NCBI GenBank assembly: GCA_012517675.1
Contig: JAAYUL010000014.1
Span: 1 to 33,590 of the forward strand
Reading direction: 5' to 3'
Source: Clostridiales bacterium
GTDB taxonomy: Bacteria > Bacillota > Clostridia > Oscillospirales > Acutalibacteraceae
DNA: 33,590 nucleotides
The position numbers and the translations under genes were made by a program. Shown piece by piece: positions 1-33,590 of this stretch; position 1 is the first letter of the stretch, and every line of letters begins with the position of its first letter. The notes under the pieces were generated by a model, which ran no database searches, was not told the DNA's origin, and saw only the letters and a list, made by a program, of their open reading frames with translations.

Positions 1-204
1 AAGAAAAAGACGGATTACAACGAATACGGCGGCGCGCCGCTGATGGGCTGCGCAAAACCTGTGTTCAAGGCGCACGGCAGCGCAAAGGCAAAGACCTTTT
101 ACAACGCGCTGCGGCTGACGAAATCCTATGTTTCGGGCAACGTGGTGGAGGAAATCGCACGGTCGGTGGCGGCATACAAGGCTTCCGCGAACATCCCGGA
201 ATAA
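1..204 (+). CDS. plsX: Phosphate acyltransferase PlsX, C-terminal fragment (5' end outside window)
   Basis: Open frame from base 1 reads KKKTDYNEYGGAPLMGCAKPVFKAHGSAKAKTFYNALRLTKSYV...; EYGGAPL / KAHGS are PlsX C-terminal motifs; lies just upstream of rnc as in Firmicutes. Confidence 0.85.
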   Translation, partial: KKKTDYNEYGGAPLMGCAKPVFKAHGSAKAKTFYNALRLTKSYVSGNVVEEIARSVAAYKASANIPE

Positions 205-266
205 GAAGGCGGGACGGACCGGCGTTTTCAAATAAGCAGGGTACAACCGGATGGAGTGTGAACTGA

Positions 267-941
267 ATGACAGAACTGGAAGAAAAAATCGGACATCGCT
301 TTAATAATCAGGACTACCTGCAAACAGCCCTGACCCACTCATCCTATGCCAACGAAACAAAATGCCGCGGCGGCAGCAATGAGCGGCTTGAATTTCTGGG
401 GGACTCCGTTCTGGGGTTTGTGGTTGCCGATTATCTCTATAAAAATTTCCCCAACCTGCCCGAAGGGGAGCTTACCAAAAAGCGCGCGTCGCTCGTGTGC
501 GAAAAAGCCTGCTGCGGCTTTTCCAAACAGCTTGATCTTGGAAAATTCCTTCTTTTGAGCCATGGGGAGCAGAATTCCGGCGGCCGCACTCGCTCCTCCA
601 TTTTAGCGGACGCGTTTGAATCGGTCACGGCGGCCGTTTATCTGGACGGAGGTATGGAGGAAGCCCGCAGCTTTATCCTGCGCTTTGTCCTGCCGCTGAT
701 GAAAGAAGCCAAACCCAAGGCCTTTAAGGATTATAAAACGGCGCTTCAGGAAATCATTCAGAAGAATCCGGAAGAAATGCTGGAATACGTGCTGACCGGA
801 GAAAGCGGTCCCGACCACGACAAGCACTTTACGGTCGAGGTCCACCTGAACAGCAACGTCATCGGCAAAGGCGGCGGCCGCAGCAAAAAGGAAGCGGAGC
901 AGCAGGCCGCGCGCGAAGCCATGGAGCTGATGGGGTATTGA
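267..941 (+). CDS. rnc: Ribonuclease III
   Basis: NERLEFLGDSVLGFVVADYLY signature plus C-terminal dsRBD (GKGGGRSKKEAEQQAAREAM). Confidence 0.97.
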   Translation: MTELEEKIGHRFNNQDYLQTALTHSSYANETKCRGGSNERLEFLGDSVLGFVVADYLYKNFPNLPEGELTKKRASLVCEKACCGFSKQLDLGKFLLLSHGEQNSGGRTRSSILADAFESVTAAVYLDGGMEEARSFILRFVLPLMKEAKPKAFKDYKTALQEIIQKNPEEMLEYVLTGESGPDHDKHFTVEVHLNSNVIGKGGGRSKKEAEQQAAREAMELMGY

Positions 942-1948
942 AGCACGCGAACGTGGCGCTGTTTGTCCCGCACAACGGCTGCCCTCATCAGTGCAGCTTC
1001 TGCAACCAGCGCAGCATTACGGGGCACACGGCGCAGCCCGTGCCGCAGGATGTGCTGCGGGCGGTTCGGGTAGCCAAGGCTTCCCTTGGGGAACGGACGA
1101 AACATGCGGAGATTGCTTTTTTCGGCGGCAGCTTCACCGCGCTTGACCGGGGCTATATGGTCTCTTTGCTGGAAGCCGCTTTTCCCTTTGTAAAGGACGG
1201 CACATTTTCCGGCATCCGCATTTCCACTCGGCCCGACGCGATCGACGAAGAGGTTCTCCTCCTGCTTCGCCGGTACGGCGTGACCGTGATCGAGCTCGGC
1301 GCGCAGAGTATGGACGACCGGGTGCTTGCGATGAATGAACGCGGGCACACGGCGGAACAGGTTGGAAAGGCGTCGAGCCTTATAAAGCAATATAACTTTA
1401 CACTTGGCCTCCAGATGATGACGGGCCTTTACGGCGACACGGCGGAAGGGGCGGTTCGGACCGCCCGGAAGATTGCAAACCTCCGCCCGGAAAACGTGCG
1501 GATTTATCCCACGCTGATTTTGCGCGGAACCGAGCTTGGCCGGAAATACACGGCCGGTGAGTTTCAAACGCTTTCCCTGGAGGAAACCGTTTCGCTCTGC
1601 GCTTCTCTGCTGGATTTTTTTGAATCGCGGCATATCAATGTCATCCGCCTGGGGCTTCACGGCTCGCCCGAGCTGGAACAGAATTTGCTTTCGGGGCCGT
1701 GGCACCCGGCTTTCCGCCAGCTGTGTGAAAGCCGCAGAATGCTGGAACGGATGAAAGCCCGCCTGCAAGGCGGTCATGTACCGCACGGGGACGCTGCGGT
1801 TTTGGTTAACCCCAAAAATATTTCCACGGCAATCGGCCAGAAAAAAGAAAATATACGGCTGCTGGAGCAGATCGGCTATCGGGTCAGAATACTGCCGGAC
1901 GCCTCTGTTCCGGAGGGCGGCTTTACAATATACGGTTTGAAGGAGTGA
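938..1948 (+). CDS. Radical SAM protein (Elp3-like/YhcC-like), TTG start overlapping rnc stop
   Basis: NGCPHQCSFCNQ gives the CxxxCxxC cluster; FFGGSFTALD; TTGA overlap with rnc; between rnc and smc. Confidence 0.85.
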   Translation: MKHANVALFVPHNGCPHQCSFCNQRSITGHTAQPVPQDVLRAVRVAKASLGERTKHAEIAFFGGSFTALDRGYMVSLLEAAFPFVKDGTFSGIRISTRPDAIDEEVLLLLRRYGVTVIELGAQSMDDRVLAMNERGHTAEQVGKASSLIKQYNFTLGLQMMTGLYGDTAEGAVRTARKIANLRPENVRIYPTLILRGTELGRKYTAGEFQTLSLEETVSLCASLLDFFESRHINVIRLGLHGSPELEQNLLSGPWHPAFRQLCESRRMLERMKARLQGGHVPHGDAAVLVNPKNISTAIGQKKENIRLLEQIGYRVRILPDASVPEGGFTIYGLKE

Positions 1949-1952
1949 GACG

Positions 1953-4900
1953 GTGCGGTTAAAATCATTGGAAATCCAGGGTTTTAAAACGTTTCCCGAC
2001 AAAACAACTCTTACTTTTGACGACGGGATCACCGCGGTGGTCTGCCCGAACGGAAGCGGAAAGAGCAATATCAGCGACGCGGTCCGCTGGGTGTTGGGGG
2101 AGCAGTCTGTCAAAACGCTGCGCTGCACCAAAATGGAGGACGTGATCTTCAACGGGACGCCGACCAGAAAAGCAAAAGGCTTTGCGGAGGTCACGCTGAA
2201 CATCGACAATTCCGACCGGAGCCTCCCGTTTGAAAACGATATGGTTTCCATCACCCGCCGGTACTACCGTTCGGGTGACAGCGAATACCTCATCAATAAG
2301 GCGTCCGTCCGGCTGAAGGACATCAACGAGCTTTTTATGGACACCGGCCTTGGCCGCGACGGCTACTCCATCATCGGGCAGGGCAAAATCGACAGTATCG
2401 TCGCCGCCCGCTCCGAGGACCGAAGGGAGATTTTTGAGGAAGCCGCGGGCATTTCCCGCTTCCGCTACCGGAAAGAGGAATCGGAGCGCCGGCTCCGTCA
2501 GGCGGAGGAAAACCTGCTCCGCCTCCGCGACATCCTTTCCGAACTCGAAGACCGTGTAGGCCCGCTGAAGGAGCAGGCGGAAAAAGCGGAGCGCTACCTG
2601 GAATATGCCGGGGAAAAACGCACGCTGGAAATCGGGCTGTGGCTCAATACCCTTGACCGGTCCGGACAAACCCTGAGGGAACACGACGATAAGATTTTGA
2701 TCGCAGCAAACCAGCACGAGGCGGTCGAAGAGCAGCTGCGCGACATCGACGCGCGGATCGAGCAGAATTTCAGCAGCGCGAACGCCTGCGCCGCGCAGGC
2801 GGACGAAATCCGGCGGCAGGCCGCCCTGCTGGAAGAAAGCGCGGGGAAAAAAGAAGGCGAAGCCTCCGTATTTCAAAACGATATTCTGCATAATACGGAA
2901 ACTGTCGCGCGAATCCGGCGGGAAATTGAACAGAGCAGCCTTTCGGAACAGGACATGGACCGGGAGATCGCGGAAAAGAACGCGAAGATTGAAGAGAAGC
3001 AATCGTACATAGAGAAAAAGAACGGGGAAGCGTCCGCGTGCGCCGCCCGCATGGAACAGCTCCGGCGGGGCATGAGCGAGACGGACGCGCGGATCGACGG
3101 ACTCAACCGGAAGATTTCGGAGCTTGGAACGGAAGCGACGCGGGAAAAGATGACCGAAATGACGTCGTCGTCTTCCGTCGCCGAAATCGACCTTCGCCTT
3201 GCCGCCGTGGAGGAAAACATCGGCGCCAAGCAAAAGCAGGTTCTCGACCTGCAAAAGGCCGCGGCGGATTACGCCGCGATGGCGGCGGACGCCGAAGACC
3301 GCGTGCAGGCGCTGACAAATGCGGTGCGCGGGTACGAAATGCGGCTTGGAGCGCGCAGGCAGCGCGTGGAAGCCGCAAAACAGCAGAGCGACAAGCTGAA
3401 TCTGGACGCGCGGGAGCAGGCGCGCCGCGCCCGTTTGCTGGAAGAGCTGGAACGCAACCTGGAAGGTTTTTCCCAGAGCGTAAAAACCGTGATGAAGGAA
3501 TCCGGAAGAGGAATGCTCGGCGGAATCCACGGCCCGGTTTCCCGGCTGATTCATGTTCCCGCCCGCTATTCCGTGGCGGTGGAAACGGCGCTGGGCGCTT
3601 CCATGCAGAATATCGTCGTCGGCGACGAAACGGACGCCAAGCGCGCGATCGCGCTGTTGAAGCAGCGCAATTCGGGCCGGGCGACCTTTCTCCCGCTTTC
3701 CACCATACGGGGCGGTGTTCTGCAGGAGCCGGGGCTGGAGGACTGCCCCGGCTTTCTCGGCATTGCCGGCCGCCTCTGCACCTGCGACGAAACCTACACC
3801 GGCATCCTGCATTCCCTGCTGGGGCGCATCGCCGTGGCGGAGGATCTCGACAGCGCCGTTGCCATTGCGAGAAAATATCATTACCGGTTCCGTATCGTCA
3901 CGCTCGACGGCCAGGTGGTCAACGCCGGCGGATCGCTGACAGGCGGTTCTCTCGCGAAAAACTCGGGTCTGCTCAGCCGCGCGGCCGAAATTGAAAAGCT
4001 GAAAGCGGAAGCGGAGGACCTGCGCAAAAAAGCGGAGCAGGCGGACGCGGCGCTCAGGGCGGCGGCGGAGGAAGCTTCCGCCGCCGAGGCGTCGCTGACC
4101 GCTTCGAAGGGCGAGCTTGCCACGGCGCAGGAAGAGCGCTTTAAAATCGAGACCGAACAGAAACGCACCGCGGCGGATCTGGAAACCGTGCAAAGGGACG
4201 CGCGGTCGCTTGCCGCGGAAAAACAGGCCGCCGCCGACCGGCTGGGCAGCCTGAAACAGGCCTGCGCCCAGGCGAAGGAAAGAGCCCGCAGCCTGTCGGA
4301 GCAGATTATTTCGCTTCAGGCTCAGCTCAATACCTTTTCGGGCGACCGCGGGGAGCAGAGCAAAAAGAGCGCGGCCCTGACGGAAACCATGCAGGAAATC
4401 CGCATCGAATGCCTGACCGCGCAGAAGGATATGGAATCCCTGCGCGCTTCCATATCGGATATTGAGCGCCGGAAGCTCGACCACGCCGGCAGGACGGAGG
4501 CCCTGCTGGCCGAAATCCGATCGATCGAGCAAAGCAGCGGGGAGCTGGACCGGAAGGTGCGGCAGCTTCGGGAGGAAGCGCAAAAGCTTCGGGAAACCGC
4601 CGGACAGTCGGCGGAAAAGATTGAAGCATGCAACGCGAAACGGATGGATCTGGAGCGCCTGTCCACCGAGCTGCGCGCGAAAGAACGCGAAAAATCGGCG
4701 GAAAAGGAGACCATCGGCCATGACCTGGCGCGTCTGGAAGAGCGAAAGGCCAATTTGCAGAAGGAATACGATGAAATTATCAGCCGCCTGTGGGAAGAAT
4801 ATGAGTTGACCCGCAGGGAGGCCGAGGAAATCGGAACAAAAATCGAAAACCCGGACAAAGCGCAAAAGCGGCTCAACGAGCTGAAAGGAAAAATCAAAAA

Positions 4901-5531
4901 TCTCGGCACGGTCAACGTGGCCGCGGTGGAGGAATACAAGGAAGTATCGGCGCGTTATGAATTTTTGAGCGCGCAGATCGCGGACGTGGAAAGCAGCCGC
5001 GACGAGCTGAACCGGCTCATCGGCAGCCTGACGAAGCAGATGAAGGAGCTGTTCCTCACCCGTTTTCAGCAGATCGACGAGTATTTTCAGCAGACCTTCC
5101 GCGAGCTGTTCGGCGGGGGAACCGCGCGGCTCGCGCTGAGCGCGCCGGACGACGTTCTGAATTCCGGAATCGAAATCGCCGTTCAGCCGCCCGGAAAAAT
5201 CGTGGCGCATCTGGAATCCCTTTCCGGCGGTGAAAAGGCGCTGGTTGCCATTGCCCTGTATTTTTCCATTATGAAGGTGAACCCGCCGCCGTTCTGTGTT
5301 CTGGATGAGATTGAAGCCGCTCTGGACGACGTGAATGTCGGCCGCTTTGCGTCATACCTGCGCCGCATGAACCAAAAGACGCAGTTTATTGTGATTACGC
5401 ACCGCCGCGGCAGCATGGAAGAGGCGGACGTTCTGTACGGCGTCACTATGCAGGACGAGGGCGTTTCCAAGCTGCTGGAGCTCCGCATTACGGAGCTGGA
5501 AACGGCGCTTGGAATGAAGGAACAATCCTGA
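1953..5531 (+). CDS. smc: Chromosome segregation protein SMC
   Basis: N-terminal Walker A (NGSGKSN), long coiled coils, hinge (GRATFLPLSTI...GSLTGGS), C-terminal LSGGEKALVAIAL and Walker B FCVLDEIEAALDD. Confidence 0.97.
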   Translation: MRLKSLEIQGFKTFPDKTTLTFDDGITAVVCPNGSGKSNISDAVRWVLGEQSVKTLRCTKMEDVIFNGTPTRKAKGFAEVTLNIDNSDRSLPFENDMVSITRRYYRSGDSEYLINKASVRLKDINELFMDTGLGRDGYSIIGQGKIDSIVAARSEDRREIFEEAAGISRFRYRKEESERRLRQAEENLLRLRDILSELEDRVGPLKEQAEKAERYLEYAGEKRTLEIGLWLNTLDRSGQTLREHDDKILIAANQHEAVEEQLRDIDARIEQNFSSANACAAQADEIRRQAALLEESAGKKEGEASVFQNDILHNTETVARIRREIEQSSLSEQDMDREIAEKNAKIEEKQSYIEKKNGEASACAARMEQLRRGMSETDARIDGLNRKISELGTEATREKMTEMTSSSSVAEIDLRLAAVEENIGAKQKQVLDLQKAAADYAAMAADAEDRVQALTNAVRGYEMRLGARRQRVEAAKQQSDKLNLDAREQARRARLLEELERNLEGFSQSVKTVMKESGRGMLGGIHGPVSRLIHVPARYSVAVETALGASMQNIVVGDETDAKRAIALLKQRNSGRATFLPLSTIRGGVLQEPGLEDCPGFLGIAGRLCTCDETYTGILHSLLGRIAVAEDLDSAVAIARKYHYRFRIVTLDGQVVNAGGSLTGGSLAKNSGLLSRAAEIEKLKAEAEDLRKKAEQADAALRAAAEEASAAEASLTASKGELATAQEERFKIETEQKRTAADLETVQRDARSLAAEKQAAADRLGSLKQACAQAKERARSLSEQIISLQAQLNTFSGDRGEQSKKSAALTETMQEIRIECLTAQKDMESLRASISDIERRKLDHAGRTEALLAEIRSIEQSSGELDRKVRQLREEAQKLRETAGQSAEKIEACNAKRMDLERLSTELRAKEREKSAEKETIGHDLARLEERKANLQKEYDEIISRLWEEYELTRREAEEIGTKIENPDKAQKRLNELKGKIKNLGTVNVAAVEEYKEVSARYEFLSAQIADVESSRDELNRLIGSLTKQMKELFLTRFQQIDEYFQQTFRELFGGGTARLALSAPDDVLNSGIEIAVQPPGKIVAHLESLSGGEKALVAIALYFSIMKVNPPPFCVLDEIEAALDDVNVGRFASYLRRMNQKTQFIVITHRRGSMEEADVLYGVTMQDEGVSKLLELRITELETALGMKEQS

Positions 5532-5620
5532 GGAACCGCGGATGGATTCCGGCGACCCTCTGAATCAGAGCGTCGTCAATTCAATCGGCGCTTCCCGAAA
5601 GCTGAAAGGAGCGCGGCAAA

Positions 5621-6526
5621 ATGGGCTTTTTTGATAAAATCAAGGAAGGCTTGAAAAAAACAAGGGAGAGCATGAGCAAATCGGTGGAATCCATGCTCCA
5701 TTCCTTTACCAAAATCGACGAATCCCTGTTTGAAGAGCTGGAAGAGCTGCTTGTCATGGGGGATGTCGGCGTGCACACCGCGGGCAGAATCTGCGACGAG
5801 CTCCGCAGGAAAGTAAAGGAACAGGGCGTGACCGACCCGGAAAAAATCATGCAGATGCTCCGTGAGATCGTGGCGGACATGCTGCGCGGCGGAGAGGAGC
5901 TCCACCTTGGAACAAAACCGTCCATGGTGCTCGTCATCGGGGTGAACGGCGTCGGAAAAACCACCACCATCGGGAAAATCGCGTCCCGGCTCCGGGACGA
6001 GGGAAAAAAGGTCGTTCTGGGCGCGGCGGATACCTTCCGCGCGGCCGCCATTGAGCAGCTTGAGGTTTGGGCACAGCGCTCCGGGGCGGAGCTGGTCAAG
6101 CAGTCGCAGGGCAGCGACCCCGCCGCCGTTGTGTTCGACGCCATTTCCGCGGCGAAGGCAAGGAACGCGGACGTGGTCATCTGCGACACGGCGGGCCGCC
6201 TTCACAACAAAAAGCACCTGATGGACGAGCTTTCCAAAATCAGCCGGGTAATCGACCGGGAGCTGCCGGGGGCGGACCGGGAGGTCCTTTTGGTGCTCGA
6301 CGCGACCACAGGGCAGAACGCGGTGAACCAGGCGCGGGAATTCAAAAATGCGGCCGGCATCACCGGGATCGTCCTGACCAAGCTGGACGGGACCGCTCGC
6401 GGCGGCGTGGTGCTTGCCATCCGGGAAGAGCTTGACCTTCCGGTCAAATTCATCGGCGTGGGGGAGCAGGTGGACGATCTCCAGCCCTTTGACGCCGACC
6501 AGTTTGCGGAAGCACTATTTTCATAA
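5621..6526 (+). CDS. ftsY: Signal recognition particle receptor FtsY
   Basis: GVNGVGKTTTIGKIA, DTFRAAAIEQLEVWA, DTAGRLHNKKHLMDEL, TKLDGTARGG; directly downstream of smc. Confidence 0.97.
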   Translation: MGFFDKIKEGLKKTRESMSKSVESMLHSFTKIDESLFEELEELLVMGDVGVHTAGRICDELRRKVKEQGVTDPEKIMQMLREIVADMLRGGEELHLGTKPSMVLVIGVNGVGKTTTIGKIASRLRDEGKKVVLGAADTFRAAAIEQLEVWAQRSGAELVKQSQGSDPAAVVFDAISAAKARNADVVICDTAGRLHNKKHLMDELSKISRVIDRELPGADREVLLVLDATTGQNAVNQAREFKNAAGITGIVLTKLDGTARGGVVLAIREELDLPVKFIGVGEQVDDLQPFDADQFAEALFS

Positions 6527-6540
6527 TAAAACAGAGGAAA

Positions 6541-7140
6541 ATGATGACGACATTTGTAATCGCAACCCATAATCGGAATAAAGTAAAAGAATTCGGGCGA
6601 ATCCTTGCCCCGCTGAACATCGAGGGAAAAACCATGCCGCTCGGCGAAGTGGAGGAGACGGGGACGACCTTTGCGGAAAACGCTTTTTTGAAGGCGGACG
6701 CCGCCTGCAGGCAGACGGGAATGCCCGCCGTCGCAGACGATTCCGGCCTGATGGTCGAAGCGCTGAACGGCGCGCCGGGCGTTTATTCCGCCCGCTACGC
6801 CGGGGAAAACGCCACCGACGCGGACCGGATCAAAAAGCTGCTTTCCAACCTGAAGGACGTGCCGGAAGAAAAGCGCGCCGCCAAATTCGTGTGCGCGATC
6901 TGCTGTGTGTTTCCGGACGGAAAACGGATCGAGGCGCAGGGCGAATGTCACGGCACCATCGCGTTTGCTCCGCGCGGGAACGGCGGCTTCGGCTACGACC
7001 CGGTTTTTCTGTTGGACGGAAAAACGTTCGGGGAGCTGGACCCGCGGGAAAAAGACCGCGTCAGCCACCGCGGCCGCGCGCTCGCGCTGTTTGCGGAAAA
7101 GCTTCACAAAGAAAAGGAGAATGACCATGCTGACAAGTAA
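6541..7140 (+). CDS. rdgB: XTP/dITP diphosphatase (RdgB/HAM1 family)
   Basis: FVIATHNRNKVKEF, ADDSGLMVEALNGAPGVYSARYAGE, GFGYDPVF. Confidence 0.95.
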   Translation: MMTTFVIATHNRNKVKEFGRILAPLNIEGKTMPLGEVEETGTTFAENAFLKADAACRQTGMPAVADDSGLMVEALNGAPGVYSARYAGENATDADRIKKLLSNLKDVPEEKRAAKFVCAICCVFPDGKRIEAQGECHGTIAFAPRGNGGFGYDPVFLLDGKTFGELDPREKDRVSHRGRALALFAEKLHKEKENDHADK

Positions 7141-7432
7141 ACAGCGCGCATATCTTCGCTCCCTTGCGAACGATATGGACACCATCCTGATGGTGGGCAA
7201 GGGCGGAATCGGCGACGATGTGATCAAACAGGCGGACGACGCCCTCGCGGCGCGTGAAATCATAAAGGCCAAGGTGCTTGAAACCGCCCCGCTTTCCGTA
7301 AGGGAAACCGCGGAGCAGGTGGCCTTGCGCACTTCTTCCGAGGTGGTGCAGGTAATCGGCTCCAAGTTCGTCCTGTACCGGAAAAACCCGAAGGAACCGA
7401 AAATTACTCTTCCCAAAGAGCCGAAAAAGTAA
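7127..7432 (+). CDS. yhbY: Ribosome assembly RNA-binding protein, CRS1/YhbY family
   Basis: MLTSKQRAYLRSLANDMDTILMVGKGGIGDDVIKQADDALAAREIIKAKVL...; internal ATG of the 6905..7432 ORF; 14-bp overlap with rdgB. Confidence 0.93.
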   Translation: MLTSKQRAYLRSLANDMDTILMVGKGGIGDDVIKQADDALAAREIIKAKVLETAPLSVRETAEQVALRTSSEVVQVIGSKFVLYRKNPKEPKITLPKEPKK

Positions 7433-7463
7433 TATGATAGATGTTAAATAAAAGGACAGGGCA

Positions 7464-8072
7464 ATGAGGAAAACAGGGGTTTACGGCGGCACGTTCAATC
7501 CGATCCACAACGGGCATATCCATCTGGCAAAGCAGTTTGCGCAGCAGCTCGGCCTTGACCGCGTGCTGCTGATCCCGGCCTTTGTCCCGCCGCACAAATT
7601 CGCGCCGGACCTGGCGCCCGCCGAGCACCGGCTCGCCATGTGCAGGCTCGCGTCGCCGGGCACCCTGCTGGAGGTCAGCGACATGGAAATCCGCCGCAAA
7701 GGGGCCAGCTACACCTGCGAAACGCTGCGGGAGCTGAAAAAGCGGAACCCGGAGGACGAGCTTTATCTTCTGATGGGCGAGGATATGTTCCTTACCGTGC
7801 AGGACTGGTGCCACCCGGAGGTGCTCTATTCCCTTTCCGTGCTCTGTGCCGCGCCGCGCAGCGGCGACGGAACGGCCCGCATTCTGGAACAGGTGAACAG
7901 GCTGGAGCGGGCCGGCGCGAAAACCGCCGTCTGCAATATTCAATATCTTCCCGTCTCCTCCACCATGGTGCGCGGCGCCGTGAAAAAAGGGGAGAGCATC
8001 GCGGGGATGGTTCCGGCGGCTGTTGCGGAATATATCCGGGAAAATCAATTGTATTTGGGGTGTGGAAAATGA
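7464..8072 (+). CDS. nadD: Nicotinate-nucleotide adenylyltransferase
   Basis: GVYGGTFNPIHNGHIHLA and VSSTMVR (ISSTxxR) motifs. Confidence 0.95.
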   Translation: MRKTGVYGGTFNPIHNGHIHLAKQFAQQLGLDRVLLIPAFVPPHKFAPDLAPAEHRLAMCRLASPGTLLEVSDMEIRRKGASYTCETLRELKKRNPEDELYLLMGEDMFLTVQDWCHPEVLYSLSVLCAAPRSGDGTARILEQVNRLERAGAKTAVCNIQYLPVSSTMVRGAVKKGESIAGMVPAAVAEYIRENQLYLGCGK

Positions 8073-8644
8073 AAACCGTGGAAGAATATAAAAAAATCAT
8101 CCGTCCTTTTTTGGGGGACAAACGATATGAGCATTCCGTCTGCGTGTGCAAATCGGCCGGCGCGCTTGCCAAAAAATACGGCGCGGACGTTCATAAGGCC
8201 GAAATAGCGGGAATTCTGCACGACATTATGAAGGATGTGCCGCCGGAGGAGCAGCTGAAAATGATGACGCGGTACGACATCGTTTTAAGCGATGTGGAGC
8301 GAAGCGCGCAGAAGCTTTGGCACGCCATGCTCGGCGCGGCGTATCTGGAAAACGAGCTTCAGATTACCGACCGCGACATTTTAAACGCGGTGCGCTACCA
8401 CACCACCGCGCGGGAGAACATGACGCTGCTGGAAAAAGTGCTGTTCATCGCGGATTTTATTTCCGACGACCGCGACTATCCCGGCGTGGAAAAAATGCGC
8501 CGCGCCGCGCAGATCAGCCTGGAGGAAGCGATGGTGGAGGGAATCACGTTCAATATTCTCGACCTCGCGGGATGCTATCGGCCCATCCATCCGGATACGA
8601 TATCGGCATATAACCAGATTATTCTGAAATATAAACAAAATTAA
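8069..8644 (+). CDS. yqeK: HD-domain protein YqeK (symmetrical Ap4A hydrolase family)
   Basis: ATG at 8069 with ATGA overlap to nadD; RYEHSVCVCKSAGALAKKYGAD..AEIAGILHDIMKD HD motif; nadD-yqeK-rsfS synteny. Confidence 0.93.
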   Translation: MKTVEEYKKIIRPFLGDKRYEHSVCVCKSAGALAKKYGADVHKAEIAGILHDIMKDVPPEEQLKMMTRYDIVLSDVERSAQKLWHAMLGAAYLENELQITDRDILNAVRYHTTARENMTLLEKVLFIADFISDDRDYPGVEKMRRAAQISLEEAMVEGITFNILDLAGCYRPIHPDTISAYNQIILKYKQN

Positions 8645-8662
8645 AAGGAAAGGTTGGATAGA

Positions 8663-9013
8663 ATGACGTCGCTTGAATTGGCCAAAGAGGCAGCAAAATT
8701 TTTGGAGAATAAAAAAGCGCTGGATTTGAAGCTGATCGGCATTCAGGATATTTCCGTCATCGCGGATTATTTTATTCTGGCAACAGGCACCAGCAACACC
8801 CATGTAAAGGCTCTTGCGGACGAAGTGGAGTTCCAGCTCAAACAGCAGGGCGTCGCGCCCGGCCACGTGGAGGGATACCGTTCCAATTCATGGGTCCTTC
8901 TCGATTACGGCAGCGTAATCGTTCACATTTTTACGGCGGAGGCGCGCCAGTTTTACGATCTTGACCGGCTTTGGCAGGACGGCGAAATCCTCCCCCTGCC
9001 GCAGGCGGAATGA
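8663..9013 (+). CDS. rsfS: Ribosome silencing factor RsfS
   Basis: KALDLKLIGIQDISVIADYFILATGTSNTHVKALADEVE; WVLLDYGSVIVHIF. Confidence 0.95.
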   Translation: MTSLELAKEAAKFLENKKALDLKLIGIQDISVIADYFILATGTSNTHVKALADEVEFQLKQQGVAPGHVEGYRSNSWVLLDYGSVIVHIFTAEARQFYDLDRLWQDGEILPLPQAE

Positions 9014-9134
9014 GCAGGGCCGCCGAAAACGGGCCGGTGCGGGTTTTCGCCGTCCGGCTGCTTTTCGGCGCTCATTCATAGAATGCTAAGGAATAAAAAA
9101 ACAGCAGCGAAACTGAAATAGGAGCGAAGGAAAA

Positions 9135-11543
9135 ATGAAGTACGATCACAAGCAAATGGAGAAAAAATGGCAGGACAAATGGGAAGAAACCGGAGTTTTT
9201 CATGCTTCCAACACCTCCGAAAAGCCGAAGTATTACGCTCTCATCGAGTTCCCTTATCCGTCGGGGCAGGGGCTTCATGTGGGGCATCCGCGCTCCTATA
9301 CCGCCCTTGACATTGTCGCGCGCAAGCGCCGCCTGCAGGGCTACAACGTGCTGTACCCCATCGGCTGGGACGCGTTCGGCCTGCCGACGGAAAACTTTGC
9401 GATCAAAAACCACGTGCATCCCGCGGAAGTGACGAAAAAGAATATCGCCCGCTTCAAGCAGCAGCTGCAATCCCTCGGCATCTCCTTTGACTGGTCGCGC
9501 GAAATCAACACCACGGACCCGGAATATTACAAATGGACCCAGTGGATTTTTCTTCAGCTGTTCAAGCACGGCCTTGCGTATAAAAAGGAAATGGCGGTCA
9601 ACTGGTGCACCTCCTGCAAATGTGTGCTGGCCAACGAAGAAGTGGTCAACGGCGTCTGCGAGCGCTGCGGGCACGAAGTGGTCCGCAAGGTGAAATCGCA
9701 GTGGATGCTGAAAATCACCGAATACGCGCAGCGCCTGATCGACGACCTTGACCTTGTGGATTATCCCGACCGCGTGAAAGCGCAGCAGATCAACTGGATC
9801 GGCCGTTCCACCGGCGCGGAAGTCGATTTCAAAACCACGGCGGGCGATACGCTCACCGTCTACACGACCCGGCCGGACACACTTTACGGCGCGACTTACA
9901 TGGTCGTGTCGCCCGAACACCCGCTGATTGAAAAATGGGCGGACAGCCTCGGCAATCTGGACGAGGTCAGGGCTTATCAGGCGGAGGCCGCCAAAAAATC
10001 CGACTTTGAGCGCACCGAGGTTGCCAAGGACAAGACCGGCGTTCGGCTGAACGGCGTCGCGGCGGTCAATCCGGTGAACGGCAGAGAAATTCCGATTTTC
10101 ATTTCCGACTATGTTCTGGTTTCCTACGGAACGGGCGCGATCATGGCGGTCCCCGCGCACGATACCCGCGACTGGGAATTCGCCCAAAAATTCGGCCTGC
10201 CGATCATTGAAGTCGTAAAGGGCGGCGACGTGCAGAAGGAAGCCTTTACCGACTGCGCCACCGGAATCATGGTGAATTCCGGAATACTGGACGGGCTTTC
10301 CGTGGAGGAAGCCAAAAAGAAAATCACCGAATATCTCGCGGAAAAGGGGATCGGCCGTCCCAAAGTGAACTTCAAGCTGCGCGACTGGGTATTCTCCCGC
10401 CAGCGCTACTGGGGCGAACCCATTCCGATCGTCTATTGTGAAAAATGCGGCTATGTGGCGCTGCCGGAAAGCGAGCTGCCGCTTCGTCTGCCCCAGGTAA
10501 AGTCGTATGAGCCGACGGACAACGGCGAATCGCCGCTCGCCCACATGACGGACTGGGTGGAGACCACCTGCCCGCACTGCGGCGGAAAGGCGCGCCGCGA
10601 AACGGACACCATGCCGCAGTGGGCCGGTTCCTCCTGGTATTTCCTGCGCTACATGGACCCGCACAACGGGGAAGCGTTTGCGGGGAAGGAAGCCCTGAAG
10701 TACTGGGCGCCCGTCGACTGGTACAACGGCGGCATGGAGCACACCACGCTCCACCTGCTTTACAGCCGGTTCTGGTACAAATTCCTTTACGACATCGGCG
10801 CGGTGCCCACCAGGGAGCCGTATGCGAAACGGACCAGCCACGGCATGATCCTGGGTGAAAACGGGGAAAAAATGAGCAAGTCCCGCGGCAACGTGGTCAA
10901 CCCGGATGAAATTGTGGACGAATACGGCGCGGACACCATGCGCCTTTATGAAATGTTTATCGGCGACTTTGAAAAGGCGGCTCCGTGGAGCTCCGCCGGC
11001 ATCAAGGGCTGCCGCCGGTTTGTGGAGCGCTACTGGAATCTGCAGAATATTGTGAGTACGGAAAAGGGCGTCCGCAAAAATCTCGAGACTTCTTTCCACA
11101 AGACGATTAAAAAGGTCGGGGAAGACATCGAGAACCTGAAATACAACACCGCCATTGCCGCGATGATGGCGCTGCTGAACGAAATTTCCGACTCCGGCTC
11201 CGTGACGAAAGACGAGCTGAAAATCTTCACCGTTCTGCTCAACCCATTCGCACCGCACGTGACGGAAGAGGTATGGGAGGCGCAGAAGCTGGGCGGCGGG
11301 TTGGCCTGCCAGCAGGAATGGCCGGCATACGACGAGGCGAAGTGCAAAGACGCCAGCGTTGAAATCGCGGTTCAGGTCAACGGAAAGGTGCGCGCGCGCC
11401 TGAACGTTTCCGCGGACATTGCGAAGGAAGACGCGATTGCCGCCGCGAAGGCGGAAAATAAAATCGCCGGGGAAATCAGCGACAAAAAGATTGTAAAGGA
11501 AATATACGTTCCCGGCAAGCTGGTCAATATCGTGGCAAAATAA
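9135..11543 (+). CDS. leuS: Leucyl-tRNA synthetase
   Basis: [22 protein letters not shown] (HIGH), [13 protein letters not shown] (KMSKS), editing domain. Confidence 0.98.
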
Positions 11544-11560
11544 GCCTCCGGGCAAAATAA

Positions 11561-11593
11561 GAAAGCTCCCGTCTGTACAAGACGGGAGCTTTC
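11561..11593 (+). terminator. Hairpin downstream of leuS (13-bp perfect stem; no strong T tract)
   Basis: GAAAGCTCCCGTC-TGTACAA-GACGGGAGCTTTC. Confidence 0.6.
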
Positions 11594-11600
11594 CTCGTAG

Positions 11601-11640
11601 CAGGGACCCGCCGTTTTCAACCGGCAGGTCCCTGTTTTAT
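11601..11640. terminator. Second hairpin followed by short T run between leuS and the convergent DUF1294 gene
   Basis: CAGGGACC..CGCCG-TTTTCAA-CCGGC..AGGTCCCTG-TTTT. Confidence 0.6.
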
Positions 11641-11714
11641 GACCGGCAAGATGATTTTGCTCTCTCAAAAAATACAGGTATTTCCGTAGTCTGTTTTTTC
11701 GTGGAAGAACGGCA

Positions 11715-11990
11715 TTAACGGGAGGACAGGATAAAATACAGCGCCGCGGCCTGCGCCGCGAAAATCAGCGGCACTCCGATCATAAACTTTTTATGACGCG
11801 TTTTGTGCCGGATGCATTTCATGGTGATCCAGAGGGCGGGGGAGCCCCCAAGCGCGGCGGCGAGCAGCAGGGTCCGTTCCCGAATCCGCCTGCGGTGCCG
11901 GATGGCGCGCCGCTTGTCGGAGACGGTGAGGATGGCGGCGATGAAATTGATAATAATCAGGTAGCCGAAACAATATATATTAACAGGCAT
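11715..11990 (-). CDS. DUF1294 family small membrane protein
   Basis: YLIIINFIAAILTVSDKRRAIRHRRRIRERTLLLAAALGGSPALWITMKCIRHKTRHKKFMIGVPLI; DUF1294-like pattern. Confidence 0.8.
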   Translation of the reverse strand: MPVNIYCFGYLIIINFIAAILTVSDKRRAIRHRRRIRERTLLLAAALGGSPALWITMKCIRHKTRHKKFMIGVPLIFAAQAAALYFILSSR

Positions 11991-12002
11991 GTCTTCTCCT
12001 TG

Positions 12003-12371
12003 TTAAGAAAGCCGGGCGCCGCAGTTGGGACAGAATCTCGCGTTCGGGTCAACGGCGCTGCGGCAGGCGGGACAGATTTTATAGGAAGGCCCCTGCACGG
12101 GGTGCATTTGGGAGGGGTCGGCCTCCGCCGCAGTGTCATGCTCCAGCCGCTGCCCTTCCGGCTTGAAAATTTCATAAACCGCGCCGCAGTTCGGGCAGGT
12201 GAGAAAATACCGCTTACCGAAGCGGAAGAGGGGCAGAAAAAAGAAGGTAAACACCTGAAACGTGCAGGTGAGCATTCCCATGGCGGGAGAAACACCGCAG
12301 CAGGGAAAAACGCGGCATCTGCGCGAGCCGAGATTTTTGGAACCGCCGGATATACCGATGATAAAAAACAT
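12003..12371 (-). CDS. Zinc-ribbon domain protein
   Basis: CPNCGAVYEIF and CPACRSAVDPNARFCPNCGARLS zinc ribbons; start taken at MFFIIG. Confidence 0.7.
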   Translation of the reverse strand: MFFIIGISGGSKNLGSRRCRVFPCCGVSPAMGMLTCTFQVFTFFFLPLFRFGKRYFLTCPNCGAVYEIFKPEGQRLEHDTAAEADPSQMHPVQGPSYKICPACRSAVDPNARFCPNCGARLS

Positions 12372-12489
12372 GGGAAAACCTCCTGACCATGAAATGCGGT
12401 TACGGCGCGGTTTCTGCTTCGGCGCCTTTCCCGTATCATACCTGATGATTGAGAATGTGTCAAATAAAAGAGTCGGAAGGATGGGTTCT

Positions 12490-13806
12490 ATGGTAATCAA
12501 ACTGTTTGACAGGCACAGCGTGCTGGTCTGCGCCTGCATATTGGCGGCGGCCGTCGCCGTAATCACGGCGGTCAATTTCAGCCGTTCCGGTGCTTCCGGT
12601 TCCGTTCCCGCACAGGGGCGAAATTCCTTTTCCGTTTCCGCGTCGGCGGCGGGCTTAACCCCGGCGTCGGCGTCCGGTTCGGGAGCGTCCGCGCCGGCGG
12701 TTTCCGCGGCGAAAGCATCGTCGTCGGAAATGCGGGCGGTGTGGGTGCCTTACATGAGCCTTGACATGAGCAGGGAAAAGGACAAAAGCGAAAAAGCGTT
12801 CCAGGCCAAATTCAGCAACATGATCGCGGTGGCGAAAAAATACGGCATGAATACGCTTGTGGTACAGGTCCGGCCGTTCGGCGACGCGCTTTATCCGTCC
12901 GCTTATTTTCCGTGGAGCAGCATCGTCGGCGGCACACAGGGCGTGAACCCGGGCTATGACCCGCTGAAAGACATGGTGAGCGCCGCCCACCGGGCTGGAA
13001 TGAAAATACAGGCGTGGGTCAACCCGCTTCGAATTCAGGTCAACGGGACCCCCTCCATTTTAGCGCAGGGGAATCTTTACAATAAATGGAAAAGCGATTC
13101 GGCCAAAAAGGGATATGTTGTCGATACCGCCCAGGGGAAATACTACAACCCGGCCTACGGCGAGGTGCGCCGCCTGATTGCCGACGGGGTCAGGGAAATC
13201 GCGAAAAATTATGAGGTGGACGGCATTCAGTTCGACGATTATTTTTACCCGACGCAGGACGCTTCCTTTGACAAAGCCGCCTACGATTCCTATTGCGGCG
13301 CGGTGTCAAAAAACGGGAAGCCTCTCGGCCTGCAGGAATGGCGGCAGGCGAACATCAACGCTCTGGTCGCGCTCGTTTACAGCGGAGTCAAGTCGGTCAA
13401 AAAAAATCTCCCGTTTGGAATCGCGCCGCAGGGCAACGTGGAAAACGACCTGAAAATGGGAGCGGATGTCGCCGCCTGGTGCAATACCCGCGGCTATGTG
13501 GACTTCATCTGCCCGCAGCTTTACGTGAATTTTGACAACCCGGTGCTTCCGTTCGGCACGGCCGCGCAAGCATGGCGGAAGCTGGTGACGAATTCGGACA
13601 TCAAGCTGTATTTCGGCCTTGCCGTTTACAAAGCCGGCTCCGATGCGGACAGCGGCACATGGAAAAAATCCGGCAGCATTCTGGCGCAGCAGGTGGAGGC
13701 GGGAAGAAAAAATTCCTGCGACGGTTTCATGTTTTATTCGTGGGATTCCTTTAACAGCAGTCAGGCAAAGGAGGAGATTCAAAATGTCATGAAGGTTTTA
13801 AAATAG
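12490..13806 (+). CDS. Glycoside hydrolase family 10-like / DUF187-type exported protein
   Basis: N-terminal TM/signal; EMRAVWVPYMSLDM, MNTLVVQVRPFGDALYPS, GYDPLKDMVSAAHRAGMKIQAWVNPLRI, VDGIQFDDYFYP; GGAAGG ribosome site upstream of ATG 12490 (12481 is an alternative start). Confidence 0.85.
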   Translation: MVIKLFDRHSVLVCACILAAAVAVITAVNFSRSGASGSVPAQGRNSFSVSASAAGLTPASASGSGASAPAVSAAKASSSEMRAVWVPYMSLDMSREKDKSEKAFQAKFSNMIAVAKKYGMNTLVVQVRPFGDALYPSAYFPWSSIVGGTQGVNPGYDPLKDMVSAAHRAGMKIQAWVNPLRIQVNGTPSILAQGNLYNKWKSDSAKKGYVVDTAQGKYYNPAYGEVRRLIADGVREIAKNYEVDGIQFDDYFYPTQDASFDKAAYDSYCGAVSKNGKPLGLQEWRQANINALVALVYSGVKSVKKNLPFGIAPQGNVENDLKMGADVAAWCNTRGYVDFICPQLYVNFDNPVLPFGTAAQAWRKLVTNSDIKLYFGLAVYKAGSDADSGTWKKSGSILAQQVEAGRKNSCDGFMFYSWDSFNSSQAKEEIQNVMKVLK

Positions 13807-13832
13807 CCGCTGCGAAAACCGGGGCTCCGGCG

Positions 13833-15125
13833 TTACTCCGCGAGGGAACCGATGCAGAAGTCGCCGCAGACTTCCCGAATGCGCACGGGAAGGATCTGTC
13901 CGCTCAGGTTCGCGCCGCCGGCCGCGCGGACCGGGGTGTAGTTTTCCGTATACCCTTCAAAAACGCCCTTTTCCATCTCGCGCTCAAACAGGACCGGTTC
14001 GATCCGCCCGACCTGCCGTTCAAAAAAAGCCCGTTTTGTCCGCAGCGTGGTTTCGATCATTTCATGGCTCCTCTGCTCCTTGACGGGCGCAGGAACCTGG
14101 CCGGGAGCATCGTTCGCCCTGGTGCCGGGCCGGCGGGAGTAGGCGAAAACATGCGCCTTGGCGAATCCGATCTCCTCCGCGAACCGGCGCGATTCCTCAA
14201 ACTCCCGCCCGGTTTCGCCGGGGAATCCGACCATGATGTCGGTCGTAATGGCTGCGTTCTCAAAAGCGGCGCGCAGGTTTTCCACAATGGCGCGGTACTC
14301 CTGAGCGGTGTAGTGGCGGTTCATGCGCTTCAACGTTTCGTCGCAGCCGCTTTGCAGGGAAAGGTGAAACTGCGGGCAGAGCTTTTTCTGCCTCTGAAGC
14401 CGGGCAATCACATCCTCGCTCAGCTTTTCCGGTTCCAGCGAACCGAGCCGCACGCGCAGGATTTTTTCCGGCTCACAGGCGGCCTCCACAGCGTCGCAGA
14501 GGGTCAGGCCAAGCTCCTGCCCGTAGGCCGGAAGGTTGATGCCCGTAAGCACAATTTCCCGGTATCCGTTTTCCGCCAGCTCCGCCAGCTCCTCCTTTAA
14601 CTGCTTCATCGGTTTTGAGCGCACTCTTCCGCGCGCGTAAGTAATGATACAGTAGGAGCAGAAGCGGTCGCATCCGTCTTCAATTTTAACGAAGGCGCGG
14701 GTCCGCTCAAAAAAGCGGGTCACTTTCATCGGTTCAAATTCCCGTGCCTTTTCGTGCGGCACAATGTCAACAATTCTCTGGTGAGTGGACAGGTAACGCA
14801 TAATGTCGGGAAGAAGGGAAGCGCGGTTTGAATTGCCCAGCACAATATCGGCTTCGTGCAGCGCTTCCGCCGTTTCCGGGAATGCCTGGGGCATACAGCC
14901 GGTCAGCACGATCACCGCGTCCGGGTTGCCGCGTTTTGCGCGGCGGAGCATCTGCCGGACCTTGTGGTCGCTTACAGACGTGACCGTACAGGAATTGATC
15001 AGAACCACGTCGCTTTCCTCGTTTGGTTCGCACGCGGTAAAGCCCGCCGAAACAAGCTGGTTCAGCATGGCCTGTGACTCATATTGATTGACTTTGCAGC
15101 CGAGCGTGATGACGGAAACTCTCAT
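13833..15125 (-). CDS. mtaB: tRNA (N6-L-threonylcarbamoyladenosine(37)-C(2))-methylthiotransferase MtaB
   Basis: MRVSVITLGCKVNQYES, INSCTVTSVSDHKVRQ, CDRFCSYCIITYARGRVRS, C-terminal TRAM-like tail; AAAGG SD before ATG 15125. Confidence 0.93.
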   Translation of the reverse strand: MRVSVITLGCKVNQYESQAMLNQLVSAGFTACEPNEESDVVLINSCTVTSVSDHKVRQMLRRAKRGNPDAVIVLTGCMPQAFPETAEALHEADIVLGNSNRASLLPDIMRYLSTHQRIVDIVPHEKAREFEPMKVTRFFERTRAFVKIEDGCDRFCSYCIITYARGRVRSKPMKQLKEELAELAENGYREIVLTGINLPAYGQELGLTLCDAVEAACEPEKILRVRLGSLEPEKLSEDVIARLQRQKKLCPQFHLSLQSGCDETLKRMNRHYTAQEYRAIVENLRAAFENAAITTDIMVGFPGETGREFEESRRFAEEIGFAKAHVFAYSRRPGTRANDAPGQVPAPVKEQRSHEMIETTLRTKRAFFERQVGRIEPVLFEREMEKGVFEGYTENYTPVRAAGGANLSGQILPVRIREVCGDFCIGSLAE

Positions 15126-15194
15126 TTTGGCACCTTTCAATAAAATATGATATTTTTATTATGCAATTGACATAATCTATAGGTAAAATGAACA

Positions 15195-15223
15195 TTGACC
15201 GATTCGGAATCCTGCGATATCAT
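15195..15223 (+). promoter_or_regulatory. Putative sigma-A promoter for HPr-like gene
   Basis: TTGACC-N17-TATCAT upstream of ATG 15257. Confidence 0.5.
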
Positions 15224-15256
15224 TATAGAATACATCGAAATATGGAGGTAACCAAA

Positions 15257-15490
15257 ATGTATTCAACTGCGATTCGGCTTTCCAGTATTGAGGCGGTCAA
15301 AAAGTTTGTCACACTGACCAACAGTTACAACTTTCCAATCAACCTTACTACCGATAAATACAAGATTGACGCAAAATCCATTATGGGTGTTTTCAGCCTG
15401 GATCTTTCCCAGCCGGTCAATATTGAGGTGGAAAGCAGCGAAAGCGCTTCCGATTTCATCGAACAGCTCAAACAGTTTCAGGATCAGTAA
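15257..15490 (+). CDS. HPr-like protein lacking the catalytic-His motif
   Basis: 77 aa MYSTAIRLSSIEAVKKFVTLTNSYNFPINLTTDKYKIDAKSIMGVFSLDLSQPVNIEVESS; KSIMGVFSL matches the HPr Ser46 region; GGAGGT SD. Confidence 0.8.
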   Translation: MYSTAIRLSSIEAVKKFVTLTNSYNFPINLTTDKYKIDAKSIMGVFSLDLSQPVNIEVESSESASDFIEQLKQFQDQ

Positions 15491-15509
15491 ACACTTTGCG
15501 GCACCGCGG

Positions 15510-15540
15510 AAGCCCGGTTTCAACCGGGCTTTTTTCTTTT
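15510..15540 (+). terminator. Rho-independent terminator after HPr-like gene
   Basis: AGCCCGGTT-TC-AACCGGGCT-TTTTTC. Confidence 0.85.
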
Positions 15541-15542
15541 GT

Positions 15543-17444
15543 TCAGCCTTCCAGCTTCTGCGCCAGCGCGCCCCAATGTTCCAGCAGGCGCTCGCTTTCC
15601 TGTTTCAGAAAATCCAGCTTTTCCGATCTTTCCAGCGCGGCCTGGTAATCGCTGGCGACCTCTGGCTTTAGGAGCTCCCGCTCCAGCTCCGCGATCTCGG
15701 TCTCGATACCGTCGATCCGCGCTTCCGTGCGCTGAAGCTCCGCCCGTGCCTTTCGGGCCGCGGCGCCCCGCTCCTTCTGCTGCCGGTATTCGTTGCTTTT
15801 CGGCGCTTCCTTTTCGGGAACGGACGGCGTTTTTTCCATCTGCTTTTTTGCGAGGTAGGCATCGTAATTTCCGATAGATTCGGTGACCCCGTTTTCGTTC
15901 AGTTCATAGATCCGGTCCGCTGTTTTGTTGATCAGATACCGGTCGTGCGATACGGTCAGGAGCGTTCCCTCGTAGCTTTGCAGCGCGGCTTCCAGCGCCT
16001 CGCAGGAACCGATGTCGAGGTGGTTGGTCGGTTCGTCGAGCAGCAGGAAGTTATTGCGGGAAAGCATGAGCCGGAGCAGAAGAATCCGCGCGCGCTCCCC
16101 GCCGCTCAGAGCGGAAACGGACTTGAATACGTCGTCGCCCTTGAACAGAAAGACGGCCAGCGCGTTTCGGACCTCGGTCTGCGTCAGCTTTGGGTAAGAA
16201 TCCCAGATTTCGTCGATCACGGTCTTTTCCGGATGCAGGCCCGCCTGAATCTGGTCGTAGTAGCCCACGTCGATTCCCGCCCCGAAACGGAAATCCCCCG
16301 CTGTGGGCTTGTTGATTCCCAGAAGCGTTTTCAGCAGGGAGGTTTTTCCGCAGCCGTTCGGCCCGATGACAAACACCCGTTCCCCGCGGTGGATTTCCAT
16401 GTTCACATTTTGGAACAGCTGCTTTTCACCGAAGGAGAGCGCCAGATTTTTTACTTCCAGCACGTCGTTTCCGCCGCGCCGGTCGATCCCGAAATCAAAA
16501 TGGATGCTTTCCGGTTTTTCGTCCGGCTTTTCCAGCGTGCTTTCCAGCCGGCCGATCACCTTCAGCTTGCTTTCGGCCGTTCTGATATTCTTTTCCCGGT
16601 TCCACTGCCTTTGCTGAGCGACAACGCCTTCAAGCCGTTTGATTTCGCGCTGGGTGTTGTTGTATTTTCGCTGCGCCGCAAGGTCGCTTTCTTCCTTCAG
16701 CGCGAGGTATGTGGAATAATTCCCCTTGTAAACGGTGAGCTTGTGGTTTTCCATTTCAAAGGTGCGGCCGGTGGTGCGGTCGAGAAAATAGCGGTCGTGC
16801 GAAATGACGAGATAAGCTCCGCTGAAGGAACGAAGAAAATCCTCGAGCCATTCCACGGAAGAAATATCAAGATGGTTGGTCGGTTCGTCGAGCAGCAGCA
16901 GATTCGCACCGCACAGCAGCATTTTTGCAAGCTGGAGCTTCGCCTTCTGCCCGCCGCTCAGAACGCCGACCGGCAGGCCCATCTGCTCGTCGCTGAATCC
17001 AAGGCCGAGCAGGGCGGAACGCGCCCTGCCGCGGTAGGTAAGGCCGCCCTGCCGGACAAAACGGTCGTTCATTTCCGCCTGCCGTTCCACCAGCTCGTCC
17101 AGATCGGCGGGCTTTGCCAGCAGTCTCCGGTTCAGCTCCTCCAGATCCTGCTCCAGCTTTAACAGGCCGCCGAACACGGTGAGCACTTCGCGATAGGCGC
17201 TGCGTTTCAGGTCGCGGCAGACATGCTGCTCCATGTAGCCGAGCACGGCGGCGTTTGCTTTGTTGATGTTTCCGCCGTCCGGCTGCAGTTCGCCCGTCAG
17301 CAGCTTGAACAGCGTTGTCTTGCCGGAACCGTTGATGCCGACCAGGCCCACATGGTCGTTTTCCTGTATTTCAAACGAGGCGCCGCTGAAAATCAGATTC
17401 GTTCCGAATGATTTTGTCAAGCCTCCTGCGCTGAGCAAACCCAT
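15543..17444 (-). CDS. ABC-F family ATP-binding protein
   Basis: Two ABC domains (GINGSGKTTLFKLL..LSGGQKAKLQLAKML..LLLDEPTNHLDI; GPNGCGKTSLLKTL..LSGGERARILLLRLM..LLLDEPTNHLDI) with no TM segments and a C-terminal coiled coil. Confidence 0.93.
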   Translation of the reverse strand: MGLLSAGGLTKSFGTNLIFSGASFEIQENDHVGLVGINGSGKTTLFKLLTGELQPDGGNINKANAAVLGYMEQHVCRDLKRSAYREVLTVFGGLLKLEQDLEELNRRLLAKPADLDELVERQAEMNDRFVRQGGLTYRGRARSALLGLGFSDEQMGLPVGVLSGGQKAKLQLAKMLLCGANLLLLDEPTNHLDISSVEWLEDFLRSFSGAYLVISHDRYFLDRTTGRTFEMENHKLTVYKGNYSTYLALKEESDLAAQRKYNNTQREIKRLEGVVAQQRQWNREKNIRTAESKLKVIGRLESTLEKPDEKPESIHFDFGIDRRGGNDVLEVKNLALSFGEKQLFQNVNMEIHRGERVFVIGPNGCGKTSLLKTLLGINKPTAGDFRFGAGIDVGYYDQIQAGLHPEKTVIDEIWDSYPKLTQTEVRNALAVFLFKGDDVFKSVSALSGGERARILLLRLMLSRNNFLLLDEPTNHLDIGSCEALEAALQSYEGTLLTVSHDRYLINKTADRIYELNENGVTESIGNYDAYLAKKQMEKTPSVPEKEAPKSNEYRQQKERGAAARKARAELQRTEARIDGIETEIAELERELLKPEVASDYQAALERSEKLDFLKQESERLLEHWGALAQKLEG

Positions 17445-17529
17445 TGTTTTTCTCCTTGTATGTAAAGTGCGGAGCAATTCGGCCCCGCTCCCATATTATA
17501 ATGAAACGGCGTCTGTAAATCAAGCCGCA

Positions 17530-17958
17530 TCACAGGTACTTTTTCATCGTTTCAATGTTCCGCTGTTCGTCCGCCAGGTAATCCTGCGCCAGATTTTTTG
17601 CCCCGGCGTCGGAATCATTCAGACGGTTGAGCTTTTTTGTAATATTGATGATCCCCATATTGGTTCCCTGAATCATCATTTCGGCAATGTGGTTTGAACT
17701 GTTGTCCAACAGGGTGTTCATCCGGATCGAGCCCTTGACCATGGCCCTTTTTAGCGTTCCCTTTTCCTCGGGCAGACACCCTTCGTCCCGCAGCATGGAT
17801 TTTGCCCGGCGGTTGATTTCCAGGTAGTTTTTCGCCTGGCGGAGCATATCGCCGCGCAGCGGTTTGCTGTGTACCTTCGGAACGGCAAGGCGGGTGGCCT
17901 CAAGCCCCATTTTCGTGGTTTGATAAATTTCTTCCAGAAGATTTATATTTTCAGGCAT
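17530..17958 (-). CDS. Uncharacterised helical protein (142 aa)
   Basis: Clean ORF MPENINLLEEIYQTTKMGLEATRLAV...; helix-rich, no recognised motif. Confidence 0.6.
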   Translation of the reverse strand: MPENINLLEEIYQTTKMGLEATRLAVPKVHSKPLRGDMLRQAKNYLEINRRAKSMLRDEGCLPEEKGTLKRAMVKGSIRMNTLLDNSSNHIAEMMIQGTNMGIINITKKLNRLNDSDAGAKNLAQDYLADEQRNIETMKKYL

Positions 17959-18084
17959 TTGGTTTCTCCTTTTCCATTGGTTGTTTTTTTGGGTTGAAGT
18001 ATGAATGGTATCATTCGGCGCATGTTATTTTTAAACTTGGCCCGTACCCGTATTTATTTTTTCCCGATTGCATAAGGTTTAAAC

Positions 18085-18113
18085 TGGACATTTTGATGAG
18101 CAGTGTCTATAAT
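18085..18113 (+). promoter_or_regulatory. Putative sigma-A promoter for the TIM-barrel gene
   Basis: TGGACA-N17-TATAAT. Confidence 0.55.
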
Positions 18114-18208
18114 TTAGAAGAAGCTCAATCGTCGTTGACGCTTTCCCGCCGGTTTGCCTGCCATGCAGAGCGGCAGGGCGCCGAAAATTTATTTTGCACG
18201 GAGATAGG

Positions 18209-19000
18209 ATGAAAATGATGCGTTCTGGCATTTCCACGGCATGCCTTTATCCCATGGAGCTTGAAAAGGCGCTGCCGGTATTAATATCAATGGATTTTCA
18301 TTTGTTTGAGGTTTTTATCAACACCTTCAGTGAAATGAAAAGGGATTACGTCCGCGAACTGAAGAGGATCGCGGACAGCAGCGGCAGCTCCATCAAATCG
18401 GTGCATCCGTTCACCTCCGGCTTTGAAAGCTTCCTGCTTTTTTCTGATTACGAGCGCCGCTTTCAGGACGGCCTCGATTTTTACAAAAGGTATTTTGAAA
18501 CCGCCAACCTGCTCGGCGCGGACATTCTGGTCCTGCACGGCCAGCGCACGGAAAAGAAGGACCTGATTCCCGAAGAAAGCTATTTTGAGCATTACGCCCG
18601 CCTTTTTGAATTGGGAAAAACGTTCGGCGTTACCGTTGCGCAGGAAAACGTCAACCTGTTCCGCAGCGAAGACCCGGCGTTCATTCGCCGGATGAGGGAA
18701 TACCTGAAGGATTCGTGCGCGTTCGTTTTTGATGTCAAACAGTCGGTCCGCGCGGGAAAGGACCCCTTCGTCATGTGTGCCGCCATGGGAGACCGGCTGG
18801 TTCACGTCCATGTCAACGACAATACCCCCGGGGCGGACTGCCTGCTTCCGGGGAGCGGGAATATGGATTATGCCGCGCTGAAAAAACAGCTTGACGGCTT
18901 TGGCTTTACCGGCGATTTCATTATAGAGGTTTACCGCCGCAATTTTGGCCGGCTGGAAGAACTGGAAGACGCCAAAAAAACAGTGGAGCAATTTTTATAA
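18209..19000 (+). CDS. Sugar phosphate isomerase/epimerase-like (AP endonuclease family 2 TIM barrel)
   Basis: GADILVLHGQRTEKKD, VTVAQENVNLFRSEDP, VFDVKQSVRAGKDP, LVHVHVNDNTPGADCLLPGSGNMDYAAL, GDFIIEVYRRNF. Confidence 0.85.
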   Translation: MKMMRSGISTACLYPMELEKALPVLISMDFHLFEVFINTFSEMKRDYVRELKRIADSSGSSIKSVHPFTSGFESFLLFSDYERRFQDGLDFYKRYFETANLLGADILVLHGQRTEKKDLIPEESYFEHYARLFELGKTFGVTVAQENVNLFRSEDPAFIRRMREYLKDSCAFVFDVKQSVRAGKDPFVMCAAMGDRLVHVHVNDNTPGADCLLPGSGNMDYAALKKQLDGFGFTGDFIIEVYRRNFGRLEELEDAKKTVEQFL

Positions 19001-19018
19001 TATTTTTTGTAATAATGC

Positions 19019-19048
19019 TTGATTGTTTTATAAAAAATATGGTATAAT
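19019..19048 (+). promoter_or_regulatory. Putative sigma-A promoter for nrdR
   Basis: TTGATT-N18-TATAAT. Confidence 0.6.
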
Positions 19049-19078
19049 TATACAAAATGTTGTAGAGGGGATGAGACA

Positions 19079-19537
19079 ATGCGGTGCCCATATTGCGGTC
19101 ACTCTGAATCGAAGGTGATTGATTCGCGCCCTACCGACGAAGGGGAACGGATTCGCAGACGCAGGGAGTGCCTGAAATGTTCCAAACGTTTTACAACCTA
19201 TGAAGTCATTGAAACGGTGCCCATTGTTGTGATCAAAAAGGATCGTTCCAGGGAGGCTTTCGACCGGAACAAGCTGCTGAACGGCCTGCTCCGCGCATGT
19301 GAAAAGCGGCCGATTTCTCTGGATACGCTGGAGTCGATCGTCGACGAGATCGAGAGCATGCTTCAGAATTCTCTGGACCGTGAAGTTCCGTCCAGTCTGA
19401 TCGGCAAGTACGCCATGGACAAGCTGAAGAACGTGGATGAGGTGGCTTATGTCCGTTTCGCCTCGGTGTACCGGCAGTTCAAGGATATCAACACCTTTAT
19501 GGATGAACTGAACCGCATTATGGAAAGCAAAGTGTGA
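19079..19537 (+). CDS. nrdR: Transcriptional repressor NrdR
   Basis: [42 protein letters not shown] zinc ribbon plus ATP-cone. Confidence 0.97.
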
Positions 19538-19628
19538 AAAGCATCTTCTGCCTTTGCGGTTCACAAGTCGGAGCGGAACAGATCCTAATTTGCTGCAACA
19601 AAGAAAGTTGAAAAACAACCGCGCGGAT

Positions 19629-19680
19629 GCAGGATGCGCTTTGATCGGTTTTCCGGCCGTTTCAGAGCGCATCCTGCTTT
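19629..19680. terminator. Hairpin between convergent nrdR and DUF4363 genes
   Basis: GCAGGATGCGCT...AGCGCATCCTGC then TTTA: 12-bp perfect stem. Confidence 0.6.
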
Positions 19681-19725
19681 ATATAGGGCCGGCCTTTTTG
19701 CCGGCGGGCCGTGTTTTTTCTGTTC

Positions 19726-20106
19726 TTAAAAGATATTTTGCAGCAGCGGAATTTCCGATTCTTTTAAATACTGGATCTGCAAAATGCCGCGGTCGCATTC
19801 CGCGGTAAAATTGTCGGTTGCCCGGTAATAGCTTAAAGAGGGGAGCGCGCCGAGCGTCTGGTCAATTGCTTCCAGCTTGCCGTGCGGCATGTAAGTGCAT
19901 AAGATCCGGTGGTTGTCTTGCCAGTCGTCGATCGCCTTTTTGCTCAATTGATAGGCAAGGTCGTCATCCCCGCTTTCCGCGGCTTTTTTCGCGTTTTGCA
20001 CGGTCGCGGTCAGGTCGGAGGTGATTCGGTTGGTCTGAATGGTTCCAAAGGCACAGGCCGTGACCAAAACAACAAAAATGATTGCGCTGGCCCATAAACG
20101 CTTCAT
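19726..20106 (-). CDS. DUF4363 family protein
   Basis: Short N-terminal TM then ESGDDDLAYQLSKKAIDDWQDNHRILCTYMPHGKLEAIDQTLGALPSLSYYRATDNFTAECDRGILQIQYLKESEIP. Confidence 0.8.
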   Translation of the reverse strand: MKRLWASAIIFVVLVTACAFGTIQTNRITSDLTATVQNAKKAAESGDDDLAYQLSKKAIDDWQDNHRILCTYMPHGKLEAIDQTLGALPSLSYYRATDNFTAECDRGILQIQYLKESEIPLLQNIF

Positions 20107-20786
20107 TCTGCCTCATCCTTCTTTATAATGGTGAAATCTCCCTTGCGGTTGGCGGTCATAATAAAAATATCCTGCACCCGCACATTTTTCCCGCGCAGAA
20201 CCCCGTCGAGCCATTCCCTGCTCTTATGGCAGAGGCTCATGGAAAAGTCGGAAATGACGCCGTCGCTGACGATGACGGTTTCAATTCCGCTGTCCGGCAC
20301 CGCAATGCCGAACATTCCCGCCGTGGGGTATTCCTTGCCCGGCTTTTTGATCACGCTCATTTTTCCGTTGGTTTCAACAATGGCGTAGGCCACGTCTTCA
20401 AACTTGAAAACGTCCTTCTGGCGGAGCTCCTCAAATAAATCTTCGGTGGTCATGCGCAGCCGCCGCATCTCTTTTTGATCGACTTTCCCGTCGTTGATCA
20501 CGATAATCGGTTTTCCGCAGATCATTTTTCGGAATATTGCGCTTTTCAGCATCAGCCCGGAGACAAGAATTTCAGACATGACCAGCACCAGAATGGGAAT
20601 CAGGCCGCTGACCAACGGCTGGCCGGTGTCCTGCATGGGAATGGCGGCAATGTCTGAAATCAGCAGCGTAACGACAAGCTCGCTGGTTTGCAGCTCGCTG
20701 ATCTGGCGCTTGCCCATTAACCTGACCGCTGCAATAATGACTATGTATAGCAGCAGTGTCCTGATAAAGGATATTGTCATTTTCAT
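20103..20786 (-). CDS. DUF421 (YetF-like) membrane protein
   Basis: AVRLMGKRQISELQTSELVVTLLISDIAAIPMQ, CGKPIIVINDGKVDQKEMRRLRMTTEDLFEELRQKDVFKFEDVAYAIVETNGKMSV; 4-bp overlap with DUF4363 gene. Confidence 0.9.
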   Translation of the reverse strand: MKMTISFIRTLLLYIVIIAAVRLMGKRQISELQTSELVVTLLISDIAAIPMQDTGQPLVSGLIPILVLVMSEILVSGLMLKSAIFRKMICGKPIIVINDGKVDQKEMRRLRMTTEDLFEELRQKDVFKFEDVAYAIVETNGKMSVIKKPGKEYPTAGMFGIAVPDSGIETVIVSDGVISDFSMSLCHKSREWLDGVLRGKNVRVQDIFIMTANRKGDFTIIKKDEAE

Positions 20787-20977
20787 CACCGAAAATAGTA
20801 TAAACGGCCGCATGCCGATTATGTATCGCGATTTTCAGAAAGATTGCCGGCGGGTCCGGATTTTCTCCGCCGCGCGTGCGGAGATTGAACTTATCCGGAA
20901 ATCGGTTTTTCTTTTGGGTGTTCGGCTTCCGTTTTAAGCTGAAAATAATATTGAAATAATAGAATTATTATGGAGAA

Positions 20978-21006
20978 TTGACATTGCCGATGTTTTATTG
21001 TATGAT
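20978..21006 (+). promoter_or_regulatory. Putative sigma-A promoter for murE-murF
   Basis: TTGACA-N17-TATGAT upstream of GTG 21048. Confidence 0.7.
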
Positions 21007-21047
21007 CTAAATGAAAGCGGCAAATTTTAAATGATGGAGGCTTTTCC

Positions 21048-22514
21048 GTGCGCTTAACTGAATTATTAAACGGCCTAAGCTACACTTGTTCGGGCAATCC
21101 GGACGTTAAAATCAGAAATGTGATTTACGATTCCAGAAAGGTGACCCCCGGCTGCGCTTTTGTCTGCCTTTGCGGCTCTTCCGTCGACGGGCACGATTAT
21201 GCGCAGCAGGCCGCCAACTCGGGAGCGGCCGCCGTGATTGTGCAGCGCGACGTGCCCATTCACGGCCCGATCGTGGTGAAGGTTGAAAATACGAGGCGCG
21301 CCCTGGCGGTGATGTCCGCCGCTTACTTCCGTCACCCGGCGGATGAAATCCGCGTGATCGGGGTGACGGGTACAAAAGGGAAAACGACCACCTCCTATAT
21401 GATCCGTTCGATTCTGGAATCGGCCGGAATCAAGACCGGGCTGATCGGTACGATCGGAACGGTCATCGGCGATCAGATCATCCAGACCAACAACACCACG
21501 CCGGAGTCGTACGACGTACAGCGGTATCTGCGCATGATGGCGGACTCCGGCTGCGGCGCGGCGGTCATAGAAGCGTCCTCCATCGGCCTGAAAGACGACC
21601 GCGTTTCGGGCTTTACGTTTGACATTGGCCTTTTTACCAATTTTTCTCCGGATCATATCGGCGGCAGCGAACACAAAAGCCTGGAAGAGTATATGCAGTG
21701 CAAAAGCCTGCTGTTCCGGCAGTGCAGAATCGGCGTGATCAACATTGACGATGAAAACTGGAAGGGAATCACGCAGGGACACACCTGTGAAATCGAGACC
21801 TACGGCTTTCGTCCGGAAGCCGGGCTGCGCGCGGGAAACGAAAGCCTGATTTCGCGCCCGGGTTACCTCGGCGTGCATTTTGATGTTTCCGGCCGGCTGA
21901 GCTTCGGTGTGGATGTCGACATCCCAGGCAGGTTCAGCGTGTATAACGCATTGGCCGCCGTCGCGGTGTGCAGGCATTTCCCCGTGGAGGAAAAAGATTA
22001 CCGCAACGGGCTGAATACGGTGAAGGTCAAGGGCAGGGTGGAGTCCGTCCCGGTGCCGGGGAACTACACCCTGCTGATCGACTATGCCCACAACGCGCTG
22101 AGTATGGAGAATATTCTGGAAACCCTTCGCGAATACCGGCCGCACAGGCTGGTCTGCATGTTTGGGGCCGGAGGAAACCGCGCCCGTTCCCGCCGGTTTG
22201 AAATGGGGGAGGTCAGCGGCAGAATGGCCGACCTTTCCGTCATTACGGCCGACAATTCCCGCTTTGAGGACGTCATGGATATTATTGAGGATATCAAGGT
22301 CGGAATCGACAAAACCAGCGGGAAATATGTGGTGATTCCCGACCGGAAAGAAGCCATCCGCTACTGCATGGAGCATGCGGAGGACGGCGACATTGTGGTG
22401 CTTGCCGGGAAAGGCCATGAGGATTATCAGGAGATCAAGGGAATTAAATATCATTTTGACGAACGGGAAGTTGTTGCGGACATTATAAAAAGCATGTCGG
22501 GTGAAAAGAAATGA
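21048..22514 (+). CDS. murE: UDP-N-acetylmuramyl-tripeptide synthetase MurE (GTG start)
   Basis: GVTGTKGKTTTSYMIRSIL, TNNTTPES, EASSIGL, DYAHNALSMENIL, TADNSRFE. Confidence 0.93.
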   Translation: MRLTELLNGLSYTCSGNPDVKIRNVIYDSRKVTPGCAFVCLCGSSVDGHDYAQQAANSGAAAVIVQRDVPIHGPIVVKVENTRRALAVMSAAYFRHPADEIRVIGVTGTKGKTTTSYMIRSILESAGIKTGLIGTIGTVIGDQIIQTNNTTPESYDVQRYLRMMADSGCGAAVIEASSIGLKDDRVSGFTFDIGLFTNFSPDHIGGSEHKSLEEYMQCKSLLFRQCRIGVINIDDENWKGITQGHTCEIETYGFRPEAGLRAGNESLISRPGYLGVHFDVSGRLSFGVDVDIPGRFSVYNALAAVAVCRHFPVEEKDYRNGLNTVKVKGRVESVPVPGNYTLLIDYAHNALSMENILETLREYRPHRLVCMFGAGGNRARSRRFEMGEVSGRMADLSVITADNSRFEDVMDIIEDIKVGIDKTSGKYVVIPDRKEAIRYCMEHAEDGDIVVLAGKGHEDYQEIKGIKYHFDEREVVADIIKSMSGEKK

Positions 22515-23872
22515 AAATGACAGTTGGAGAAATTGTGAGCGCGTGCGGCGGGAAACTGCTGTGCGGCAGCCCGGAAACGACCGTGACGTCGGTCTGCACG
22601 GACAGCCGCAAAATTACCCCCGGCGCGTTGTTTGTTCCGATCAAAGGGGAAAAGACGGACGCGCATACCCTGATTACGGCTACCTTTGCCGCGGGCGCCG
22701 CCGCCACGCTGACCGAGGAGCACAGCGAGATGTCCGATTCCCGCGCGTGGATCGCCGTGCCCTCCACGGAACGCGCGCTTCAGCAGATCGCCGCGGTTTA
22801 CCGCAAAAAATTCAATATTCCCTTTGTCGGAATTACGGGCAGCGTGGGGAAGACCACGACCAAGGAAATGATCGCGCTTGCCCTCTCCGCCGGCCTGAAC
22901 ATCATGAAGACGGAGGGGAACTACAACAGCCAGATCGGCCTTCCCCTCACCATGTTCCGGTTAAGGCCGGAGCATCAGGCGGCCGTCATTGAAATGGGCA
23001 TGAGCAATTTCGGAGAAATGAGCCGCCTGGTGGAAATTGCCGCGCCGGATTTCGCGGTCATCACCAATATCGGGATTTCCCATATTCAGCAGCTGAAAAC
23101 ACAGGAAAACATCCTGCGGGAAAAGCTGCATATTGCGGACCGGTTTCATCCGGGTTCCGTCCTGTTTTTAAACGGAGACGACGATTATCTGGCCGGACTG
23201 CGGGACACCTGGAAGGGTACGATGGTTTTTTACGGCACTCAGCCGTGGTGCGATTACCGCGCGATGAATATCCGGGAGGTAAACGGCTGCACCGGCTTTA
23301 CGCTGAAAGCACACGGAAAGAATATGCAGGTCGTGATTCCGGTATTGGGCCGTCACAATGTGAACAACGCGCTCGCGGGCCTTGCCGTTGCTCAGGCGCT
23401 GGGCATTCCGCTCAGCCGGGCGGCCGCAAAGCTGGAAACCTACCAGCCGCCTGCCATGCGTCAGCAGATTCACTATATCAATGATCTCACGATCATTGAC
23501 GATTCGTATAACGCGAGCCCCGATTCCATCCGCAGCAGCGTGGATGTTCTTTGCAGCTTTCGCGGCGGAAAGCGGATCGCTGTTTTGGCCGATATGCTGG
23601 AGCTCGGCGAATATTCCCGGAAGGCTCACTTTCAGGTCGGCGTTTATGCGGCGGGGGCGGGCGTCGACGTTCTGCTGACCGTCGGGGAAGAGGCGAAGGA
23701 AATTGCCAGGGGCGCCCGGTCTGAAAAGCCGGAAATTACCGCCAAAAGCTTTCAAAGCAACGACGAAGCGGTTGACGAGCTCAGGAAAATCATCGCGCCG
23801 GGCGATGCGATTCTGATCAAGGGTTCCCGCGGAATGCAGACGGATCAAATCGTCCATTCCCTGTTACAATAG
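22511..23872 (+). CDS. murF: UDP-N-acetylmuramoyl-tripeptide--D-alanyl-D-alanine ligase MurF
   Basis: GITGSVGKTTTKEMIA, EMGMSNFGEMSRL, IDDSYNASPDSIRSSVDVL, ADMLELGEYS, IKGSRGMQTDQIV; ATGA overlap with murE. Confidence 0.96.
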   Translation: MKMTVGEIVSACGGKLLCGSPETTVTSVCTDSRKITPGALFVPIKGEKTDAHTLITATFAAGAAATLTEEHSEMSDSRAWIAVPSTERALQQIAAVYRKKFNIPFVGITGSVGKTTTKEMIALALSAGLNIMKTEGNYNSQIGLPLTMFRLRPEHQAAVIEMGMSNFGEMSRLVEIAAPDFAVITNIGISHIQQLKTQENILREKLHIADRFHPGSVLFLNGDDDYLAGLRDTWKGTMVFYGTQPWCDYRAMNIREVNGCTGFTLKAHGKNMQVVIPVLGRHNVNNALAGLAVAQALGIPLSRAAAKLETYQPPAMRQQIHYINDLTIIDDSYNASPDSIRSSVDVLCSFRGGKRIAVLADMLELGEYSRKAHFQVGVYAAGAGVDVLLTVGEEAKEIARGARSEKPEITAKSFQSNDEAVDELRKIIAPGDAILIKGSRGMQTDQIVHSLLQ

Positions 23873-23966
23873 GACGCTCTGTTTTCCTCCGTTCCAAGCG
23901 ACGGATTTTGCGGCGCGTTTGTGTTCGGCTGGGGGAAAGGCTTTTTCGCAACTTTTTTCTTTCGTT

Positions 23967-24803
23967 ATGGAAAGCGTTTATGATGTCGGGAGATCGAGTA
24001 TTGTGGACTTGAAAAAAATAGCTGAAAAAATCAATATACTCGGTGATTATTGCGGTATGCGGGATGTGGAAGCATTAAGCCAAAACGCTTTGATGGACTG
24101 CTGCGGGTTTCGGCAGGCGGATGTCCTGATTTTATTCGGCGGCAGCATACCGTATGGATGTGACGTGGTTGGAGATGCGATCACCCGGGAGCATATTGCA
24201 AAAAAAGTTATGATTGTCGGCGGTGAGGGCCATACGACGGAAAGTTTACGGCAAAAAATAAAGAGCGCCTGCCCGCAGATCGAAACGGCGGGGAAAATGG
24301 AAGCCGATGTGATCGGCAGCTATCTCAAATGGAAGTATGGCATTGTCGGATGCCTGATCGAACGGGAGTCTACGAACTGCGGCAATAATGTCACAAACGC
24401 CTTGATGGTCATGAAGCGGCATGGCATCAACCCCGCCAGCATGATCATTGTGCAGGACGCCACGATGCAGCGCCGGATGGATGCGGGCTTTCGGAAATAT
24501 GCGGACTCGGGAATCCGGATCATCAATTTTGCCGCCTATCGAGTCAGGGCGATCGTGGAAAACGGCACACTGACCCTTCAACCGGCTGATCTTTGGGGAA
24601 TGTGGGACGTACGGCAATATGTGACGCTGTTAATGGGTGAAATTCCGAGGCTTACCGATCATCAAGAGGGGTACGGCCCGCGGGGAAGGGCTTACATCGC
24701 TCATGTGGAAATTCCGCGGGAAGTGGCAGATGCATTTGTTTCCCTGAAAAAGGAGTACGGTGATTATGTGCGCACCGCCAACCCTTCCTATGCGACAAAA
24801 TAG
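23967..24803 (+). CDS. YdcF/DUF218 (ElyC/SanA-like) family protein; start uncertain
   Basis: ADVLILFGGSIPYGCDVVGDAI..KKVMIVGGEGHTTESLRQKI..ESTNCGNNVTNALMVMKRHGI..MIIVQDATMQRRMDAGF; alternative GTG start nearer DLKKIAEK possible. Confidence 0.8.
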   Translation: MESVYDVGRSSIVDLKKIAEKINILGDYCGMRDVEALSQNALMDCCGFRQADVLILFGGSIPYGCDVVGDAITREHIAKKVMIVGGEGHTTESLRQKIKSACPQIETAGKMEADVIGSYLKWKYGIVGCLIERESTNCGNNVTNALMVMKRHGINPASMIIVQDATMQRRMDAGFRKYADSGIRIINFAAYRVRAIVENGTLTLQPADLWGMWDVRQYVTLLMGEIPRLTDHQEGYGPRGRAYIAHVEIPREVADAFVSLKKEYGDYVRTANPSYATK

Positions 24804-24845
24804 CAAGCGCAAAGGATCGGATCCTTTACGGCCAATGCGGGTGAA

Positions 24846-24878
24846 GCGCGGCGAACCGGGTGTTCGCCGCGCTTTTTT
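24846..24878 (+). terminator. Rho-independent terminator after YdcF-like gene
   Basis: GCGCGGCGAAC-CGGGT-GTTCGCCGCGC-TTTTTT. Confidence 0.9.
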
Positions 24879-24991
24879 GCGCTTTTTCGTCACTGGCTTT
24901 TTTGAAAAAAGAAATACCGGCAATTTATTGACAAAATTAATAACAAAATGTTAATAAAGTTGTTATTAATTTTAAATTTTTCTTTTATGAA

Positions 24992-25020
24992 TTGCAAATA
25001 GCTTTTATATGTGATAGAAT
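24992..25020 (+). promoter_or_regulatory. Putative sigma-A promoter for NlpC/P60 gene
   Basis: TTGCAA-N17-TAGAAT. Confidence 0.6.
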
Positions 25021-25036
25021 GTTACCAATTTGTAAC
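25020..25036 (+). promoter_or_regulatory. Putative WalR-type operator
   Basis: TGTTAC-CAATT-TGTAAC fits TGTWAH-N5-TGTWAH at every position; additional TGTAAC at 25051-25056. Confidence 0.45.
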
Positions 25037-25097
25037 TTTTGTCATATTTGTGTAACGATTTCAGGAAAAGCTGCCGTGACGCGGCAGGAGGTGCAGG

Positions 25098-26642
25098 ATG
25101 AAAAAAGGATTGATATTTTTTTCCGCTGCCATTATGGCGGTCTGTCTTTCGGCGGCCGTCTTCATCGGATACGCTCCCACGGCGGAGGCCGCCTCAGCAA
25201 AGACGGGCGTCGGTTTGTCGGAGCATGTTTTAAAAGCATACCAGCAAGGGTGGAAATACCAGTACGGCTGTTACGGCCAGTTTGTTAACGGCGTTCGCTC
25301 CAGCGACTGTTCCGGTCTGATCAAGTCGTATTTATGGTGGACGGGCGATAAAACGGACCCGAGGCCCAGTATTTCGGTCGCCGGCAGCTCTTCGGGGATG
25401 CTCAGCTCCGCTTCCTCCAAGGGGACGATCAACTATTCGAATTCTTCCTCCCTGCCCAGAGTTCACGGCCTGATCCTTTATCAGCCCGGTCATGTCGGCG
25501 TTTATGTGGGGAACAATATGGCGGTGGACAACCGTGCAACCGGAATCAATATGAAATATGAGAAGGTGTTTGGGCGGAGCGTGCCGAAATGGACCACATG
25601 GCTGAAGCTGCCCCAGATTTCCTACCCGACCTCCGGCCTTGTCACGTTTCGCGGTCAGCTTTATTATTATGAAAACGGTCAGTATGTAGTCAATACGACC
25701 CGCACGGTCAACGGAAAAAGATACGTCTTCGGTTCTTCCGGCGCTTCCACTTCTTCCGCGCCGGCTCCTTCCGTTGCCGTGAAGGCGGAGGTCGCAAGTA
25801 AAAGCACGGTGAAAAGTACGGCTTCCACGCAAAAGACCACTGCCGCGGCAAAATCCTCTGCCGCCTCTCAGCCGGCCGCCGCGGCGTCATATACGGATCT
25901 GAGCTTCAATATGAAAAGCGACGCGGTCAAGCAATTGCAGCAAAGGCTCAGCGACCTCGGTTATTATTACGAGGCGGTCAACACTTATTATGACCGGTGC
26001 GTGGAGGATGCCGTAAAAGCCTATCAGGCCGCCGCGAAAATTAAGGTGACCGGCAAGGCGGACGCGGCGACGCAGAAAAGTCTTTTTTCCTCTTCGGCAC
26101 CCAAAAATCCCAATAAAGGCACATTGACGCCGGGCATGCATTCTTCTCTGGTCAAAAACATGCAGGCAAGGCTGATTCAGCTGGGATATATGAGCGGAAC
26201 GCTCTCCGTTTGCTACAACGATTCCACGAAACAGGCGGTCCTTTCCTATCAGAAAGCCGCCGGACTTGAGCCGAACGGTGTTATGAGCGCGCAGAATCTC
26301 GACAAGCTTTACTCCGATTCCGCGGTGAAAGCGTCCGCCGCTTCTTCGTCCTCCGCGAGCAGCGCGGCATCGTCTCAGGCGGCTTCCTCCAATGAAACGC
26401 GGATGTATGACGATATTCTTCCCACCGCCAACGCCGCCGCCGTCGGCAAGGTGCAGACCGCTTCCAATCCTTCCGATTCTTCCACCGGTTTCGCGCTGTT
26501 TTTTGTCCTTGCATCAGGAATCCTGACCGGCGGGCTTCTGCTGATCAAAAAAGTGCGGAAAAACGGGTGGAAAAATCCGATATCCCTGTTTGCCGGATTG
26601 TCCCGGGTCAAGCAGTTGGTTCGGAACAGGGGAAAGAAGTAA
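25098..26642 (+). CDS. Exported NlpC/P60-type peptidoglycan hydrolase with two PG_binding_1 domains and C-terminal TM anchor
   Basis: Signal peptide; SSDCSGLIKSYLWW (Cys), QPGHVGVYVGN (His); two YTDLSFNMKSDAVKQLQQRLSDLGYY / PGMHSSLVKNMQARLIQLGYM repeats; C-terminal GFALFFVLASGILTGGLLLIKKVRK. Confidence 0.85.
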   Translation: MKKGLIFFSAAIMAVCLSAAVFIGYAPTAEAASAKTGVGLSEHVLKAYQQGWKYQYGCYGQFVNGVRSSDCSGLIKSYLWWTGDKTDPRPSISVAGSSSGMLSSASSKGTINYSNSSSLPRVHGLILYQPGHVGVYVGNNMAVDNRATGINMKYEKVFGRSVPKWTTWLKLPQISYPTSGLVTFRGQLYYYENGQYVVNTTRTVNGKRYVFGSSGASTSSAPAPSVAVKAEVASKSTVKSTASTQKTTAAAKSSAASQPAAAASYTDLSFNMKSDAVKQLQQRLSDLGYYYEAVNTYYDRCVEDAVKAYQAAAKIKVTGKADAATQKSLFSSSAPKNPNKGTLTPGMHSSLVKNMQARLIQLGYMSGTLSVCYNDSTKQAVLSYQKAAGLEPNGVMSAQNLDKLYSDSAVKASAASSSSASSAASSQAASSNETRMYDDILPTANAAAVGKVQTASNPSDSSTGFALFFVLASGILTGGLLLIKKVRKNGWKNPISLFAGLSRVKQLVRNRGKK

Positions 26643-26661
26643 AAACCGGCGATACAAGGTG

Positions 26662-26690
26662 CAGCCTCCGCTTTTGCGGGGGCTGTTTTT
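26662..26690 (+). terminator. Rho-independent terminator after NlpC/P60 gene
   Basis: CAGCCTCCGC-TTTT-GCGGGGGCTG-TTTTT. Confidence 0.85.
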
Positions 26691-26921
26691 GCGCGGTGCC
26701 TGTCGGAACCGCCGCGGTGGAAACGCCTTTTTATTTTGTTCGTTTAAAATCAATCGCATCAAAAGATTTTATTGACAAAGCGTGAAATTTCTTCCATTCA
26801 TCGCCGGATTCAGCGGCAATGGAAAATAAAAATCCGGAATGTTCCTGTATAAAACATATTTTACATTATATTTTCACCTTCCCGTGGCAGATTAATACTG
26901 CGGCGCAAAGGAGGTGAAAAT

Positions 26922-28148
26922 TTGAAAAAACTGATAAAAGGATTGACTGCGTCCGCGGCTGTGATTGCAGTATTTTTGGCAGCCAGTGTTGGCTTCGCAA
27001 GCTATTTTACGCCGAATTCTTTTCAGGTGGCCAAGGGAAAGCATTTAATCTGGAATATGGATGCCGTTTCGCTGGAAACCGATGAAAATGAAATTTCGGC
27101 GAATTCAGTCGTGCAGCCGGAACAAAGCTATTCGGCGCGATTGATGCTGTACCATGTGGTTCCGATCAAAACCGTTCACGTCAATGTAATTAAAGATACC
27201 ATGCTGGTGCCCTGCGGCACGCCGTTTGGAATCAAGATGTTTACCAACGGCGTTGTTATTGTGGGTACGGCGGACATTCAGACAGCGGACGGCGACAAAA
27301 ATCCCGCGAACGAATCCGGCCTGCGTGTCGGCGACGTGATTACGGCGATTGACGGGAAGAAAGTAACGTCAAATTCCGAAGTGGGGGATATGATTGCCAA
27401 CGGAAACGGCAAAGCGGTCAGGCTTACCGTAAAACGAGACGGTCAGCCTCTTACCGTTCCTCTTCAGCCGGTAAAGTCGGAAACGGATCGCACGTATAAA
27501 GCCGGGCTTTGGGTTCGCGACAGCACGGCAGGCATTGGAACACTCACCTTTTACAATCCCGCCACGAACTGTTACGGCGGTTTGGGGCATGGGGTCTGTG
27601 ATTCGGATACCAATGAAATCATGCCGCTTTTGAACGGGGAAATTGTTCCCGTAACCATCAGCGGCGTTGCCAGGGGGCAGAAAGGCGTACCGGGTGAGTT
27701 GAAAGGCTATTTCTCGACCGACAGCGCAATGGGAACCTTGTCGTTCAACGTAACACAGGGCGTTTATGGCCTTTTATACGCTGCGCCAAAAGGAAAGCAG
27801 GCCCTTGAGGTCGGAATGAAACAGGATATTAAAACCGGCGCCGTACAGATCCTGACGACCATCGACGGAAACGGGCCGCAGTACTTTCATGCGGAAATTG
27901 AAAAAATCGACTACCGCGACAACGTACAGACCAAAAATATGGTTTTGCATATTACCGATGAAAAACTTTTAAATGCAACCGGAGGCATCGTGCAGGGAAT
28001 GAGCGGCAGCCCTGTGATTCAGAACGGAAAAATCATCGGTGCCGTCACCCACGTTTTTGTCAACGATCCCACAAGGGGATATGGCATCTTTGCGGAAAAT
28101 ATGCTGGAAGTTTCGCAAAGAGTCAAGGCACAGGAAAAAGCATCCTGA
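26922..28148 (+). CDS. spoIVB: SpoIVB serine peptidase (S55), TTG start
   Basis: Single TM, PDZ (GLRVGDVITAIDGKKVTSNSEV), GGLGHGVCD, GMSGSPVIQNGKIIGAVTHVFVNDPTRGYGIFAE; AAAGGAGGTGA SD; upstream of spo0A. Confidence 0.96.
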   Translation: MKKLIKGLTASAAVIAVFLAASVGFASYFTPNSFQVAKGKHLIWNMDAVSLETDENEISANSVVQPEQSYSARLMLYHVVPIKTVHVNVIKDTMLVPCGTPFGIKMFTNGVVIVGTADIQTADGDKNPANESGLRVGDVITAIDGKKVTSNSEVGDMIANGNGKAVRLTVKRDGQPLTVPLQPVKSETDRTYKAGLWVRDSTAGIGTLTFYNPATNCYGGLGHGVCDSDTNEIMPLLNGEIVPVTISGVARGQKGVPGELKGYFSTDSAMGTLSFNVTQGVYGLLYAAPKGKQALEVGMKQDIKTGAVQILTTIDGNGPQYFHAEIEKIDYRDNVQTKNMVLHITDEKLLNATGGIVQGMSGSPVIQNGKIIGAVTHVFVNDPTRGYGIFAENMLEVSQRVKAQEKAS

Positions 28149-28199
28149 TGGTTCCGCAAATATTTTCCCCCGATTCCGCAAAAATATTGCAATAACGTA

Positions 28200-28228
28200 T
28201 TGCCAAATTTACCAATATATGGTAATAT
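28200..28228 (+). promoter_or_regulatory. Putative spo0A promoter
   Basis: TTGCCA-N17-TAATAT. Confidence 0.5.
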
Positions 28229-28261
28229 ATCGATATATTAAATCTATTAGGGGGACTAAAT

Positions 28262-29044
28262 ATGGAAAAGCGTATAAAACTATTAATAGCAAATGATAGT
28301 GTCGAATTTACCCGTGATTATGGCCGTATCTTTGATGAAGCCGGCATCGAAACAAATTATACGCAAAAAGACGGGATGAAGCTGCTGGAAAAAATAGAGT
28401 CCCTTCACCCTGATATTGTGTTGGCGGATCTGTTCATGCCCCGGCTGGATGGAATCGGTGTGATGAAAGCGGCGCAGGGGAAAATGCCGGGATTAAAGCC
28501 CCTGTTTATCATTATTTCCAATTTTACCAGCCCAACGCTGGAAAGGGAAGTTATGATGTCGGGCGCATCGTATTTTGCGGTCAGCCCGTTCAATGCGGCG
28601 GATTTGGCAGACCGGATGGTTCAACTGTGTTCCGTTTCCGGTTTGCTTGCCAAAAACTCCGCCAAGCAGCCCGAAAATTCCGCTGAGCCTTCGCTTGAAA
28701 TTCAGGTTACGGAAATTCTGCACCAGATCGGCGTTCCCGCCCATATCAAAGGGTACCACTATTTACGCGATTCCATTATCATGGCGATCGAAACACCGGA
28801 TATTATCAATGCGGTGACCAAGCGCCTTTATCCCAGCGTGGCAAAACGCTATGAAACCACGGCTTCCCGTGTGGAACGCGCCATCCGTCATGCGATTGAA
28901 GTCGCATGGGACCGCGGCGACGTCGACATTTTAAACTCCTATTTCGGTTATACGATTCACAACACCCGCGGCAAGCCCACCAACAGCGAATTTATCGCCA
29001 TGATTTCAGACCGGCTTCGGCTTCATATGAAGAGCGCAAGCTGA
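28262..29044 (+). CDS. spo0A: Sporulation transcription factor Spo0A with divergent receiver domain
   Basis: C-terminal DNA-binding domain VTEILHQIGVPAHIKGYHYLRDSIIMAIE...KPTNSEFIAMISDRLRL is canonical; receiver N-terminus present but atypical; adjacent to spoIVB. Confidence 0.96.
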   Translation: MEKRIKLLIANDSVEFTRDYGRIFDEAGIETNYTQKDGMKLLEKIESLHPDIVLADLFMPRLDGIGVMKAAQGKMPGLKPLFIIISNFTSPTLEREVMMSGASYFAVSPFNAADLADRMVQLCSVSGLLAKNSAKQPENSAEPSLEIQVTEILHQIGVPAHIKGYHYLRDSIIMAIETPDIINAVTKRLYPSVAKRYETTASRVERAIRHAIEVAWDRGDVDILNSYFGYTIHNTRGKPTNSEFIAMISDRLRLHMKSAS

Positions 29045-29072
29045 CAGCCATAAAGGATGATTTAGTCCAATC

Positions 29073-29121
29073 AGCTCCTTCGCCTCATCGGGAAATCCCG
29101 GGGAGGCGGAGGAGTGCTTTT
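29073..29121 (+). terminator. Terminator after spo0A
   Basis: CTCCTTCGCCTC-(ATCGGGAAATCCCGGG)-GAGGCGGAGGAG then GCTTTTAG. Confidence 0.8.
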
Positions 29122-29238
29122 AGATAAACAAAAAGGTCTGAACGCGAATTGCGGTTGAATGCAGAAAACGATTCACAAGAATTATAGTTTTAGGGTTTGC
29201 TTCCGCTACGTCAAATCCGCTGCCTTCTTTTGTTGTAA

Positions 29239-29919
29239 TTATATATGAAAAATAAAATTCGTCTTTTTTTCATTGTACCAAAATGATGTATTTACCCTTT
29301 GAATGTCATCATAATAATAATCCTGCTCTTTTAAACTAAGAAAAGAATTATAGCTTAATTTTTCATTTGTTACATAACCATAATCGTCAACTGACAGTAT
29401 GCATAAAGGAAGAGATACGAAAGAAATCAACGCTGAAGCAACTATTAATTTTTTCCAATCACCACCGCGAGATTTTGAATTAAAAACAACGGTTGTTGAA
29501 GCAATTAAAATTGGAATTTCTGAATTGTAACAAACCCAAAATACATATATTATTGCGAAAAAAAGTAGCCCAATGATACCCAAAAAATAGGAATCTGTCC
29601 GGAACACGATCAGTGCGTTTTTCGGTGCAATCAAAAACTTTTGAACGCAGATTGTCAATCCATCATATAAGCCGATCAAAACGGCACACATTGGTATATT
29701 GGTTAATATCGGAGCCCAGTGGTTTCTGGAGCCTAAACGGTAATAGTCAGATTCTTTTTCGTACCAAAATGATTGACGATAGTTATCCCAACCCTTTATG
29801 CGGTCGTACTTGTTATTATTCATAAAAATATCTATCAGTTTTAAAATCAGGTATCTCATAAATATGATATACAGAAGCGTTAATAGGATAAAAATCAATA
29901 AGTTCATGTTAAGCCTCAA
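29239..29919 (-). CDS. Hypothetical multi-pass membrane protein (226 aa)
   Basis: AT-rich ORF with several hydrophobic segments; preceded by GAGG SD-like sequence on the minus strand. Confidence 0.6.
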   Translation of the reverse strand: MRLNMNLLIFILLTLLYIIFMRYLILKLIDIFMNNNKYDRIKGWDNYRQSFWYEKESDYYRLGSRNHWAPILTNIPMCAVLIGLYDGLTICVQKFLIAPKNALIVFRTDSYFLGIIGLLFFAIIYVFWVCYNSEIPILIASTTVVFNSKSRGGDWKKLIVASALISFVSLPLCILSVDDYGYVTNEKLSYNSFLSLKEQDYYYDDIQRVNTSFWYNEKKTNFIFHI

Positions 29920-29960
29920 ATAGAAAACGAATTTTATAATAATATTCTAACATAAAAGAA

Positions 29961-30001
29961 GGGGCTGTTGCAAAACGAAAATTTTGCAGCGGCTCCTTTT
30001 T
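29961..30001. repeat. 15-bp stem hairpin, possible mobile-element end or terminator
   Basis: GGGGCTGTTGCAAAA-CGAAAA-TTTTGCAGCGGCTCC-TTTTT (stem with G-U pairs). Confidence 0.5.
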
Positions 30002-30144
30002 CCGTTGAAAAGATACGCGTATTTGTATGTTTGTTGAAAACTGTTGGGCGAAAATTTGCGAATGGGCACGGCGGTACAAAAGTCGCGCTGACAAACGCCT
30101 CCTGAATTTCTGTAATGCGGTGCTGCATTTTGCCCACAGCTTGT

Positions 30145-30243
30145 TCAGGTCGTATCTACGCTGCTGATGTTGCTTGATTGCAGAAGCTCGCGAATTTTTG
30201 CGCGGCGCTCATTTTCCTCCGGGGTGCGATTCTTTCTTGCCAT
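30145..30243 (-). pseudogene. N-terminal relic of an IS256-family (mutator-type) transposase
   Basis: Minus strand MARKNRTPEENERRAKIRELLQSSNISSVDTT*, resembling the N-terminus of clostridial IS256-type transposases; stops after 32 codons; GGAGG SD upstream. Confidence 0.65.
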
Positions 30244-30244
30244 A

Positions 30245-30297
30245 ATGTAAACCTCCATTGTGGTGCTTCTATTCTACACCACAACGGAGGTTTACAT
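30245..30297. repeat. 21-bp inverted repeat (one mismatch), 11-nt loop
   Basis: ATGTAAACCTCCATTGTGGTG ... CACCACAACGGAGGTTTACAT. Confidence 0.9.
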
Positions 30298-30305
30298 AAA
30301 ATTCG

Positions 30306-30751
30306 GGACGGCCTCAAAACGGGGAAAATATCGTCTTCCTCGGTCCGCCCGGCGTGGGAAGACCCATCTGGCCTCAGAATTGGGGCTGGTTGCCGCCAAG
30401 CATCGATTCTCCACTTATTACATCAACTGCCACGCCCTGATTGAGCAGCTCAAGAAGGCCTATTATGAAAACCGTCTGCCGGACAAGCTCAAAATTCCGG
30501 GCAAATACAAAATGCTCATCATTAATGAAATCGGCTATTTCCCGATGGATATTCAGGGGAAGAACTTGTTCTTTCAGCGCATCGCCAGACGATACGAGAA
30601 TGCCTCCACAATCTTTACCTCCAACAAGACCTTTTCCCAGTGGAACGAGATCTTCGCCGATGTCACCATCGCCTCTGCTATCCTTGCCCGTGTTCTGCAA
30701 CACTGTACTGTCGTCAATATCAAAGGCGAGAGCTACCGGCTCAAAGAATGA
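30306..30751 (+). pseudogene. istB: IS21-family helper ATPase IstB, N-terminally truncated and frameshifted
   Basis: Two frames together give PQNGENIVFLGPPGVG / GKTHLASELGL...KMLIINEIGYFPMDIQGKNLFFQRIARRYENASTIFTSNKTFSQWNEIFADVTIASAILARVLQHCTVVNIKGESYRLKE. Confidence 0.88.
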
Positions 30752-30905
30752 AAGGAATACATGAATCAGAAACAGCACATTGTCAATACCCTCTTCGAGC
30801 AGGGCCAAACCTGATTTTTTAACAGTTTATCTCTGCTGTTTCCCTGCATTTTTTAACCGGCGAAAACCTGTAAAATCTGATCGGCGTTGACATTAATTAG
30901 GAATC
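30752..30905 (+). mobile_element. Probable right end of the IS21-family relic
   Basis: Follows istB stop; two TTTTTTAAC-type segments and GATCGGCGTTGACATTAATTAGGAATCCC; boundary inferred. Confidence 0.4.
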
Positions 30906-30936
30906 CCACTAAACTGAAAGATTTTAAGCACATATA

Positions 30937-31158
30937 CTATTTTAAGTAAGTTATGGCTTTTCCATGAGCCTCAAATAAATCGTCGCACATATTCCATATC
31001 TGGTCAAGGTTTAGCATTGAGGCTGTAAGCGGATCAAACATTACGGCATGGTATACATACTCTTTCTTGCCTGTAAGCGCTGCTTCGGCAGCCAGCATCT
31101 GAACGTTTATATTTGTTCTGTTATATGCAGCATGTTGAGACGGTAGTATTGATGTCAA
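30937..31158 (-). pseudogene. C-terminal fragment of a GH4-family glycosidase (alpha-galactosidase/alpha-glucosidase-like)
   Basis: LPSQHAAYNRTNINVQMLAAEAALTGKKEYVYHAVMFDPLTASMLNLDQIWNMCDDLFEAHGKAI matches the GH4 C-terminal pattern; N-terminal catalytic part absent. Confidence 0.7.
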
Positions 31159-31289
31159 GAGTCGAAGGAAAATAGGCGCGAAAGCCCGCTAATACTGCGG
31201 TTTCTGGGTAATCGGACAAATTTGGCATCGGACAGACAAAACGCTTCTCGGTAACTTATCCAAGGGCAATCCGGCTCAAAAAGTGTGAG

Positions 31290-31374
31290 AGTTGAGTTGC
31301 CACGATAGATGTCAATAAGTTGAGTTGCCGAGTTAGATGTTGGGGTAGTTGTGGCTGTGAGATAGATGTCAAAG
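31290..31374. repeat. Three tandem imperfect 28-29 bp repeats
   Basis: AGTTGAGTTGCCACGATAGATGTCAATA / AGTTGAGTTGCCGAGTTAGATGTTGGGGT / AGTTGTGGCTGTGAGATAGATGTCAAAG. Confidence 0.75.
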
Positions 31375-31410
31375 ATGTCGAGATAAAATAGTATTCGGAG
31401 GTATCTCTTT

Positions 31411-31974
31411 ATGAGTAAAAAAGAGAAAGACACATATGTCAAAAAGAAGAAGGACATGAATTTCCAGAGCGTGGAATCCATGCAGTCAGTTGTTAATGTT
31501 GTAAACGAGGCTGCAGCGGCTCTGAATGATAAGAATCGTACCATCAAAGAAAGTGCAATTCCAGAAGTTTTGGCTGGTGCTCTGGGAGCCGGTATTGGCG
31601 GCGTAGGTTCTTTTGCAGCTCTTTACGGTCTTGGCGTTGTTGGATTATCTGCTGCTGGTATCACATCTGGTCTCGCTACAGCAGGTGCGTTAATTGGTGG
31701 TGGTATGGTCGCCGGAGTATTTGTTCTTGCAGCTCCGGTCGCAGGCCTTGCTGCTGCGGGGGTGGGTATTGCCTCTCATCTGAAGAATAAACAGTTACGG
31801 CAGGAAAAGGAACGTTTATACAAAGAAGCCTTGAAGAAGCATGAGGCTATAATTAAGGCAATGAAGACAGAAGCCGATGCTGACAAGGAGAGAATGGATT
31901 ATTTGCAGAGCCTCAATATTCTATTGCAACAGGCTATAAAGGATCTACAGAAAGATCTGGGGATTGCTTCATGA
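31411..31974 (+). CDS. Uncharacterised membrane-associated protein with Gly/Ala-rich hydrophobic core flanked by charged helices (187 aa)
   Basis: GGAGGT SD; LAGALGAGIGGVGSFAALYGLGVVGLSAAGITSGLATAGALIGGGMVAGVFVLAAPVAGLAAAGVGIA core. Confidence 0.85.
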   Translation: MSKKEKDTYVKKKKDMNFQSVESMQSVVNVVNEAAAALNDKNRTIKESAIPEVLAGALGAGIGGVGSFAALYGLGVVGLSAAGITSGLATAGALIGGGMVAGVFVLAAPVAGLAAAGVGIASHLKNKQLRQEKERLYKEALKKHEAIIKAMKTEADADKERMDYLQSLNILLQQAIKDLQKDLGIAS

Positions 31975-33350
31975 GTAAATATAACTATAGTGAAGTTGAG
32001 AAACAGATTAATACCGTTCTCGCCCATCAGGAAAAGGAATTATTCGAAATACATCGTCCCTCAATATCTGCTGTAAATGATAGGATTTCTGAAAGCGAAG
32101 CTCTTTTGGAGAGCCTCGGATATGGCAGACAACTTTCAGAGTTGAGAGCAGCGACTCGAAATGTGCCAGCAGAAGTACCGAGAAAGGTTATGGTTGTTCC
32201 ATCATGGGAGAATCTTTGCCTTGAAGCAGAAAGAAGCGCAGGGACAGGCAGCGAACTGGAAGATATATTTACTCCTGAAGAACTGGCCAATAACAATAGA
32301 GCAATTCAGCAATTAAATGAAGAGTACAATGTATTACATCGTCTGGACAAATATGATATTGCAATAAGTGCGGCAGCAGGATTGCTCGGCGCAGCCATAG
32401 ATATTTTGCTGGTGGGTATTCCGCAGAAGACACCTGAAGGTCTTAAAGGCGGGACTCTTGCGAATTACGTCAGGGACTGGTTTGACAGGAAATTCCCGGA
32501 AGAAGAGATGGAAAAACTGGCTAATTCCAAGGTCAGTAAGGTTCCCTTTGATGCGCAGGATAATCGAAATACAACGGTACATGTTGAAGGGTTGTCTGCA
32601 TATTATCATCGACTTCTTTCTCTTGGGCATGATCCTTTGCTTGGTCTAATATTTGGAGTGGCGGATATTCTAACAGGAAAAATGACCACGATCGATAAGA
32701 CCGGTAAAATTGTGTCTCAGGTTATGGAAAACTATGCTGATCGAAAAGAAACAGATATCTTTGCAGCAATCGCAAAACAGATAATTCATTTCAAATCAGA
32801 TATAACAACATCGATGGGACTTCCTGCTCCATTGATGGGATTATTCAATCTTTTGCAGGTTGGTGAAATTGGAGAATATGATCAGACCATTGCAGAGATT
32901 GTGCAGGGCATGTATTACGAGGGGTACGATTTCATACATTTCTGTACGCTGTCCATACCGGTCATGATTGTTGAAGTGGTAACAAGGATAGGGTATGCTT
33001 TCAAGCGAATCAAGGAAGGGTACTCTATCAAAGAATCCATTCCTTTTTCACTTGATCGAGAGAAGCATCCAAAGTTGGCGACAATGCTGTTCATCGGGCA
33101 TTCTGCGGCAACTGCTGTTAATGCTGGAAAAGTGTATTTTACGCAGAATCCAATGGCAATCAATTATCCGCAGTGGATAGCTTTTGCAAAGTATTCATAT
33201 CAGCAATTGAAATGGGTGTTAATAGAAAAGCCGAGTGCGCGTGACGGTTATGTTCGAGGAATAATAAACGAGCAACTTGCTGAGATATTTGAAGATGTAG
33301 ATTCTACTTTTGATGAAATCTCTGCAGATTATATTGTAGTATTTGAGTAA
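31971..33350 (+). CDS. Uncharacterised protein with hydrophobic segments (459 aa), coupled to preceding gene
   Basis: ATGA overlap; DIAISAAAGLLGAAIDILLVGIP and HDPLLGLIFGVADILTGK segments; no recognised enzyme motif. Confidence 0.85.
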   Translation: MSKYNYSEVEKQINTVLAHQEKELFEIHRPSISAVNDRISESEALLESLGYGRQLSELRAATRNVPAEVPRKVMVVPSWENLCLEAERSAGTGSELEDIFTPEELANNNRAIQQLNEEYNVLHRLDKYDIAISAAAGLLGAAIDILLVGIPQKTPEGLKGGTLANYVRDWFDRKFPEEEMEKLANSKVSKVPFDAQDNRNTTVHVEGLSAYYHRLLSLGHDPLLGLIFGVADILTGKMTTIDKTGKIVSQVMENYADRKETDIFAAIAKQIIHFKSDITTSMGLPAPLMGLFNLLQVGEIGEYDQTIAEIVQGMYYEGYDFIHFCTLSIPVMIVEVVTRIGYAFKRIKEGYSIKESIPFSLDREKHPKLATMLFIGHSAATAVNAGKVYFTQNPMAINYPQWIAFAKYSYQQLKWVLIEKPSARDGYVRGIINEQLAEIFEDVDSTFDEISADYIVVFE

Positions 33351-33363
33351 AAATAAACAGACC

Positions 33364-33408
33364 AAGGCTTCCACACTGCCATCAGCGGTAGTAAGGGAGC
33401 CTTGTTTT
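33364..33408. terminator. Bidirectional terminator between the two-gene operon and the convergent recombinase
   Basis: AAGGCT...ACTGCC-ATCAGC-GGTAGT...AGCCTT then GTTTTA. Confidence 0.7.
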
Positions 33409-33590
33409 ATGCTTCGATATCAATTGTGATGCCGGACTTGAATTCCACGGTGAAGTGGTCGGCGAAGACGGTAATCTTTTCGATGAGCTTTCTGACCAGA
33501 GCCTCATCAAACTCTGTGATGTCAGCTTCTTGCCCGGCGATGAAGTCTTGCAGCTCCCTGATCCGTTTCATGAGTTCTTCCCGGTGGTGG
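33407..33590 (-). CDS. C-terminal end of a site-specific serine recombinase (5' end outside window)
   Basis: Minus strand HHREELMKRIRELQDFIAGQEADITEFDEALVRKLIEKITVFADHFTVEFKSGITIDIEA*; typical tail of Firmicutes large serine recombinases. Confidence 0.8.
   Translation of the reverse strand, partial: HHREELMKRIRELQDFIAGQEADITEFDEALVRKLIEKITVFADHFTVEFKSGITIDIEA

Follow-up and report, generated by a model that had tools for sequence, protein, structure and literature searches.

A compact, mobile two-gene operon in a Clostridiales genome is a predicted variant of the Bunzi anti-phage system

Bunzi, a pair made up of BnzA and BnzB, is an anti-phage system that was reportedly described by Millman et al. 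in 2022. In a list of defence systems the mechanism of Bunzi is given as unknown (PMC12926258), and a link between Bunzi and TerB has also been listed (PMC10952713). Two reference BnzA proteins span positions 3-534 and 2-543 of the BnzA model. In this study, a two-gene operon from a Clostridiales bacterium was analyzed in a stretch of DNA of 33,590 nucleotides (referred to as the window), and its two proteins, A and B, were compared with BnzA and BnzB. On the basis of sequence comparison the operon is assigned as a compact, mobile and so far unannotated variant of Bunzi that lies within a large clade, and its anti-phage activity is predicted from this family membership. Bunzi itself was already known, and the novelty lies in a compact architecture that lacks the N-terminal portion of BnzA. 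The operon is classed as a variant and not as a plain member because the BnzA N-terminal part was looked for and was missing.

The operon and its two proteins

The features of the operon and of related loci are collected in Table 1. The ATGA overlap between the genes indicates translational coupling. The G+C content of the operon is 0.41-0.45 vs about 0.50-0.64 across most of the upstream window. The hairpin that follows B (CCAAGGCUUCC...GGGAGCCUUG) has a folding energy of -26.2 kcal/mol (z=-4.4) that was matched by 0/200 shuffles, and it is kept in a 95.6% identical relative (L058) with substitutions inside the stem; a simple terminator scan left it unflagged. Comparison with relatives gave a pS of ~0.8 for both genes and a pN of 0.06-0.16 for A and 0.10-0.23 for B. 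This purifying selection indicates that both ORFs are real genes, with A being the more conserved of the two. The original prediction had described two ATGA-coupled ORFs of 187 and 459 aa with a clear Shine-Dalgarno sequence, a downstream bidirectional terminator and a lower GC content than the backbone, and these features are all borne out.

Table 1. Coordinates of the operon, its flanks and selected related loci (positions without a locus name are those of the window)
Feature	Position	Strand	Basis or detail
Gene A, 187 aa	31411-31974	+	ORF list
Gene B, 459 aa	31971-33350	+	ORF list
ATGA start/stop overlap of A and B	31971-31974	+	sequence reading
Shine-Dalgarno GGAGGT of gene A, 8 nt 5' of ATG	31397-31402	+	sequence reading
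Hairpin terminator, common to operon and convergent - strand gene	33363-33404	.	folding and relative
Segment common to window and L058, 95.6% DNA identity	31130-33569	.	2.44 kb, including recombinase tail
IstB_IS21 remnant	30260-30748		PF01695 2e-41
C-terminal tail (DUF4368) of probable serine recombinase	33407-33589	-	Pfam E=4e-4, just short of cut-off
226-aa membrane protein gene	29239-29919	-	low GC, without Pfam family
Second recombinase-tail copy, same genome	G000 contig C66:1-199		91%
B-A fusion, 802 aa	L039:259-2667	-	Bacillota genome
B-A fusion, 794 aa	L040:640-3024	+	Bacillota genome
ADP-ribosylglycohydrolase-A fusion	L022:3619-4995	+	PF03747 1.5e-34
ADP-ribosylglycohydrolase-A fusion	L136:3993-6011	+	sequence likeness
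A with preceding fused ~260-aa domain	L129:4502-5848	+	no Pfam match
HTH locus	L071:4542-5090		
HTH locus	L072:2558-3061		
HTH locus	L077:4569-5051		
HTH locus	L079:4546-5085		
HTH locus	L134:4487-5080		
Reversed-order pair	L142:4076-6629		Lactiplantibacillus plasmids
Phage locus with truncated A	L041:7789-9362		Streptococcus phage phi-SsuFJNP8_rum
Distant A-B pair	L191:4836-7585		IncHI2 plasmid R478

Protein B is identified as a BnzB homologue from its sequence. Residues 76-420 match the PADLOC BnzB model with E=3.9e-64, the model is matched by all 65 of the B relatives that were scanned (best 2.9e-106), and a BnzB encoded on a Lactococcus plasmid together with a full-length BnzA is matched both by BLASTP (8e-29) and by hhalign (4e-33, 99.9%). 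In 87 diverse BnzB proteins the residues D194, H213, H220, P222, G225, H273, D277, and P287 are invariant and form the pattern H-x6-H-x-P-x2-G ... H-x2-[ST]-D-x5-G-x-P-x-P. Three of these eight residues are neither H nor D, and invariance by itself is no proof of catalysis. The pattern resembles a possible metal-binding active site, and the invariant D194, H213, H220, H273, and D277 suggest that BnzB may be a membrane-associated metalloenzyme. The AlphaFold2 model of B (pLDDT 91.1) is nearly all helical with three hydrophobic stretches. A Foldseek search with this model, which had been suggested as a check, returned nothing below E=0.2 in the PDB and among the viral predictions of BFVD; with no relative of the fold found, the putative enzyme activity is suggested by residue conservation. 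The hydrophobic segments noted earlier for this protein agree with the three stretches, and the statement that it has no recognisable enzyme motif is corrected by the strictly conserved residue set, which was invisible to a reader of a single sequence.

Protein A has a charged N-terminus, a Gly/Ala-rich hydrophobic core of three hydrophobic stretches (residues ~53-121) that had been recognised in the original prediction, and a coiled coil (residues ~123-183). The window A alone matches the PADLOC BnzA model weakly (7e-4, with a core of biased composition) and aligns only to the internal model positions ~294-404 of 544. The model is matched by 34/34 of the A relatives (best 3.3e-14) over positions ~294-420. 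BLASTP against the full-length BnzA of a Vibrio plasmid (562 aa), a reference that covers the entire BnzA model at 3.9e-178, gave 2e-7 with an alignment that runs through the Gly/Ala core GLSAAG[IL]TSGL and then the coiled coil. Because the alignments cover an internal stretch, A is taken to be the membrane part of BnzA only, that is, the membrane core and the coiled coil minus the N-terminal ~290 and the C-terminal ~130 residues.

The N-terminal part of BnzA that is absent here may be needed for phage sensing. Pfam gave no TerB match in the window A, in which ~50 residues precede the membrane core, and it was also silent on both full-length BnzA references, so the TerB label depends on the literature (PMC10952713). 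A search of 399 genomes with the PADLOC BnzA model gave no match even in the window's own genome, which indicates that the model is very insensitive for the compact clade. As the A proteins of this clade score near noise, joint searches for BnzA and BnzB tend to miss it. The AlphaFold2 model of A is of low confidence in the core, much of which has a pLDDT <50. A presumed likeness of the A core to a motif of the animal interferon-induced proteins IFI6/IFI27 was dropped since PF06140 matched nothing in 101 genomes nor any control and was therefore uninformative; the Pfam matches listed for 12 A proteins, with E values up to 10, did not include it either.

The original prediction had proposed a candidate undescribed system and had named a clear match to a characterised family as evidence to the contrary. 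Such matches were found, to BnzB for B and to the membrane part of BnzA for A, and "undescribed" was therefore rejected. The broader proposal, in which the two genes form a self-contained, horizontally acquired cargo unit that has a membrane component and plausibly acts against phages, is supported, and the homology, operon, pairing, fusion, mobility and residue conservation are direct observations.

Pairing, architecture variants and mobility

Because the 26 BnzB aligned together were too diverse to serve as the query, GTDB genomes were scanned with a closer set, and relatives of BnzB with 41-97% identity were found at 80 loci. Most of these loci are from Clostridia and others are from Coriobacteriia, streptococci, other Bacilli, and some bins labelled Bacteroidales. 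In a midpoint-rooted FastTree tree of 85 BnzB the window falls into a large compact-A clade that is separate from the clade with full-length BnzA. The co-occurrence of the pair, another check that had been suggested, is confirmed: in 94 of 100 loci B is preceded by an A homologue in the same orientation, and of the six loci that deviate, two are on contigs that end at this point. In 86 of the 94 loci with A, the two genes overlap or lie no more than 40 bp apart. The distances of A and B co-vary (r=0.84, 69 pairs; permutation maximum 0.36), to which shared ancestry contributes partly. Natural fusions in the order B-A occur in two Bacillota genomes and point to a physical complex of A and B.

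The A protein is also found with additional domains and genes. It lies behind an ADP-ribosylglycohydrolase domain in two loci that occupy separate places in the tree, one of them assigned by likeness and with an extra repeat-like linker, and the A of L031 has an N-terminal TerB domain (Pfam 1.4e-5). In several loci A is immediately preceded by a gene for an HTH protein with a C-terminal hydrophobic segment, and a small TM/coiled-coil gene separates A from B. The simplest reading of these variants would be a fixed core, consisting of the A membrane module and BnzB, with a sensor that is exchangeable or absent. A division into three A types from a first count of upstream genes was rejected because, in the loci that were inspected, the "short" type was mostly this extra TM/coiled-coil gene, with a normal A in front of it.

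Three unusual arrangements were observed at other loci. In L129 the A protein is preceded by a fused domain, the Lactiplantibacillus plasmids have the BnzB-type gene first and a Gly-rich 369-aa membrane protein second, and in the Streptococcus phage B is intact and the last ~25 residues of A follow an unrelated start. The A-B locus of this phage adjoins tet(M) and a type VII secretion cluster.

The operon is, as judged from its distribution and flanks, mobile and horizontally acquired. B was found in 13/394 genomes of the order and in 1/11 genomes of the genus sample, which is the window's own, and relatives have different genes 3' of spo0A. The segment shared with L058 has a different upstream flank there, with an rRNA methyltransferase-like gene (sequence reading). 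DUF4368 occurs at the C-terminus of serine recombinases, and the convergent gene, of which the last ~60 codons are present because the contig ends there, is a probable serine recombinase. Of the predicted flanks, the IS relics are thus confirmed by the IstB_IS21 match and the recombinase is probable only. The genome has a second copy of the recombinase tail, which also lies where a contig ends, and the duplication is probably due to a multi-copy element that breaks the assembly. The 226-aa membrane protein gene, located between spo0A and the IS21 remnant, apparently belongs to the same insertion.

Relatives of 60-80% identity were found on IMG/VR contigs, in two phage records, and on Limosilactobacillus plasmids. 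A distant A-B pair, preceded by a trypsin-like protease gene, is carried by IncHI2 plasmids that include L044 and the reference plasmid R478. This pair is present in 16/5426 E. coli genomes, in 15 of which it is plasmid-borne, and 439 of the 473 plasmids carrying the distant copy are conjugative. The neighbours sampled at 53 loci (150 proteins) include recombinases, TnpV, AbiH (2), YhcG nuclease (2), DNA methylases, and many HTH proteins as well as housekeeping genes. As the sample has no control set, it describes the neighbourhood of the pair and does not measure an enrichment.

Proposed mechanism and alternative explanations

It is probable that in this compact mobile Bunzi variant A is the membrane module, BnzB is the likely effector, and the state of the membrane is the trigger. 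The Gly/Ala-rich core of A would insert into the inner membrane or rest on it, and the C-terminal coiled coil of A would keep BnzB there in an A/B complex. BnzB, an all-helical and membrane-associated protein whose H/D residues suggest a metal-dependent hydrolase with a metal site, would act on the membrane or on a membrane-bound molecule. In the full-length, fused or extended branches the trigger may be set by a sensor domain (the BnzA N-terminal part, TerB or ADP-ribosylglycohydrolase are candidates) or by an upstream gene. In the compact form it would probably be a membrane state such as the entry of phage DNA or a phage membrane protein. Infection would release or switch on BnzB and the predicted defence would be a halt in phage production, most likely via damage to the membrane of the infected cell.

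A wider reading, which we advance tentatively, is that A and BnzB are the core of a modular defence superfamily. The sensor would then be exchangeable: it could be the N-terminal part of BnzA, TerB, ADP-ribosylglycohydrolase or another N-terminal domain, it could be supplied by HTH-TM or protease genes, or it could be missing altogether. In this possible superfamily BnzB, with a fold unmatched in the PDB, might found a family of membrane metalloenzymes that attack the membranes of infected cells.

Three alternatives, which overlap and are not fully separate, were considered. It is unlikely that A is the killer, forming a membrane pore via its Gly/Ala core like the alpha-helical pore-formers, and that BnzB restrains or triggers it on infection. 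The hydrophobic core between helices and the coiled coil, the greater conservation of A, and matches of A to alpha-xenorhabdolysin A (0.0033) and to the SmhB subunit of a tripartite alpha-pore-forming toxin (0.0034) are consistent with such a pore, but these weak matches fall within stretches of biased composition or coiled coil, the invariant H/D set is in B and not in A, and the single-chain B-A fusion argues against a simple toxin-antidote pair. A membrane function other than defence, for instance in envelope stress or signalling, with the pair as a passenger on mobile DNA, is rather improbable; housekeeping neighbours at some loci and ADP-ribosylglycohydrolase and HTH partners that could be regulatory would fit it, whereas the placement of B inside the BnzB family used for defence annotation, the patchy distribution in the order and genus, and several defence-type neighbours do not. 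We consider it very doubtful that the pair is an exclusion module of phages and conjugative plasmids that stops competing phages or plasmids from entering at the membrane while the cell survives. The copies on phage genomes, IMG/VR contigs and conjugative plasmids would fit it, but they come from collections that hold only phages or plasmids by design, and most of the genome copies found are on bacterial genome contigs; this explanation is compatible with the main one.

The compact form separates the parts that are retained (membrane core, coiled coil, and BnzB with its eight invariant residues) from those that are optional, which provides direct mutants to test. It points to the compact pair as the minimal working core of Bunzi-type defence. 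The compact clade is present in many gut Clostridia, Coriobacteriia, and streptococci, and its distant form is on the IncHI2 plasmid R478.

Comparison with described systems

The alpha-pore-forming toxins xenorhabdolysin A and SmhB share a hydrophobic core and long helices with A, but the E values are only ~0.003, the score of A is 16.8 bits vs a family cut-off of 125, and the partner B is unrelated. YdjM/DUF457 proteins (PF04307) are putative inner-membrane metal-dependent hydrolases, and in the best profile alignment H273-x3-D277-x5-G283 of BnzB falls on the HxxxDxxxxxG motif of YdjM. The assignment of BnzB as a YdjM/PLC-like hydrolase was rejected: the motif register fits, but hhalign gave p=0.13 and a probability of 0.4%, which is not significant, the spacing of the first two histidines is 7 in BnzB vs 5 in YdjM, and Pfam gave no match.

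The C-terminal part of Eleos LeoBC (PADLOC) is weakly matched by 33/34 A relatives (best 9.8e-5), whereas the window match is 17 bits and is confined to the Gly-rich core and coiled coil; the window operon, with two genes only, has no dynamin-like LeoA gene. PDC-M09 is a PADLOC candidate with A and B components on which a literature search found no paper. PDC-M09A matches the membrane core of some A relatives (best 1.9e-5) as well as the long A of L030 and L031, and PDC-M09B matches one B relative, but the window A and B match BnzA and BnzB instead. Bunzi and the window operon have in common the A-B gene order, the tight coupling, the BnzB homology, and the Gly/Ala membrane core and coiled coil in A. 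They differ in the size of A (187 aa here vs ~550 in Bunzi) and of B (459 aa vs ~510) and in the separate BnzB clade to which the window B belongs.
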